Source: Elusimicrobia bacterium RIFOXYA2_FULL_47_53
GTDB taxonomy: Bacteria; Elusimicrobiota; Endomicrobiia; Endomicrobiales; XYA2-FULL-47-53
Reading direction: 5' to 3'
NCBI GenBank assembly: GCA_001800315.1
Contig: MGVE01000001.1
Coordinates: forward strand, 1 to 64,000
Length of the DNA stretch: 64,000 bases
A program made the position numbers and the translations under genes. Below, one piece after another: positions 1 to 64,000 of this stretch. Each line of letters begins with the position of its first letter. The stretch's first letter is position 1. Below the pieces are notes generated by a model. The model was not told where the DNA came from, did not search any database, and saw only the letters and a program-made list of their open reading frames with translations.

Positions 1-113
1 AGCGTCCAGCGTATCATCTTCGCTATCTTTTACAGACAAAATATGCTCTGGGAGAATAAACCCTTAAAAGAAATTACACACTATTCTTGACATTACCTAT
101 GGAATATTTTCTG
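1..113. other. Left edge, no gene assigned
   Basis: Bases downstream of the leftward engB gene. A leftward ATG at 17-15 could begin a gene that continues outside the window, but only six codons are visible and there is no convincing ribosome binding site, so nothing is claimed. Confidence 0.3.
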
Positions 114-701
114 CTACCGGATTTCAAGGATTTCAGCTATCTTGCGCTCAAGATCGCGAATACCGATATTTTTTTCCGCGCTGACCCATTCAATGTATCC
201 CGGGTCATAACCAAGGCTGTTGGCGATAGACTCGCGCTGCGCGTCCTGGATGGTTTTTTTTACCTTGTCGCACTTGTTGGCGACAATCGTATAAGGGATG
301 GAATTGCTTTGAAGCCAAAACACCATTTCGCGGTCAAGTTTTGTGGCTCCCACATAGGCGTCAACAAGCACAAATACATTTCTCAGCGTTTCACGGCTTA
401 GCAGATAGCCTTCAATCATGGATTCCCATCTGCTTAGCTCAGCCGCGGGGCCATGGGCGAAACCGTATCCCGGAAGATCCACAAGCCAGCGTCCCACGGC
501 GGCCGAATAAATGTTTATGGACCGGGTCATGCCGGGCCGCTGCGATGTAAACGCGAGTTTTTTCTGGGAGCAAATGGAGTTTAAAAGCGAGCTCTTGCCG
601 ACATTGGAACGGCCCACAAAAGCCACTTCGGCGAAAGCGTCTTCAATCTCCGCGGGATTCTGCACGGTTTTGTAATATTTAGCCTTATTTAGAGTGGTCA
701 T
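114..701 (-). CDS. engB: Ribosome biogenesis GTPase YihA/EngB
   Basis: 195-residue TRAFAC-class GTPase of the EngB/YsxC family, which acts in late assembly of the large ribosomal subunit in the cytoplasm. The G1 loop GRSNVGKSS lies at residues 30-38, the family signature GMTR at 57-60, G3 as DLPGYG at 75-80, G4 as NKCDK and G5 as SAEKNIG near the C-terminus. The length is normal for the family. The ATG is preceded by a weak G-rich stretch rather than a clear Shine-Dalgarno. It lies 61 bases downstream of the phosphohexomutase gene on the same strand and may be read from the same transcript. Assignment is secure from motifs. Confidence 0.95.
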   Translation of the reverse strand: MTTLNKAKYYKTVQNPAEIEDAFAEVAFVGRSNVGKSSLLNSICSQKKLAFTSQRPGMTRSINIYSAAVGRWLVDLPGYGFAHGPAAELSRWESMIEGYLLSRETLRNVFVLVDAYVGATKLDREMVFWLQSNSIPYTIVANKCDKVKKTIQDAQRESIANSLGYDPGYIEWVSAEKNIGIRDLERKIAEILEIR

Positions 702-762
702 AGTAAAACCGCCGGAGTGAAATAGAAATAGATACCTGGGCGAATAGTCGTTAGAAAGTCTT

Positions 763-2175
763 TTAAATGAGTTTGCTTACAGCGTTCTGGCCCCAGGATA
801 TTATCTTCCTGGTTTTCTGCATATTATCGGATTCGCAATAAACGCGAATGACAGGTTCCGTGCCCGAGGGCCTGAGCAAAAGCCATGAATCGTCTTCTAA
901 AATAAACTCTATGCCGTCATAGTCCTTTATCTGTTTAACCTTTAGGCCCGCTATTTTAGACGGCGCTTTCTCTTTGAAAACTGAGACAAAGGCATTCTTC
1001 TCAATGCCGGGGTTGCGGAAGTCGGTTCTCAGGTAAGCGCTGGAGCCGTATTTCTTTTCAATTTCACTTAATAAATTTGAAAGGGATTTGCCGGTTGAAG
1101 CGAGTATCTCGGCTATAACAAGAGAGTTCAGCACGCCGTCTCTTTCAGGCAGAAAATTTCCGAAACCGTAGCCGCCGGATTCCTCGCCGCCGATGAGAAT
1201 ATCCTCCGTCATTATTTTTTCGGCGATATACTTAAAACCAATAGGCACTTCTTCAAACGGTAGCCCGAAGTCCCTGGCGATCCTCTCGCTTACATATCCC
1301 AGCGATATTGCCTGAACGACTTTTCCCCTGAGCTTTTTGTATTTAACCAGATAATATAAAAGAAGCGGGAAGACCTGATGAGGAGTCAGATATCTGCCTT
1401 TTTCATCAACAACTCCTATCCTGTCGCCATCGCCGTCGGTCGCGAGGCCGGCGTCAGCGCCGTTTCTTTTTACCGCGGATTTAAGTTCTGAAAGGTTGCT
1501 GTCAATGGGTTCTGGGTGAAGGCCGCCGAAAAGCGGATCCGATGAAGAATGAATATTAACAAGACGGCATTTTCCTCCTGATAATAGTTTTTCCATGTAC
1601 CCCGAAGCCGCACCGTACATCGGGTCAATGGCAAGATTCAAGTGGGACTTTTTTATCAGGTTTATGTCAACCGCGGGTTTCAGGGCCTTTAGATATAACC
1701 CCGTTATGTCGGTTTTGATAATCTTGCCGGCTCGTCCTTCGGGCATTGCCTCTGCCTCTATAAGCCTTTCAATTTCATTTGTAACGGTTTTGGGGGCCGA
1801 ACAGCCTTCGGGTGATTTGATCTTAAAGCCGTTATAGTTGCATGGGTTATGGCTCGCGGAAATCATTATGCCCAAATCAGCTTTAAGCGCGACCGTAGCG
1901 GCGGAGAGCGCCGGCGTGGAGACGAACCTCTCGGCGATTGCAACAGAACACCCGGTTGAAGATAGTACTTCCGCGCATGCTTCGGCGAAAGCCTTTGAGG
2001 CAAAACGGGTATCATAGCCGACGGCCACCTGAGGTGCGCGTTGTAATTTATTGTTTAAAAATACCGAGACGGCCCGGCTAACGCGTCTGACATTTTCAAA
2101 AGTAAATTCTTCCGCGATAACCGCTCGCCATCCGTCGGTTCCAAAGCTGATTTTTGGTTTATGGGATTTATTCAT
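763..2175 (-). CDS. Phosphoglucomutase/phosphomannomutase
   Basis: 470-residue alpha-D-phosphohexomutase that interconverts hexose 1- and 6-phosphates. Visible hallmarks are the catalytic serine loop SASHNP (residues 106-111, Ser108 phosphorylated), the metal loop DGDGDR near residue 248, the sugar-specificity loop GEESGGYG, and the phosphate-binding loop RPSGTEP near the C-terminus. Family members act on glucose or mannose and sequence alone does not decide which. The gene follows a mannose-6-phosphate-isomerase-type cupin by 20 bases. With the nucleotidyltransferases at 28-31 kb, this suggests a role in making activated hexoses for the surface polysaccharide. Confidence 0.9.
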   Translation of the reverse strand: MNKSHKPKISFGTDGWRAVIAEEFTFENVRRVSRAVSVFLNNKLQRAPQVAVGYDTRFASKAFAEACAEVLSSTGCSVAIAERFVSTPALSAATVALKADLGIMISASHNPCNYNGFKIKSPEGCSAPKTVTNEIERLIEAEAMPEGRAGKIIKTDITGLYLKALKPAVDINLIKKSHLNLAIDPMYGAASGYMEKLLSGGKCRLVNIHSSSDPLFGGLHPEPIDSNLSELKSAVKRNGADAGLATDGDGDRIGVVDEKGRYLTPHQVFPLLLYYLVKYKKLRGKVVQAISLGYVSERIARDFGLPFEEVPIGFKYIAEKIMTEDILIGGEESGGYGFGNFLPERDGVLNSLVIAEILASTGKSLSNLLSEIEKKYGSSAYLRTDFRNPGIEKNAFVSVFKEKAPSKIAGLKVKQIKDYDGIEFILEDDSWLLLRPSGTEPVIRVYCESDNMQKTRKIISWGQNAVSKLI

Positions 2176-2195
2176 TTATTTTCTTCTGAAAGGCG

Positions 2196-2567
2196 CTATT
2201 TAATTCTGTTATAGTCGTCCTGAATGCGGACAATGTCGGTAAGCTGAGGGGTTGAAACTTCAATAATTCGGCACTCTTTTATGGCATGAGTCCGGTGCAC
2301 CGTTTTGGGCGGCAGATGCAGAACGAAACCGGCTTTAACCGTCTTTGTCTTGAGTTTCCCGCCAACCTTGCCGGTTGACACCTTTAAAATCCCTTTATCA
2401 ATGAAAAGTGTTTCCATTTTATTTCTGTGGTATTGAAGGCTAAGCCTGCACCCCTTTTTAACGATTAGGATCTTTGCGGCATAGGCAGGAGTATGAGCGA
2501 ACCAAATCTCCCTGCCCCAGGGTTTTTTTACAATTTTTAGTTTGCTCAATAGATTTTTATTTTTCAT
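2196..2567 (-). CDS. Cupin, mannose-6-phosphate isomerase type II-like
   Basis: 123-residue single cupin resembling the C-terminal isomerase domain of bifunctional mannose-1-phosphate guanylyltransferase/mannose-6-phosphate isomerase. It has the family opening KPWGREIWFA (residues 15-24), the metal-binding stretch LQYHRNKMETLF and the second cupin motif LPPKTVHRTHA. It would interconvert fructose-6-P and mannose-6-P, or act as a related sugar-phosphate cupin. It is a stand-alone short form with no nucleotidyltransferase domain. It is first in a leftward unit with the phosphohexomutase, and its promoter places the predicted RNA start about two bases before the ATG. Confidence 0.75.
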   Translation of the reverse strand: MKNKNLLSKLKIVKKPWGREIWFAHTPAYAAKILIVKKGCRLSLQYHRNKMETLFIDKGILKVSTGKVGGKLKTKTVKAGFVLHLPPKTVHRTHAIKECRIIEVSTPQLTDIVRIQDDYNRIK

Positions 2568-2637
2568 AGCGGTTCATTATAGAAAAATAATATTGATTTG
2601 ACAAGCAGTTTATTAATTGACTATAATACTGCCTATG
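2565..2637. promoter_or_regulatory. Divergent sigma-70 promoters sharing one -35 box
   Basis: Rightward promoter: TTGACA at 2598-2603, 18-base spacer, TATAAT at 2622-2627, then ATG of the dCMP deaminase at 2635. Leftward promoter: TTGTCA (complement of 2599-2604), 17-base spacer, TATAAT (complement of 2576-2581), then the cupin ATG at 2567. The two -35 boxes overlap by five bases. A start point about seven bases after each -10 falls at or within about two bases of each start codon, so both messages are predicted to be leaderless; neither has a Shine-Dalgarno. Box positions are read directly; the start points are inference. Confidence 0.8.
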
Positions 2638-3135
2638 AAAACAGCAAAGAAAAGCCTCGCTTACTCAAGGCCCAGCTGGGACGAGTATTTCCTGAAACTC
2701 GCGCTTCTTGTCGCTGAGCGTTCCACCTGTTTGCGTCATCATGTAGGAGCGGTAATAGTGCGCAACAAGAGAATTTTGACAACCGGCTACAACGGTGCCC
2801 CTTCCGGCACCCGGGACTGCCTGAAACTAGGCTGCCTGCGCAATGAGCTTAATATTCCCTCGGGCCACCGCCACGAGATCTGCAGGGCTATTCACGCCGA
2901 ACAAAACGCTATCATTCAGGCTGGGCTTTGCGGCGTCACCATAGAGAATTCAACAATTTACTGCACTCATTCCCCCTGCATATTATGCGCTAAAATGCTC
3001 GTAAACGCCAAAATCACGCGTTTTGTCAGCTGTTCCGAGTATGCCGACGACTCCTTCAAAAAACTTTTCAAAGAGGCCGGGATAGAATTTGTTAAAATAG
3101 AGCGCCCTTCGCTGTCAATATCCATCCTTGATTAA
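2635..3135 (+). CDS. dCMP deaminase family protein
   Basis: 166-residue zinc-dependent cytidine/deoxycytidylate deaminase. The catalytic HAE motif is at residues 87-89 and the zinc-binding PCILC at 114-118; upstream Cys/His residues (positions 62-82) fit the second zinc site of dCMP deaminases. It would convert dCMP to dUMP for thymidylate synthesis. A TTG 18 bases upstream is in frame, but the ATG at 2635 aligns with the family start and lies immediately after a consensus promoter, so translation is probably leaderless. The PPC-domain gene follows within five bases. Confidence 0.88.
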   Translation: MKTAKKSLAYSRPSWDEYFLKLALLVAERSTCLRHHVGAVIVRNKRILTTGYNGAPSGTRDCLKLGCLRNELNIPSGHRHEICRAIHAEQNAIIQAGLCGVTIENSTIYCTHSPCILCAKMLVNAKITRFVSCSEYADDSFKKLFKEAGIEFVKIERPSLSISILD

Positions 3136-3139
3136 TCCG

Positions 3140-3577
3140 ATGAAAAAACCCTTTTACAGGCAATTTAAGCCCGGCAGAATATTCATGGGGCGCCTTCACT
3201 ACGGAGATGACCTTCTGGAAAGCCTGGTGAAATTTTGCGAGGACAAAAAAATTAAGTGCGCCGCTCTGTGGCTTATCGGCGCTGTGCAAAACGCCAACCT
3301 GGGGTATTACGGGCAGAAAGAGAAGAAATATGTCAGCTGCGCCTCGCTAAATAAAAAGCTTGAGATAGCCGGATGTTCCGGGAATGTTTCCCGCAAAGAC
3401 GGCAAGGTATCGGTGCACTGTCATGTGGTGCTGGCGGACTATACGGGCAGGGCGTATGGCGGGCATTTGTTAAGCGGAACGATGGTTTTTGCTGCGGAGT
3501 TTTGCATCCGGGAGTTGAAGGGCCGGGATCTTAACCGTGTTGAAGAAAAGCAGACAGGCCTGCCCCTCTGGGGATAG
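3140..3577 (+). CDS. PPC (DUF296) domain protein
   Basis: 145-residue protein consisting of a single PPC/DUF296 domain, the fold shared by plant AT-hook PPC proteins and small bacterial proteins of unknown biochemical role. Typical features are the central HCHVVLAD and the glycine-rich GGHLLSGT, followed by a buried strand ending in the ELKG turn. An in-frame TTG at 3128 would overlap the preceding gene; the ATG at 3140 is preferred. There is no AT-hook, so DNA binding cannot be assumed. It is co-directional with the dCMP deaminase and converges on the CsgG-like gene with eight bases between them. Confidence 0.8.
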   Translation: MKKPFYRQFKPGRIFMGRLHYGDDLLESLVKFCEDKKIKCAALWLIGAVQNANLGYYGQKEKKYVSCASLNKKLEIAGCSGNVSRKDGKVSVHCHVVLADYTGRAYGGHLLSGTMVFAAEFCIRELKGRDLNRVEEKQTGLPLWG

Positions 3578-3585
3578 CGCGCCTG

Positions 3586-4233
3586 TTATCTCGGCAGCTG
3601 GGAAGCTATATCGTTGGCAAGATTTCGCGCGGCAAGTTCAAGGCAGGCAGTGACAGAAGCATTCTTATCGTAATTTCTTCCAAGCTTCGCGAATCCGAAA
3701 GCAACCCACTTACTTTGTTTTACATAAGAGTTAACCCTTGAAGAAGCTATTATCTCGCCTGTTTCAACATTTACAAGCCTGGCGTCAACCGTTGTTTCAG
3801 TTTTTTTACCTTCCCTATACATTATAAAAATTGTCTGTTTGCTTGAAGTATGCTTAACCGAAGACAAGTTGCCAAAAAGCATGGCGTCCACGCCAAGCTG
3901 ATTTCCTACTTCTTTGGCGTTTTTCGGGTCAACAAGTCCGGACATGCCGAGTTTAAGCTCGGAAAGGACTGATTCAAGCCTCTGTCTTTCAATGAGGCGC
4001 ACTGATCTGGTTTTTTGCAGTTCCGAAACAAGGTTCCCTGCTATTGAACTGATAAGAGGGTCATTCTGGGAGTCGCCGGAGAGGTTCGCGAAATCAACCA
4101 CCGCGACATTTATTTTCCTGTCTTCGCTGTTTTTCGGCAGTTTTCTTGAAACCACCTCAGAGGTTGAATAACACCCTGTGAGCATAAAGGCAAAAGCTAA
4201 TAAAGCGGCCAGCGGTTTATTTGTTTTTTTCAT
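3586..4233 (-). CDS. CsgG-like lipoprotein
   Basis: 215-residue lipoprotein with a signal peptide and lipobox LTGC (cysteine near residue 21), so probably anchored in the outer membrane facing the periplasm. The body matches the CsgG/FlgO-like alpha/beta fold: INVAVVDFANLSGD, a SVRLIERQRLESVLSE helix, GVDAMLFGNL, and a strand ending TVDARLVNVETGEI. CsgG is the curli secretion channel, but at this length the transmembrane hairpins may be missing, so pore formation is not claimed. The start overlaps the preceding FlgT-like gene by 17 bases, and it is last in the FecR-LPP20-FlgT-like-CsgG cluster. Confidence 0.75.
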   Translation of the reverse strand: MKKTNKPLAALLAFAFMLTGCYSTSEVVSRKLPKNSEDRKINVAVVDFANLSGDSQNDPLISSIAGNLVSELQKTRSVRLIERQRLESVLSELKLGMSGLVDPKNAKEVGNQLGVDAMLFGNLSSVKHTSSKQTIFIMYREGKKTETTVDARLVNVETGEIIASSRVNSYVKQSKWVAFGFAKLGRNYDKNASVTACLELAARNLANDIASQLPR

Positions 4234-5302
4234 CAGCGGCTCCGGTTTCAGTTACAAGTTCGGCGACAATGTCATAAGCGCCGGTTTTGTTTATTATTAC
4301 TTTAAAAGAAGTCATCTGTTCAAGCCGCTTGGCGGTCTCGGTTGAGTTTCCTTTCTTTAAATCCAGGTCAATAAGCGCGGTATCTCCGGAATAATTTCTT
4401 ACCCAGCAGTCTCTGACCTCAATTAAAGCCCTGACCGCTCTGGTAAAATCGTTGAGCACATTAATATTTTCCACTTTGGAAATGCTTAACTGCACAACGC
4501 CGTGCTCTTTTAGAAAGGTCAGCACCGTGGCAGGAAGGTCTTTTGAAATTTTCTTTGCTCCGTTGACGATGGCATTCTTTGACGCGGCTTCTTTAGTTAC
4601 ATCCACTCCGCCCGCGGTTGACTCCGCGGCGGTAATGACATCCTGAGAACTGCCCTTAAGGGCTTTTAGAGAAACAATACCCCTGTAGGATGTCAGCCCG
4701 CCAAGCCCTTTATCGGTGTTAAATTTGCTCTCTGCCGTGCCGGTAATCAAAATATCCGCGGTGCTTGAGTCGGATACCACGAAACCCTGAGAAACAAAAC
4801 TGTTTTTAAGCTCGTTAGCCGCGTAATTCTGCGGTGAAGGATTGCCGTCAATAGTTTCGGTTATCTCAAATTTAACCACCGGATTACCCAGCTTTTTTGG
4901 TTCCAGTTCAAGGGCCTTTAATTTAGCCGAAAGGTCCTCTTTTCTTACCACGGCCCTGATTTTGGTTTTGTAGAACGAATCGTCTTTTGATTCGCTTATG
5001 ACCTCATATTTTTCAATATACCCTTCACTCTGCGAAGTTATGTTGTCCTCAATAAGCGCGGCTTTTGAAGTCAGCGCCTCCTGTGAAACATACACCCCGA
5101 TGACAAGCCCGAGAGAGTTTTTTAACGCGTCGCTTAATGATGTTTGTTTTGCCGAGGCGATGTCGCCGTTAATGATAGGGCCCATGCCCTCAGCCTCAAC
5201 GAGTTCCGTATTGGGGGTTGTGGCTTTTATCTTAGCTCCCGCTCCGGCCGTTCCAAACAACAATATAGAGGCGACGCACAATAAATTCAGGTATATTCTC
5301 AT
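4217..5302 (-). CDS. FlgT N-domain-like secreted protein
   Basis: 361-residue exported protein with a signal peptide (about 1-24, ending AGAGAK). The region after it, VEAEGMGPIINGDIASAKQ followed by SDALKNSLG and SEGYIEKYEV, resembles the N-terminal domain of FlgT, a Vibrio flagellar H-ring protein, and the related domain of several periplasmic proteins. The rest (about 130-361) has two alpha/beta segments that look like repeated periplasmic modules but match no family I can name. No flagellar genes are seen nearby, so a flagellar role is not implied. It lies between the LPP20 and CsgG-like genes. Confidence 0.55.
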   Translation of the reverse strand: MRIYLNLLCVASILLFGTAGAGAKIKATTPNTELVEAEGMGPIINGDIASAKQTSLSDALKNSLGLVIGVYVSQEALTSKAALIEDNITSQSEGYIEKYEVISESKDDSFYKTKIRAVVRKEDLSAKLKALELEPKKLGNPVVKFEITETIDGNPSPQNYAANELKNSFVSQGFVVSDSSTADILITGTAESKFNTDKGLGGLTSYRGIVSLKALKGSSQDVITAAESTAGGVDVTKEAASKNAIVNGAKKISKDLPATVLTFLKEHGVVQLSISKVENINVLNDFTRAVRALIEVRDCWVRNYSGDTALIDLDLKKGNSTETAKRLEQMTSFKVIINKTGAYDIVAELVTETGAADEKNK

Positions 5303-5324
5303 AGTTGCCTGTCCTTAGTTTCGG

Positions 5325-5783
5325 TTATTTTGAGAGCATTTTAAGCCCCATGTCTTTGAGGGCTTTTTTTGACAAACGCAGGATTACAACGCATCCGTCA
5401 TCAGAGGTCCACTCGCTTCTTACCACTTGGGCGCCTTTGATGGTCGCGTTGATATTGGTGGCAAGCAGAGAGTCGGTCTCCATGGCTTTTTCAACGGTTA
5501 TTCCGCCCTCAAGGTTGACGCCTTTAATAAGCGAGAGCATATTGTACTGCGCGCTTACGATGGCGGCGTTGCGGGAAGTGGCCATTTTCTGGGTTTTATT
5601 ATCCAGGGCCTGGTCCGCGGCGCCTATGCCGCGCGCGAAAATGTAATTGTCTGTAATTCCTTCCTCAACCCACTCTCTCTGAATATCCCCTTCCTTTGAA
5701 ACCGAGCCTTTGTCAGGCGAAGAAGCGCATCCGTAAAATATAACCGACAGCACAAGCAAAGCTAACAGCTTTTTGGAAAACAT
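5325..5783 (-). CDS. LPP20-family lipoprotein
   Basis: 152-residue lipoprotein. The signal peptide ends in the lipobox FYGC (Cys19). The mature part shows the LPP20/FlgP pattern: IFARGIGAADQ, a helix rich in Ala with TSRNAAIVSAQYNML, and the terminal strand GCVVILRLSKKAL. LPP20-type proteins sit at the outer membrane; FlgP is the flagellar member. A good Shine-Dalgarno (AAAGGAG) precedes the ATG. It is 52 bases downstream of fecR-like and 22 bases upstream of the FlgT-like gene, so the four genes are probably one unit. Confidence 0.75.
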   Translation of the reverse strand: MFSKKLLALLVLSVIFYGCASSPDKGSVSKEGDIQREWVEEGITDNYIFARGIGAADQALDNKTQKMATSRNAAIVSAQYNMLSLIKGVNLEGGITVEKAMETDSLLATNINATIKGAQVVRSEWTSDDGCVVILRLSKKALKDMGLKMLSK

Positions 5784-5835
5784 GCTAATCTCCTTTGGCC
5801 CGGATTTGTAGCAAAAATCGCGAGCATTTCAATAT

Positions 5836-6624
5836 TTACGGCTTTTTTCTTTCCTTCAGCTCTTTGCGTCTATCTTTAAGTTTATCCTTCATTTCTTTCT
5901 GTTTTTCTTTTATCGCCGAAAATCTTTCCAAAGCGCTCTTTCTGCCGGCCAAACGGGCCTGCGGGGTGGTTCTCTTCAGTTTTTCCTTTAATTCCGCGGA
6001 GCGTTTTCTAATATCGTTCATTCTCTCCCTGTTTCTAAGCATTACTTCGCGCAGTTTCTGCGGCATTGAAGGTTTCATTCCGGCGTCAACCGATGACTCC
6101 TGATCCTGCGAAAGTTCTATTTCCTCGCCGGATTTTTCCTGGTCCGAGACAGCCACAACTCCCTCAAAAACACCTATGTTAGCCGATTCGCTGGAAGCTT
6201 CAACGGCGAATTCGGTTCCGCGCACCGAAGCAACCGCGGTAGGCGTCTTTATCATCATTTTAGTGTTTCTGTGCTTTGAAACACTCGCGATTATCTTGCC
6301 GAACCAGAGCGAAAACTTTGAAGAGTGCGTTTCCCCGGCAATTTCAATGTTATCTACGCTGTAAAGTGTGTTCTCGCCGATATAAATAATGGTTCCGTCG
6401 TCAAGATCCAAACTGCAGGACGAATCCGCGAAACACTTAATTTTATCATCTGCCTCAAGAGGCATTGCTTCAACAGTAGGCCTCCACTGCGAATCATTTA
6501 GTTTAAGGATCTCCACTCTTCCCCTGATGCCGGATAATTCGCCGGCGTAATCCGCGGCGTAAACAGGCGCGGCGGCAGCGAGACAAAAAACGGCCAAAGC
6601 AAATGCTTTAATTAATTTATTCAT
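5836..6624 (-). CDS. FecR-domain secreted protein with basic helical tail
   Basis: 262-residue exported protein. Residues 1-23 are a signal peptide ending VYAAD. A FecR domain follows, with LEADDKIKCFADSSCSLDL, KIIASVSK, IKTPTAVASVRGTEF and the closing VFEGVVAVSD. The last ~85 residues are a very basic, Lys/Arg/Glu-rich predicted helix or coiled coil (RNRERMNDIRKRSAELKEK onward), which is not part of FecR. No transmembrane anchor and no sigma/anti-sigma partner are visible, so it is a periplasmic FecR-type protein rather than an iron regulator. The Shine-Dalgarno AGAGGG precedes the ATG. Confidence 0.75.
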   Translation of the reverse strand: MNKLIKAFALAVFCLAAAAPVYAADYAGELSGIRGRVEILKLNDSQWRPTVEAMPLEADDKIKCFADSSCSLDLDDGTIIYIGENTLYSVDNIEIAGETHSSKFSLWFGKIIASVSKHRNTKMMIKTPTAVASVRGTEFAVEASSESANIGVFEGVVAVSDQEKSGEEIELSQDQESSVDAGMKPSMPQKLREVMLRNRERMNDIRKRSAELKEKLKRTTPQARLAGRKSALERFSAIKEKQKEMKDKLKDRRKELKERKKP

Positions 6625-6663
6625 TTAACCCTCTAAAATGTTCCAATTGCCGCAGGCGCCGGA

Positions 6664-7308
6664 CTAAGCCAATAACACCGAAAAATCCAGCGTGCTTTTA
6701 ATAAAGTAGTCAGGCTTCAGCGCCATTAATTCCGCGGGCGAGGTATAACCGTAGCCCACGGCCGCTGATTTGATGCCGGCCGCTTTGGCGGAAAGCAGGT
6801 CATTCCTGCCGTCTCCCGCCATAACGGCTTTTTCGGGCGGAATATTTAGTGTTTTTAAGATCTTTAATATCGGTTCCGGGTGAGGTTTTCTGTTTTCCGT
6901 TGAGTCTCCGCCAAGAACCGCTTTAAAATCAGCAGCGATGCCCAGGCCCTCAAGTATCCTGAGAGTATAGCTCTCCGATTTATTCGTTAAAACTGCTTTA
7001 TTAATATTTGACGCCTGCTTTAGAAATTCTGAAATTCCCGGGTAAAGCCTGGTGGAATCCAAAAGATGTCTTGAATAACAATCCCTGAAAAAATCTTCAG
7101 CCCCCCTGGTTTCGCCGTCGGACAGCGGGAAGAGGGATTTTGCTATAAGGTCGGCTACGCCATTTCCGACGCAAGACCTGATTTTCAGGTGTTCAAGCTC
7201 GTCAAGGCCGAAATGAAGCCGCGTTTTGTTCACGCATGAAGCAAGGTCATACTGTGAGTCAACGAGCGTTCCGTCAAGGTCAAAAATTATCAGTTCAAAG
7301 CGCGGCAT
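6664..7308 (-). CDS. HAD-superfamily phosphatase (Gph-like)
   Basis: 214-residue HAD hydrolase with a C1 cap. Motif I is FDLDGTLVDS (residues 8-17), motif II is around AVLTNKSES, and motif IV is GDGRNDLLSAKAAG. It is close to phosphoglycolate phosphatase and other small sugar-phosphate phosphatases; the substrate cannot be fixed from sequence. Its ATG follows the glgP stop codon with no gap (TAAATG), so translation is probably coupled to glgP. A role in dephosphorylating sugar phosphates released from glycogen is possible but is inference. Confidence 0.85.
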   Translation of the reverse strand: MPRFELIIFDLDGTLVDSQYDLASCVNKTRLHFGLDELEHLKIRSCVGNGVADLIAKSLFPLSDGETRGAEDFFRDCYSRHLLDSTRLYPGISEFLKQASNINKAVLTNKSESYTLRILEGLGIAADFKAVLGGDSTENRKPHPEPILKILKTLNIPPEKAVMAGDGRNDLLSAKAAGIKSAAVGYGYTSPAELMALKPDYFIKSTLDFSVLLA

Positions 7309-9909
7309 TTATTGCCAGGTTATCATACCGGGGAGGTAGAATATTTTGTCGCCATACTGCGGGAGGATCCTGACAATGTACCCGCAGTGCCCGACGCGGT
7401 CCCCGTTTACGGAACCCTTGTAGACAAGGTGTCCGTCACTGGAATCCTGGGACAATTCCATTTTACTGACTATAGGAGTATTGATCCTGTGTTTTGAGTC
7501 CATGTAACCCCAGTATAACTGTACGCTAACATCCTGCGGCTTGATATTGCCAAGTTTAATTTTGGCCGTAACCGAGAAGCTGGTTCCGAGCTTAAGGTCG
7601 CTGTTCTGCGAGTCTTCAACGCTGATGATTTTTACATTGGACCAGTTCTGTTCAACATGTTTTTTCCAGTCGGAAAGATGTTTCGCGGTTTCATATGAGT
7701 TAGCGCGGAGTTTTTCGTAATCCTTGCTTGCCTGGCAGTAGCATTTCCGCGTGTATTCCTCTATCATTCTGTTGGTGTTAAAGGCAGGGCACATTGACTG
7801 CATAGATTCCTTCATCTTGCGGATCCAACCTCTCGGCAATCCGTCGTGTCCGCGGTCATAAAAAATGGGCACGACATCTTTTTCAAGAATGTCATAGAGA
7901 GCTTTACTCTCAATCTCGTCCTGATAGACCTGGTCCTGGTATTCTTCGCCGGAACCTATCACCCAGCCGTTCTGGCCGTTGTAGCCCTCGCACCACCAGC
8001 CGTCAAGCACGCTTACATTTAAAACGCCGTTAACGGCGGCTTTCATGCCGCTGGTGCCGGAAGCCTCAAGGGGGCGCCTGGGATTGTTAAGCCAGATATC
8101 GGCGCCCTGCACAAGATAATGAGCGACATTCATGTCGTAGTCTTCAAGAAAGACTATTTTATTGCGAAGCTCAAGGTCCCTGCCGATATGTATAATCTGT
8201 TTTATAAGTTCTTTCCCAATATTGTCGCTGGGATGGGATTTTCCGGCGATAATTATCTGAACAGGCATATTCTTTTTTGAAAGTATTTCTTTAAGCCTGG
8301 GGAGATCCCTGAAAAGAAGGTTCCCTCTCTTATAGCCCGCAAACCTTCTTGCAAAGCCGATTGTTAAAGCTTCGGGGTCTAATACTTCCTCAGCTACGGC
8401 TACTTCATTGGGCGAGGCTCCTCTGCGCACAAGCTGGGTTCTAAGCCTGCTTCTGGCAAAGGATACCATTCTCTCGCGGCGCCTCTCGTGGCTTCTCCAG
8501 AGTTCGGCATCAGGTATCTGGTTTAAGGCCTGCCAGATGCTCTGGTCGGCGGGTTCGTCTTTCCAGGCCGAGCCCAGGTACCTGTCAAAAAGCCCTGCCA
8601 TCTCGTAGGAAATCCAGGTATTTGTGTGTACTCCGTTTGTTATGTGCGTTATCGGAACCTCGCTTAACGGGAGCTCGGGCCAAAGGCCGTTCCACATGCT
8701 CCGAGAAATAGTGCCATGCAGTTTGCTGACGCCGTTGGCGTGGTTTGACATTTTAAGGGCGAGAACGGTCATGCAGAAATTCTCTTTCACATCTATTTTA
8801 TTAACTCTGCCGAGCGCAAGAAATTCTTCTTTTTTAAGCCCCAGTTCCTTATAATACTGTTCAAAATATTTGTCCATGAGCTCCGGTATGAAAACCTCAT
8901 TTCCTGCCGGTACCGGAGTATGCGTTGTGAACACGCTGGAAGCCGCGACTACTTCCCTTGCCTGGGCGAATGAAAGTTTTTCGTGCTTCATAAGCTGGTT
9001 TATACGCTCAAGCACAAGGAACGCGGAGTGCCCTTCGTTTATATGGAAAACCGACGGGTCAATGCCGAGCGCTTTCAGCACTCTTATGCCGCCGATGCCG
9101 AGAACGATTTCCTGGCGGATGCGCATTTCTCTGTCTCCGCCGTAAAGCTGGCTGGTGATCTCCCTGTCTTCGGGTTTGTTCTCGTCAATGTCCGTGTCAA
9201 GAAGGTAAAGCGGAACCCTGCCCATCTGGAGCTTCCATACCCTGATATGAACCGGGCCGGTAGGCATATCCACCTGAACTTTAAGCACATTGCCGTCTTT
9301 ATCGGTTACTCTGTGAAAAGGCATCCTGAAAAAATGGTTTTCAATGTACTCTTCCTGCTGCCAGCCGTCAAAGTTAAGGTATTGTTTAAAATAACCAAAC
9401 CTGTAGAGCAAACCAATCCCGACCAAGGGAAGCCCCATGTCGCTGGCAGATTTTAAATGGTCTCCGGAAAGAATTCCGAGGCCGCCGGAATATATCGGCA
9501 GGCTTTCATGAAGCCCAAATTCCGTGGAAAAGTAAGCAATCTCGCATTTCTTGTGATCCTGCTCGGGGAACTCCCTGTCGTACCAGGTCTGAAGTTTCAT
9601 GTACCGGTTGAGGTCGCCTTGAATGCGCTCAAGATGAGAAATAAAACTCTTGTCTTCGGCAAGCTCTTCAAGCCTGTTCTGGCTGATGGCGCCCAGAAGC
9701 CTTATTGGGTTGTGATAGCTTTCTTCCCAGAGCTCGCGGTCCATTCTGCGAAAGAGTTCCACCGCTTCGCTGTTCCATATCCACCAGAGGTTATAGGCTA
9801 TCTCAAGGAGAGGTTTCATCTGTTCAGGCAGGGAAGGTATTACCACATACTGCCTGGCATTTTTCGCCAGAAACTTTTCCTTATTCAGATTAAACATATC
9901 TTTCGTCAT
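7309..9909 (-). CDS. glgP: Alpha-glucan phosphorylase
   Basis: 866-residue GT35 phosphorylase of the shorter alpha-glucan phosphorylase group, releasing glucose-1-phosphate from glycogen or maltodextrin with pyridoxal phosphate. The N-terminal DUF3417-like helical region begins with IAYNLWWIWN (about 37-46), followed by STEFGLHESLPIYSGGLG. The PLP-lysine segment EASGTSGMKAAVNG lies around residue 620. The C-terminal ~110 residues form an extra beta-rich part typical of this subgroup. A GGAG ribosome site stands six bases before the ATG and a clear promoter lies just upstream. It is translationally coupled to the HAD phosphatase. Confidence 0.93.
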   Translation of the reverse strand: MTKDMFNLNKEKFLAKNARQYVVIPSLPEQMKPLLEIAYNLWWIWNSEAVELFRRMDRELWEESYHNPIRLLGAISQNRLEELAEDKSFISHLERIQGDLNRYMKLQTWYDREFPEQDHKKCEIAYFSTEFGLHESLPIYSGGLGILSGDHLKSASDMGLPLVGIGLLYRFGYFKQYLNFDGWQQEEYIENHFFRMPFHRVTDKDGNVLKVQVDMPTGPVHIRVWKLQMGRVPLYLLDTDIDENKPEDREITSQLYGGDREMRIRQEIVLGIGGIRVLKALGIDPSVFHINEGHSAFLVLERINQLMKHEKLSFAQAREVVAASSVFTTHTPVPAGNEVFIPELMDKYFEQYYKELGLKKEEFLALGRVNKIDVKENFCMTVLALKMSNHANGVSKLHGTISRSMWNGLWPELPLSEVPITHITNGVHTNTWISYEMAGLFDRYLGSAWKDEPADQSIWQALNQIPDAELWRSHERRRERMVSFARSRLRTQLVRRGASPNEVAVAEEVLDPEALTIGFARRFAGYKRGNLLFRDLPRLKEILSKKNMPVQIIIAGKSHPSDNIGKELIKQIIHIGRDLELRNKIVFLEDYDMNVAHYLVQGADIWLNNPRRPLEASGTSGMKAAVNGVLNVSVLDGWWCEGYNGQNGWVIGSGEEYQDQVYQDEIESKALYDILEKDVVPIFYDRGHDGLPRGWIRKMKESMQSMCPAFNTNRMIEEYTRKCYCQASKDYEKLRANSYETAKHLSDWKKHVEQNWSNVKIISVEDSQNSDLKLGTSFSVTAKIKLGNIKPQDVSVQLYWGYMDSKHRINTPIVSKMELSQDSSDGHLVYKGSVNGDRVGHCGYIVRILPQYGDKIFYLPGMITWQ

Positions 9910-9931
9910 TTTATTCTCCTGCCTTAAAGGC

Positions 9932-9960
9932 GTTATATTTGCGGGTTAACGCATTGACAA
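9932..9960 (-). promoter_or_regulatory. glgP promoter
   Basis: On the minus strand TTGTCA (complement of 9955-9960) and TATAAC (complement of 9932-9937) are separated by 17 bases. The glgP Shine-Dalgarno and ATG follow within about 22 bases. The match is 5 of 6 for each box. Confidence 0.65.
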
Positions 9961-9961
9961 T

Positions 9962-9988
9962 AAAAAAAGGCCGTCTTCAATCAGCCTT
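9962..9988 (-). terminator. Possible terminator of the gap-pgk-secG-tRNA unit
   Basis: On the minus strand AAGGC and GCCTT can pair around a 12-base loop and run into seven T residues. The stem is short, so the call is tentative. Its position between the tRNA region and the glgP promoter fits a transcription boundary. Confidence 0.4.
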
Positions 9989-10013
9989 AATTAAATTCTA
10001 TTAAATTTCAGCC

Positions 10014-10324
10014 GAAGCCTGCCGCCCTCGCTGCATCCGCCGCAGGCGGCGCTCGGGTCGGCTTCAAATCCCAAAGTTGTTGTGAAATAATTGATTGTTG
10101 TACCGCAGGTTGTTTCTACAGATAGGTCAAACTTGGAGCGGGCGATGGGATTTCTTCTCCCCCACTCGCTTTGCTCGTTCCTCTGAAGCCTGCCGCCCTC
10201 GCTGCATCCGCCGCAGGCGGCGCTCGGGTCGGCTTCAAATCCCAAAGTTGTTGTGAAATAATTGATTGTTGTGCCGCAGGTTGTTTCTGCAGATAGGTCA
10301 AACTTGGAGCGGGCGATGGGATTT
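10014..10324. repeat. 140-bp direct duplication including the tRNA-Gly 3' end
   Basis: Bases 10014-10153 recur at 10185-10324 (offset 171) with two visible mismatches. The right end of each copy contains the last ~20 bases of tRNA-Gly plus CCA; only the right copy continues into the full tRNA. Each copy begins with an imperfect palindrome from GAAGCC to GGCTTC with an inner CCGCC-GCA-GGCGG hairpin. A 31-base spacer separates the copies. An open frame through the region is a by-product of the repeat and is not called as a gene. Confidence 0.9.
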
Positions 10325-10379
10325 GAACCCACGACCTTCTCGTTGGCAACGAGACATTCTACCGCTGAACTACGCCCGC
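10305..10379 (-). tRNA. tRNA-Gly (GCC)
   Basis: Minus-strand cloverleaf with acceptor arms GCGGGCG / CGCCCGC, anticodon stem TCTCG/CGAGA around loop TTGCCAA giving anticodon GCC, and T arm GTGGG-TTCAAAT-CCCAT. The discriminator is T and CCA is encoded (10305-10307). It lies 60 bases downstream of tRNA-Leu on the same strand. Confidence 0.95.
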
Positions 10380-10439
10380 AATTTTTCATAGAATATGAGA
10401 ATGTACAAAAATTCAACAACGCTTGAACAAAAATTCAAA

Positions 10440-10521
10440 TGCTGGGGGCGGGAATTGAACCCGCATTCCGTTAGGAACACGCCCCTCAAACGTGCGCGTC
10501 TGCCAGTTCCGCCACCCCAGC
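10440..10521 (-). tRNA. tRNA-Leu (GAG)
   Basis: 82-base class II tRNA on the minus strand. The acceptor is GCTGGGG/CCCCAGC with discriminator A. The anticodon stem CACGT/GCGTG closes loop TTGAGGG with anticodon GAG, a variable arm is present, and the T arm is GCGGG-TTCAATT-CCCGC. CCA is not encoded. It follows secG, a common bacterial arrangement (secG then tRNA-Leu). Confidence 0.93.
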
Positions 10522-10524
10522 AAG

Positions 10525-10600
10525 AACATCAGTGATAAGGGATAGGTGGTAAGAGATAAGAGAAATAAAAATATTCATCTTACAGCTTACAACCGGTGTT
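10525..10600. other. Short intergenic stretch, degenerate GATAAG repeats
   Basis: Between secG and tRNA-Leu there are several imperfect copies of GATAAG/GGTAAG (gataagggataggtggtaag and on). No gene or terminator is seen, which is compatible with read-through from secG into the tRNAs. Confidence 0.4.
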
Positions 10601-10601
10601 T

Positions 10602-10895
10602 CTATTGGCCTTGCGGCGCGCTTATCGGTATTGTGGGGATCTGGCCGGTTACCGTGCTCATGTTTCTTCTTGAAGTCATAACGGTAAGCACCAAAGAAGT
10701 TAACATGAAAATTATCGCCATAGCGATTGTAACCTTTTTGATGAAAGCCATGCCCGTGGGCGCGCTGAAAAGCTGGTCCGATCCGCCTCCTCCGAACAAG
10801 CCGGAGATGCCGGATCCTTTGCCTGCCTGTAAAAGCACTATGAGTATCAGGCTTACGCAGGCAAGTATGTGAATTACAAGAATAAATGTATACAT
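10602..10895 (-). CDS. secG: Preprotein translocase subunit SecG
   Basis: 97-residue inner-membrane protein with two hydrophobic segments (about 3-22 and 51-69) separated by the Gly-rich loop QAGKGSGISGLFGGGGSD characteristic of SecG, which supports SecYEG-mediated export. The C-terminal tail is Pro/Thr-rich. No Shine-Dalgarno is visible; instead a promoter ends just before the ATG. It lies 65 bases after pgk and is followed by tRNA-Leu. Confidence 0.93.
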   Translation of the reverse strand: MYTFILVIHILACVSLILIVLLQAGKGSGISGLFGGGGSDQLFSAPTGMAFIKKVTIAMAIIFMLTSLVLTVMTSRRNMSTVTGQIPTIPISAPQGQ

Positions 10896-10904
10896 TGTTT
10901 TAGG

Positions 10905-10933
10905 ATTATACTAAAAAATACTTTAAATTTCAA
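10905..10933 (-). promoter_or_regulatory. secG promoter, near-leaderless
   Basis: On the minus strand TTGAAA (complement of 10928-10933), a 17-base spacer and TATAAT (complement of 10905-10910). Nine bases separate the -10 from the secG ATG, so the predicted start point leaves a two- or three-base leader. Confidence 0.65.
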
Positions 10934-10960
10934 GAACAATCTGTGATGGTACGGCCTGCT

Positions 10961-12175
10961 CTATTTGTTGGGCAGCGCCGCGATGCCGGGGAGCTCTTTT
11001 CCCTCAAGAAATTCAAGAGAAGCGCCGCCGCCGGTGGATATATGCGTAACCTTTTTATCCACGCCGGCTTTCTTTACCGCGGAGACCGAATCCCCTCCGC
11101 CTATAACCGAAGTGGCGCCTTTTTCAGTTGCCTGCGCTACAAGTTTCGCTATCTCTATAGTGCCCTTTGAGAACTGCTCAATTTCAAAAACTCCGAGCGG
11201 GCCGTTCCAGACTATTGTGGCGGCCTCATTAACAACCGGTGAAATTCTCTGGAGAGTCATAGGGCCCACATCCACGCCCATAAAACCCTGGGGAATGTCT
11301 GCGCCCTCAGTTTCTTTTATTACGGCATCGGCGGGTATCTTCTTGGTTTCAAAGTCAACCTTATCAACTATGATATGGTCTATCGGAATAAACAGCTTTA
11401 TGTGTTTGGCCTGAGCTTTTTTTATCAAATCTCTGGCAACATCAACCTTGTCGGCTTCTACCAGGGATTTTCCAGTCTCAATTCCCTCTGCTTTTAAGAA
11501 TGTGTAGGCCATGGCTCCGCCGATGATAAGCGAATCAACTTTGCTCAGAAGGTTCTCAATTACGGCTATTTTATCCGAAACTTTTGAACCTCCGAGAATC
11601 GCCAGAAACGGGCGTTTCGGCTTATCAAGCGCTTCACCGAGGAATTTAAGTTCCTTTTCAACTAAAAAGCCGCAGGCGGCTGTTTTAAGAAATTTAACTA
11701 TTCCCGCGGTGGAAGCATGGGCTCTGTGTACCGTGCCGAAGGCGTCCTGAACGAAAACTTCTCCGAGAGACGCGAGCTTTTTCGCGAACGCCTCATCGTT
11801 CTTTTCTTCCTCCGGATGATACCTGAGGTTCTCAAGAAGCAGGACTTCGCCGCTTTTCAGTTCCATCGCCATTTTTTCGGTTTCAGCGCCTATGCAGTCC
11901 GGAGCCATCTTAACATTAATGTTAAGATGTTCCCCAAGCCTTGCGGCGGCGGGTTTAAGGCTCATAGAGGCAACTACTTTGCCTTTCGGACGGCCGAGAT
12001 GTGACATAAGGATAACGGCTGCTTTCTGTTCAAGCAGGTACTTTATGGTCGGAAGAGTGGCAACAATCCTCTTGTCGTTGGTAATCTGTTGTTTATCGTC
12101 AAGAGGTACATTGTAGTCAACCCTGACAAGCACCTTTTTGCCGGCAAGCTCAATATCTTTTATGGTCTTTTTCAT
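10961..12175 (-). CDS. pgk: Phosphoglycerate kinase
   Basis: 404-residue glycolytic enzyme transferring phosphate from 1,3-bisphosphoglycerate to ADP. Signature segments are [13 protein letters not shown] (residues 15-27), the SHLGRPKG loop, [15 protein letters not shown], the [14 protein letters not shown] region, WNGPLGVFE and the nucleotide loop [10 protein letters not shown]. The length is typical of bacterial Pgk. A GGAG site precedes the ATG. It starts 23 bases after gap; no triosephosphate isomerase gene lies between pgk and secG, where many bacteria have one. Confidence 0.97.
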
Positions 12176-12198
12176 CTCAAATCTCCGAAGTATAAATA

Positions 12199-13242
12199 TT
12201 ATTTTGTTATGAAATTAATAAGGTCAATAACTCTGTTTGAATAACCCCATTCATTGTCATACCACGCAAGCACCTTTACCAGGTTGCCCTGAATAACTTT
12301 TGTGCTCTTGCCGTCTACGATAGAGCTGAGCGGGCAGTGGTTGTAGTCAATGGAAACAAGGGGTTCGTCTGAATATCCGAGAATTCCCTTCATCTTGCCT
12401 TCGGATGCTTCTTTGAGGGCAGCGTTGATTTCTTCCGCGGTAGCCGGTTTCGCGAGGGTGCAGGTAAGGTCAACGACTGAAACATTCGGAGTTGGGATCC
12501 TGATGGCGAAGCCGTCAAGTTTGCCTTTAAGTTCCGGTATAACAAGCGAAATAGCTTTTGCGGCGCCGGTTGATGTAGGAATCATGGAAAGAGCCGCTGC
12601 TCTCGCGCGGCGCAGGTCAGAATGCGCCATGTCCTGCACTTTCTGGTCATTGGTATAGGCGTGTATGGTTGTCATCAGTCCTTTTTCAATTCCCCATTTG
12701 TCATTAAGTATCTTGGCGACCGGGGCAAGGCAGTTAGTGGTGCAGGAAGCGTTGGAGATGACATTGTGGTTCTTGGGGTCGTACTTGTCGTTATTGACGC
12801 CCATAACTATTGTGATGTCTTCGCCTTCAGCCGGAGCGGAGATAATAACTTTCTTCGCGCCGCCTTTTAATATGTGGCTTTCCGCGCCTCTGACTTCTTT
12901 TCCTTTTTTATTTACGCCGTCTTTTTTAATTGTGAAAAGGCCTGTTGACTCAACAACAACATCAACTCCGCAATCTTTCCACATTATTTCTGCCGGGTCT
13001 CTTTTGCTGAAAACTTTTATTATTTTCCCGTTTACGGAAATTTCGCTGTCGCTTACCGCTTTAACTTCCGCGTTAAGCTGTCCGTGGACTGAGTCATACT
13101 TGAAAAGGTGGGCGTTCGTTTTGGAATCCGTGAGGTCGTTTATCGCGACGAGTTCAAGGTTTTTATCGTTCCTGTCAATTATTGCGCGCGCTACAAGGCG
13201 CCCGATTCTGCCAAAGCCGTTAATACCGATTTTTACCGCCAT
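12199..13242 (-). CDS. gap: Glyceraldehyde-3-phosphate dehydrogenase, type I
   Basis: 347-residue NAD-dependent GAPDH. The Rossmann motif INGFGRIGR is at residues 7-15 and the catalytic cysteine is in SNASCTTNC (Cys167). A frame-compatible ATG 30 bases upstream exists, but AGGAGG stands eight bases before the ATG at 13242, and the protein then begins at the usual [11 protein letters not shown]. Around residues 107-120 there is a lysine-rich insertion of several residues ([15 protein letters not shown]) just before HILKGGAKK. First gene of gap-pgk-secG-tRNA; a long structured leader precedes it. Confidence 0.97.
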
Positions 13243-13286
13243 TTGTGTGTCCTCCTGTTTATGTTTGAGCATTTCAATTCTGTTTT

Positions 13287-13386
13287 TGAAAAAAAACTCC
13301 CAGCCTCTGGCTTGACGCTTTCGGCTTTAACAGCTAGATTTCCGGTAACCTTGTTTATTATGTTCCAGGTACACGGTGGCAGGGAG
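13287..13386 (-). promoter_or_regulatory. Structured gap leader with terminator-like closing stem
   Basis: In the minus-strand leader CTCCC-T-GCC (13386-13378) can pair with GGC-T-GGGAG (13305-13297), enclosing 72 bases, and is followed directly by eight T residues (13296-13289). This is the shape of an intrinsic terminator or attenuator whose stem closes a larger folded domain. A local hairpin CCAG-AGG-CTGG overlaps the 3' arm and could compete with it. I could not match it to a riboswitch class I know. The pairing is read from sequence; function is inference. Confidence 0.5.
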
Positions 13387-13408
13387 CGAAATGCTTCTTT
13401 GCGAAACT

Positions 13409-13437
13409 ATATTATAAAAAAAATATCGCGTTGTCAA
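13409..13437 (-). promoter_or_regulatory. gap operon promoter
   Basis: On the minus strand a perfect TTGACA (complement of 13432-13437) is followed after 17 bases by TAATAT (complement of 13409-13414), or after 15 bases by TATAAT (complement of 13411-13416). The leader to the gap ATG is about 160 bases. Confidence 0.7.
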
Positions 13438-13458
13438 ATAGTTTGTTGTTTCGCGATA

Positions 13459-14172
13459 TTAATCGCGCGCTATGGTCAGGGAGTAAACTTTGCGGGCCCC
13501 GCTTTTTTTTAATATCCTCGCGCATTCGGATATGGTCGCTCCGGTAGTGTATACATCGTCAAGCAGCAGAATGTTTCTGCCTTTTAATGCGCCGTTCCCG
13601 TTGATTTTGAAATTTCCGGATACATTTGCGAACCGCTTCTCTTTTGAAAGGCCTGTCTGCGAAAAAGAAAATACCGGTTTCTTAAGAAGTCCGTCCAGAA
13701 CAGGAACCTCGAGTTTTTTACAAAGAGCTTTGGCGAGAAGCTCGGTCTGGTTATACCCTCGGACGAATCTTTTTGCCCAGTGCGCCGGTACGGGAACTAT
13801 GCAATCCACCTTCTCCCCCAGTTTGTTTTGCTTTGCCTTTCTGTAAAGCAGTGCGGCGAAAAAATCGCTTAAATAGTCTTTGCCGGAATATTTAAAATAC
13901 CGGATCAACGACTTTGTCGTGCCTTCGTATTCGGCGCAGGAAAGATTGTATTCAATAAAGCGGGGTTTTTTTATGCGGCAGGAATAGCAGTGCGCGCCTC
14001 CGTCAGGCAGAGGTTTTGAACACGATACGCAATAAAGGCCCTCAATAAATTTTATTGTTTCGTAACAGTCAGGGCAAATCCTGAGCGTGTCGTTGTAGGG
14101 AAGGCCGCTATGACAGGAAGCGCAGGTAATCGGAAACAATAAGTGGAGCAGCCGCGCGGTTATTTCTTTCAT
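13459..14172 (-). CDS. ComF family protein (phosphoribosyltransferase-type)
   Basis: 237-residue ComF-like protein: an N-terminal zinc-finger region with four CxxC-type pairs (CASC, CPDC, CVSC, CYSC within about residues 17-70) and a C-terminal phosphoribosyltransferase fold with the PRPP loop LLLDDVYTTGAT near residue 205. ComF proteins act in natural DNA uptake in competent bacteria, but the family is also widespread without known competence. Its ATG overlaps the stop of the sprA-like gene (TAATG), so translation is coupled to that gene. Confidence 0.9.
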   Translation of the reverse strand: MKEITARLLHLLFPITCASCHSGLPYNDTLRICPDCYETIKFIEGLYCVSCSKPLPDGGAHCYSCRIKKPRFIEYNLSCAEYEGTTKSLIRYFKYSGKDYLSDFFAALLYRKAKQNKLGEKVDCIVPVPAHWAKRFVRGYNQTELLAKALCKKLEVPVLDGLLKKPVFSFSQTGLSKEKRFANVSGNFKINGNGALKGRNILLLDDVYTTGATISECARILKKSGARKVYSLTIARD

Positions 14173-17100
14173 TAGAATTGTATGGTGAGGCGCCCGGAGG
14201 CTTCCAGCGTCTGGTAATTGTCTTCGGGTTTGTCGCGGTTTTCAAGCCTTGCCCAGCCGGCGCCTACCGTGACCCTGAAGTTCTGCGAGACTTCGTAGTC
14301 CGTGCTCATGTTTACCCCGTAGTTGTCCAGATTATCCCGCCCGATATTAAGCGAAGAATTCTGAGTTGAATATTTCAGCGTGGTGTTATAAATAATTCGG
14401 TTGGTCAGAGGCAGAGTTCTGTTTGTAAACGGTATCGGAACCCCGTTCGGAAATGACATGTCCGAATAAATTGAGGAAGTGTAAGCGTGAGTGAAAAGCT
14501 GGGTTGTCAGTTTCCCCGTGCCGTCCTTGGCCCAGCTCTGCCCGTTGTCATAACGCACCGTAAAACGCCATCTGCCGATGTTGATGCCTGCCTGGCCCGA
14601 CCAGGAAAGATTATTAGCTTCGTTTGTCTGCAGGCGCTCTTCCTTTGTCATGTCAAACTCGGAACTCTCTCCTGTATTGGCGGTAAAATTGAGGTCAATT
14701 TTTTTCAAGACATAGAAACGGAGATCTCCACCGTAAGTCGTGTTAAAGCTTTTAGCAACCTTTATTGTTTCAACGGTTTTGTACTGATGCCTGAAGTTTA
14801 TCTGAAAATCGTTGAGCCACCTGTCCAAAAACATTATCTCTTCCCACTTGTTGACGCTTAGCAGCAGGTCGGGCCAGACTTTGGTGTATATGTCGCGGTT
14901 AGTCCCGGTAATAAAAGAGTGCTCCTCGCTTCCGGTGTAAGTGAAATTTGTGGCAAAGGTTCTTATCGGAGACAGCCTGCCTCCCAAAGGTATCGCTTCA
15001 AACGGGTTAAAGCGTCCCGAAACGCGCATATCATCCTTCTTAATTATTGATTTAAGAAGGTAGCCGGTTGCTTTTGGCAACAGCGGATTGTCGCGGATCC
15101 AGAGGTTGTCAAAACCAAGGACATTGAAACTGCTTATAACATTATCATACGAGTCCTGGTCCTGGATTCTGTATGAGGATGAGAATCCCAAAGACTGGGT
15201 GTAAGGAAACGCGAAAAGGTCTCTCACCTGGAAATTCCAGGAGACTTCACCGCTGGAATCGCGGGCGATGAATTTTGACTGGCCCGGCCAGATTCTTGGC
15301 AGGGTCGTGGTATTAAAAGTGATATTATAGTTTTCGTTAATGTTGATGTTGTAGGAAAAATTCGGCTGAAGCCAGGCGAAGATGCGCAAAGAAGAGGTGC
15401 CTCCCGTCGTCTGCCCGTCGGATTTAAGGTACTCTCCGTGCTCTTTGTCAAAAGCTTTGTTTTTCTCTCTGACAGTTCTTAAAGTATGGCTGGGCGAGAA
15501 AGTAAACCCGTTCCAGAACTGGAACGGCGTGCGGGCGCTCCAGCTTTCGGAAATTTCAAGGGTGTTGTACTCGGTAATTTCCAGGTATTCGTTTAGAGCG
15601 TCAAGGCCGAGAAAAACCGTGTCGGTACTTTTGCTTATAGGCTGCCAGGGCCTGAAAAACGAGTTGGATACCGAGTAGTTCGCGGAAAGGTTTGTCGGAA
15701 ATATCGGGAATACCAGAGGGTTCGGGTATTCAAACGAGCCCGCGAGGGTTTCTCTGTCCTCAATCCTTTTTATCTGCTGTGAATCGGTTATGGCCCTTGT
15801 GTACTGGCCGGATAACTTCGGCATATAAGGAATATTAAGGCTCGCCGAACCGCCTCCGGAATAGTTTATAACCCTTCCCTCTTCCAGCAAGGAGACAAGT
15901 TCGCTCTGATTTTGGACAACGGACGGCGTTACCGTAAGGGTTCTGGTCAAGTTTCCGCTGACAGGCAGAATGGGTATCCGGCTAATGTTCGCGCTCGCGG
16001 AGTCTTCCAGGTAGTCCCTGTTGTAAATGCCGGCTGAAAAGGTTTCAAAGTTTCGGTTGACCTCTTTTCTTTTTATACCAAACCCCATCCAGCCGGGTAT
16101 GTTGAAATCGGCATCCGCTCTCCAGGCATAGCCCTGTTTGCGCCATGAATCCGTCACATGAATATCGTTAACCCAGATCTCGGAAGTTTTAGGGCCCTTT
16201 GACGCCCTGACGCCAAGTTTGATCTGGCTGATATTTTGAAATGAGGGAGTTCCCACGATTTTGGTGGTCGCGCCGGTCACGGTTGTGGTGTCTCCGTTTA
16301 CATTCGCGGCCCAGCGCTCAGGCTTGTTGTCGTTGTTGATATCGTACTGGTAAATATTGACTATCCGCCATCCCGTCCAGTAGAGAGGCACCGAATACTC
16401 ATAATAGTTGGCGTCGTTTCCAATCTGAATGAAGAATATATCTTCCTTAAGGCCGTTACCGTAAACAAAGAAATTGAACTGTTTATAGTTTGAAAGATCG
16501 TAGGGCCTGCCGTAGGTGACCTTCGCGGCGAGAGTGGTCGCGTTAGTCAGCTCATATTTTAGCGATAAGGCCTGCTCCTTCTGCAGAGATTTGTCGTTGT
16601 CGCTGAGTTCGTAAAGGTTTCTGAAATCCGCGTTGTTAAAAAGCGGTATATAACTTACATTGTCCTCGTTGTTAACGGCCGAAATCGTCAGCGTGCTGCC
16701 CACAATATTATCCGAAGACGCTTCCCAGCGGTTGTTGATAACCGATAAGCTGGCTATCTTAATATTGCCTTTCGCTCCCGAACTGCTTCTTAGAGTTATT
16801 CTAACCTGCTTTATCGCCTGCCAGTCCAGGGGAGTGGTAATATCAAGAGGTATTTTAAAAAGCTTCCAACCGATCCAGTCAACGCTTGAATGCAGGGTTC
16901 CATTGATGTCGGGCATGGATTTGCCGCCGCCGGCTCCGAACGGGCCTGGGAAGGCCGCATTGTCAAAACTGTTAAGCACACCATTATTGTCAAGATCCTG
17001 GCTGTCAATTTTATTGTTGGCGGCGCCTATCATTGTAATACTGCCGTCAGGGTTTTTGTGCGGCCAGCCGATATCCTCTCCGGGGTTTAAGGTTCCGTCG

Positions 17101-19478
17101 TTGTTAAGGTCTTCCGAGAGAAGTTTGCCGTCGCCGTTTATATCCTCGTTGAACGATCCGTAACCTATTAAGAGGTCTTCGCCTTTGCCGTCGCCGTGTA
17201 TCCAGGCCTCTATATACTGTTTTTTAGAATAATCCACTCCGATATTTGACAGGCTCTGAACAATAGAAACTTCGTTGGAACGGGTAGTATCGTAATTAAT
17301 GTTTAAGGCCTGCAGTTTCTCGTCAGTCTCGGAAACTATATTAGGATTTATGGCTTTCCTGGAAACTTCTTCATTGTCCCAGACAATGGCGTCGGAATAA
17401 TACTGTGTCCCGCCCGGGTTTGTGGCCGGCTGCCAGGATTCCTTGAACATGGAAGAATTATCTTCCTGCTTTATTCCCTCCATTGACTCAATCAGGGCCT
17501 TGTTCATTATGTTCGGGTTTTTTTCACTTATCGCGTATTCTCCGCCGAAAGACATTGTAAGAGGCAAAGCCGGAACTTTAATATTCTGGAGTTTCGCGTC
17601 GCCCTCCCAGACCATGAGGCTTGACGGTGTATTTCTTATGTCCGGCAGGGTCTGGGACTTGGCCGCGAAGTCGTAGATGAAGCTTGAACCGATAAATAGA
17701 TTATTTGTAAGCGAAAGCTCAGAGCGTATGCCGACAAGGGTGGATCCGCCGCTGGAACCGAACGGCGCGTAATCATAAGAGACCTCTATGACGGTGTTCT
17801 CGTTTATTTTCTCTTCGTCAAAAAAGGTCACTATGCCGGCATCGTAGTCAATGAAATAATCCGAATCGCGCGAAAGAATCTTCCCGTCAATGGAAACTCT
17901 TTCGGACTGAGGCACGATGCCGGGCTTTAAGGTCACGAATTTTATCCTGTAGCGGTATTCGGCCAGAATATTGTAGCGGTGAGTCCTTACGGAATACAGG
18001 TCGTCCGGAAGGGGTTTGCCTTCCGGAGGCTCAAAGTTGAATATGCCGGCCTCAAAGTCCACATAAATGTTATTCGGATACGACGGCACAGGTTTCGCGC
18101 CCGGTTCAAGGGCCGACGGAAGGTTTGCGTTAAGATCTTCCAGCCTGAGAAGAAAATTGCCTCTTCCGTTATCTCTGATAATTTTCACATTTCCCAGAGC
18201 GTAAAAAGTTTTTAACTCCCTGGATAAGCCGGCCGTATTGGATTCATCTTTGATAATTTTCAGCGCCCCTGGGTTGCTCCCGCTTTGAGATAAGTATGAG
18301 CCGTCTTCCCTCTGGTAATCTATCGCTAAAACATAATTAGAGGTAACCTGGCTTCTGAAAACCACTATCCCCCTGTTATAGTCTATGGTATAGTCCTGCC
18401 CTGCAACCAGCAGATCAAAATTGCCGGTGTAGGAGTAATTTGAGGTGGTGAGAGCGTCAACCAGAGTTTCCGTCAGAGTATTAGTGGAAGTATTCACATT
18501 GTTATTACTCTGGTTTCTGTCGTCACGGTATATTTTAACCGTGCCGGGTTTTATGGTGTCGCCGTTAAACTTGATGAGGTAGTATTTCAGGGGTATGTAA
18601 GAGGTGTCCGCGATAGTTTTTCTTTCAAGTTTGGTGTTTCCGGTAAAGCGCTTTACTTCAGAAAGGCCCTTGGTGCGGCTGAAAAAGGCCCAGGTCCTGT
18701 TGCGCTTGTACTTGGCGTCCATTTTCACGCCGAAAAGCTGTTTGGAATAGCCCACGAATTCCGTTGACGGCAGAGACATGGCTATATCTCCGAAAGCCGC
18801 TTCCTGAACCACTTCGTCGGGGTCGCCCTTATAAACTACGGATATATCACGCTTATCCGCCGTGGTATCGTCAAAGTCCACATTGACATTTATTTTTCTT
18901 CCGACGCGCCCCTTGATTCTGACCTGCAGTTCCTGGTTCATGTCAAAAACGCTGGTGTTAACCCTCTTTTGAACTTCAGGTTTGTCGTAGAGCGTGGTTT
19001 TCCAGGATACTCCGATGGTTTTTCTTCCTGAAATGGAGAGTTGTGATTCGTACGGGAGTTCAACCGATAAGCCAGGCGGCAGCGGCGGCGGCGCCGGCCT
19101 TGGAGCGGTTGACACAGCCACCCCGGCTGCCTCGGCGCTTTTGCCTTCTTCAATTCTGTTGCGCATGGACAACCAGCCTTTGCCCGAATAACAGATAAAT
19201 TCTTTTTCCTCAAGATAATTCAAAAAATCCGCTCCGGCCTCTTCCTGGGGCGTCGGCGTGGATGGCACGGTTTCATATTCGGTTGTTATGCTGGTTGGTG
19301 TGGGCGAGGAAACGGCTACAGTGGGAGAGGATACAAATATAGAATTATAATATCCGGTTTTCTCACCTAAAATGGAAAAGCTCCTTTTTCCGGGAAAAAA
19401 GTCCTGTCCATTCAGCGTGAGAATAGAAATCAACAGTAAAAACGAGGCAGCAAGGATCTTTGCCGTTTGTTTTAACAT
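14172..19478 (-). CDS. SprA-like outer-membrane protein (T9SS translocon-type)
   Basis: 1768-residue secreted giant with a signal peptide (about 1-25). After a Ser/Thr/Pro-rich linker (50-135), residues 145-270 resemble the repeated SprA N-terminal module: FDMNQELQVRIKGRVGRKIN, VNVDFDDTTADKRDI, YKGDPDEVVQEAAFGDIAM, then LFGVKMDAKY. Around residue 650 IESMEG takes the place of the SprA IDDFEG segment, and around 775-850 there are Asp/Asn-rich turns like those in SprA (INGDGKLLSEDLNNDGTLN, DLDNNGVLN). The rest is long alternating beta-strand sequence ending in a terminal Phe, as in an outer-membrane barrel. It is shorter than Bacteroidetes SprA (about 2400 residues). Its stop overlaps the comF start. 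The SprA assignment is by remembered family pattern. Confidence 0.75.
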   Translation of the reverse strand: MLKQTAKILAASFLLLISILTLNGQDFFPGKRSFSILGEKTGYYNSIFVSSPTVAVSSPTPTSITTEYETVPSTPTPQEEAGADFLNYLEEKEFICYSGKGWLSMRNRIEEGKSAEAAGVAVSTAPRPAPPPLPPGLSVELPYESQLSISGRKTIGVSWKTTLYDKPEVQKRVNTSVFDMNQELQVRIKGRVGRKINVNVDFDDTTADKRDISVVYKGDPDEVVQEAAFGDIAMSLPSTEFVGYSKQLFGVKMDAKYKRNRTWAFFSRTKGLSEVKRFTGNTKLERKTIADTSYIPLKYYLIKFNGDTIKPGTVKIYRDDRNQSNNNVNTSTNTLTETLVDALTTSNYSYTGNFDLLVAGQDYTIDYNRGIVVFRSQVTSNYVLAIDYQREDGSYLSQSGSNPGALKIIKDESNTAGLSRELKTFYALGNVKIIRDNGRGNFLLRLEDLNANLPSALEPGAKPVPSYPNNIYVDFEAGIFNFEPPEGKPLPDDLYSVRTHRYNILAEYRYRIKFVTLKPGIVPQSERVSIDGKILSRDSDYFIDYDAGIVTFFDEEKINENTVIEVSYDYAPFGSSGGSTLVGIRSELSLTNNLFIGSSFIYDFAAKSQTLPDIRNTPSSLMVWEGDAKLQNIKVPALPLTMSFGGEYAISEKNPNIMNKALIESMEGIKQEDNSSMFKESWQPATNPGGTQYYSDAIVWDNEEVSRKAINPNIVSETDEKLQALNINYDTTRSNEVSIVQSLSNIGVDYSKKQYIEAWIHGDGKGEDLLIGYGSFNEDINGDGKLLSEDLNNDGTLNPGEDIGWPHKNPDGSITMIGAANNKIDSQDLDNNGVLNSFDNAAFPGPFGAGGGKSMPDINGTLHSSVDWIGWKLFKIPLDITTPLDWQAIKQVRITLRSSSGAKGNIKIASLSVINNRWEASSDNIVGSTLTISAVNNEDNVSYIPLFNNADFRNLYELSDNDKSLQKEQALSLKYELTNATTLAAKVTYGRPYDLSNYKQFNFFVYGNGLKEDIFFIQIGNDANYYEYSVPLYWTGWRIVNIYQYDINNDNKPERWAANVNGDTTTVTGATTKIVGTPSFQNISQIKLGVRASKGPKTSEIWVNDIHVTDSWRKQGYAWRADADFNIPGWMGFGIKRKEVNRNFETFSAGIYNRDYLEDSASANISRIPILPVSGNLTRTLTVTPSVVQNQSELVSLLEEGRVINYSGGGSASLNIPYMPKLSGQYTRAITDSQQIKRIEDRETLAGSFEYPNPLVFPIFPTNLSANYSVSNSFFRPWQPISKSTDTVFLGLDALNEYLEITEYNTLEISESWSARTPFQFWNGFTFSPSHTLRTVREKNKAFDKEHGEYLKSDGQTTGGTSSLRIFAWLQPNFSYNININENYNITFNTTTLPRIWPGQSKFIARDSSGEVSWNFQVRDLFAFPYTQSLGFSSSYRIQDQDSYDNVISSFNVLGFDNLWIRDNPLLPKATGYLLKSIIKKDDMRVSGRFNPFEAIPLGGRLSPIRTFATNFTYTGSEEHSFITGTNRDIYTKVWPDLLLSVNKWEEIMFLDRWLNDFQINFRHQYKTVETIKVAKSFNTTYGGDLRFYVLKKIDLNFTANTGESSEFDMTKEERLQTNEANNLSWSGQAGINIGRWRFTVRYDNGQSWAKDGTGKLTTQLFTHAYTSSIYSDMSFPNGVPIPFTNRTLPLTNRIIYNTTLKYSTQNSSLNIGRDNLDNYGVNMSTDYEVSQNFRVTVGAGWARLENRDKPEDNYQTLEASGRLTIQF

Positions 19479-19648
19479 TTATATTATTTTCTCAAAAAAC
19501 CGCATAAAACAGCTGTGAAATTGAAAATTTATTCAGCTCTATTTTTGACTATTATAACTCTTTTTATTTCATTTTGCCATATATTTTGGTATAATTGTCG
19601 TGAAAAAATAAAAAAACATATTAATTTTACATTGTTTTGTTAATAAAT
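19479..19648. promoter_or_regulatory. Divergent promoter region sprA / lptF
   Basis: AT-rich 170-bp intergenic region. Rightward toward lptF there is an extended -10, TGGTATAAT at 19587-19595, with a poor -35 box. Leftward toward sprA there is TATAAT (complement of 19551-19556) about 72 bases before the ATG, also with a weak -35. No Shine-Dalgarno is visible before lptF. Confidence 0.45.
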
Positions 19649-20734
19649 ATGAAAATACTGCACCGCTACATAATACGCGAATTTCTTGAGTCATTTTTTT
19701 TCGGGCTCGCTGTTTTTTCGTTTATCCTTCTGCTTGACCAGATATTTCAGCTGGTAAATCTTTTTTTAAGCAAGGGCATATCTTTATTTCTTGTCGCCAA
19801 GCTCTTTGTGCTTATCCTGCCTAATATTTTCTCACTTACTATTCCCATGTCCGTGCTGCTTGGCATTTTGCTGGCATACGGCAGATTTTCCGAGGATAAC
19901 GAAATAACATCTATGCGTTCCGCCGGCATGGGTTATTTTAGTTTTACCTCACCTGTTCTCGCGGGAGTTCTGTGTTTGAGCCTGTTTCTGGTATTTTTCA
20001 ACCAGACGCTTTCGCCGGTGACTCATCGGCAGTTCCGGCAGATTTACAAAGAGGTTTTAAGCCAGCATCCTCTTGTTAAATTTGAGGAAAAAACTATTAC
20101 TAGGGTCGGAGATTACAGGATGTATGTTGACACGGTGGCGCAGGACGGGCTTAAAGGCGTCAATATATATAAATTTTCGCCCAGCGAGGCGGGTGTGCCC
20201 TGGCGTATAAGCGCGGCCTCGGCCACGGTTTCAGTCGGGCAGGATGCCGTGCTGTTTTTGCTATATAACGGTTATTGGCAGAAGGCAAACCCGGCACACC
20301 CGGAAAACCTTATTCATCTGAAATTTTCTTCATATCAGTTCACAATACCGCTGGGCGGAGAGGTTATCCCCGTCAGCCAGTCGCTCAGGGAAATGAGCGG
20401 GCGGCAGCTGCGCGTGGAGATGAAGGCCTACCGCGATAAGAAAATGCCTACGAATTTTATTGAAACCGAGTACTGGCTCCGCTGGACTCTGGCTTTTGCC
20501 CCGTTTGTTTTCGCGGTCGTGGGCATTCCCCTCGGTATAGTGCTTGAACGCGGGGGCCGCTCAATAGGTTTCGGCATAAGCCTGCTTGTCTTGTTTGCTT
20601 ATTACCTCCTGCTTGTTACCGGGTTAAACATGGGAGAGAAGGGGTATGCCGCTCCTAAATATGTCCTTATGCTGCCTAACGCCGCCGCTTTTCTGGCAGG
20701 CCTCTGGCTTTGGAGAAAAATGCTCAAAAAATGA
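19649..20734 (+). CDS. lptF: LPS export permease LptF (YjgP/YjgQ family)
   Basis: 361-residue inner-membrane protein with six predicted membrane segments: three in the first ~120 residues and three in the last ~90, around a periplasmic beta-jellyroll (about 125-260). The opening MKILHRYIIREFLESFFFG and the segment DNEITSMRSAGMG (the coupling helix contacting LptB) are typical. LptF and LptG form the membrane part of the ABC transporter that moves lipopolysaccharide to the outer membrane. The ATG at 19649 is chosen over an in-frame TTG at 19637. It overlaps lptG by ATGA. Confidence 0.9.
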   Translation: MKILHRYIIREFLESFFFGLAVFSFILLLDQIFQLVNLFLSKGISLFLVAKLFVLILPNIFSLTIPMSVLLGILLAYGRFSEDNEITSMRSAGMGYFSFTSPVLAGVLCLSLFLVFFNQTLSPVTHRQFRQIYKEVLSQHPLVKFEEKTITRVGDYRMYVDTVAQDGLKGVNIYKFSPSEAGVPWRISAASATVSVGQDAVLFLLYNGYWQKANPAHPENLIHLKFSSYQFTIPLGGEVIPVSQSLREMSGRQLRVEMKAYRDKKMPTNFIETEYWLRWTLAFAPFVFAVVGIPLGIVLERGGRSIGFGISLLVLFAYYLLLVTGLNMGEKGYAAPKYVLMLPNAAAFLAGLWLWRKMLKK

Positions 20735-21810
20735 AGATCGTATACCGCTACCTCATTTCGGAGTTTATAAAGCCGCTGGTTTTCAGCACCGTTTCCTTCG
20801 GCGGGCTTGTAATGATCTCGGAATTTTTCCGTGAGCTTAATTATTTCATGGAGAAAAAAGCCGGGTTTTTTTATGTTTTTGAATATCTTTTTTTAAACCT
20901 GCCGTGGTGGACCATACAGGTTCTTCCCGTTTCCGTACTGCTGGCGGTATTGTTCTCTCTCGGACAGTTCGCAAAACAGGGCGAAATCACCGCGATGAAG
21001 GCGGCGGGCATAAACCTGTGGAGGGTAATAGGAATACTGTTGTTCTGCGGGCTGCTAATAGGCGCCGGCGAGGCGGTTTTACGCGAAAATGTTATTCCCC
21101 TCACCGTGAAGCTTGCCGATAAAGTCAGAAAGGAAAAAATTCAGAACGAAAAAGTTGACACTCAGACGCAGTACAATGACCTGGTTATTTCTCTTCCCTC
21201 TAACGCGAGAATGACTATAGGCGGCATGAATGCCGCAAACGGCAGCATGTCCAAAGTTGTGGTGGATTATTATGACGGGGCCTTTAACCTGTCGCGCCAG
21301 ATTGTTTCCGACGCGGGCGTATTCAAAAACGGCGAGTGGGTCTTCAGCGCCGGCGTTGAACGCGAATTTTCGGGCGGCGCCTGGACAGAGCAGGCTTTCG
21401 CCGAGAAAGCGCTGAAAATGCCGTTTAAGCCGCAGGATTTTGTGATAGAGAGGGTTCGCCCGGAGCAGATGACCACAAAAGAATATCTTCGCTATATAGG
21501 CCAGCTTGAAACTCTGGGTATTCCGTCCGAAAAAGAGAAAATTATCTTTAATCTAAGATGGTCTTCGGTATTCAGCCATATTGTTGTTATGCTTATCGGA
21601 ATTCCTTTCGCGCTCGGGCTCGGTTCAAAGCACGGCAAAATGCTGAGCTTTTCATTCGCGTTGATATTCGCGTTTATTTACTGGGGTTTTCAGGCGGTAG
21701 GCCAGTCGCTTGGCGAGAATAAGGTTATTTCGCCTCTGCTGGCAGCATGGCTTGGCAACATGGTTTTTGGCGCGGCCGGCTTGTTGATGATAAGCAAAAT
21801 CAGGAAGTGA
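20731..21810 (+). CDS. lptG: LPS export permease LptG (YjgP/YjgQ family)
   Basis: 359-residue paralogue of the preceding protein with the same six-segment layout. It begins MKIVYRYLISEFIKPLVF and carries QGEITAMKAAGIN as the coupling helix. The start is the ATG overlapping the lptF stop (ATGA) rather than an upstream TTG. Partner of LptF in lipopolysaccharide export. The gene converges on the M6 protease gene with a repeat-bearing spacer between. Confidence 0.9.
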   Translation: MKIVYRYLISEFIKPLVFSTVSFGGLVMISEFFRELNYFMEKKAGFFYVFEYLFLNLPWWTIQVLPVSVLLAVLFSLGQFAKQGEITAMKAAGINLWRVIGILLFCGLLIGAGEAVLRENVIPLTVKLADKVRKEKIQNEKVDTQTQYNDLVISLPSNARMTIGGMNAANGSMSKVVVDYYDGAFNLSRQIVSDAGVFKNGEWVFSAGVEREFSGGAWTEQAFAEKALKMPFKPQDFVIERVRPEQMTTKEYLRYIGQLETLGIPSEKEKIIFNLRWSSVFSHIVVMLIGIPFALGLGSKHGKMLSFSFALIFAFIYWGFQAVGQSLGENKVISPLLAAWLGNMVFGAAGLLMISKIRK

Positions 21811-21821
21811 GAGCAGCGTAA

Positions 21822-21973
21822 AAGTTATAAGTTGTAAGTTATAAGTTTTAAGTCATAAGAAAACTGCTGAAAGGCGAGATTGCTTCTCTCCCTTCGGAGA
21901 TCGCAATGACAGGACATTCTTGATGGTTGTTCAATTGACTTAACTCAGAACTTATAACTTAAAACTTATAGCT
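21822..21973. repeat. MITE-like intergenic element with terminal inverted repeats
   Basis: TATAAGTTTTAAGTCATAAG at 21840-21859 is the reverse complement, with one mismatch, of 21951-21970; further partial copies of TTATAAGTT lie just left. The core (about 21875-21938) contains GAGATTGCTTCTCTCCC and the palindrome CTCCCTTCGGAG followed by ATCGCAATGACAGGACATT. The core recurs in opposite orientation at 51321-51383. No ORF is present. It sits between convergent genes and may also terminate transcription. Confidence 0.75.
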
Positions 21974-21990
21974 AAAATTTTCAACTATCG

Positions 21991-23634
21991 CTACCTGACA
22001 ATCGCGAGTTTTCCGGTTTTTATCTTACCGTCGGCATTTATCCGGTACAAATATATCCCCTGAGCTACATTTTCCCCGCTGTCATTTTTTCCGTCCCAAT
22101 CGTATTCATAAACCCATTTGTAATCGGCGGATGGAGCCACCCTGAAAGACAATTTATCTTTTGCAATTGTCTTAACTTTCCATCCGGCTAAATCAAAAAT
22201 ATCCGCTTCCAGCGACTGAGGGACTCTTGAGAAGTTAAATACCAGCGTTGTAAGCACGCCCGACGCCGAACGCGGGTGCGCGTATCCAGGTCCCGAAGGA
22301 TTTGGATAGTTTATCAGCCTGGCGACATCAAGCGCGGAAGACGAAGCCAATTTGATAACTGAAACTGTGGCCGAAAAACCTGAAATCAGAATATTGGCAA
22401 CGCTGATACTTGTCTGCACGCCTGAAAAAGTATCGGATTGCGGGCTTGAAAAGGCGCTGTTTGTTCCATAAACGCTTGCAGCTTTTCCCGGCGGATAAAC
22501 GGTATTCAGGTCCGCCTCCACAACATCAACTCCCAGGTTTGGCGAACCCGAATTAATATTATTCATTACAAGCCTCGCGGGATCTAAAGCTATGCTGTCG
22601 TCAATATGCCAGACAAGAACTCCTTTTCCGGTCGTTGAAAGCGGTGTTGAAAGGTCATATTGTATCCTTGTGCTGTCCGGAGCTCTTAATTCCGCGATAA
22701 AATACTCGCTTGAAGAAGTATCGGCCGGTATTTTTACGAAGCCGGCGGTTTGCGATGTTTCAATGTCGGACATTGCCAGCGACGAAACACTGGTGTTAAC
22801 CTCCCTTGACGAGAGATCAATAAACTTCAGGTAGTTTTTGCACCAGGGGTCCAGATGAGGAGGATTCTTGCCTGAATTGTCGGCCCCATAGGGATAATCC
22901 ATAAGGCTCCACGCGCCGCAAGTGCTTCTGCCTCCCGAAACCGTGGTGTCGTAAAGGTCCGGCAGGCCAAGCTGGTGTCCGTATTCGTGGCAAATCACAC
23001 CCAGAGGGCTTACCCCGCTTGCGGCGAGTTCGGGCACGACCGTAAAGCCGTTGAAGGTTTTTCCGTCAACGGAATAAGAGTAATCATAAAACAAGGACCA
23101 CAAGTCGGTGGAACTATCCGACTCCTCTTCCCCATAACCGGCGTGGTATATCATCACATGGTCGTAAAGAGAGAAATCATAATCGTTCTTTGAAGCGTTG
23201 ACGGTATCGGTTATCAGTTTAACCAGAGCGGAATCGGTTTCATCGCCGTAGCTCAAAATCGTTGAAGGCAGGGTATAATCATTTGCCGTAATAGTGGCCG
23301 TGACTGTAAGCAGTCCATAGGAGTTTTCAGCATAGTAGTCGCGCAGTTTGGAAAAAAATCCGACGGTGTCGGAGGCCGCGGAAATCGGAGTGCCAGCCGA
23401 AAAATGCACCCGTATCGCCAGCACTTTGTAAGTGGTGGCGGCGATAACGCCCTTTTTGCCGGCTTTTCTTATAACGCCTTTTTTTTGCAGCTTCTGCGCG
23501 GTTTCCCCGGAGACAACGCCGCAGGGTCTGAAACCTTTAGGTTTCTTATCAAGATAAGCCCAGTTTCTCGGAGGAGCGGCGCTTAAAACAGCTGTTGACA
23601 TTAGAAAAAGTACTACCGTAATTAGTTTGCGCAT
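21991..23634 (-). CDS. Secreted M6-type metalloprotease with FlgD/T9SS-like C-terminal domain
   Basis: 547-residue exported protease with a signal peptide (1-20). The zinc site HEYGHQLGLPD (residues 216-226) has the HExxHxxGxxD form of M6/immune-inhibitor-A-like peptidases, preceded by the VMIYHAGYGEE strand. The last ~105 residues begin with YPNPSGPG and end with GENVAQGIYLYRINADGKIK then TGKLAIVR. This is a beta-sandwich of the FlgD-Ig / type IX sorting-domain kind, usually the export signal of T9SS cargo. The gene is four bases downstream of the PorV-like gene. Protease class is firm; the sorting role is inference. Confidence 0.85.
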   Translation of the reverse strand: MRKLITVVLFLMSTAVLSAAPPRNWAYLDKKPKGFRPCGVVSGETAQKLQKKGVIRKAGKKGVIAATTYKVLAIRVHFSAGTPISAASDTVGFFSKLRDYYAENSYGLLTVTATITANDYTLPSTILSYGDETDSALVKLITDTVNASKNDYDFSLYDHVMIYHAGYGEEESDSSTDLWSLFYDYSYSVDGKTFNGFTVVPELAASGVSPLGVICHEYGHQLGLPDLYDTTVSGGRSTCGAWSLMDYPYGADNSGKNPPHLDPWCKNYLKFIDLSSREVNTSVSSLAMSDIETSQTAGFVKIPADTSSSEYFIAELRAPDSTRIQYDLSTPLSTTGKGVLVWHIDDSIALDPARLVMNNINSGSPNLGVDVVEADLNTVYPPGKAASVYGTNSAFSSPQSDTFSGVQTSISVANILISGFSATVSVIKLASSSALDVARLINYPNPSGPGYAHPRSASGVLTTLVFNFSRVPQSLEADIFDLAGWKVKTIAKDKLSFRVAPSADYKWVYEYDWDGKNDSGENVAQGIYLYRINADGKIKTGKLAIVR

Positions 23635-23637
23635 ATT

Positions 23638-25134
23638 TTACTGAGACAGCAGGTCCTTTTTATCAATAGTTTCCTTCTGAGTTTCCGGTGTGCCGGTCTG
23701 AGGGGCTTCTGGGTTCTCGGGAGTTATATTTTCCGTTGATTGGGGTTTGATTTCCTCAGTTTTTGTATCGGGCGCTTTGGGCTCCTGAGGTGTTTTTTCA
23801 TCAATTATTTCCTGTTTTGTTTCAACAGCCGTGGGCTGCGTAACCTGCGGTTCCTGCGCCGGTTGTTCCTGCATAATTGCCTTATCTTGCGGCTGTTTAG
23901 AGGAGGTTCTTCCCCACGCGCGTCCCTTGTTCTGGCCGAAGCGCATTGAAATATTAAGCTGGTGGTTCCATTCGGGTATCTGTCCGGCGTAGCGGCCCAA
24001 CTCATCGCCCCAGAAGGCATAATCAAGCTGAAGCAAATAGAGGTTTATCCCAAATCCCATTGTAGGGTATCCTGAATTAAACCCTCCTCTAAGAGCGAAA
24101 ATCGCCCACTTAATTTCAGCGCCAAGGTGCAATTTTTTAAAAAATGTGGCGTCAAAAAGCGGCTCCTCGGTATTAAAGATGTCATCTATATCCGCGCTTA
24201 ACACCAGCCTGTCTTTCGTGTTAATGCTTTTTCCCGGCCAATAGTAAAACTTTGACGGAATATACGCTGTTCCGATATTCCATCTTGGGTATATTATTCC
24301 AACAGAAGCCGGTTTAACTTCGCCGGATTTCGTGCTTTCTATTCTGGCAAAGTTTATGGCTGTTCCGCCGAAATCCGTAACGGAAAAACCTACATTCCAT
24401 CTTGAGTCGGGCTGATAAAGAGTTCCGAGATCCAGCCCGTACCCGTTGCCCATCTGAAGCAGAGGATCAAAATTTTCAAACTCAAGAATAGATTTGTTAA
24501 ACTCAGAAATTCTGGCTCTGTTGATGTATTTAAGGGTGGCGCCAACCGATATTTTTCCGGGTACATTGTAAGGAAGTTCGTCAAAGCGGTGAGCCAGCGG
24601 TACGGCCCCGATAACATCCACGGTCCCCCAGAAGCTGATGTTGGGTATCAGAATACCGCTGTTGAGCTGGAAGCCGAGGTCTGCCTGAGTAAAGAGCCCC
24701 AATCCCCAGGAAAGAAAACCGGGCCCCGAAAGATAGCTCGTATTTGGAAAACCAAGCCTTAAACGGGGTTTATATTTGGTGATTTTGCCGCTTATGTCGG
24801 TAATTATTTTGCTTTTATCTTCAAAACCAAGTGTGTCAAAATCCCTTAACTTGTCGGCGTTGTCCTGGTAATAACTGTAGAAGTTGAATATATCTTCGCT
24901 TATGCCTATAGGGAGCTCAAATATCGTAAGCTGGCTTCCGGTTCTCTGGGTAAGTCCCGCCGGGTTGTAGAATACAGCGTTCTGATCGTCAGCGATTCCG
25001 ACAAAAGCCCCTCCCATACCGAGAGTCCTGATGCCTCTTATCTGGGCCGACTGTTCGGCTGAGTACGAAAAGGATATTACGGCTGTCAGAAGGGCTGTCA
25101 GTAAACTAAAAAATCTAAATTTTATATATTTCAT
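23638..25134 (-). CDS. PorV/PorQ-like outer-membrane protein with Pro/Glu-rich tail
   Basis: 498-residue exported protein. A signal peptide (about 1-26) is followed by the PorV/UPF0164 opening GIRTLGMGGAFVGIADDQNA and VFYNPAGL (residues 34-61), then alternating beta strands to about residue 395, consistent with a FadL-type 14-strand barrel. In Bacteroidetes PorV binds SprA and ferries T9SS substrates. Unusually, the C-terminal ~95 residues are a low-complexity Pro/Glu/Gln/Thr-rich tail rather than a barrel end. It is flanked by the TPR lipoprotein (12 bases upstream) and the M6 protease (4 bases downstream). Confidence 0.78.
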   Translation of the reverse strand: MKYIKFRFFSLLTALLTAVISFSYSAEQSAQIRGIRTLGMGGAFVGIADDQNAVFYNPAGLTQRTGSQLTIFELPIGISEDIFNFYSYYQDNADKLRDFDTLGFEDKSKIITDISGKITKYKPRLRLGFPNTSYLSGPGFLSWGLGLFTQADLGFQLNSGILIPNISFWGTVDVIGAVPLAHRFDELPYNVPGKISVGATLKYINRARISEFNKSILEFENFDPLLQMGNGYGLDLGTLYQPDSRWNVGFSVTDFGGTAINFARIESTKSGEVKPASVGIIYPRWNIGTAYIPSKFYYWPGKSINTKDRLVLSADIDDIFNTEEPLFDATFFKKLHLGAEIKWAIFALRGGFNSGYPTMGFGINLYLLQLDYAFWGDELGRYAGQIPEWNHQLNISMRFGQNKGRAWGRTSSKQPQDKAIMQEQPAQEPQVTQPTAVETKQEIIDEKTPQEPKAPDTKTEEIKPQSTENITPENPEAPQTGTPETQKETIDKKDLLSQ

Positions 25135-25146
25135 AATATCCCTCTC

Positions 25147-25950
25147 TTAGTCCAGCAGGTAATCGTGGTTAATATCAACCGTTATGCCGCTGATCTTGGA
25201 TTTCAGGTCATCAAAAAGGCTGTTGACATCGCTCTTTATTCCGGAAATAGCCGAGCCGCTTGTCAGATTAAGGTTTTCCGCGACCAGGAGCATGCGGTGA
25301 TACGCGATAGCTATATCTTTGGCTACATCATTTGCCAAAGCGGTATCAGCGGTATTAACGGTAACTTTATAGTCTGTGTCAAAGGAAATGGCGCCTGATT
25401 CCTGCACTTTAATCGCGGCTCTCAGAACATAGCAGAAAGCAAGATTGAGGTTGACATCGGGATTATCAGCGTTTATTTTGCCGTCGGCTGAGCCTCTAGA
25501 TATTCTTGAAAGCCTGGGTATTACGGCGTCAATAGCGATTTTAATCTTTGTAAGGTTTGCTATTATGGTGGAAGGCAGAAGGTTTGAAGCGAGTGAGGCG
25601 CTGGCCGCGGATTCCAGGGCGGGAGCGAGCCTGGCAGGCGCGGACGACTGTTGTTTGATAAGGCTTGCTATAAGGTCGCCTAAATCCAGTCCCGCGTCGG
25701 CAAGTTTTGCCGCGGAATAACCGTAAATGGCTTCTGAATTATTGGGGTCCTGTTCCAAAATCTTGAGGAAGTAGTCAAGCGCCTTGGCATAGTCTTTGTC
25801 CTGCAGAGCCGTTAAAGCGTCGGATTGCAAAGCGGTTGTGCTTGTGTCTCCACCGGACTGGTGAGCCCAGGAAAAAATGTTCGTCTTGCCGCAGCCGGCA
25901 AAAAGTAATGCTATCAGCGGAAAGAATACGACAAGTACTTTCCTTCTCAT
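25147..25950 (-). CDS. TPR-containing lipoprotein
   Basis: 267-residue lipoprotein. The ATG at 25950 has GGGAGG five bases upstream; an earlier in-frame ATG at 25965 lacks one. The lipobox is FAGC near residue 20. At least one TPR is visible, ALTALQDKDYAKALDYFLKI then LEQDPNNSEAIYGYSAAKL (about 43-85), followed by an Ala/Ser-rich helical region. It heads the operon with the PorV-like protein and the M6 protease. No precise function is recognised; a periplasmic scaffold or assembly role is guesswork. Confidence 0.7.
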   Translation of the reverse strand: MRRKVLVVFFPLIALLFAGCGKTNIFSWAHQSGGDTSTTALQSDALTALQDKDYAKALDYFLKILEQDPNNSEAIYGYSAAKLADAGLDLGDLIASLIKQQSSAPARLAPALESAASASLASNLLPSTIIANLTKIKIAIDAVIPRLSRISRGSADGKINADNPDVNLNLAFCYVLRAAIKVQESGAISFDTDYKVTVNTADTALANDVAKDIAIAYHRMLLVAENLNLTSGSAISGIKSDVNSLFDDLKSKISGITVDINHDYLLD

Positions 25951-25982
25951 AAATACCTCCCTCATGCAACGCAGACAAAAAG

Positions 25983-26011
25983 ATTATACAAAATTAAAAT
26001 GATAATGGAAA
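25983..26011 (-). promoter_or_regulatory. Promoter of the TPR-porV-M6 operon
   Basis: On the minus strand TATAAT (complement of 25983-25988) with TTTCCA (4 of 6) 17 bases upstream (complement of 26006-26011). It is followed by the gene's Shine-Dalgarno and ATG and lies directly downstream of the ahcY terminator. Confidence 0.5.
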
Positions 26012-26012
26012 T

Positions 26013-26045
26013 AAAAAAACCCCCGAAATAATCCGAGGGTTTTTA
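26013..26045 (-). terminator. Rho-independent terminator after ahcY
   Basis: On the minus strand CCCTCGGA pairs with TTTCGGGGG (eight base pairs, loop TTAT), followed by seven T residues. An A-rich left flank makes it bidirectional in form. It lies 26 bases after the ahcY stop codon. Confidence 0.9.
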
Positions 26046-26070
26046 AATTGTTTGACGGGTTGTAATAAAA

Positions 26071-28540
<2,470 letters not shown>

Positions 28541-28597
28541 CTGCTTCCTCCGATTTCCGTATTCAAACGGATTATTTTATATTCACGGCAGGTTTGA

Positions 28598-29626
28598 TTA
28601 TTCCACATTTAAGACAGTTCCCTCAAACACCGAAATGTCTTCGGAAACTTTGGCATTATAACCTATTATGCAGTTATCAAGCCGCACATTTTTCTTTACT
28701 CTTACGCCTTCCCAGAGAATAGAGTTTTTTACTATCGCGCCGGGCTCTATTTTAGACCTGTTGCCGATTGTTGTATACGAGTCCACTACGGCCTTCCTGC
28801 CGATAAAGCAGTGCTTTCCTATTACGCAGGGAGCATTTAACTTAGCACCTTTCTCTATCTTTGTGCCTTCGCCTATCCAGATGCCGGGCCTTATCTGCTC
28901 GCCGGTTATGTTGAAGTTAGACAGTCCGTCTAAGGCGTCGCGCACGCCCTTTCTGTATTCCACCAGATTGCCGACATCCGTCCAGTATTCGCGCATCAGG
29001 TAGCCGAAGATCCTTTTGTTTTTTTTCAGCAGGTCGGGCCACAACTGCATGCCGAAATCATAAAACTTATTTTTCGGGATGTATTTGAAAATCTCCGGCT
29101 CAAATATGTATATGCCCGTGTTGACCGTGTTGGCGAATACATCGCTCCATTTGGGCTTCTCAATGAACTTGTTTATCCTGCCGTTTTTGTCCGTCAGCGT
29201 TACGCCGTACTCAAACTTCGCGTCTATCGCTTTAAGCACCATTGTGGCTATGGATTTCTTTGACTGGTGGTATTTTACGGCCTTCGTCAGGTCAATATCC
29301 GTAAGGCCGTCTCCGGACATGACGACAAAAGTGGAATCAAAGAATGACTCCATTTTCTTAACCCCCCCCGCGGTTCCAAGGAGCTCTTTTTCAAAAGAGT
29401 AGCGTATGCTCATTCCCAGCCGCCCGCCGTCCCCGAAATAATTCTCTATCATTTTCGGGTAGTGGTGCAGGTTGAGCGCCACCTGGTTAAAACCATGGCG
29501 CTTAAGATTCTCAAGCGTGTGCTCAAGAACCGGTTTATTTATAACCGGCACCATCGGTTTTGGTATGGCGAAAGTCAGCGGCCTGAGACGGGTTCCCGCT
29601 CCGGCTGCCATTACAAAAGCTTTCAT
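28598..29626 (-). CDS. Sugar-1-phosphate nucleotidyltransferase with hexapeptide domain
   Basis: 342-residue two-domain enzyme. The N-terminal nucleotidyltransferase has MAAGAGTRLRPLTFAIPKPM (residues 6-25) with lysine for sugar phosphate, MSGDGLTDID for metal, and FIEKPKW. From about residue 245 a left-handed beta-helix of hexapeptide turns follows (IGEGTKIEKGAKL, IGKHCFIG, IGNRSKIEPGAI). It is closest in style to GDP-mannose pyrophosphorylase-like proteins; the nucleotide and sugar cannot be fixed. It is a paralogue of the next gene upstream, 45 bases away. Confidence 0.85.
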   Translation of the reverse strand: MKAFVMAAGAGTRLRPLTFAIPKPMVPVINKPVLEHTLENLKRHGFNQVALNLHHYPKMIENYFGDGGRLGMSIRYSFEKELLGTAGGVKKMESFFDSTFVVMSGDGLTDIDLTKAVKYHQSKKSIATMVLKAIDAKFEYGVTLTDKNGRINKFIEKPKWSDVFANTVNTGIYIFEPEIFKYIPKNKFYDFGMQLWPDLLKKNKRIFGYLMREYWTDVGNLVEYRKGVRDALDGLSNFNITGEQIRPGIWIGEGTKIEKGAKLNAPCVIGKHCFIGRKAVVDSYTTIGNRSKIEPGAIVKNSILWEGVRVKKNVRLDNCIIGYNAKVSEDISVFEGTVLNVE

Positions 29627-29671
29627 TTCTATTTATCTCCGGAAAATTCAAAACAGGATTATAGCAAATTA

Positions 29672-30724
29672 TTACAGTTTTGAATATTTGCGTATCAAAG
29701 TTTTATTGCCCAGCACGGTCATCTGCCCGAGCACCGAGTTAGGTTCTATAACGCAGTCTTCGCCGATAATCGCGTTCTCCGCCTTTACCCCTTCGCCGAT
29801 AGCAGTGCCTTTAAGCACAATAGTGTCGGAAAGACTGGACCCTTTGGATATAACGACGCCGTCACCCAGGCAGACATTGCCGTTTAACTGCACAAAGTCC
29901 CCAATTTTAACATTTTTGCCGCAGACCAGATTCCCGCTTATCCTGGAATTATTTCCGGCGAGCCTGGCCGCGCCGCGGAGCTTGCTAACGGCCTTCGCGG
30001 AACCTGAGGTAAATCTGTAGTTTCCCGACATTAAATCAAAGTTAGCCTGCATATATTTTTCAACGGTTCCGATGTCCATCCAGTAGCCGTTAAAGGTATA
30101 GCCGAAAATCCTGTACTGTCTGGCAAGCAGGTTAGGAAAAAGCCCGCGCTCAACCGAGAAGCTTACTCCGGCGGGAATCAACTCCACGGCTTGCGGCTCA
30201 AAAACATATATGCCGGCGTTAATAGTATTGCATGTAACCTCGTCCCACGAGGGTTTTTCCAGAAAACGCTCTATTCTGCCGGTTTTATCCGTTTCCACAA
30301 GCCCGAAAGCGGTCGGATCCTTAACTCTTGTCAGAGCGATAGTCACGAAGGATTTATTTTTTCTGTGAAAGGCCAGCATGGATTTTAAATTTATGTCCGT
30401 GAGAATGTCACCGTTGAAAACAACAGTTGTTTCATCAATATGTTTAATCGCGTTTCTTATGGCGCCGCCGGTTCCGAGAGGCTCCTTTTCATGCACATAA
30501 TTAATCTTCAGCCCCCACTTTTTGCCGCTGCCAAGGTGCTTTTCAAAAACATGCGGCATATAGGCAAGGCAGAGGGTAACCTCGTTAATGCCGTGGCTTT
30601 TGATAAGCTCAAACTGATATTCAAGAAACGGTTTATTCACTATCGGGAGCAGAGGTTTGGGTGTGTGGCAGGTGAGCGGACGGAGCCTGGTTCCGAGCCC
30701 GCCGATAAGAATCAGCGCCTTCAT
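29672..30724 (-). CDS. Sugar-1-phosphate nucleotidyltransferase, second paralogue
   Basis: 350-residue enzyme with the same layout as the preceding paralogue. It starts LIGGLGTRLRPLTCHTPKPL, then has FNGDILTDINL and FLEKPSWDE, and ends in a hexapeptide beta-helix (NSRISGNLVCGKNVKIGDFV, IGEDCVIEPNSV). It makes an NDP-sugar, probably NDP-mannose or NDP-glucose. Its ATG overlaps the epimerase stop (ATGA), so the two are coupled. Tandem paralogues suggest two different donors or a regulatory subunit pair; this is inference. Confidence 0.85.
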   Translation of the reverse strand: MKALILIGGLGTRLRPLTCHTPKPLLPIVNKPFLEYQFELIKSHGINEVTLCLAYMPHVFEKHLGSGKKWGLKINYVHEKEPLGTGGAIRNAIKHIDETTVVFNGDILTDINLKSMLAFHRKNKSFVTIALTRVKDPTAFGLVETDKTGRIERFLEKPSWDEVTCNTINAGIYVFEPQAVELIPAGVSFSVERGLFPNLLARQYRIFGYTFNGYWMDIGTVEKYMQANFDLMSGNYRFTSGSAKAVSKLRGAARLAGNNSRISGNLVCGKNVKIGDFVQLNGNVCLGDGVVISKGSSLSDTIVLKGTAIGEGVKAENAIIGEDCVIEPNSVLGQMTVLGNKTLIRKYSKL

Positions 30725-31659
30725 TTTGTCTCCTGCTGAGAAAAAAAACGGATTGTTCTGCCAAGCCCTTCCTGCAGAGAAACGGCCGGCTGCCAGCCCA
30801 GAACTTTCTTCGCTTTACCGTAATTCAAAAAGCTTTTAAACAGCTCACCCGGCCTGGCGGGTTTATAAGCGGGTTTATTTTTATAACCGGACAGGGAAGC
30901 CATATTCTTAAAAAGCTGGTTGACTGAAGTTAATTTTGCGGTTCCGATGTTAATAATCTGATTGTCCGCTTTACTGAGCGCGAGCACATTGGCTCTGACG
31001 ACATCGCCCACAAAAACATAATCGCGTGTCTGTCGGCCGTTTCCGAAAATATTCAGTTTTTCGTTTTTAAGCATTTTCTGAGAAAATATAGCGACAACGC
31101 CCGCTTCGCCGTGCGGGTCCTGGCGCGGCCCATACACATTGGCGTACCTGAGAATTGTGTATTTCAGCCCGAAAAGAGACGCGTAATATCTAAGGTATAC
31201 TTCCACCGCGTATTTGGTAATGCCGTAGGGAGACAGGGGGTTAGCGTCCGCGGTTTCATCCGGAGCCTTGGCCGAACATTCTCCGTAAATAGTGCCGCCG
31301 GAAGAGGCGAAAATAACTTTACCGACTCCGTGTTCTTTGCAGTTCTCCAGAAGATTTAAGGTGCCGAGAATGTTAACCCTCGCGTCAAAGGCGGGATCTT
31401 CAACGGATTTTCTTACATCTATCTGGGCCGCGTGGTGGTTAAGAATATCAAATTTACCGGATTTAAACACTTTTTTGATCGCCGGCTTATTGGTGATGTC
31501 GGCTTTGACGAATTTTGCCTTTTTGTTGACATTACGCATACTGCCAGAGGATAGATTGTCAACTATTGTCACCGAGTGCCCGTTAGCGATATAGGCATCC
31601 GCGATGTTTGAAGCGATAAAGCCGGCACCGCCGGTAATAAGAATTTTAAGCTTTTTCAT
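30721..31659 (-). CDS. UDP-glucose 4-epimerase-like SDR
   Basis: 312-residue extended short-chain dehydrogenase. The NAD loop ITGGAGFIASNIADAY is at residues 8-23, the catalytic SS(G)G with YGITKY (YxxxK) follows, and YANVYGPRQDP is characteristic of GalE-type sugar nucleotide epimerases. The ATG at 31659 with upstream AAAGGA is preferred over an ATG 33 bases earlier. It probably interconverts an NDP-hexose at C4, or makes a related NDP-sugar. It is coupled to the downstream nucleotidyltransferase. Confidence 0.88.
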   Translation of the reverse strand: MKKLKILITGGAGFIASNIADAYIANGHSVTIVDNLSSGSMRNVNKKAKFVKADITNKPAIKKVFKSGKFDILNHHAAQIDVRKSVEDPAFDARVNILGTLNLLENCKEHGVGKVIFASSGGTIYGECSAKAPDETADANPLSPYGITKYAVEVYLRYYASLFGLKYTILRYANVYGPRQDPHGEAGVVAIFSQKMLKNEKLNIFGNGRQTRDYVFVGDVVRANVLALSKADNQIINIGTAKLTSVNQLFKNMASLSGYKNKPAYKPARPGELFKSFLNYGKAKKVLGWQPAVSLQEGLGRTIRFFSQQETK

Positions 31660-31707
31660 GGATGTTTTCCTTTCATTTACGGTTAAAAGCAAGCGTCCGT
31701 TGGAGTG

Positions 31708-33087
31708 TTAATACGCGCCCTTTTTTCCGAATATTGCAGGCAGAGTCATAAATAATATTTTCAGGTCAAGGCCGAGCGACCAGTTCTCAATATAAAAAAT
31801 ATCAAGTTCTATCATCTCTTCATAGCTGAGCGATGCTCTTCCGGAAATCTGCCAGAGCCCGGTAATTCCGGGCAATATGCGCAGGCGCCGCTTTGCCCAA
31901 TCGTCATAAGCAGCCGCCTCCCAGAGAACCTGCGGGCGCGGCCCCACAAGGCTCATATCGCCCTTAAGGACATTGATGAGCTGAGGCAGCTCGTCAATGC
32001 TGTACTTTCTTAAGAATTTCCCTATTTTGGTTATCCGCGGATCGTTGGACATTTTAAACACTGGGCCCTGCCTTTCGCTCATAGCCTTGAATTTCTCAAG
32101 CTGGGCGTCGGCATCCTGAACCATGGTCCTGAATTTATAAAAATTGAAGGTCTGACCGCGGTACCCCATGCGTTTATGCGAGTAAATAGAAGGCCCCTGC
32201 GAATCAAATTTGATAAGCACGGCAATCAAGCCAAGCAGAGGAGAAAGCAGGATTAATATCAAAGACGAGGCGAAAACATCAAAGATTCTTTTAAAAATAA
32301 AATTAAAACCGTTTAGTGAAATTGATTTTAAGTGAAATATAGGTATGCCGAGTGATGAGTCAATGCTTATCTCGCCTCTGCACAATTGCACAATGTCGGG
32401 AACAAATTTTAAGTCAATTGACGCGCTCTCGCACCAGTCATACATGGAAAGCAACGCGTTTTCAGACCAATTGGTTTTTGTCAATATAACCTGATTTACT
32501 TTCTTTTCAGATACGGTATTCTTGATTTTTTCAATATGGCTCTCTTCATCATAGGGCGAATAATAAACCTGCAGATGAGGATTTCTTTTCAGGACTATTT
32601 TGAGCATTTCGTTTTCTTTTCCAACCACGAGAATAGATTCCCTTCCGATTATATTTCTCAGCAGGCCCCTGAATATAAGCTTGAAAACCTCGCGGAAAGC
32701 GAATATGTATAAAATAGATGTTGCCCAGAATACAAAAAATACAAGCCTTGAAAACGAAAACTCCCTGTAGAAGAAGGTGGCCAGAATAAGAAAAACTATC
32801 CCGATCGTTACCGCCTGCACGGTTCTTATTATTTCGTCCAAGGCGGGTATGAAGTAGGTCTTATAGAAATTAAACCTGAAGAAAATGAAAATCCAGAGAG
32901 GTACAATGAAAAGCGCGGCGTGCTGGTAAAAAACGAAGGCTGGTATTCCTTTGGTAACCGGAAAAAATGAAGTTAAAAATGAGAAGAAACGCAGGTTGTA
33001 GGCTGATATAAGAGCAAGAAAAATCAACCCGATATCGGCTGTTATAAGTGTCAGAAAGATGATAATTTTAGAACGGTTTAAACGCAT
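31708..33087 (-). CDS. Polyprenyl-phosphate sugar phosphotransferase (WbaP/EpsE type)
   Basis: 459-residue initiating transferase that places the first sugar phosphate on undecaprenyl phosphate at the inner membrane. The N-terminal half has four to five hydrophobic segments and a CoA-binding-like domain. A further membrane segment (IFDVFASSLILILLSPLLG, about 267-285) precedes the catalytic region with KFRTMVQDAD, SIDELPQLINVLKGDMSLVG, PRPQ and LPGITGLWQISGRA. It ends at the normal C-terminus. It is the last glycan-assembly step gene at the left end of the locus. Confidence 0.92.
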   Translation of the reverse strand: MRLNRSKIIIFLTLITADIGLIFLALISAYNLRFFSFLTSFFPVTKGIPAFVFYQHAALFIVPLWIFIFFRFNFYKTYFIPALDEIIRTVQAVTIGIVFLILATFFYREFSFSRLVFFVFWATSILYIFAFREVFKLIFRGLLRNIIGRESILVVGKENEMLKIVLKRNPHLQVYYSPYDEESHIEKIKNTVSEKKVNQVILTKTNWSENALLSMYDWCESASIDLKFVPDIVQLCRGEISIDSSLGIPIFHLKSISLNGFNFIFKRIFDVFASSLILILLSPLLGLIAVLIKFDSQGPSIYSHKRMGYRGQTFNFYKFRTMVQDADAQLEKFKAMSERQGPVFKMSNDPRITKIGKFLRKYSIDELPQLINVLKGDMSLVGPRPQVLWEAAAYDDWAKRRLRILPGITGLWQISGRASLSYEEMIELDIFYIENWSLGLDLKILFMTLPAIFGKKGAY

Positions 33088-33133
33088 ATTTATAGAGGGG
33101 TATTTTACTAATTATTTAAATTAAATGCAATAA

Positions 33134-34219
33134 TCATCGTGTTGAGCGAGTGTCAATGTAGCGGGCAATTTCTGTTTTAAACCGTTCAAGCGAGAATTTT
33201 GATGCGTTTGCAACCGCGTCTTCGTTTCTAAAACCGGAACGCGCGAACCTTTTGACAGCTTCGGCCAGGGCTCCCGGTTCGGGTGATTTGAAAAAGACTC
33301 CGGTTTTGCCTTCAATTATGGTTTCCAGAGCCCCGCCTTTCCCGAAGGCTATAACCGGTTTTCCGGCAGCCTGGGCCTCAACGGCCGTTATGCCGAAATC
33401 TTCTTCCTGCGGAAAGATAAAAGCCCTGCAGGCAGAATAATGCTTTTTGATCTCATCGCCGCTTTGCCAGCCGAGAAATTCAATGTTCGGTTTTGCCATG
33501 GTTTTGAGGCGTTCCATGTCGGGGCCCTTGCCGATAATCTTAAGCTGATACCCGAGTATATTAAAGGCTTCTATCGCGATGTCAACTCTTTTATATGGAA
33601 CCAGCGCGCTGACCATAAGAAAGTAGCCTCCGTCGGAAGCCGGAGGGTATCCCGATGTATCAACCGGAGGATAAATAACATCCGCGTCCCTGCCGTAAAT
33701 CCTGGCTATCTTTTCTTTGATATGTTTTGAATTTGAAATAAAATAATCAACCCCATTTGAGCTCGCGACATCCCACTTCTGAAGGTAGGGCCTTGCTATC
33801 TTCATGGCTACTCTGGCTAAAATGCCGGCTCTTTTCGAATTGAAATATTCTTCATATTGATCCCATATGTAGCGCATCGGGGCGTGGCAGTAACAAAAAT
33901 GCAGCGCATTATTTCCCTTTTTGACGCCTTTCGCGACGCAATGGCTTGAAGAAATTACCAGGTCGTAACCGGAAAGTTTGAAGCTCTCAATAGCCGTAGG
34001 CATTAAAGGAAGATAATAGCGGTATTTTTTTTCCACTCCGGGAAATGCCTGCAAAAAAGAAGTTTTAATATTGTGTTTCTCAATAGTTTCGGAAACACTG
34101 CCCTTAATCCACAAAAGTGTAAAGATATCGGCGCCGGGATAAACTTCGCATAAAGCTTCCAGGACTTTTTCTCCGCCGCGCATCCCAGTCAGCCAGTCGT
34201 GTATTAAAGCAACTTTCAT
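33134..34219 (-). CDS. GT4-family glycosyltransferase
   Basis: 361-residue GT-B enzyme. The N-terminal domain begins VALIHDWLTGMRGGEKVLEA. In the C-terminal domain VSALVPYKRVDIAIEAF and FPQEEDFGITAVEAQAAGKP supply the donor-binding EX7E-type motif. It acts on a lipid-linked sugar with an NDP-sugar donor, probably mannose-like given common members; this is inference. It starts nine bases after the GT2 polyprenol mannosyltransferase gene. Confidence 0.88.
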   Translation of the reverse strand: MKVALIHDWLTGMRGGEKVLEALCEVYPGADIFTLLWIKGSVSETIEKHNIKTSFLQAFPGVEKKYRYYLPLMPTAIESFKLSGYDLVISSSHCVAKGVKKGNNALHFCYCHAPMRYIWDQYEEYFNSKRAGILARVAMKIARPYLQKWDVASSNGVDYFISNSKHIKEKIARIYGRDADVIYPPVDTSGYPPASDGGYFLMVSALVPYKRVDIAIEAFNILGYQLKIIGKGPDMERLKTMAKPNIEFLGWQSGDEIKKHYSACRAFIFPQEEDFGITAVEAQAAGKPVIAFGKGGALETIIEGKTGVFFKSPEPGALAEAVKRFARSGFRNEDAVANASKFSLERFKTEIARYIDTRSTR

Positions 34220-34228
34220 AGTTATTCC

Positions 34229-34921
34229 TTATATTACTTCGTTTAGTTTTAAGCGCAGTACAAGCAAAAATGCTTCAACAATAATTGATTTTCCGAGTTT
34301 TGAACTGCCGTTTTTTCGTTCCGTGAAAGTAATAGGTATCTCCTTTATGGAAAAACCTTTCTTTATTGCCCGGTATTTCATCTCAATTAAAAATCCGTAG
34401 CCCTCGCTTGATAGTTTTTGATATTCAATTTCTTTAAGCAAGGCGGTGCTAATGAAATTAAAACCGCTGGTTAAATCCCTGTTTTTGAGACCGAGAACTG
34501 TTCTCGCGTAAAAATTGGCTCCTCTGCTTAAAATATGCCTGTAAAAAGGCCATCCTGTAATTTTTCCGCCCTTTACATACCTTGAGCCGGTGACGAACGA
34601 TTCTCCGGCCCGCGTGAGCTCCGCTATCAGTTCCGGCGGATGGGACAGGTCGGCGTCCATGGTGATAACATACTCGTAACCTCCGGAAATGGCGCGGCTA
34701 AAACCTTCAATATAGGCGGAGGCCAGCCCCAGCTTGCCCTGCCTGGATAAAAGCTTTATGCGGCTGTCCTTTCGCGAGAATTTGTTAACCATTTCGGCGG
34801 TGCCGTCAGGGGAATTGTCGTCAACAATCAAAATATCGGCAGAAAAGGCTGAAAGCGATTCAAGCAATCTTTCAATGTTCTCTTTTTCGTTATAAGTGGG
34901 TATTATAATCAGAGTCTTCAT
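34229..34921 (-). CDS. Polyprenol monophosphomannose synthase-like GT2
   Basis: 230-residue GT-A enzyme of the DPM1 type. It has IIPTYNEKENIERLLESL at the start, DDNSPDGT, the metal site DADLSHPPE (about 93-101) and the SGFNFIS segment. It lacks the C-terminal membrane GtrA-like domain, as in soluble DPM1. It probably makes polyprenyl-phosphate mannose or glucose, which the GT39-like protein at 47 kb could use. Its ATG overlaps the GT9 stop (ATGA). Confidence 0.88.
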   Translation of the reverse strand: MKTLIIIPTYNEKENIERLLESLSAFSADILIVDDNSPDGTAEMVNKFSRKDSRIKLLSRQGKLGLASAYIEGFSRAISGGYEYVITMDADLSHPPELIAELTRAGESFVTGSRYVKGGKITGWPFYRHILSRGANFYARTVLGLKNRDLTSGFNFISTALLKEIEYQKLSSEGYGFLIEMKYRAIKKGFSIKEIPITFTERKNGSSKLGKSIIVEAFLLVLRLKLNEVI

Positions 34922-35964
34922 TTTATTAGCTCAGCGATTTTCTCAAAGACTTTCCCGGGCGCTATGGAGCTGAGGCACTTAAGGCTCGCGCATTCGGCGA
35001 ACTTCCCGTATTTGTAACAGGGGCTGCAGGCAAGGGCTTCATAAAAATAGTAATTCCCGGGGCCCATGGGAGCTTTATCATAAGGAGCGGTCGGCCCGAA
35101 TATAGATATTACCGGTGTTCCAACCGATGAAGCCAGGTGCATCGGGGCCGAATCGTTGGCCACCAGCAGTTTACAGGATTTCATTAAGGCAGCGGTTTCC
35201 CGCAGTGATAAACAGCCGCATAAATTTATAAGATTCTTTGAATTCAGGGCTGACGCTATCGCGCTGCCAAGCTGAGTTTCGGCCTTACCGCCTAAAATCA
35301 GTATTTTAGCCTGTGGCATTTCAGCGGTTATTAATTTAGCAAGCTCAATAAAATTATTTAACGGCCAGCATCTTGACGGCATGCTGGATTTGGGGTTCAC
35401 CCCTCCTCCCGGAGCTAAGCCGATAACTTCGCCGCTCAAAACAGAATGTTTCGCGAGAAGAGCGGACGCGTTGTCTTTCTCAAGAGTTGTAAGAAAAATA
35501 TCCATGCCGCGCGGGCAGGCTTCCGGGTTATCACAGGTTAACAAAAGATATTTGTCAATCGTGTGAAGCCCCTTCTCTCCCTCGGTAAAAGGAACTTTCC
35601 TGGTCAGGAAACGGGAGGTGTTGAAACGGTCAAAACCAATTCTTTCGCGCGCTCCCAGAAGAAAGGCAAAAAAATTAAAAAAGTTTGACCAGTGCATCAC
35701 ATAGACTTTGTCAAATTTCATGGAACGGAGTTTGAGCAAAAGGGCCATAAGCCGGAAAAGATTTTTCTTCCAGAAAATATTTTCATCAATGGAAATTATT
35801 TCATCAAGATTAGAATTGTTCTCCACCACCGGTTTAGCCCAATCTCCCACCAGAAGGGTTATTCTGGCCCCGGGATTGTTTTTGCGTATTTGGGCGAAGG
35901 AAGGAGAGGCCATTAGAAGATCACCAATTGCCGAAAGCTTGATTATCAGTATATTATTTCGCAT
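34918..35964 (-). CDS. Glycosyltransferase family 9 (heptosyltransferase-type)
   Basis: 348-residue GT9 protein. It has ILIIKLSAIGDLLMASPSF at residues 5-23, the nucleotide-binding LAPGGGVNPKSS, and the signature LLVANDSAPMHLASSVGTPV followed by FGPTAP. Near the C-terminus there are several Cys (CSPCYKYG, CASLKC), as in heptosyltransferase-like GT9s. The acceptor is probably lipopolysaccharide core. It overlaps the upstream GT4 gene by 11 bases and the downstream GT2 by four. Confidence 0.9.
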   Translation of the reverse strand: MRNNILIIKLSAIGDLLMASPSFAQIRKNNPGARITLLVGDWAKPVVENNSNLDEIISIDENIFWKKNLFRLMALLLKLRSMKFDKVYVMHWSNFFNFFAFLLGARERIGFDRFNTSRFLTRKVPFTEGEKGLHTIDKYLLLTCDNPEACPRGMDIFLTTLEKDNASALLAKHSVLSGEVIGLAPGGGVNPKSSMPSRCWPLNNFIELAKLITAEMPQAKILILGGKAETQLGSAIASALNSKNLINLCGCLSLRETAALMKSCKLLVANDSAPMHLASSVGTPVISIFGPTAPYDKAPMGPGNYYFYEALACSPCYKYGKFAECASLKCLSSIAPGKVFEKIAELIK

Positions 35965-37081
35965 AAAGCTCTTTAATCGTGTCCCATACAGCCCGCGCGC
36001 TGGCTTTGGGGTTGAATTTTTCAGCCTGCTTAAGGCCTTTCTCGGACAAAGAGGCTCTCAGGGCCGGGTCCGACAGAACTTCAAGTATTTTAGAGGCCCA
36101 TAAATTTGTATCCTCAGGGCCAATGCTGACGGCGGCATCGCCGGTTACTTCCGGGAGCGAGGCCCTGTTGGAAGAGATTACCGGGCATCCGCAGGACATC
36201 GCTTCAAGCGGCGGGAGCCCGAAACCCTCATAGAGGGAAGGAAATAAAAAAAGGTCAGCCGCGGAATACAGATTGGACAAGCCTTCGTCGTCAAGATATT
36301 CAAGAAAGGTGATTCTTTTTGAAATGGCGCTGTTTTTAATCTGAGAAACAAGCTTCTCTGTCTTCCATCCCAGCGCCCCCGCGGAGACAAGCTGGTGCGG
36401 AATGCTTCCGCAAATCCTGGAAAAGGCCTCAAAGGCGCGCGAAAAGTTCTTTCTCGGTTCGTGCGTCCCAACGATCAGGATATAGGGTTTGTCTATATTG
36501 TATTTCTCCCTGACCAGTCTTGCCGAGAATTCCTTTGAGGTTCTGTTTATAGAGGTGCTCAGTCCGGGATAAACAGTTCTTATCGGCTTGTTGAGCCGGG
36601 GATAAAAGAATCTGATGTCCCGCTCGGTATTTATTGAGTCGGAAAGAATCAAATCGCAGTTATTAAGCGATTTGCCTACCAGGAACCTGTTTATCCAGAA
36701 GTTTTTAAATTCCATTGTCTCCGGAAATCTGCGGAAAACCATGTCATGTATAGTAAGGAGTTTTTTTATATTTTTTAGCCCGGTAAGCGGCAACACATGA
36801 AGAGGCGACCAGAATAATTCAATGCCGTCATTCTTGAGCATGCCGGGCAGTTCGGCGAGCGCCCAGACGGTTCCGTGCAGGTTAAACCTGCCGCAGCGCA
36901 GTTTGAATCTGCCGTCGGTATTAAACGACTCAAAAGCTTTATTGGAATAAAGAAAAACCTCGTTCCCTGACGAAGCATCAAAAGCTTCTTCAGGCAGGTT
37001 TTTAAGGATAGTTTCCAAATAGACGCCAATACCGCTTTTCCTGGTCTTGGCTATGGCTCTTGAGTCAATTCCTATTCTCAT
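35954..37081 (-). CDS. GT4-family glycosyltransferase
   Basis: 375-residue GT-B enzyme. It opens IGIDSRAIAKTRKSGIGVYL, and the donor domain carries ILIVGTHEPRKNFSRAFEAF and FPSLYEGFGLPPLEAMSCGC (EX7E). It is similar in layout to the GT4 at 45-46 kb, so these may be paralogues. Its ATG overlaps the flippase stop (ATGA). Confidence 0.9.
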   Translation of the reverse strand: MRIGIDSRAIAKTRKSGIGVYLETILKNLPEEAFDASSGNEVFLYSNKAFESFNTDGRFKLRCGRFNLHGTVWALAELPGMLKNDGIELFWSPLHVLPLTGLKNIKKLLTIHDMVFRRFPETMEFKNFWINRFLVGKSLNNCDLILSDSINTERDIRFFYPRLNKPIRTVYPGLSTSINRTSKEFSARLVREKYNIDKPYILIVGTHEPRKNFSRAFEAFSRICGSIPHQLVSAGALGWKTEKLVSQIKNSAISKRITFLEYLDDEGLSNLYSAADLFLFPSLYEGFGLPPLEAMSCGCPVISSNRASLPEVTGDAAVSIGPEDTNLWASKILEVLSDPALRASLSEKGLKQAEKFNPKASARAVWDTIKELYAK

Positions 37082-38295
37082 ATAGTTTTTATTCTTTTAC
37101 CGTAGGTGACAAGGCTCAGCGCCAGTATGGTAACCTGGGTCAATAAAACCGCCCACGCGGCTCCGAGAGCCCCGTAACGGTATATCAGGATAAAATTCAG
37201 CAATAAGCTGATAGCCAGTGTAATGCCCTGGTTTAAGGCATGCCTGTTCTGTTTATCAACAACGGCCATCATATAAGTGAATATTGTTGAAAAGAAAGCA
37301 GCGGTATTGGCTATAACAAGAATTTGGAGCACACTACCGGATTGCGCGTAGCGCTCGCCAAAAAGCATACTGATAATTTTTTCAGCTCCGAAATAGCCGG
37401 CAATCAGCCAGGCTGAAGAAATAACCGCTGATATGAGCAGAACGGTTTTGACTGTGCGGAGCAGTTTAACTTTTCCCTCCTGGAGCGCTTTTGAAAGCAT
37501 GGGCGTTGCCACCACCATAAGCGCCGAAGGGACCGCGAAGACCATTTCGTACACTCTGAAGGCCGCGCCGTAAATTCCCGTCTCAGCGCTGCCCCTTATC
37601 CAGGTAAGTATTATAGTGTCTATTCTGAAATAGGCCATTCCGAAAATATTCGCTATGCCAAGAGGAAAAGCGCGCCAGAAAAGCTCTATTGAATCTTTGA
37701 AGTCAAACGGTTTGTCAGTTGATTTTACATGGCGCGCGAAGACAAATCCGGATAACAGCGCCCCCGCCGTGCTACCCAGCAGGTATACCAAAATCACATT
37801 TGTTATGGAAACCCTGTCAGTCAAAAAGAGCAGTGCCACAGCCGAGACAAGAAGGAACCTGGAGGCGATTACGATTTTGGCTGCTATGTAGAAATCGTGC
37901 ATCGCGTTGCAGAAGGTCTGGTATAAATCAACGAGCGAATTACCGAACATCCAGCCCAAGGCCGCCAGGAAGATCCACGGCCTGGACCACGGCCATAGAT
38001 GTCCGAGAAAAAGAAGCGCGGAGGCAAACACAAGGAAAGAGAGGGCCAGTTTGATGAAAATAGCTTCGCGCCATAGATCGCTTATTTTTTCCGGGTTCTT
38101 TCCAACCTCCTTGAGCAGATAAGTGCTTACTCCCATCTCCGTGAATACATAAAGCAGATTGGCCGCGGACAAAGCGTAGGTTAAAAGCCCGAAATCGCTT
38201 ACAAGCAGTTTCCTCGCTATCAGAATGTTTAAAATAAAAGTAATGATGCGTGAAAGCGCGTCAAGACTGAAGCGTTTAGTGAATGCTTTGATCAC
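37078..38295 (-). CDS. Polysaccharide flippase (Wzx/MOP family)
   Basis: 405-residue membrane protein with about 12 hydrophobic segments. The N-terminus, RISLDALSRI-like (FSLDALSRIITFILNILIAR) then VSDFGLLTYALS, is typical of Wzx/RfbX transporters that flip lipid-linked glycan across the inner membrane. The start is GTG, overlapping the upstream ligase stop as GTGA. With an undecaprenyl-phosphate transferase and Wzy-like proteins nearby, it indicates a Wzx/Wzy-type route. Confidence 0.9.
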   Translation of the reverse strand: MIKAFTKRFSLDALSRIITFILNILIARKLLVSDFGLLTYALSAANLLYVFTEMGVSTYLLKEVGKNPEKISDLWREAIFIKLALSFLVFASALLFLGHLWPWSRPWIFLAALGWMFGNSLVDLYQTFCNAMHDFYIAAKIVIASRFLLVSAVALLFLTDRVSITNVILVYLLGSTAGALLSGFVFARHVKSTDKPFDFKDSIELFWRAFPLGIANIFGMAYFRIDTIILTWIRGSAETGIYGAAFRVYEMVFAVPSALMVVATPMLSKALQEGKVKLLRTVKTVLLISAVISSAWLIAGYFGAEKIISMLFGERYAQSGSVLQILVIANTAAFFSTIFTYMMAVVDKQNRHALNQGITLAISLLLNFILIYRYGALGAAWAVLLTQVTILALSLVTYGKRIKTI

Positions 38296-39752
38296 AGGGA
38301 ACCCTTTGAGTGTCCGGGTTTAGTCCATAGCAAAGCTATGGAAGTCCAGAAGATCACGGAAACCTCAAAATTAATCAGATGGGGCCCTAAATTCAGGGCA
38401 AGAAGCATAAATATCAGCGAAGCGGCGATAAGAAAATCCTGCAACGCCATGTTTCGCAGCGGGGCAAGAGAGAGCCTTATCCTGTTTAGTACAAACACAA
38501 GCAGAAGAAAAAAAACAAGAGTCATGAAAATGCCGGTTTCAGAAAGCAGTTGAAGGTAATAGTTGCACGCGTTCTCATTATTGTTAAAAAGAGGGTGAGA
38601 GGCGCGCAGATAGTCCGGAGTAACCACAAGGTATCTGCCGACTCCGGTGCCGAGGAAAATGTTATCTTTTATTACCTTCAGCGAAAGTTCCCAATAGGGA
38701 ATTCTTTCGCCGAAAATATCTGGCTTAAAAAATTCTGACCAGGTTCCGGATTCGGCGAACCTGTTGTAAACCATTTCTTTTATCCGTTTGGTCGCTGACA
38801 ACGGAGCAAAAAATAAACCGGCCAGCAGAAGCAAAGACAGAATAGCCGGCATAAGATACTTTTTTCTGATGTCTTTTCTGAAAAAAATAAACAGGATAGC
38901 CAGGGCGGAGACCGCCAGAACTGAGCCTGCGACAGACCTGTTGCCGGATAGAAAAATCATAAAAATACCCGCGGCGACCTCCGTCCAAAGAGCAAACTTA
39001 ACAGGAGAGTCGTACACCAAAGCAAGGTAGGCAAGGACAGGCACCAGAAGAAGCAGGAAATATCCGAGGGCGTTTGGGTCAAAACAGCCGGCGCTGATCC
39101 TGCCGAAGGCATTGACAAATTCGGGCGGCAGGCCAAAACCGTAATTAAAATAGTTTTGATAAATGCCTATGGCAATAGAAACAACGAATCCCGGGGCTAT
39201 CCATTTAAGGGCTGATATAAATTCGGATTTCCTGTTTATGAAATCATAAATAGTAAGGAAAAACAGCGGCCCGGCTGACCACTGAATAGCGCCAAGCATT
39301 ATCCATCCGAATATATTTTTCAGTTTGACCGTTTCCCCAAGGTAAAGAGTCGCGACCGTGGCATTAAAATCAGGAAGGAACGCAATATATTTCGCGAAAG
39401 AGTAAGCGGAAGACAGGAATATAACCGATAAAAAAGCGATAAACAAGTATGATCTGTCCGGAAGAACGAATGGTTCTTTTTTAAACCACCTGCCTGCCAG
39501 ATAGCCCGCTATCCAGCCGGAAAGAAATAATAAAACAGCCGGTATCGCCCTGTATCGGAACACCGTATTGCTGAGAATATTAAACCAGGGCAGAATGAAA
39601 AAAAGCAGTTTTAACGCGGTTTTGGGCCTGGAGAAAGCAAGATAAAACTCAAGCACAATAAAAGCAATAAATAAGAAAGGGGCGCTTTGAGCAGAAAGCG
39701 CCCACGAACTTATTGTAAATAGCGCCGCAAGTATCAGTAAAACAACAAACAC
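38292..39752 (-). CDS. O-antigen ligase/polymerase-like membrane protein
   Basis: 486-residue protein with 10-12 membrane segments and the large periplasmic loop of the Wzy/WaaL family (IFLGTGVGRYLV, NNNENACNYYLQLLSETGIF). It polymerises or ligates repeat units on the periplasmic face. The start is GTG with a moderate purine stretch before it. It lies 28 bases downstream of recA, so it may be co-transcribed with recA. A second protein of this class is at 43744-45057. Confidence 0.85.
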   Translation of the reverse strand: MFVVLLILAALFTISSWALSAQSAPFLFIAFIVLEFYLAFSRPKTALKLLFFILPWFNILSNTVFRYRAIPAVLLFLSGWIAGYLAGRWFKKEPFVLPDRSYLFIAFLSVIFLSSAYSFAKYIAFLPDFNATVATLYLGETVKLKNIFGWIMLGAIQWSAGPLFFLTIYDFINRKSEFISALKWIAPGFVVSIAIGIYQNYFNYGFGLPPEFVNAFGRISAGCFDPNALGYFLLLLVPVLAYLALVYDSPVKFALWTEVAAGIFMIFLSGNRSVAGSVLAVSALAILFIFFRKDIRKKYLMPAILSLLLLAGLFFAPLSATKRIKEMVYNRFAESGTWSEFFKPDIFGERIPYWELSLKVIKDNIFLGTGVGRYLVVTPDYLRASHPLFNNNENACNYYLQLLSETGIFMTLVFFLLLVFVLNRIRLSLAPLRNMALQDFLIAASLIFMLLALNLGPHLINFEVSVIFWTSIALLWTKPGHSKGSL

Positions 39753-39780
39753 GGTTTGCCTGCCTTAATACGGGAGTCCG

Positions 39781-40836
39781 TTATTTCTTTGCGGTTTTTG
39801 GGTGTTTTTCCTCTTTCTGGACCGGAGTTTCTTTTGCCGGAGCTGGAGAGAAATACTTTTGCCTCATTATGGTTTCTATCTCATCGGCGATCTGCGGGTT
39901 TTCTGTGAGATAAAGTTTCACATTATCCCTTCCCTGTCCCAGTTTCTCGCTTTTATAAGAGAAGAACGCACCGGATTTTTCTATAAGGCCTTCGGTAACG
40001 CCCATATCCACAAGGTATCCGAGCCTGTCAATTCCCTGCCCGAATATTATGTCAAACTCAGCCTGGCGGAAAGGAGGAGCGACTTTGTTCTTTACCACTT
40101 TGACCCGGACATGGTTCCCGAGAATTTCATCGCCTTTTTTAATTGATTCCACGCGCCTGATATCCAGCCTTACGGACGAATAAAATTTCAGCGCGAGGCC
40201 GCCCGGCGTGGTTTCAGGGTTTCCCCACATCACGCCTATTTTCTGTCGGAGCTGGTTAATAAATACAATGGAAGTTTTTGATTTTGAAATAGTGGAAGTG
40301 AGCTTTCTTAAAGCCTGGCTCATAAGCCTTGCCTGAAGCCCCATATGAGAATCGCCCATTTCGCCTTCTATTTCAGCTCTCGGGACAAGAGCGGCGACTG
40401 AGTCTACGACAATAATGTCAACGGCGCCTGAACGGACCAGCTTGTCGGCTATTTCAAGAGCCTGCTCGCCGGAATCCGGCTGGGAAATAAGCAGGTTGTC
40501 TATATCAACGCCTATTCTCTTGGCGTATTCTGGATCCATGGCATGTTCGGCGTCTATAAACGCGGCGATCCCGCCCTGTTTCTGGGATTGGGCAAGTATG
40601 CAGAGAGAGAGTGTGGTTTTTCCGGATGATTCCGGGCCGAATATTTCAATTACCCTGCCGCGCGGAATACCGCCTACACCTATGGCGATATCAAGCGGAA
40701 GGGCTCCTGTTGGAATAATTTCAACAACAGTCTTGGCGTGTTTCTCGCCAAGGCGCATTATAGCCTCTTTACCGAAATCTTTTTCAATCTGAGTCAGCGC
40801 CAGATCCAGCGCTTTAAGCTTTTCATCCCTTGCCAT
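39781..40836 (-). CDS. recA: RecA recombinase
   Basis: 351-residue DNA recombinase. The Walker [10 protein letters not shown] is at residues 67-75, the Walker B strand is [12 protein letters not shown], the MAW-type SDTGEQA equivalent is QPDSGEQAL, and [10 protein letters not shown] is present. The C-terminus ends in a Lys/Glu/Pro-rich tail. An upstream in-frame ATG at 40869 exists, but GGGGAGG stands before the ATG at 40836, which gives the standard [10 protein letters not shown] start. It is flanked on both sides by polysaccharide genes on the same strand. No LexA-type operator is apparent. Confidence 0.98.
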
Positions 40837-40912
40837 TGTGTTCCTCCCCTTAGCAGTTATGTAATCCAATTTGATTTTACAGCGTGTTAATTATACATTA
40901 TTTAAAGCTGTT
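40837..40912 (-). promoter_or_regulatory. recA promoter region
   Basis: On the minus strand TATAAT (complement of 40890-40895) precedes the recA ATG by about 54 bases; the -35 (TTTTAA at 17 bases) is weak. ACAGC and GCTGT flank the -10 as a spaced five-base inverted repeat, too short and wrongly oriented for the CTGT-N8-ACAG SOS box. Confidence 0.45.
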
Positions 40913-41689
40913 TTAAAATTTCCAGCCGAACTTGCTGAAGAACCTGAAAGCGCTTTTGATATGCCAGTAAGTTCTTTTATTAAAACGGTTAGCGCTTTCC
41001 CTCTGGTAGTGGTGAGTGACTACGGCTTCCGGATAGTAATATACTTTTTTCCCTATGCTGTAAATTCGTTTGCAGAGGTCCACATCCTCAAAATAAAGCA
41101 TATACTTATCGTCAAAACCGCCGATTTGGTTAAAAGTATCTCTTTTAATGGCAAGACACGCCGCGAGCACCCAGTCAACAGCTTTTGTGCTGTTGTGGTC
41201 CCAATCTTTCATTAAGTGCGCCTCCGAGAGGGCCCGTCCGGTTTTTGAACCGGCTAAAAGCCTTCTGAAGAACACGGTTCTTAAATTATAAAATCTTCTG
41301 CAGGAGTACTGAAGCGTTCCGTCTGGGTTCACCAGCCTGGGCGCGACTATTCCGGCGTCGGGCGAACTTTTTAATATCGCGGCAAGCTTTGAAAACTGTC
41401 CGCTGGTCACAATGGTATCCGGATTTAAGAATATAATCGTGTCGCCCGAGGAGTTTCTTGCGCCTATATTGTTGGCACCCGCAAAACCGAGGTTTAACCT
41501 GTTTTCAATAAGGCGGGCCTGCGGATATTTGGATTTTACGAGGGTTGAACTGCCATCCGAAGAGTTGTTGTCAACGACAATGACTTCCCTGCTCAAAGCC
41601 TCGCTGGAATTGAATATGGAAGCAAGACACTTATCCATAAAGTCCGCGGTATTGTAATTGACGATGATTATTGACAGTTCGGGATTCAT
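40913..41689 (-). CDS. GT2 rhamnosyltransferase-like glycosyltransferase
   Basis: 258-residue GT-A enzyme of the WbbL/rhamnosyltransferase type. It has LSIIIVNYNTADFMDKCLAS at the start, VVDNNSSDGS, the LNPDT metal-site variant, and GGFDDKYMLYFEDVDLCKRI. The ATG overlaps the preceding GT4 stop (ATGA). A deoxyhexose donor is common in this group and would fit the rhamnose-type epimerase at 57.6 kb, but that is inference. Confidence 0.88.
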   Translation of the reverse strand: MNPELSIIIVNYNTADFMDKCLASIFNSSEALSREVIVVDNNSSDGSSTLVKSKYPQARLIENRLNLGFAGANNIGARNSSGDTIIFLNPDTIVTSGQFSKLAAILKSSPDAGIVAPRLVNPDGTLQYSCRRFYNLRTVFFRRLLAGSKTGRALSEAHLMKDWDHNSTKAVDWVLAACLAIKRDTFNQIGGFDDKYMLYFEDVDLCKRIYSIGKKVYYYPEAVVTHHYQRESANRFNKRTYWHIKSAFRFFSKFGWKF

Positions 41690-42831
41690 TTATTTATCGT
41701 TTTAAGATATATCTGATATGTCGCCTTTGCCGCGTTTTCCCAGGTTAAGCCCAAAGCGCTAATGTGTTCTTTAAGCCCTTTCTCTCCCCTTCCGGCAGTT
41801 TGAGCCGCTAACACCGCGTTTTTTATGGATGACTCGCTTTCCGGATCGCAATACCACGCTTTGTCGGCGTAATACTCTTTAGTATATCCCTTCTCCGTTA
41901 CTACCACATTAGCTCCTGTTATACCGGCTTCAAGCCCGGCCAACCCCGTGGTCTCAAACCAGCTGGCGAGAACGCAGGTTTTTGAGTATTTGTTCAAGGT
42001 CATAACTTCGCCGTGCGTAACCTCGCCCAGATAGTGGAATTTCGGGCTGCTGTTTACCAGTTCTAAAAACTTTCTGCAATACGCGCCGTGCATTTTGTTC
42101 ATGGCACCGGCAAACACTACATCAAACCCGGTGCCTGCTAACGCGGCCAGTATCTTGAGCTGGTTCTTTCTTGGTTCAATCCTGCCGGAACAAAAAACAA
42201 AATCAGTAATTCTCGCGTCCCTGACCCAGGAAATTATTCTCTCCGAATCCGGCGCGTCCGAGTAATCTATTCCGTTATACACAACCTCAAATTTGAATTT
42301 TGGCCTGTCGTCATTAGTAAACAGCTCATTTCTGATAGCGTCAATTTCCATAATGGAGTTAGGTATAAGATAATCGCAGCTGCTCAAGACAGCGCGCTGT
42401 TGAAAAGTGTATCCCAGGCGGGCCTGGGTGATGAAGGAAGCCCAGGCGCGAGGGTATTTGACGGTGTAAAAAAAAGTTTTTGCCAGCTGAATGCGGTCAA
42501 CGGCCTTAAGGTATTTAATCAAGGAGCCGTGAAAGCCGGTAAGATTTTTACTCTCGTAATTGGCTATATCCAGGGCGCTGTGGTAAATAGGCGACAAAAC
42601 AACCTTTTTATCCTGATCGCGGGCATTAATATATTGCAGGTAGGTTTCGTGAATTCTTGTGGTGTTAAAAAGATGGACCAGATCGTATTTTTCAACATCC
42701 GGTGTAAGGGCTGTTGAAACATCGGCCTCCACGCCGAGAGTTCTCAGGTATTTCTGCGTCATGAGCATCTGGAATGTATCGCCGCCGTTTTTAATCAGGG
42801 CGTCGTAGCGGTTCTGAAGGAGAACTCTCAT
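41686..42831 (-). CDS. GT4-like glycosyltransferase, divergent
   Basis: 381-residue GT-B-fold protein. The C-terminal half shows the GT4 pattern: VVYNGIDYS, SGRIEPRKNQLKILAALAGT and SWFETTGLAGLEAGITGANV (an EX7E-like turn with different spacing). The N-terminal half (GGDTFQMLMTQKYLRTLGVE) resembles GT4 proteins that act on surface glycans. Donor and acceptor are unknown. It starts four bases after the methyltransferase gene. Confidence 0.82.
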   Translation of the reverse strand: MRVLLQNRYDALIKNGGDTFQMLMTQKYLRTLGVEADVSTALTPDVEKYDLVHLFNTTRIHETYLQYINARDQDKKVVLSPIYHSALDIANYESKNLTGFHGSLIKYLKAVDRIQLAKTFFYTVKYPRAWASFITQARLGYTFQQRAVLSSCDYLIPNSIMEIDAIRNELFTNDDRPKFKFEVVYNGIDYSDAPDSERIISWVRDARITDFVFCSGRIEPRKNQLKILAALAGTGFDVVFAGAMNKMHGAYCRKFLELVNSSPKFHYLGEVTHGEVMTLNKYSKTCVLASWFETTGLAGLEAGITGANVVVTEKGYTKEYYADKAWYCDPESESSIKNAVLAAQTAGRGEKGLKEHISALGLTWENAAKATYQIYLKTINK

Positions 42832-42835
42832 AGTT

Positions 42836-43747
42836 TTATTTTATCTTCCTTAGCCAGAAACTGCCAGGCCAGTCTTTTTTGTTGCAGGATTTAAATGTTT
42901 TCTCCAGCAAATCCCCGTGTTTGAAATTCATGAAACTTCCGCCCCATAAAACTTCATAGGATTCGTTAAAGGCAAGAAAAGCCTGAAGCAGATATTGTTC
43001 CGTCCAGAACCAGCGGTCTTTTTTAAGCCATTTCTCCGGGTATTCCAGCGGTAGAAATATGTCATGGCAGTGTATTATTACGCCTTTATTAAGGCGGGGC
43101 AGTATTTCAAGGTATTCATATTGAACATCACTGCCGGTTTTAAGCACATGGCTTGAATCTATGAAAAGAATATCGTTTTCTTTAAGGGCCAGGAATGCGG
43201 ATGTGTCAACCTGCTGAATAATTTTAGCTTCAAGTTTTGACAATCCCTCAAACCCTTTTTTGATTATTTCGTTCGGATATGGTTCAAAGGCTACAAGTTC
43301 GGTTTTAGCGCCGGTTTCTTTTTCGTTGACAAGCGCGGCTTTCGCGGACACAAAAGTTGAAAAACCTGAACCGATCTCAAATATCTTCGCCGGTTTAAAA
43401 TGTCTTACCATGCAATATAGTATCGCCGCGTCCACAATCGCGAAGGAGTTGTTGTCAGAATAAAATTCGTGGGGAGTGGATGTTTTTTTTCTTGAAAAGC
43501 TGTTGAACTCGCCGCCGAAATTTTCCTCAAAGGTCTTTAACAGGTTTAACTGATAGTCCTCTCTGAGGTCAATGCCCGGCATTTTTCCGGGATTTTCCCA
43601 AAGATCCGAGTTTAAGGTTCTGGTGTCCGGAATTGGCTGATAATAGTGGTTGGGTGTTATGTGAAAACCCAGAAACTGCCAGAAATCAAATGTTTTACGA
43701 GCCGCAAGTTGTATAAGCCTTACCCATAATGAGCCTAATAAATTCAT
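42836..43747 (-). CDS. SAM-dependent methyltransferase (Methyltransf_24-like)
   Basis: 303-residue class I methyltransferase. Motif I is IFEIGSGFSTFVSAKAAL, then LVAFEPYPNE after strand 2, and DILFIDSSHVLKTGSDVQYE. This matches the Methyltransf_24 group, found in many surface-sugar loci where it methylates sugar hydroxyls. The N-terminal ~95 residues are family-specific. Its ATG overlaps the Wzy-like stop (ATGA). The substrate is unknown. Confidence 0.82.
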   Translation of the reverse strand: MNLLGSLWVRLIQLAARKTFDFWQFLGFHITPNHYYQPIPDTRTLNSDLWENPGKMPGIDLREDYQLNLLKTFEENFGGEFNSFSRKKTSTPHEFYSDNNSFAIVDAAILYCMVRHFKPAKIFEIGSGFSTFVSAKAALVNEKETGAKTELVAFEPYPNEIIKKGFEGLSKLEAKIIQQVDTSAFLALKENDILFIDSSHVLKTGSDVQYEYLEILPRLNKGVIIHCHDIFLPLEYPEKWLKKDRWFWTEQYLLQAFLAFNESYEVLWGGSFMNFKHGDLLEKTFKSCNKKDWPGSFWLRKIK

Positions 43748-45057
43748 TTCAATACTCCCGGTTTAGAGTTATTATAACTGGCAGGAAGCGCGACTATAAG
43801 AGACAAAATGAACCAGATGTATGAAAAGTTATAAGTCGGAATATTTATCCAGATTATGAGCAAAGCTAAGAAGGACATTTTAAGCCCAAAAGCAAGTTTG
43901 CTGGCCTCCTCATCATCTTTGACTTTGTCTATAAATGAATTCAGGCTCCTGTAGATCTGGGTTAAGAAAAGAATGAAAAGAATAAACCCGATTATCCCGG
44001 TTTCCAGCAGAATCTGCACATAGAAATTATAAGTTACTTCAGACTTTAGGAAAAAAGGCGTATTCCCCCAGCCGATGCCGATAATCGGGTGCTCAAAGAA
44101 TACTTCAAACGCTTTGCCGAAAGTGCCGAAGCGTTCCGAAGAAGACCAGTCCGAAAAAGTAACGGCATTAATAAGAATATCAAACCTTTTTGAAAAATAT
44201 ACCGACCCAAAAATCAGTGCGGCCGCGAGAGCGGCAAAAAGTAGCAAAGGAATCTTTAATTTAAATCGCAGCTTTCGTAATTGGACATAAAAAAAATAGA
44301 GCGATAAAAGCATCAAACCCGCCCATGCTGACCTTGAAAATGAAATAATTAATGCAATGATTAAAGTTATAAAAACAACCCTGTTTTTAATATTTTTTGA
44401 GTTATACGCGAAAGGAAACAACAGTCCTATAGCTATTAAAAGATATGTGCCCCAGAAGGATGGTTCCGGCATAAACGCCCAGGTGCGTCTCAATGGTATG
44501 CCTATTGTTCCTATCCATCCCCTTGCGGCTTCAGGCACAACAATAGAGTAGTGGGTGTTATTTCTGAGTATATCGGTATACGGCCAATTATTGATAAGGG
44601 CAAAGAACTGATAAAACGAATATAACGCAATAATAAAAGTCGCGGAAGTAAAAAGGCCCATTATTTTTTGCAGAGAATTAATTTTCATTCTTGCAAAAAT
44701 GTGCCTAAGGACTATAAAATGCAGCAGCATTATCCCGAAGGAAATTATTTGTTTAACATTCTTTATATAAAGCATTTCTCCGCGCCCGGAAACAAGTGTT
44801 GCCGAATTCGCGTGCATAAGGCGAAATAATGTGGATGCCGCGGCTACAAGAATGAACGCAAGTAAAGTAAATGTTTTATTGTCAAAGGTTACAGGAAGCG
44901 ATGATTTATTTATAAAAATTAAGAAAGCAAGTATGAAAATAAAGAAATATGATACTGTCAGGGTTTCGCCGGGAAGCGGTATAGCGGTGGCAATAAACGG
45001 CAGGGTGATAATAAAAAGCTGAAGAAAAATGTATTGAATGCCGGATTTGGTTTTCAT
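43744..45057 (-). CDS. O-antigen polymerase/ligase-like membrane protein
   Basis: 437-residue protein with about 11 membrane segments. The Wzy_C-type loop HPIIGIGWGNTPFFLKSE and YNFYVQILLETGIIGF are seen in the second half. An earlier in-frame ATG at 45105 lies inside the upstream GT4 gene; the ATG at 45057 overlaps its stop (ATGA) and is preferred. With the protein at 38292-39752 there are two members of this class: one could be the polymerase, the other the ligase. Confidence 0.85.
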   Translation of the reverse strand: MKTKSGIQYIFLQLFIITLPFIATAIPLPGETLTVSYFFIFILAFLIFINKSSLPVTFDNKTFTLLAFILVAAASTLFRLMHANSATLVSGRGEMLYIKNVKQIISFGIMLLHFIVLRHIFARMKINSLQKIMGLFTSATFIIALYSFYQFFALINNWPYTDILRNNTHYSIVVPEAARGWIGTIGIPLRRTWAFMPEPSFWGTYLLIAIGLLFPFAYNSKNIKNRVVFITLIIALIISFSRSAWAGLMLLSLYFFYVQLRKLRFKLKIPLLLFAALAAALIFGSVYFSKRFDILINAVTFSDWSSSERFGTFGKAFEVFFEHPIIGIGWGNTPFFLKSEVTYNFYVQILLETGIIGFILFILFLTQIYRSLNSFIDKVKDDEEASKLAFGLKMSFLALLIIWINIPTYNFSYIWFILSLIVALPASYNNSKPGVLK

Positions 45058-46178
45058 GCTGATTTCTCGTAAAGTGACAGCGTCTGGGCCGCGGCTTTTC
45101 CCCATGAAAATTTTTTTACTTGTTCTAAACCTTTGTTGATGAGTGAGTTTGATAATCCGACATCATTAATAACGCGGTCAATAGCTTCGGAAATTTCAGC
45201 CAGGTTTTTAGGGTTGAAATAGAGCGCCGCTTCCCCGCAAACTTCAGGCATGGAAGAAGTGTTTGATGATATTACCGGGCACCCGCACGCCATAGCTTCC
45301 AGCAATGGAAGCCCAAACCCCTCATAGACGGAAGGAAAAGCGAATAGCCTGGCCCCATTATAAAGGTGAAGCAGTTCATCATCTGTGACATAGCCGGTAA
45401 AAATAATGTCATTTTCAAAACCGCTTGACTTCGCGTACGCAATGATTTTTTCGTATAGCCAGCCTTTTCCCCCCGCTATAACGAGCTGAGCGTCAATCCT
45501 GCCGGATTGCCTGGCATTCTTAAATGCCTGCATGAGCGCTATCAGGTTTTTTCTTGGGCTGATAAGCGAAACATTTAATATATAGTCTTTAGTAATTCCG
45601 TATTTCTTTCTTATTGAGTCAACTTTTAAAGTGTCGTTTGTTTTCTTGAAGAGCTCGTTAACTCCGCAGTATATCACTTTGACTTTATTGTCAGGCACCC
45701 TAAAGTGTTTAAGTATGTCACTTTTTGTATTTTCAGAAATTGCAATAATGTATTCGCTCGTGCTGACGCTTCTTGACAGCATCGCGCCTAAATAAGCCCT
45801 GTTCCTGAATGTATAGCAATCCGGGCAAAAAAGATACGCCAGATCATAAACTGTTATTATGGTAGGGCAGCTTTTGAAAAAAGGAGAAATAAATGAAGGC
45901 TCGTGAAACACATCAATTTTAAGTTTTTTTAGCTGCTTTGGCAGATAAAAATGCTCCCATAGCACTCTTTTAAGCTGGCTGTCTGTGCGCATATCCGGGA
46001 CATCATGAGTGAAATTTCCGCCCAAGGCGTAATCCGGAACCTGTCTGTCATTGCCGAAGAATAAGGTGTAGGAATTTGATTTGTCAGTATCCTTTAGTTT
46101 GGCAATGATATTCTTGAGATAATTCTCAATCCCTGTAGATCTTTTCTGAAGATAACGGGCGTTAATTCCAATATTCAT
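45054..46178 (-). CDS. GT4-family glycosyltransferase
   Basis: 374-residue GT-B enzyme. It begins [20 protein letters not shown] and carries [20 protein letters not shown] and [20 protein letters not shown] (EX7E). It is similar throughout to the GT4 at 35954-37081, which suggests duplication within the locus. It is coupled by ATGA to both neighbours. Confidence 0.9.
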
Positions 46179-47056
46179 TTTGTACTCATTGAGTGTTTTA
46201 TGTAGCTAAATATGCCTTTGATTGTTCCGTTTATAACGGCATAGAAGTGATATTTTATATTTTTTTCAGCGTAATGCGTAATAAAAATTGATAATCCGAG
46301 ATAAATAATATTTTTCAGTAATAATATTGCGTTAAAATAAATAAAAAAAGGCAGAAGAGCAGGCCTTCTCAGGAGATTCTTGGTAAGCATCGCGCTAACA
46401 GCTGCCGAGTATTCAATAACCATATCAGGTTTCTCGTGAAAGTAAACTTTATGATAGAAAATTAAACCGGGTATAAAATATACGGAAAAACCGGCATTAA
46501 TCAATCTAAAAAACATATCGCTCTCTTCAGCGCCGAAAAACTTTGAGCCTCTGCCGAAATTTTCGTCATAATAGCCTATTTTCTCTATTGCCATTCTGGA
46601 AATAATATGGGAACTGCCCATGAAATACCTGAATCTTGCTCTTGAAAGCTTTATAGCGGAATTATTATTAGATGCCGGCGTGAAAGAAACCCCTGTTATC
46701 GGGTCAAGTATTCTGCCTCCGTAGGCATCAGCGGCATAGAGTTTTATAGTGTTTTTTAGCTGCTCAATAAACGACTTGTCAACGGAGGCATGGTCGTCAA
46801 TAAATACCATGTAATCTCCGGAAGAATTTTTAATTCCGTGATTTCTGGCCCTGGCCAATCCAAATTCGGACAGGTAATGTGATTTTACGCTTTTGTTGTT
46901 TTCAAAAAATGGCCGTTTTTCGTTAATACCCTGAAAAACGCAGATTATTTCAGTCTCCGGTTCACTGCAAAGACCCGAAGCATATAAAATGGAATCAACG
47001 CATTCCTTAATACCCTTTTCGTAGCTCATTGAAGCAATGATGAATGTTATTCTCAT
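46175..47056 (-). CDS. GT2-family glycosyltransferase
   Basis: 293-residue GT-A enzyme. It has ITFIIASMSYEKGIKECVDS at the start, ARARNHGIKNSSGDYMVFID with the metal site DDH in place of DxD, and GAEESDMFFRLINAGF. The last ~60 residues contain a hydrophobic stretch (LPFFIYFNAILLLKNIIYLG) that may bind the membrane. Donor unknown. It is 48 bases downstream of the GT39-like gene. Confidence 0.85.
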   Translation of the reverse strand: MRITFIIASMSYEKGIKECVDSILYASGLCSEPETEIICVFQGINEKRPFFENNKSVKSHYLSEFGLARARNHGIKNSSGDYMVFIDDHASVDKSFIEQLKNTIKLYAADAYGGRILDPITGVSFTPASNNNSAIKLSRARFRYFMGSSHIISRMAIEKIGYYDENFGRGSKFFGAEESDMFFRLINAGFSVYFIPGLIFYHKVYFHEKPDMVIEYSAAVSAMLTKNLLRRPALLPFFIYFNAILLLKNIIYLGLSIFITHYAEKNIKYHFYAVINGTIKGIFSYIKHSMSTK

Positions 47057-47104
47057 ATGTATTTATTCAAGTAAATATTTCCGTTTCTATATTCCAGTTG
47101 AAAT

Positions 47105-48376
47105 TCAGTTTTTGGGCAGTTTTAGCCTTTCATAAAAATTAAAGAATCCATAAGCGAAAAAAATGCTTATGAACGGCTGAATAGGATATCGCAAAATAAG
47201 TCCATAGTCAACAAACGAAAAGCTGTGGACAATTGAATAATAGAGTATAAAAACATACAGCAGGAAAACCCTGGACCATCTCTCACCGATCCGAAATATA
47301 CCCCAGAACGCCAGCGGAAAAATAATAATCCAGACGGTGGTTTTATAAATTCTTGCGAATGGTTTGCTTTCGGATCCGAAAGCGCCCCAGAAATATATGA
47401 ATTTTTTCGCGAAATGTCGCGCTGATGCCGCGGGATTTTGTCTTACAAGCGTAATAAGAGTTTCTTTTGAAGAAGGGCCGGTGTATCGCGGGTTTATGCT
47501 CATTTTGAAGGCCTGGATGTTAGAAACTTCGCTTAGCATCGGAGAGAATCTGTGAAACACAATTTTGTTGTGCAGCGCCCAGGGGAAAAGTACCGCTGAA
47601 ACGACAATAGTAGAAATTAGAACGGCAAGAAGTTTTTTCTTTATTGAACCGTCCCAGGCCATAAGAACCCAAAATATCAGGATAGGAATAAATGGGGTAA
47701 ATGAATTTCGTGTTAAACACACTAACCCGTATGATGCCGCTCCGGCAGCGAGAAGAGGAAATCTAACTTCCATTGTGCCCTTATGGATCAGCCAAAACGA
47801 GAGGGTTAAAAAGAAAATGAAAATGGTTTCTGGGCGCATTGTGTATGTCCAGAAGATCAAATCCGGGTAGAATGTGACAGCGATTGCCGACAAAAAAGCC
47901 GTTTTAGTGTCAAAAAGCTCCTCGGCAAGAATGTAGATAAGCACGCAGGTAAGAGCGCCGATTAAAACCTGCGGCAGGAAGAAGGCCCAGGTGCTGACTC
48001 CAAACAGTAAAAAAAACAAGGCAAGGAAAACGGGGTATAATGGCGCTATGTAATTATGGTAGTAGTAAGAAGTACTGCCGATTTGACGCAACAAGACATC
48101 GTTTCTGTTTAGTAGTTCAGCCGGATTGGTGTAGAAATTGATGTCAATAGCTCCGATGCCCTTTCCGGCATAAAGAGCCTCGGCAGTTTTGCCGTACCAA
48201 ATTTCATGGCTGGCATAGTTTTTTGAAAGCTCATCGCCGTAAAACGCGAAAGGTTTATTAAAAACATATACCTCACGAATAAAATTCCCGGCAAGCCTCA
48301 GGAAAACCGCGGTTAAAAAAATGGACAGCAGAATAATAGTTCTCTTATTTAAAATGTTTACCATAATGTTTTTCAT
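47105..48376 (-). CDS. GT39/ArnT-like membrane glycosyltransferase
   Basis: 423-residue polytopic membrane protein with about 9-10 segments in the arrangement of the PMT_2/ArnT family. A first membrane helix is followed by a periplasmic loop with acidic residues (FYGDELSKNY), then YYYHNYIAPLYPVFLALFF and RPETIFIFFLTLSFWL. These enzymes use polyprenyl-phosphate sugars on the periplasmic side; the DPM1-like enzyme at 34 kb could supply the donor. A second in-frame ATG 12 bases on is possible. Confidence 0.8.
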   Translation of the reverse strand: MKNIMVNILNKRTIILLSIFLTAVFLRLAGNFIREVYVFNKPFAFYGDELSKNYASHEIWYGKTAEALYAGKGIGAIDINFYTNPAELLNRNDVLLRQIGSTSYYYHNYIAPLYPVFLALFFLLFGVSTWAFFLPQVLIGALTCVLIYILAEELFDTKTAFLSAIAVTFYPDLIFWTYTMRPETIFIFFLTLSFWLIHKGTMEVRFPLLAAGAASYGLVCLTRNSFTPFIPILIFWVLMAWDGSIKKKLLAVLISTIVVSAVLFPWALHNKIVFHRFSPMLSEVSNIQAFKMSINPRYTGPSSKETLITLVRQNPAASARHFAKKFIYFWGAFGSESKPFARIYKTTVWIIIFPLAFWGIFRIGERWSRVFLLYVFILYYSIVHSFSFVDYGLILRYPIQPFISIFFAYGFFNFYERLKLPKN

Positions 48377-48399
48377 TTATCAGAGGGCACCGATTAAGC

Positions 48400-49824
48400 T
48401 CAATAATATTTCTTATTTCTGAGTTTTCTGTAGAAATTGAACAGTCTTAATGATGAACGAAGTTTCAGCCAGAAAGCTTTGGCCAAAAGTAGCGGCAAAG
48501 GCTTGCGCCCCTTGAACACAAAATATTCAAACCAGTTGTAATTATAATCAATGCGTTTTTTGCTGAAACCCGGCAAGTCAAGCGTGGCTTTCTCTCTTTC
48601 CATTTCCGTAGGCAGAGAATCATTGAGTAATCCAAGTTTTTCGCAGTAATCGTAAAGAACTGTGCCTTGATAAGGGTAAAATATTGAATATCCTGTCCAA
48701 TCCGGCCGGCATATGCGATTCAATTCAATGGTCTCTTTGAACTCTTTTTCAGTTTCCCCGGGGATACCGATCATATTCAGGAAGGAAACCTGGAGGCCGA
48801 ATTCTCTGGCTGTCTCAGCGGCTTTTATTATATCATCGTTGGAATAATCGCGTTTAAGTATGTCGCGGCGTATTTTTTCGCTTCCCGATTCCAGGCCAAT
48901 ATTGACAAACCTGAAGTTGCTCTGCTTAAAAGCCTTGAATATGCTCCTTAGATCCATATTGGGTATGATTCTTAAGTTTGCGCCAAATGATATAGGTTGT
49001 TTTTGAGTTCCGTTGAATTCCGCGAGCCTGGCGCATAAATCAACGACCCATTCTTTTTTTATGCCGATATTTTCCACCTCAAGGTATATCTCGTTTTTAT
49101 CAGGGTATTTTTCAACAATTTCCCTAATCTCACTTACTATGTTTTCCGGCGAGCGGTAACGCGTATATTGGCCTGGCGACAGCTTTTTAAGAACATGATT
49201 GCAGCAATAAGTGCACTCAAACGGACAGCCCCGTCCAAGTAGTACGGAAAATCTTGTGTTTGGCTTGTCGTCTATCCATTCGTTCCACATATCCCTGTCC
49301 GGAAAAGGCAGCCGGTCAAGTTCGGATAGAAATGGCCTGGCAGGATTTTTTTTCACACCATTTTTGTTTTTAATCCAAAGATTGTTTATCCCTGACGGTT
49401 CGTTTCCACTCTCTAACTGGTTAACCAGCTCAAGCATGGGCATTTCGCCCTCGCTCACACATAATGCGTCAAAATCATCCAGCACGCCGTCCGGATTCAT
49501 GGAAACATGGGGCCCGCCGATAATGAAATATTTGTCGGGAAAATGTTTTCTGATGAATCTTGCGGTTTCAACAATGAAAGGATACTCGCTGCTGACAGCA
49601 GTAAAGGCTATAACTTTTGGCTTAAAACGGTTAATATTTTCTAAAATCAAAGCTTCGTTAGCTTTTCCCGATAACCTGCTTAAAATAAGCAGCCTTGTGT
49701 TATGGCCGTTTGCTTTCAAGTAGGATGAGATATACGAGATGCCGAATTGGATTATTTCGGGTGTTTTCAGAGGTTTAGTTATAGAGGCTATGTTATATAG
49801 TGAATAGACAAACATTACATTCAT
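48400..49824 (-). CDS. B12-binding-domain radical SAM protein
   Basis: 474-residue protein with an N-terminal cobalamin-binding-like domain (about 1-150: IQFGISYISSYLKANGHNTR, IAFTAVSSEYP, FIIGGPHVSMNPD) and a radical SAM core with the cluster motif CPFECTYC at Cys200, Cys204 and Cys207. GLESGSEKIRRDILKRDY and IGIPGETEKEF are typical of the class. The lower-axial DxHxxG motif is not seen. Family members do methylations, C-C couplings or rearrangements. Its ATG overlaps the stop of the next radical SAM gene upstream (ATGA). The substrate is unknown. Confidence 0.9.
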   Translation of the reverse strand: MNVMFVYSLYNIASITKPLKTPEIIQFGISYISSYLKANGHNTRLLILSRLSGKANEALILENINRFKPKVIAFTAVSSEYPFIVETARFIRKHFPDKYFIIGGPHVSMNPDGVLDDFDALCVSEGEMPMLELVNQLESGNEPSGINNLWIKNKNGVKKNPARPFLSELDRLPFPDRDMWNEWIDDKPNTRFSVLLGRGCPFECTYCCNHVLKKLSPGQYTRYRSPENIVSEIREIVEKYPDKNEIYLEVENIGIKKEWVVDLCARLAEFNGTQKQPISFGANLRIIPNMDLRSIFKAFKQSNFRFVNIGLESGSEKIRRDILKRDYSNDDIIKAAETAREFGLQVSFLNMIGIPGETEKEFKETIELNRICRPDWTGYSIFYPYQGTVLYDYCEKLGLLNDSLPTEMEREKATLDLPGFSKKRIDYNYNWFEYFVFKGRKPLPLLLAKAFWLKLRSSLRLFNFYRKLRNKKYY

Positions 49825-51266
49825 TTATTTTTTCCAAGAGTCAGGTATTTTACGGCTTCTTTGAACTTTACGAAAATGATATTCGTCAACAAAGTGTCTT
49901 CTACAAAAGGATTGGTAAAAGCCATGCTGAAAGCCTTGGCAAAAAACTTCGGAAGTTTAACGCGCCTTTCAATATAATTCCTTCTTATTTTCCTAGTTAT
50001 TTTAGAGGCCTGCCTGAAAACATCTTTTCTCTGTTGAGCGGATAGTTCCGGAGTAAAAAAAGCCGGTTCGTTAACAAAATGCGACGCATTATTCAAAATA
50101 TCTTCGGGGTCGTGCAGAAAGTAATTATTTTTTTGAATCCAGTTGAAAAGTTCGGTTGTCGGAAATGGAACAATATTATAAAACTTCGCGCTGGAAACCG
50201 GGTATCGCAGCGCGAGGGCGAAAGAATCATTAATATCACTAATTGTTTCACCGGGTGAGCCGAGTATAAAGAATAGGTCAACATCAAAACCTAATTGGCA
50301 TGCGTCACTGATGCTTTTCTCTATAGTTGCAATACTTTCACCCTTTTTAATGTTGGCCAGTATCTTGTCGTTTCCGGCTTCAACACCGAAGGCGATTTTA
50401 TCAAAGCCCACTTCTTTCATTTTTTTAAGCAGTGCGTGGTCTACCATGTCGGCTCTAATGCCGTTGGGGCATTTAAGGCTGATGCCAGGCAGTTGTTTCT
50501 GTGTTAACAGGTCACAGATTTCATTGACGCGTTTCTTAAGCAGGGTAAAATTATCATCAAGGATCAGGATTTCCCTGAATCCGCGGTTGTACCAGTATTC
50601 AATTTCTTCTACAACGCTTGAGGCGCTCCTGAACCTGAATTTTCTGCCGATAGCTGTTATGACCGGGCAGTATATGCAGTTATACGGACAGCCGCGAGAT
50701 GTAACAATGCCAATCTGCCTTGTAGGATACTTTGCAAGCTCAAAAGCCTCGTATTTCGGGTAACCGACTTTATCCAAATCCTGAATGAAATCAAGGTATT
50801 TGTTATAAATGATTTCATTTCCCTTCCTGTAAATAAGACCCTGAATATTGGCGTGGTCCTTGCCTGAGCACAAATCCAATATAGTCCTGTCGCCTTCAAG
50901 AACCGCTCCATAGTCAATGCCGGGACAGTCTTTTAATACCCGCTCTCTTAGCGTTGAAACATGCGGCCCGCCTACGATAACAGTAATATTATGAAAGATT
51001 TTTTTTATTCTGGTAATATTCTGATAGGCTTCTTTGTGGCCGAAAGTCATTACACTAAAGCCGATAAGATCAGGCTTGTATTCTGATATTCTTTTAACAA
51101 GCTGGGCAAAATCATACTGTAGATTCATATCAAATACGGAGGTCTCAATACCGGAACCAAGCAGCGCGTGAGATATATAGCCAAGCCCTGCTACCGGGGT
51201 TATTGAAAGGCGATGAATCCCTTTGTAAAATCTTGCTGATATTAGTAATACTTTTTTAAATTTCAT
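49821..51266 (-). CDS. B12-binding-domain radical SAM protein, second
   Basis: 481-residue paralogue of the downstream protein with the same layout. The cobalamin-like domain covers about 1-140 (GLGYISHALLGSGIETSVFD, IGFSVMTFGHKEA, VIVGGPHVSTLRE), the [4Fe-4S] motif is CPYNCIYC at Cys193/197/200, and GVEAGNDKILANIKKGES follows. The C-terminal ~80 residues are basic. It begins just downstream of a repeat-bearing gap, so the pair may have its own start of transcription. Function within the glycan locus is unknown; a sugar or lipid modification is inference. Confidence 0.9.
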   Translation of the reverse strand: MKFKKVLLISARFYKGIHRLSITPVAGLGYISHALLGSGIETSVFDMNLQYDFAQLVKRISEYKPDLIGFSVMTFGHKEAYQNITRIKKIFHNITVIVGGPHVSTLRERVLKDCPGIDYGAVLEGDRTILDLCSGKDHANIQGLIYRKGNEIIYNKYLDFIQDLDKVGYPKYEAFELAKYPTRQIGIVTSRGCPYNCIYCPVITAIGRKFRFRSASSVVEEIEYWYNRGFREILILDDNFTLLKKRVNEICDLLTQKQLPGISLKCPNGIRADMVDHALLKKMKEVGFDKIAFGVEAGNDKILANIKKGESIATIEKSISDACQLGFDVDLFFILGSPGETISDINDSFALALRYPVSSAKFYNIVPFPTTELFNWIQKNNYFLHDPEDILNNASHFVNEPAFFTPELSAQQRKDVFRQASKITRKIRRNYIERRVKLPKFFAKAFSMAFTNPFVEDTLLTNIIFVKFKEAVKYLTLGKNK

Positions 51267-51321
51267 AATTCACTCAAACACGCATTTTAGCAAATTTTAT
51301 TCAATAAGGCTAATTGGAGCA

Positions 51322-51597
51322 AGTTGAAAAAACTTCAAAAATGTCCTGTCATTGCGATCTCCCGAAGGGAGAGAAGAAATCTTGACTGTCCGTCGCAAAC
51401 CACGAGATTGCTTCCCGCCACTGAACCGTTGGCGGGCTGACCCGCCACTGAACCGTTGGCGGGCTGACCCTCCACTAAATCTTAGGTGGACTGCCCCCGC
51501 CACCGAACCTTCGGCGGGCTGACATGTCGCTTCACTCCTCGTCCTCCACAAAAGCTTTGGCGGACAGGCAAAGGCGGCCTGAAACACTTTTTCAACT
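51322..51597. repeat. MITE-like element with tandem hairpin units
   Basis: AGTTGAAAAA at 51322-51331 and TTTTTCAACT at 51588-51597 form ten-base terminal inverted repeats. The left part (51321-51383) is an inverted copy of the core at 21875-21938. The centre holds tandem ~27-base units at 51414-51440, 51441-51467, 51468-51494 and 51496-51522, with a related unit at 51541-51567. Each can form a hairpin (for example CCCGCCA/TGGCGGG; TCCAC/GTGGA in the third). No gene is seen in the whole 352-base gap. Confidence 0.75.
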
Positions 51598-51618
51598 GAC
51601 TCAATTTTGTGTAATTAG

Positions 51619-52497
51619 TTAAATATGCAGGACTGGCTTTAACAGGAGTGAAAGTTTTTTTAAATCAAGCCTTTTTGATCTTCCAAACAGGCGCAGAATT
51701 TTAATAAGATATCTTATGTTTTCAAGTAAATCGTGGTTTTTTGTAATATGCTTGAAATAAGTCAGATATGCGAGGTTAAGGCTCTGTTGATAAACATTCA
51801 TCATCCTAAAATATTTTCGTAAAAACAATAGAAATGATAAATAGGAATCTTTTGTCTTATCTGTAAGCCTTGCTCCTTTGTGTACATAATAATTCACAAG
51901 TTTGTCCGGATGAACCCTGCAGTTAAGCCCGTTTCTCATAAGAATCTTGTTCCAAAGGTCCCAGTCCTGCGCTATGGTAAGTTTTCTGTCTATCTCAAGA
52001 TCCCTCAAATAATCCCTTTTTACCACGCAGAAAGAAAAGCTTCCACAGAAATTGTCGTATAGCATGTCATTTATCGTAATAATTTCAGGCCTGGGCACGC
52101 TGCGTTTCGTACCGAATTCATCTATGATCGTAAAATCGCAGGAAACTATGGCCGTGTTATCGTCATATGCAAATAACGGTATTTGCTTTGAGAGTTTATC
52201 GTTCATCCACTGGTCATCGTCATCCAAAAATGCGATAAATACCCCCACAGCCTTTCTTAAGCCGATGTTTCTTGCTTCCGCTCCGCCTGCGCCGTTATTG
52301 AGTTTTAAATATGTAACTCTCTTGTCGCGCAGGTATGCCTTCACGGATTCCTGAGTGGAATCAGAGCTGTTATCATCTACAATAATCAGTTCCCAATTCC
52401 TGTAAGTCTGGGAAAATACGCTTTTTACCGCTCTATCAAGCAGGGCTTCGCGGTTATGCGTCGGCAAGATTATTGAAACCAGCTTTTCGTCTGTCAT
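51619..52497 (-). CDS. GT2-family glycosyltransferase
   Basis: 292-residue GT-A enzyme. It has VSIILPTHNREALLDRAVKS (residues 7-26), IVDDNSSDSTQ, and the metal site LDDDDQW. AQDWDLWNKILMRNG is the acceptor-side signature. The ATG overlaps the heparinase-like gene stop (ATGA). It is last before the intergenic repeat element. Confidence 0.9.
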   Translation of the reverse strand: MTDEKLVSIILPTHNREALLDRAVKSVFSQTYRNWELIIVDDNSSDSTQESVKAYLRDKRVTYLKLNNGAGGAEARNIGLRKAVGVFIAFLDDDDQWMNDKLSKQIPLFAYDDNTAIVSCDFTIIDEFGTKRSVPRPEIITINDMLYDNFCGSFSFCVVKRDYLRDLEIDRKLTIAQDWDLWNKILMRNGLNCRVHPDKLVNYYVHKGARLTDKTKDSYLSFLLFLRKYFRMMNVYQQSLNLAYLTYFKHITKNHDLLENIRYLIKILRLFGRSKRLDLKKLSLLLKPVLHI

Positions 52498-54188
52498 TTC
52501 CGGTTTGGCCTCAGTATTAGTTCAACAGATTCACCGCTCTTTATTTTTCCGCTTATTGAAATGATCCTGCATTCATCCAGAATTCCGTACTTTTTTGAAA
52601 AGAAAAATTTATTGTCTGTAATTTTGAAGCCCTGGTTTGTTAATATAAAATCAAAATTATCTTTAAACTTATCGGGTAATAGCCAGTTGCACTCGTATTC
52701 GTCGGCGGATCCCTTCAAAAAGACAGTGTCGCATATTTTGAGCGCTGCATTTTCTATTGTTATGCTTCTGTTTAATGAAACCGACCTGTCATAATAGTTT
52801 ATCCTGTATTTGAGTGAGTTCGCGCCTGATTCAACCAGCTTAAAATTTGACCTGAACCCGGTCGGCGTAAATAAGGCCCCCCGTTCAATGTCCGCGCAGG
52901 TATTGTTTATTATCGGAGTGTTATGGCCGCGAGAAGATATTTGTTTGGCCGCAAAAGGGTTTGATAGATCATAGCCATAAAGGCCCGGGTCAATGATATA
53001 TTCGTCTTTACCATTGAAAACTGAAATAGAGCCGTTGTCGTTATGGCCGTGACATTTAATGCCGTTTTTTGCCACGATTGTTACTTTAAAACCATCATTT
53101 TCAAGCAGCAGCCAATTAATGTTTCCTGATTTATTAATATTCACGGAATCGGTATAGTCCGGAAGCACTGGATTAATAAGGTTAAACCATTTTGAAACAG
53201 TAATTTTGTCCGATGTAAATGGATAACCTGCTGTCCATGAAGGCGCGCAGTCAGGCGATATGTCTCCTATAAATGGATAAAATCCGCCTGGGCCCTGCAG
53301 TGCTCTACAAACTTTAAGCATTTCCGCGATGTAAGGGGCCATAAAGCCGGCGAAAGTTTCATTCCCGCTTCTTACGGCCACATTGAAAACTTCAATGTAG
53401 TTTTTTGTCAGCAGTATCTGATAATTAGTTGAGTCCTCATTCAAAACCCCGTTAATAATCATGTCAGAAGTTTCTTTTTTCAGTATATACTCGCCTACCT
53501 TTACAGCTTTGTTATTTCCGAAAACAGTTCCTGCGACAAATAAAGCCCTCGCGTTATTTAAAATATGGTTGTTAGTGTATTTATTATGATATTCAAGTTC
53601 TGATAACAGGATGGAAAGCTGTTCGTTTACCGAGGCATATATTTTATCAAGCAGCTCGGATCTAATAAGATTTAAACTTTCAGCGATAATAGTGATATAC
53701 GACCAGGCAATAATTCGCTCCGATATAGTATATGCTCCGAAAGCGGAGTGTTTAAGTGCGGCCTTGTCAGTGTTAATCCAGCGTTCAATAAGCGAGAGAA
53801 TATCTTTTACGCGTCCGGTTGTTTTCTCTGATTCCAGAGAGAAGAGAGCCCAGTTAAATCTGTGCAAAGCCATAGAGTCTTCGGGGTCGTTGAAAGTAGC
53901 ATTGAAGTCAATATGTTCGTATTCCTGTTCCTGTGACGCAAGGGCTATTGATGGTTTTGGCGAGTCCTGGTTTTTATCAATAATTATCCAGTTTTGTATT
54001 TCAAAGCCTCTGTGCGAAATATTCTCGTGAGTTTTTTCAATAGCCTCAGAAACAAGTTTTAATAGCTTAGAATCAAATTTGCAGCGGAATAATTTAATAA
54101 ATTTAAAATTACGGCTGTAAACCGCAACATAAATTCTCAGAAGCAGAGACTGCCATAAAAAATCAAGTTTAATTAAAAATTTCATCAT
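52494..54188 (-). CDS. Heparinase II/III-like protein
   Basis: 564-residue protein with an alpha/alpha toroid (about 60-330) and a C-terminal beta-sandwich of the heparinase II/III family. Recognisable segments are YHNKYTNNHILNNARALFVA, CHGHNDNGSISVFNGKDEYI, IDPGLYGYD and SSRGHNTPIINN. The ATG at 54188, with AAGGG upstream, is chosen over one at 54227 that would overlap asnB by 59 bases. There is no evident cleavable signal peptide. Family members are polysaccharide lyases, but members in biosynthetic loci beside AsnB are common and may tailor the glycan. Confidence 0.8.
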   Translation of the reverse strand: MMKFLIKLDFLWQSLLLRIYVAVYSRNFKFIKLFRCKFDSKLLKLVSEAIEKTHENISHRGFEIQNWIIIDKNQDSPKPSIALASQEQEYEHIDFNATFNDPEDSMALHRFNWALFSLESEKTTGRVKDILSLIERWINTDKAALKHSAFGAYTISERIIAWSYITIIAESLNLIRSELLDKIYASVNEQLSILLSELEYHNKYTNNHILNNARALFVAGTVFGNNKAVKVGEYILKKETSDMIINGVLNEDSTNYQILLTKNYIEVFNVAVRSGNETFAGFMAPYIAEMLKVCRALQGPGGFYPFIGDISPDCAPSWTAGYPFTSDKITVSKWFNLINPVLPDYTDSVNINKSGNINWLLLENDGFKVTIVAKNGIKCHGHNDNGSISVFNGKDEYIIDPGLYGYDLSNPFAAKQISSRGHNTPIINNTCADIERGALFTPTGFRSNFKLVESGANSLKYRINYYDRSVSLNRSITIENAALKICDTVFLKGSADEYECNWLLPDKFKDNFDFILTNQGFKITDNKFFFSKKYGILDECRIISISGKIKSGESVELILRPNRK

Positions 54189-55959
54189 TGCTCTGCCCTT
54201 CAATAAAAAGCCTGAACCATATCTCAAGTACTATTATGTGCCAGTATTGCCAGCTATCCTTGATACCGAGCCTGGTTTTATAAGTAAAATGATTTATCAT
54301 ATCTTTTGATATCAGGTTGTTTTTAACAAGATAGCCGTTTTCCAGCATATAATCAAAATATAGATCCTTGTACTGATTAACCCACAGCCAGACCGGCGAG
54401 CCGAAGCCTTCTTTCTGCCTGTAAATAAGGTCCTTCGGTAAATACTTCTCCCCCAGTTTTTTCAAAAGATATTTACTAATCCTGTTTTTAAGCTTTATGG
54501 CAGATGGTATGTTTTGGCAAAGTTCAACTAACCTGTGGTCCAAATATGGGACCCTTGTCTCAAGCGAGGCAGCCATAGACATTTTATCAGTCAGGAAAAG
54601 AATATCATCCTGGAGGTATACGCTTAAGTCATTTAGCATCATAGCGTTTATCCTGTCTGTTCCGCTAAAGGCTGCGAACTTTTCTTCAAAAACCGATTTC
54701 ATTGATTTCGCCTTAAACCAGTTAAAAGTCCCTTTCCAATTAAAACCGGACGGGTTGGAGATAAGGTCAAAGTAACTTGAATATGGATTTTTGTCAAAAA
54801 GCAGCGATTTAAGCAATGATTTAAAGTACGAAATATTGCCGTATTGTGCGTATCCGCCGAGAAGCTCATCGCCGCCGGCACCGCTTAAAATAACCTTAAC
54901 TTTCTTAGAGGCAATATTGCTTAAAAGGTAAGTAGGGATAAACGCGGCGTCCGCAAACGGTTCTTCAAGATGAAAAATGAGTTTAGGCAAAAGAGCCGGA
55001 ATATCTATTTTGTCAACATCCTGTATAAACAGGTTTGCCGAGTATTTGCCCGAGACAGCTTCCGCGTATTTGCTCTCGTCAATTTTTCCCTTTACCGAAT
55101 TCCATTGCATATGAAAAGCGGATAGCTTATTCGGGGATTTTATGGCGGCTATCGCTGTTATAATGGAGCTGTCAACGCCTCCGCTCAAAAGTGAACCAAC
55201 TTCAACATCGCTCCTTAACTCAAGTCTTACGCTGTCATTAAGAATTTCGTCTAATTGGGAGATAATAGCATCTTCGTCGGGAGCAGCTACCTCGCGCAAA
55301 GATAAATCCCAGTATCTGTATGTGCTTATCCTGCCGTTGGACCAATGCAGGATCTTTCCTGACTCAAGCTTATAAATATTCTTAAACGGAGTGGATGGAG
55401 CCGGAATGTACATCAGTTCCAGGTAAGTGCTTATCGCGTCCATATCAGGTTCGCGTTGAATGCCCGAGGCAAGAATGGGTTTTATCTCTGAAGCATATAT
55501 CAGCCTGTTGCCAATAACCGAATAATAAAGCGGTTTAATTCCAAGCCTGTCGCGGACAAGGTAGATGGATTTATCCTTCCTGTCATAAATGGCTATGGCA
55601 TACATTCCGTTTAATTTTTTCGCAAAATCAGTGCCGTACAACGAAAAAAGGTGAGGTATGACTTCCACATCGCTGTTTGTCTTAAATTCAAAGCCTTTGG
55701 CGATTAATTCTTCTCTTAATTCTTTATAGTTATATATTTCGCCGTTGCAAAACGCTACTATAGTGCCGTCTTGCGAGAAAAAAGGCTGGTTGCCGTGCGC
55801 GATGTCAATGATACTGAGGCGCCGCATTCCCATGGATACGGAATCATCAAGAAAAAAACCCTCGCCGTCGGGGCCTCTGTGTACCAGCAAAGAGGCCATT
55901 TTCTTAATCAGGGCTTTGGGGTCAATAAATCCATCGGTAAAACCGAATATTCCGCACAT
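54169..55959 (-). CDS. Asparagine synthetase-like amidotransferase (AsnB family)
   Basis: 596-residue glutamine-hydrolysing synthetase. Cys2 starts the N-terminal nucleophile domain (MCGIFGF), with RLSIIDIAHGNQPF and CNGEIYNYKELREEL. The ATP-pyrophosphatase SGGVDSS lies at residues 259-265, and VILSGAGGDELLGGY follows. In polysaccharide loci such proteins usually amidate a uronic acid or other carboxyl rather than make asparagine; that role here is inference from context. It starts 13 bases after a GT2 gene. Confidence 0.9.
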   Translation of the reverse strand: MCGIFGFTDGFIDPKALIKKMASLLVHRGPDGEGFFLDDSVSMGMRRLSIIDIAHGNQPFFSQDGTIVAFCNGEIYNYKELREELIAKGFEFKTNSDVEVIPHLFSLYGTDFAKKLNGMYAIAIYDRKDKSIYLVRDRLGIKPLYYSVIGNRLIYASEIKPILASGIQREPDMDAISTYLELMYIPAPSTPFKNIYKLESGKILHWSNGRISTYRYWDLSLREVAAPDEDAIISQLDEILNDSVRLELRSDVEVGSLLSGGVDSSIITAIAAIKSPNKLSAFHMQWNSVKGKIDESKYAEAVSGKYSANLFIQDVDKIDIPALLPKLIFHLEEPFADAAFIPTYLLSNIASKKVKVILSGAGGDELLGGYAQYGNISYFKSLLKSLLFDKNPYSSYFDLISNPSGFNWKGTFNWFKAKSMKSVFEEKFAAFSGTDRINAMMLNDLSVYLQDDILFLTDKMSMAASLETRVPYLDHRLVELCQNIPSAIKLKNRISKYLLKKLGEKYLPKDLIYRQKEGFGSPVWLWVNQYKDLYFDYMLENGYLVKNNLISKDMINHFTYKTRLGIKDSWQYWHIIVLEIWFRLFIEGQSNDEIFN

Positions 55960-55972
55960 TTAGAGGATCCAA

Positions 55973-56809
55973 TTATTTTGAAGCGCCAAGCCTGTTATGC
56001 ATATGTTTTGGCAGGTAGTTAAGAATATCTTTAGAAATGGCAAGCGTAGACAAAAAGAAAAAAGTCAGATAAAAAGATAACTGCTTCCTTATATACATAG
56101 AGGCCGGAACATAGTGGCTGTATTTTTTCATTACAAAATTCCACTTTTTCAGCGTTTCAAAAATTCCAAAAGAAATATTTGTGGAATGCAGTAGATAATA
56201 AGCCAGCGGTTCTTCAATATATCCGATGTTCTCGCGATAGGCCACAGCAAGCCAAAGGTCGTAATCTTCCATTGCCCTGAGCTTTCGCTCCTCATCAAAG
56301 AAGTAAATGCTGCCGTTTATTCCGTTTCTCATCATAACCGTCATGCAGGGAATTATGTTGTAAGACATATACAGCTTATTGAAAATCCTTCCAGAAAGCA
56401 TTTTAACAGGGCTAATCCCTGTTACTTTGCCGTCTTTTTTTATATAGCATTTTGAATAAATCAAGAATATTTCGGGATGGGAATTCAGGTATCCAACCTG
56501 TTTCTCAAGTTTCTCCGGAACCCAGATATCATCTGAGTCCAAAAAAGCAATAAATTCCCCCCTGGCCTTAAAAAGACCCCTGTTGCGAGCTACAGCCGGA
56601 AGGCCGCTGTTTTCAAACCAGAAATATTTTATCCGCGGATCGTTTATCTGCTTAACTGCTTCGGCAGTATTATCAGTAGAACCGTCATCAATTATTATTA
56701 TTTCAAAATTCTGATATGTCTGGTTGAGAACGGAATCAATAGTATTAACAATTCGCTCTTCCCTGTTATAAGTAGGAATTATTACGCTAACCAATCCTTT
56801 GTTTAGCAT
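55973..56809 (-). CDS. GT2-family glycosyltransferase
   Basis: 278-residue GT-A enzyme. It has VSVIIPTYNREERIVNTIDS near the start, IIDDGSTDNT, and the metal site LDSDDIW. The C-terminal part is helical with weakly hydrophobic segments. The start is the ATG sharing its A with the methyltransferase stop (TGATG); a TTG one codon upstream is also in frame. Donor unknown. Confidence 0.9.
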   Translation of the reverse strand: MLNKGLVSVIIPTYNREERIVNTIDSVLNQTYQNFEIIIIDDGSTDNTAEAVKQINDPRIKYFWFENSGLPAVARNRGLFKARGEFIAFLDSDDIWVPEKLEKQVGYLNSHPEIFLIYSKCYIKKDGKVTGISPVKMLSGRIFNKLYMSYNIIPCMTVMMRNGINGSIYFFDEERKLRAMEDYDLWLAVAYRENIGYIEEPLAYYLLHSTNISFGIFETLKKWNFVMKKYSHYVPASMYIRKQLSFYLTFFFLSTLAISKDILNYLPKHMHNRLGASK

Positions 56810-57624
56810 CAATTTTTATCCTCGGAAGGTTTGGAACAGATGAAATGAGTAAGATATAAGCCATTTTTTTCTTTTTTATGTGTTAATAATTTGGTATTTA
56901 TTTTCTTTTCAAATATTAACCCGGAAGAAAGAATGGCGTTTTCCCAATACCATTGAGGATAATAAATATCACCGAGCGCGAAGTCATACTTATATCCAGA
57001 AGAAGAAATATGCGGCGAATTCTTTTTGTATTTCTTAATTAATGAGTCTTTTAAAATTATTGCAAATGCCTTTATAAGAATATATATATATCTGAGGTAT
57101 GACGGTGGAGTTTCGTTTAATATAAATAGTGTTCCGGATGGTTTGAGCACTCTTTTAATTTCCTTGAGGGTGTCGTGCAGGTTGTCTGCATGATGAAGAG
57201 ATGAACTTACAAAAATCGCGTCAAGCGAATTATCATTAAAAAAAAGTGGCACAAACAGGCCTTCAATGCACTCTACCTTGTTAATATTACCGCCCATAAG
57301 TTTTGTCAGTTCAGGAACCATGTTTGCAAGAAAATATTTGCTTGAGTCAAGAATGAATATTTTTTCTATGTACGGTTTGGTAGATAGAAAAGCTGAAAGC
57401 CATCCGGGTCCTCCGGCAAGATCCAATACTTTTGCTCCAGGCTTCAAATAAGCAGAATAATCAATAAACTTTGTCGCATCAAGGTAATTCCAAAGAGTAG
57501 TAATACCGCGGAAGTATTCTTTAGGGTCTTTGAAAAATTTATCCGTTTCAGGATAGTGAGTTTCCATGGATTTGTCAAATTGCGAAACTATGAGTTCAGT
57601 CTGTTTGGTTAGCCAACTTTGCAT
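56809..57624 (-). CDS. Class I SAM-dependent methyltransferase
   Basis: 271-residue methyltransferase of the Methyltransf_11 type. Motif I is VLDLAGGPGWLSAFLS (about 71-86), then SLDAIFVSSSLHHADNLHDT and LKEIKRVLKPSGTLFILNET. The N-terminal ~65 residues include MQSWLTKQTELIV, which resembles the start of the small ORF at 59696-59839. It probably methylates a sugar or lipid intermediate. It follows the dTDP-sugar epimerase by eight bases. Confidence 0.87.
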   Translation of the reverse strand: MQSWLTKQTELIVSQFDKSMETHYPETDKFFKDPKEYFRGITTLWNYLDATKFIDYSAYLKPGAKVLDLAGGPGWLSAFLSTKPYIEKIFILDSSKYFLANMVPELTKLMGGNINKVECIEGLFVPLFFNDNSLDAIFVSSSLHHADNLHDTLKEIKRVLKPSGTLFILNETPPSYLRYIYILIKAFAIILKDSLIKKYKKNSPHISSSGYKYDFALGDIYYPQWYWENAILSSGLIFEKKINTKLLTHKKEKNGLYLTHFICSKPSEDKN

Positions 57625-57632
57625 TTGTAATC

Positions 57633-58760
57633 CTATTTGTATAGATTTTTTTGCTTCATTTCTTCAAGAGATCGCTTGTATGAATCGTCGGATTTTACTT
57701 CCTGGGTATTTACCCAGTCCGTAAAACATTTTATGCCATTCTTAAAATCATACCTCGGAGTAAATCCAATAGCTTCCTTTGCCCTTGAAATATCGGCGAA
57801 ATTGTGCCTAATATCGCCAATCCTGTATTTGCCGTTAACGGACAGTTTTGAAGAGGAGCCATACAACATTTTTAGAGTATTTGCTACATCAATTACACTG
57901 GTTGAAACTCCTGACCCAATGTTTAATATTTGATTGTTGGCTTTTTCATTAAGCAGCGAGGCGGCGGTTGCATCTGCTACATCTTCAATAAATACAAAAT
58001 CCCTGGATTCCTGACCGTCTTCAAATATCTCAATATTTTTTCCTGCTCTTAACAAGTTTGAGAAAATGGATAATATGCCAGTGTAGGGATTATTAAGAGA
58101 CTGTCCAGGGCCATATACATTCTGATATCTTAAGGCCACTGGGGCAATTCCAATATTAGGACACATTGTCATTACAATGGACTCCTGAAAATGTTTGGTT
58201 ATACCATAAAATGATGAAGGGTGTATCAGTGAGTCCTCGGTAGTTGCCTCCACATTACAATTAGTGGCACAAAATGGACACTTTACTTCAAAATCTCCTT
58301 TTGACATGTCTTTATCAAGCCTGGCATTAGGATAAACTGCCCCGTGCTGGTTGCATGTATATTTTCCCTCGCCATAGATCGCTCTTGAGGAAGCCACAAG
58401 AAATTTCTTTATTTTATGTTTATTATTGCTCAAAATATCAAGCATTAAGGATGTTGCAGTAATATTCACTTTGTTATAAAGTTCTATTTCATACATTGAC
58501 TGGCCCGTACCGGTTTCAGCGGCAAGATGTATAACCGCATCGGCAGACAGTAAAAGAGGCTCTATTACCGCTCTATCTGAAATATCACCTTTTATAAAAT
58601 TTACCATAGGGTTCATGAAATCAAACGGTTTGGCGTCGGGGCCGTGTATTTTTTCCGTAAGTGGGTCTACAATAGTAATAGAATTAACAGAGCTTTCAAT
58701 TAGTTTTTTTGTGACTGCTCTTCCTATAAAACCCATTCCGCCAGTTATCAGTACTTTCAT
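57633..58760 (-). CDS. dTDP-L-rhamnose 4-epimerase-like SDR with Cys-rich insertion
   Basis: 375-residue extended SDR. The NAD loop ITGGMGFIGRAVTK is at residues 5-18, catalytic YGITK at 185-189, and RYQNVYGPGQSL follows. A Cys/His-rich insertion lies between the active-site Ser and Tyr: Cys136, His139, Cys161, Cys164 and Cys168, which could bind zinc. I know this insertion from the dTDP-L-rhamnose/6-deoxy-talose 4-epimerase group, so the locus may handle 6-deoxyhexoses. No rmlABCD genes are visible in the window. Confidence 0.8.
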   Translation of the reverse strand: MKVLITGGMGFIGRAVTKKLIESSVNSITIVDPLTEKIHGPDAKPFDFMNPMVNFIKGDISDRAVIEPLLLSADAVIHLAAETGTGQSMYEIELYNKVNITATSLMLDILSNNKHKIKKFLVASSRAIYGEGKYTCNQHGAVYPNARLDKDMSKGDFEVKCPFCATNCNVEATTEDSLIHPSSFYGITKHFQESIVMTMCPNIGIAPVALRYQNVYGPGQSLNNPYTGILSIFSNLLRAGKNIEIFEDGQESRDFVFIEDVADATAASLLNEKANNQILNIGSGVSTSVIDVANTLKMLYGSSSKLSVNGKYRIGDIRHNFADISRAKEAIGFTPRYDFKNGIKCFTDWVNTQEVKSDDSYKRSLEEMKQKNLYK

Positions 58761-58769
58761 AATATTCCC

Positions 58770-59699
58770 CTATTTAAAATTTTCCTTTAAAATACCCATA
58801 TTTCCTTTTAAAATGTCCCTTAGCACGGCTCTTGAAGCCTGCTTAAGGCCTGCATTAGGGCTGAAGGTGGTTTTTATGATATGCCAAAAGAGTTTAATCA
58901 AGTGATTCCCTAAAACAAAATACTTCGCGACAGGTTTGTCGCATAATTTGTTGTAGAAATAGAAAATGTTCCTGAACATCAGATAGTACTGAAAATATGT
59001 AGAATGCTGTTTGCTTGTAGTTATGTTGCATTTATGATAAATAGAAGATGCCGGTTCATAAATTATCCTGTGGCCCATCTTGGAAGCTCTTAAAGTGAAG
59101 TCGGCGTCATCAAAATACATAAAATACTTTTCATCCATAATGCCAATATGCTTAAATACCGCTATTGGTACAAGAAGACAACAGGTGGAAGCTACCTTTA
59201 TATCTGCTCTGATGTTGTATTCAGGGGCATCTATTGGATAATACTTATAATCTATGGGTCTTGTTGTCCACCAGTCAAATTCTTTGCCTACCCATTGATC
59301 CAGGCGTTTTTTGTCAAAATAACAGATTATTTTTGGCACTGCAAGCGCATTTTCATTATTAATTGATACATTTACAAGTTTTTCAAGAAAATCTTTTTCA
59401 ACGACTGTGTCGTTATTAAGAAAAAGAACATAATCAAGGTTGTTAGCTGTGGAATAGTTAATTCCCGCGTTATTTCCGCCAGTCACTCCAAGGTTAACCG
59501 GAAGCGGAATATAGACTATTTTGTCCTTAAATAGCTCAGAAATCTTTCTTCCGGAGCCGTCTTTTGACCCGTTGTCAACGAAGATAATGGTGTAATTAGG
59601 ATAATCTATTGAAAGCAGCGAATCTATGCATTCTTTGGATATATCCAAACCATTGTAATTAACGACAACTATTCCGACTGAAGAGTATATATTATTCAT
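58770..59699 (-). CDS. GT2 rhamnosyltransferase-like glycosyltransferase
   Basis: 309-residue GT-A enzyme of the WbbL type. It has VGIVVVNYNGLDISKECIDS (residues 8-27), FVDNGSKDGSG, the LNNDTVVE metal site, and GIMDEKYFMYFDDADFTLRA. The ATG overlaps the stop of a 47-codon ORF (ATGA). It is nine bases upstream of the epimerase gene, and a deoxysugar donor made by that enzyme is plausible. Confidence 0.9.
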   Translation of the reverse strand: MNNIYSSVGIVVVNYNGLDISKECIDSLLSIDYPNYTIIFVDNGSKDGSGRKISELFKDKIVYIPLPVNLGVTGGNNAGINYSTANNLDYVLFLNNDTVVEKDFLEKLVNVSINNENALAVPKIICYFDKKRLDQWVGKEFDWWTTRPIDYKYYPIDAPEYNIRADIKVASTCCLLVPIAVFKHIGIMDEKYFMYFDDADFTLRASKMGHRIIYEPASSIYHKCNITTSKQHSTYFQYYLMFRNIFYFYNKLCDKPVAKYFVLGNHLIKLFWHIIKTTFSPNAGLKQASRAVLRDILKGNMGILKENFK

Positions 59700-59839
59700 T
59701 GTATTGATTTATTTTCCGAAACTTGCATGCAAACCATGTATCGGACTGCGGAGGATATTTTCAAGAAATCATGAGAACAGTCTTTCAAAGCTTCTGTGTA
59801 AACAATAAACTCTGTCTGTTTTGAAAGCCAATTCCGCAT
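59696..59839 (-). pseudogene. 47-codon ORF, probable remnant of a methyltransferase gene
   Basis: A 47-residue frame starting MRNWLSKQTEFIV, two bases after the carbamoyltransferase stop and overlapping the GT2 start by ATGA. Its first 13 residues match nine of those opening the methyltransferase at 56809-57624 (MQSWLTKQTELIV); the DNA over the first ~40 bases also looks alike. After that the similarity fades and there is no methyltransferase domain. It may be a truncated gene copy kept in the operon, or a small coupled peptide. The reading was checked codon by codon. Confidence 0.5.
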
Positions 59840-59841
59840 AG

Positions 59842-61620
59842 TTATTTCTTTACCTTTTTTAAAAGATAGTTACCTATACCAAGAGCGTCTATATCGGTTG
59901 ATAAAAAGCATTTTATCGCGTCCTCTGGAGTTTCTACTATCGGTTGGCCTGCCACATTGAATGATGTGTCAAGCAGCATTGGTATTCCTGTTCTCTTTTC
60001 AAAAGCCTTTATCAGGTTATAGTATCTCTCATTCACATCCTTAGAAACCGTCTGCACCCTTGCCGTGTTATCAACATGGGTTATGGCAGGCACGAGCTCG
60101 CCCTTGCCGGGCCTTACAAGCGGCGCCAGCAGCATAAATGGAGACGGCACATCCAAGGTGAAGAATTCATTTGCCCTTTCTTCAAGAACCGAAGGAGTAA
60201 ATGGCCTGAAAGACTCGCGGAACTTTACCCTTGAATTTAATATATCTTTCATATCCTTGCGGCGCGGGTCAGCGAGAATGCTTCGGTTACCCAGTGCTCG
60301 CGGACCGAACTCGCTTCTGCCCTGATACCAGCTTGTGATATGGGCGTCAACAATCAATGAGGCCATATCTTCATAGAGCATATTCATATCGCTATACTCT
60401 TTCACCTCAAGCGAAGGTGAGGTAAATTTGTCTATGGCCTTTTTAATATCGGCATCTGAATATTGCATGCCCATATAGTCATTCGTTGAAATGTATATTC
60501 TTTTATTGCCGGCAGCGACATTATAGGCATAAAGCGCCTGCCCTACGCAAAGCCCGTTATCGCCGCAATTTGGGTAAACAAATACATTTTTGAACTTTGA
60601 CTTGGCAAATACCTTGTAGTTCGCTACACAGTTAAGGCCTACGCCGCCGGCTATACACAAATTTTCAGAACCCGTTTCCCTGTAAAGCCAATCGGCAAGG
60701 TAGCTCATAACATCTTCAATTATGCGCTGGCCCATATACGCCAGATCCTTATACTCATCAGTGAATTCGCCCTTTGGGGCCCTGGGTTTAACCGTATCAA
60801 GATAGTTGGAGAGCTTGCCGAAGGTATATAAATAGCCGTCGTCTTTAAAACCGTTCTTTACAAACCTGGCTATATCCCTGAGATTAAAGGAGCCATCCTT
60901 GTATCTAATTTGATCCATATATTTGTCGTATAGCCTCGGTGTCCCGTACGGCGCCAAACCCATAGTTTTGCCGTCTTCGTTTGTCTTAAATCCGCAGAGT
61001 TTAGTTATATGGGCATATAGGCTGCCAAGACTTGAGAGTGCCGAAAGCTCTTTAAGTACTTTAATTGAATTTCCCCTGCCGTGCGCGAGGCAGCCGGAAA
61101 GCGGGTCTCCGTTCGTGCGTTTAAGCGGAAGGCCCTGTCCGTCTACGATAAGTATAGCCGCTTCTTCAAACGGGGATGGCAGGAAGGCCTGGCAGGCGTG
61201 AGCAAAATGGTGCTCCGGCACGATAAACTCTATGTTCGGGTTGATACTCCTGAAATATTTCTCAACAGAATTGATATATCGGAACCCGTAAGCAACGCAG
61301 TCAACATCTTTAATAGTCTTGCCTGCCGCGGAAAGCACATGGTCAATTAATTCGCTGAAACCGGCAACTTTAAAAAAATCAATTTCCTGCGGGTCGTTAA
61401 CAAGGTCAAAGGGCAGGTCAATATTATATTTATAGTGCTGCGGCTCCGCGTTCCAGCCAAGCAGTTTCAGGTCAGTCCTGGTTAGCGGAAGCATTATGTC
61501 ATATTTTTTGCGCGTTATGCGCTCTAAAGTATTGGCAGAAAGCACCTGCCCATTGACACAAACGCAGGCCCCTACGCCGTGCCCGCTGGTTGAGATGCCG
61601 AGTATACAGTTTTTAGACAT
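59842..61620 (-). CDS. NodU/CmcH-type carbamoyltransferase
   Basis: 592-residue O-carbamoyltransferase using carbamoyl phosphate. The N-terminal actin-like domain begins CILGISTSGHGVGACVCVNG, with the metal-binding HHFAHA at residues 137-142 and ILIVDGQGLPL. The C-terminal YrdC-like part has the GPRALGNRSILADPR segment and DTSFNVAGQPIVETPEDA. The ATG at 61620 overlaps the acetyltransferase stop by eight bases; one at 61644 is also in frame. It probably adds a carbamate to a sugar hydroxyl of the surface glycan, as NodU does on Nod factors. Substrate is inference. Confidence 0.9.
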   Translation of the reverse strand: MSKNCILGISTSGHGVGACVCVNGQVLSANTLERITRKKYDIMLPLTRTDLKLLGWNAEPQHYKYNIDLPFDLVNDPQEIDFFKVAGFSELIDHVLSAAGKTIKDVDCVAYGFRYINSVEKYFRSINPNIEFIVPEHHFAHACQAFLPSPFEEAAILIVDGQGLPLKRTNGDPLSGCLAHGRGNSIKVLKELSALSSLGSLYAHITKLCGFKTNEDGKTMGLAPYGTPRLYDKYMDQIRYKDGSFNLRDIARFVKNGFKDDGYLYTFGKLSNYLDTVKPRAPKGEFTDEYKDLAYMGQRIIEDVMSYLADWLYRETGSENLCIAGGVGLNCVANYKVFAKSKFKNVFVYPNCGDNGLCVGQALYAYNVAAGNKRIYISTNDYMGMQYSDADIKKAIDKFTSPSLEVKEYSDMNMLYEDMASLIVDAHITSWYQGRSEFGPRALGNRSILADPRRKDMKDILNSRVKFRESFRPFTPSVLEERANEFFTLDVPSPFMLLAPLVRPGKGELVPAITHVDNTARVQTVSKDVNERYYNLIKAFEKRTGIPMLLDTSFNVAGQPIVETPEDAIKCFLSTDIDALGIGNYLLKKVKK

Positions 61621-62191
61621 TATCCCAAACCTTTGTTGAAGCATTATATCTTTTAATGACTTTTGCGGGGCTGCCGACAGCTACACAAAAGTCGGGTATA
61701 TCTCGTGTGACAACAGAGTTTGCGCCGATTACCGAGTTTTTGCCTACTTTGGCTCCTATTATACAGACATTTTCACCAAGCCAAGCCCCGTCGCCGATTA
61801 TAACCTCGGATTTGAATTTAATTGGCTGATGCATTACCGGTTTAGTTATATCTTCAAAGCTGTGCAGATTGTCCGATATGTAAACGCGGTTTGCCGTTAG
61901 GACATTGTTTCCAATAATAACTTTTCTTACCGCGGCTATATGGTTAAAATCACCTATTGCGCAGCCCGGTCCGATAGATAGCTCGGGGTCATAATTGTCA
62001 ATTTTCCAGGCTATCAGCCAGGAATAGCTCTGGATAGTAGCGCCGGTTCCGATAGACATATATTTTGCGCCGTTTAATCGCAAAGGTTTTATTATATTTG
62101 CCTTAAAAGCCAAATGTTTGAATTTCCAGCAATTGGATATATAAAACAATGCGGCTTTTATCGTAAAAATCAGGTATTTGATTTTATTCAT
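61613..62191 (-). CDS. Hexapeptide-repeat acetyltransferase
   Basis: 192-residue left-handed beta-helix acyltransferase of the WcaF/maltose-acetyltransferase type. Hexapeptide turns begin about residue 70 ([33 protein letters not shown]), with DNLHSFED giving the catalytic His region and [20 protein letters not shown] further on. The ATG at 62191 overlaps the preceding stop (ATGA); an ATG at 62206 lies upstream. It probably O-acetylates a sugar. Confidence 0.88.
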
Positions 62192-62871
62192 CTTGTTTTC
62201 CCACAAAGCTCAATCAGGCGCTCCGGTTTGTCAAAAAATTCATAATTTTTTTCAAGGAAATCTTCAGGAAAATCCCACCATTTGAGAGCTAACAGTTCCT
62301 TTATTATATTTTCGCTAAATCTTAATTTAATAACCTTTGCCGGAACGCCGGCAGCAACAGCGTAGTCAGGCACATCTTTAGTCACAATAGCGCCCGCAGC
62401 AATTATCGCCCCGTTCCCGATCTTTATGCCGTCTTTAATCATGGCGTTTTCGCCTATCCAAACATCATGGCCTATTGTTGTTTCATCAAAGTATGAAAAT
62501 TTATTAGTTTTTGAATAAGTTTTGGCCAACGGCTGGCTTGCCGAATAAAAAGCCGGGTGTGTGCTCACTGAATCAATGGCATGTTTTCCAAGGCCGATTC
62601 TTACGCCCCCAGCTATTGAGCAGTATTTGCCTATCTTTGCCAAAATAACAGTTGAGTTCTTCTGGATGTATGTGTGGTCACCTATAGTTGAACTGATGAT
62701 TCTGGTGTTTTGAAAGATAACATTATACTTCCCGAGCTTTGAATTGTCATCCACATCAGCTCCTTTATAAAAATGGCAGGAAGGACATTTCCGTTTTAAG
62801 TTTACGAATTTAACGGTGTCTCTATAATATGACAGGCAGTCCGCTGCAAGCTGTTTTAAAAGTGAGATCAT
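62188..62871 (-). CDS. Hexapeptide-repeat (xenobiotic-type) acetyltransferase
   Basis: 227-residue acyltransferase with hexapeptide turns from about residue 40 ([29 protein letters not shown]), a loop STHPAFYS, then [20 protein letters not shown] and [11 protein letters not shown]. The C-terminal helix [10 protein letters not shown] is the mark of the Vat/CatB-like group also used for sugar acetylation. It is coupled by ATGA to both the preceding and following genes, so two different acetylations are likely. Confidence 0.88.
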
Positions 62872-64000
62872 GCTTTGTTACCATCCTCTACCAGGGAATA
62901 TATAAAGTTCATATTTCTTTCCAGATTTTTTCCGTCTGTGGGGCCGACATATTTCTTCATTATTTCCCTATCTCTGAATAAATTGTAAATGGGGTCATTC
63001 TCATAGAAAAGTAATATCTTATTTTTCAGCTCATTTATATCGGAAGCTGTTACGAGTTCGGATTTATTATCAAAAGGCGGAAAATTAACTTCAGTGTCTT
63101 TTCTGTAATATAGAACGGACGAACCAAGGCATGATGCCTCAAACAATGTTTGAGAATAGATGGAAATGTATAGATCCGCCCTGCCCAATATTTGTTTAAT
63201 GGGAATGGTATCGTAGATCTCAATATTCAGATTGGGATAATATTCCTTCATGAAGTCGCGATACTGGCTGATATAACCGTTAGCGCGGACTTTTAAGACT
63301 ATATTCATTTTATATCCTTCGCTCTTCAACTGGCTCAGGACATGCATAATGTCGTTAAAGAAATCAAATTCAACGGCTACATAGGAGTTCAGGTCGCAAT
63401 TATTAAAACCACTGGCTCCAATTATTATGGTGGGTTCAGTCAGGTTAAGATTTTGCTTTGATAATTCCTTTTTATAGTAATCCATTCGCGGGTCGCCAAT
63501 ACAAAAAACATTCCCCATGCCTCTGTAATGGTCCCTCTTTATTGACTCACTGTAAGCATTTATAAATGTCGCGGCTTTTGCTTCATTCAAATAAGCGGTG
63601 GTAAGCAGGCCGTTAATTATTAAATATGTTGGGATATCCATTATTTTGCAGTAATTCATCATGAGCTTATTAATTATGCCTATATCCGAGATAGTTACTA
63701 ATAGTCTGAGGTCCTTATTCTTGAAAAAGGCGAATATTGAATCTACTATGGCGAAGTAATATGGAAGCGAGCCTGAAATCTTTTCCAAAGTAATGCCGTA
63801 CAGGAACTCTCCGATGTCAAAACCTTCAATTATGTATTTTGCATGTTTTCTTTTATTAAAAAGTGCCAGCATCTCATTAGCTGCGGCTTTGTGCTTATTT
63901 TTAATAGGGCCAATAGGCAGATTTCTCTGCTTTGTCAGGCGTCTCGTCCATGAATAGTTGGTCGTTACGACTTTTACACGACTATCCTCCTTTAAAAGCT
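62868..64000 (-). CDS. Partial GT-B-like surface glycan protein
   Basis: The frame is open to the right edge, so the N-terminus lies outside the window; an internal ATG at 63872 is probably not the start, because the upstream codons ([20 protein letters not shown]) remain open. The visible ~375 residues include [14 protein letters not shown], a strand-turn [10 protein letters not shown], and [20 protein letters not shown], which looks like the donor domain of GT-B glycosyl- or CDP-glycerol-type transferases. The exact family is not recognised. Its stop overlaps the acetyltransferase ATG (ATGA). Confidence 0.55.

Follow-up and report, generated by a model that had tools for sequence, protein, structure and literature searches.

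Genes of the locus and the question

Two divergent genes near one end of the window (the whole 64,000-nucleotide stretch of DNA analysed here) are separated by a gap of 67 bp, and a sequence-only reading placed in this gap two promoters that share a -35 box and give leaderless messages. Are both promoters real, are the messages leaderless, and does the shared box set one gene against the other? The host genome (2.41 Mb in 20 contigs) belongs to the order Endomicrobiales of the phylum Elusimicrobiota. Rightward from the gap runs a dCMP deaminase gene, followed after 4 nt by a PCC-domain gene; leftward runs a cupin gene, followed after 20 nt by a phosphomannomutase/phosphoglucomutase (PMM) gene. 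In each pair the two genes are probably on one transcript (Table 1).

The predicted start of the deaminase at ATG 2635 can be assigned firmly. Its reading frame opens at 2617 with a TTG, the only upstream alternative, which lies inside the promoter, and apart from these two there is no further start codon between the frame opening and the conserved RPSWDEYF. More doubt attaches to the predicted cupin start at ATG 2567: codon 7, an in-frame TTG at 2549-2547, aligns with the ATG of relatives (MSKIK/MPKIK), and the uncertainty amounts to six codons.

Table 1. Features of the divergent locus and of secG in the window
Feature	Position	Strand	Remarks
PMM	763..2175	-	PF02878-PF02880, PF00408
Cupin protein, kin to mannose-6-phosphate isomerase C-terminal domain	2196..2567	-	PF01050, 6.8e-07
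Cupin -10 box TATAAT	2576..2581	-	8 nt 5' of ATG
Shared -35 heptamer TTGACAA	2598..2604	both	TTGACA 2598-2603 on +, TTGTCA 2604-2599 on -; unchanged at 11 loci (six families)
Deaminase -10 box TATAAT	2622..2627	+	7 nt 5' of ATG
dCMP deaminase (ComEB-like), predicted leaderless	2635..3135	+	Pfam PF00383, 5.3e-26; sole usable in-frame start
PCC (DUF296) domain protein	3140..3577	+	PF03479, 1.4e-30; gene call
secG, predicted leaderless	10602..10895	-	PF03840, 7.1e-20; second such gene in window
secG -10 box TATAAT	10905..10910	-	9 nt 5' of secG

Anatomy of the two promoters

The rightward promoter reads TTGACA, an 18-nt spacer, TATAAT and, 7 nt further on, the deaminase ATG, and agrees with the consensus at 12/12 positions. 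The leftward promoter reads TTGTCA, a 17-nt spacer, TATAAT and, 8 nt further on, the cupin ATG (11/12). The -35 hexamers of the two strands overlap by five bases within TTGACAA, and no SD-like motif was found before the deaminase or the cupin start. The sequence-only reading had described two near-perfect promoters with overlapping -35 boxes, start codons 7 to 9 bases past the -10 and no Shine-Dalgarno (SD) sequence; its coordinates and spacers are correct base for base, and the distances and the lack of an SD motif likewise hold.

This arrangement is not a product of chance. It is the only back-to-back pair scoring at least 11/12 both ways with overlapping -35 boxes in 1.66 Mb (69%) of the genome, and resampling the sequence five times by a first-order Markov model, block by block (2 kb), yielded no such pair at the same threshold. 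Across 150 genomes from the phylum, the pattern ATTATA-N15-17-TTGACAA-N16-17-TWTAAT matches 19 times and its reversed control once, with a single match in the host genome; among the matches listed, 7 are at the deaminase gene of the host or of other species. The conservation set out below supports both promoters as real.

Shared -35 boxes were also seen beside other genes. Three loci in three families (L183, L191 and L195, of genomes G004, G005 and G001) have a shared TTGACAA divergent promoter at a gene that reads as nucleoside-diphosphate-kinase-like by its sequence, and there the genes are leadered. In genus g12 a conserved divergent promoter with a shared -35 stands beside a 138-aa gene (L184, L185 and L186); in two of these three loci no gene of at least 60 aa starts within 260 nt the other way, and a non-coding RNA is possible. 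Genome G000 has near-identical promoter-like sequences starting TTGACAAGCC at C2:16772, C4:756 and C8:306549, which could belong to a repeated gene family or a mobile element. In the same genome identical pattern matches recur 2354 bp apart, at C10:77720-77861 and C10:80074-80215, which suggests a duplicated segment.

The deaminase promoter across the order

A -10-like hexamer lies 6-10 nt 5' of the deaminase ATG in 30 of the 33 Endomicrobiales orthologues, a count which, like similar ones given here, comes from genes related by descent and does not represent independent events. The usual form of the promoter is TTGACA-17/18-TTTAAT, and none of the 30 orthologues with a -10-like box has an SD-like motif before the ATG. 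As to the exceptions, locus L004 has a 40-nt spacing and an SD motif before its deaminase gene; the pattern is also broken in L015 and L024. Outside the Endomicrobiales the deaminase gene is usually close behind another gene and no such promoter is visible, which suggests that the arrangement is characteristic of this order. A separate observation concerns L172 (Paceibacterota), where, upstream of the deaminase homologue, a TATAAT stands 6 nt 5' of an ATG (GGTATAATAGAAAAATG); this distant group may have evolved a comparable leaderless layout.

Where does the deaminase message begin? A pyrimidine stands immediately 5' of the ATG in 26 of the 30 orthologues, against a background of 252/508 (P = 5e-5), which fits a transcript whose first base is the A of the ATG. 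The host genome's own TATAAT-led genes show no significant enrichment of this kind (8/13 versus 252/508). The main transcripts might instead come from another promoter further upstream, inside the opposite gene, and so carry leaders. Weaker promoter-like sites do occur there (for example at 2527 and 2563 on the + strand), but they score 9/12, the 12/12 site is position-conserved relative to the ATG across the order, and no SD motif is present for use with a longer leader; we consider this origin very unlikely. The mRNA of the deaminase thus appears to have its 5' end at its own start codon, and is very probably leaderless throughout the order.

Leaderless genes as a class; secG

Is the deaminase a lone case in its genome? 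The gene starts used here were predicted only from coding potential, with no regard to motifs 5' of them. A perfect TATAAT lies 6-9 nt 5' of 17 of the 410 genes that are first in their unit. Positions 14-93 predict 2.85 such genes, an excess with P about 1e-8, and no other window of four positions holds more than 9. The same search before 606 operon-internal genes gave none, and there was no SD motif among the 20 TATAAT-led starts listed. SD-like motifs stand at 34% of unit-first starts versus 5% at a control position, so the genome mixes both modes of initiation.

An excess of such spacing had been predicted from the locus, and the gene-start test bears this out. The check proposed for it, a raw count of TATAAT boxes before ATG, proved uninformative: TATAAT-N6-9-ATG occurs 121 times, with 108 and 115 occurrences at control spacings, because most matches fall inside genes. 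Boxes with one mismatch show no excess at 6-9 nt (10, with 12.9 expected), so that the class is marked by perfect TATAAT only. With a -35 element included, TTGAC-N18-19-TWTAAT has an ATG at 6-9 nt in 9 cases and at the 30 positions 10-39 in 31. Over 60 genomes of the order the full promoter pattern gave 225 matches at 6-9 nt versus 145 at 16-19 nt (hand-summed), the latter group taking in ordinary leadered genes. Small samples of two relatives were also counted: 200 kb of G003 gave no significant excess (1 versus 0.4) and G014 a weak one (3 versus 0.6, P = 0.02). By these counts, the predicted leaderless genes are a real class in the host genome.

In the window the class has a second member, secG, with the promoter TTGAAA-17-TATAAT-9-ATG. 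The gene is likewise predicted leaderless in about 24 of 30 Endomicrobiales relatives, mostly with TTGACA-17-TATAAT-9-ATG.

The opposite promoter and its changing partner

At the deaminase gene, the back-to-back promoter around the same TTGACAA was found at 11 loci, drawn from six families (f1-f6). All 11 have the reverse TATAAT, a spacer of 17 nt and the heptamer; mean identity over the 11 loci is 7.9 of 11 in the reverse spacer and 5.3 of 11 in the flank beyond the reverse -10. Beside this -10 lies an almost invariant run of A (2584-2588 in the window, heptamer offsets -14 to -10, and likewise in 10 relatives); it could be part of the promoter or a site for a protein. We also asked whether the last base of the heptamer (A in TTGACAA, C in TTGACAC) marks live reverse promoters, and rejected it as a marker: the A occurs in 11/11 loci with an intact reverse -10, yet also in seven loci without an intact one, and it is clustered by genus.

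The gene behind the reverse promoter is the cupin gene in five families. In the Endomicrobiaceae L009, L011, L012 and L130 the promoter is kept with a GH94 phosphorylase-like gene behind it; in genus g7 the divergent neighbour is glyQ-like (glycyl-tRNA synthetase alpha, by sequence reading) and the reverse promoter is degraded; and many Endomicrobiaceae have lost the reverse promoter while keeping that of the deaminase.

Is the message on this side leaderless too? In L002, the closest relative of the window, the cupin ATG lies 11 nt from the -10 and has no SD motif, a spacing which implies that near-leaderlessness on the cupin side is common to the window's family only. In the other families a longer leader precedes the cupin or GH94-like gene, and an SD motif was read in L003, L004, L005 and L188; we accordingly rejected a leaderless cupin as a conserved trait there. 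The cupin message of the window's family is predicted to be leaderless or near-leaderless. Of the proposal that both messages are leaderless, the deaminase half very probably extends order-wide and the other half fails beyond the window's own family.

Shared box, compact gap or switch

The reading that we hold to be probable is that two housekeeping promoters stand back to back on one -35 heptamer, giving a leaderless deaminase mRNA and polymerases that exclude each other. TTGACAA would be read as a -35 box on both strands, for promoters of the sigma-70/RpoD type. The rightward polymerase would start on the A of ATG 2635, or no more than 1-2 nt away from it, and produce a leaderless mRNA for the deaminase and the PCC protein; the leftward one would start at or beside the cupin ATG 2567 and produce the cupin-PMM mRNA. 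As the two holoenzymes depend on a single stretch of -35 DNA, they could not occupy it together, and mutual exclusion is likely. We infer the exact start sites, the leaderless translation and the exclusion from the arrangement of these elements.

Does the overlap matter, or does it merely preserve two needed promoters in a compact space, without a regulatory role? The second view is compatible with the anatomy of the back-to-back reading and differs from it solely on this point. A gap of 67 bp between two nearly leaderless genes would force the overlap geometrically, and gaps of at most 120 bp, found in just 4 of 26 sampled divergent pairs of the genome, are also in line with this view. Against it, in some relatives with longer gaps (129 nt in L004, 165 nt in L013) the two promoters nevertheless keep to the same heptamer, with the fixed 17-nt reverse spacer. 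We put the chances of the compact-space view at about even.

The sequence-only reading went further and saw a competitive switch linking nucleotide and sugar-phosphate genes, in which occupancy of the -35 would trade the supply of pyrimidine nucleotides (deaminase) against sugar-phosphate and sugar-nucleotide metabolism (cupin-PMM). The shared heptamer is kept in six families, the promoters are so near to consensus that occupancy could suffice for competition, and the GH94 phosphorylase-like gene that takes the cupin's place in some Endomicrobiaceae is likewise related to sugar phosphates. Against this, there is little basal competition at the bidirectional promoters of E. coli (PMC12825309), and no operator or regulator was identified at the locus. 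Moreover the partner varies (cupin, GH94-like, glyQ-like) and many Endomicrobiaceae drop the reverse promoter but keep that of the deaminase. Because the partner differs between families, a fixed nucleotide/sugar-phosphate link fails, and a metabolic switch seems unlikely. A version in which TTGACAA is a selected bidirectional core, inversely coupling the leaderless deaminase to a swappable sugar-phosphate partner (from cupin-PMM to GH94 phosphorylase-like), we likewise think improbable. Any use of the exclusion as a regulatory switch would be hypothetical.

Relation to known systems, and significance

Back-to-back divergent promoters whose -35 regions overlap are a classical arrangement. The present locus resembles them in having two diverging sigma-70 type promoters with overlapping -35 elements and divergent genes; unlike them it has no identified regulator gene or operator, and one or both of its products are predicted to be leaderless.

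A second likeness is to the bidirectional promoters of E. coli, which share a symmetric -10 and at which polymerase competition matters only if one direction is strongly active (PMC12825309). In both systems one element serves polymerase both ways, and at the locus too one binding would exclude the other. The E. coli type shares its -10, with starts commonly 18 bp apart (PMC12825309), whereas the locus has two separate -10 boxes, shares its -35 and has predicted back-to-back starts about 67 bp apart. With both promoters near consensus, competition would be more plausible here than in E. coli.

A third is to leaderless genes whose -10 box adjoins the start codon, found in many bacteria and described as TA-led by Zheng et al. 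in 2011 (PMC3160421) and as -10-adjacent in Deinococcus-Thermus (PMC12340547). These too have a Pribnow-like box about 12 bp (from its first T) before the start codon, no SD motif and mostly an ATG start. The -35 of the locus is near consensus, whereas most -10-adjacent genes of Deinococcus have no clear -35 (PMC12340547). The main text of the 2011 survey does not mention Elusimicrobiota (PMC3160421). A literature search covering few subscription journals found, on leaderless genes specific to Elusimicrobiota, only one survey, on SD usage, in which the class is listed (PMC10783764), and by phrase nothing on shared -35 boxes.

The locus, then, is real and conserved, a conserved combination of two known phenomena in which a shared -35 replaces the shared -10. 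With one -35 and two strong opposite promoters, it offers a compact natural construct for measuring polymerase competition in which no regulators take part. For the organisms themselves, it indicates that the leaderless layout of particular housekeeping genes, those for dCMP deaminase and SecG, is stable over order-level time in the Endomicrobiales; most of this order is uncultured, and its genomes use Shine-Dalgarno sequences as well.
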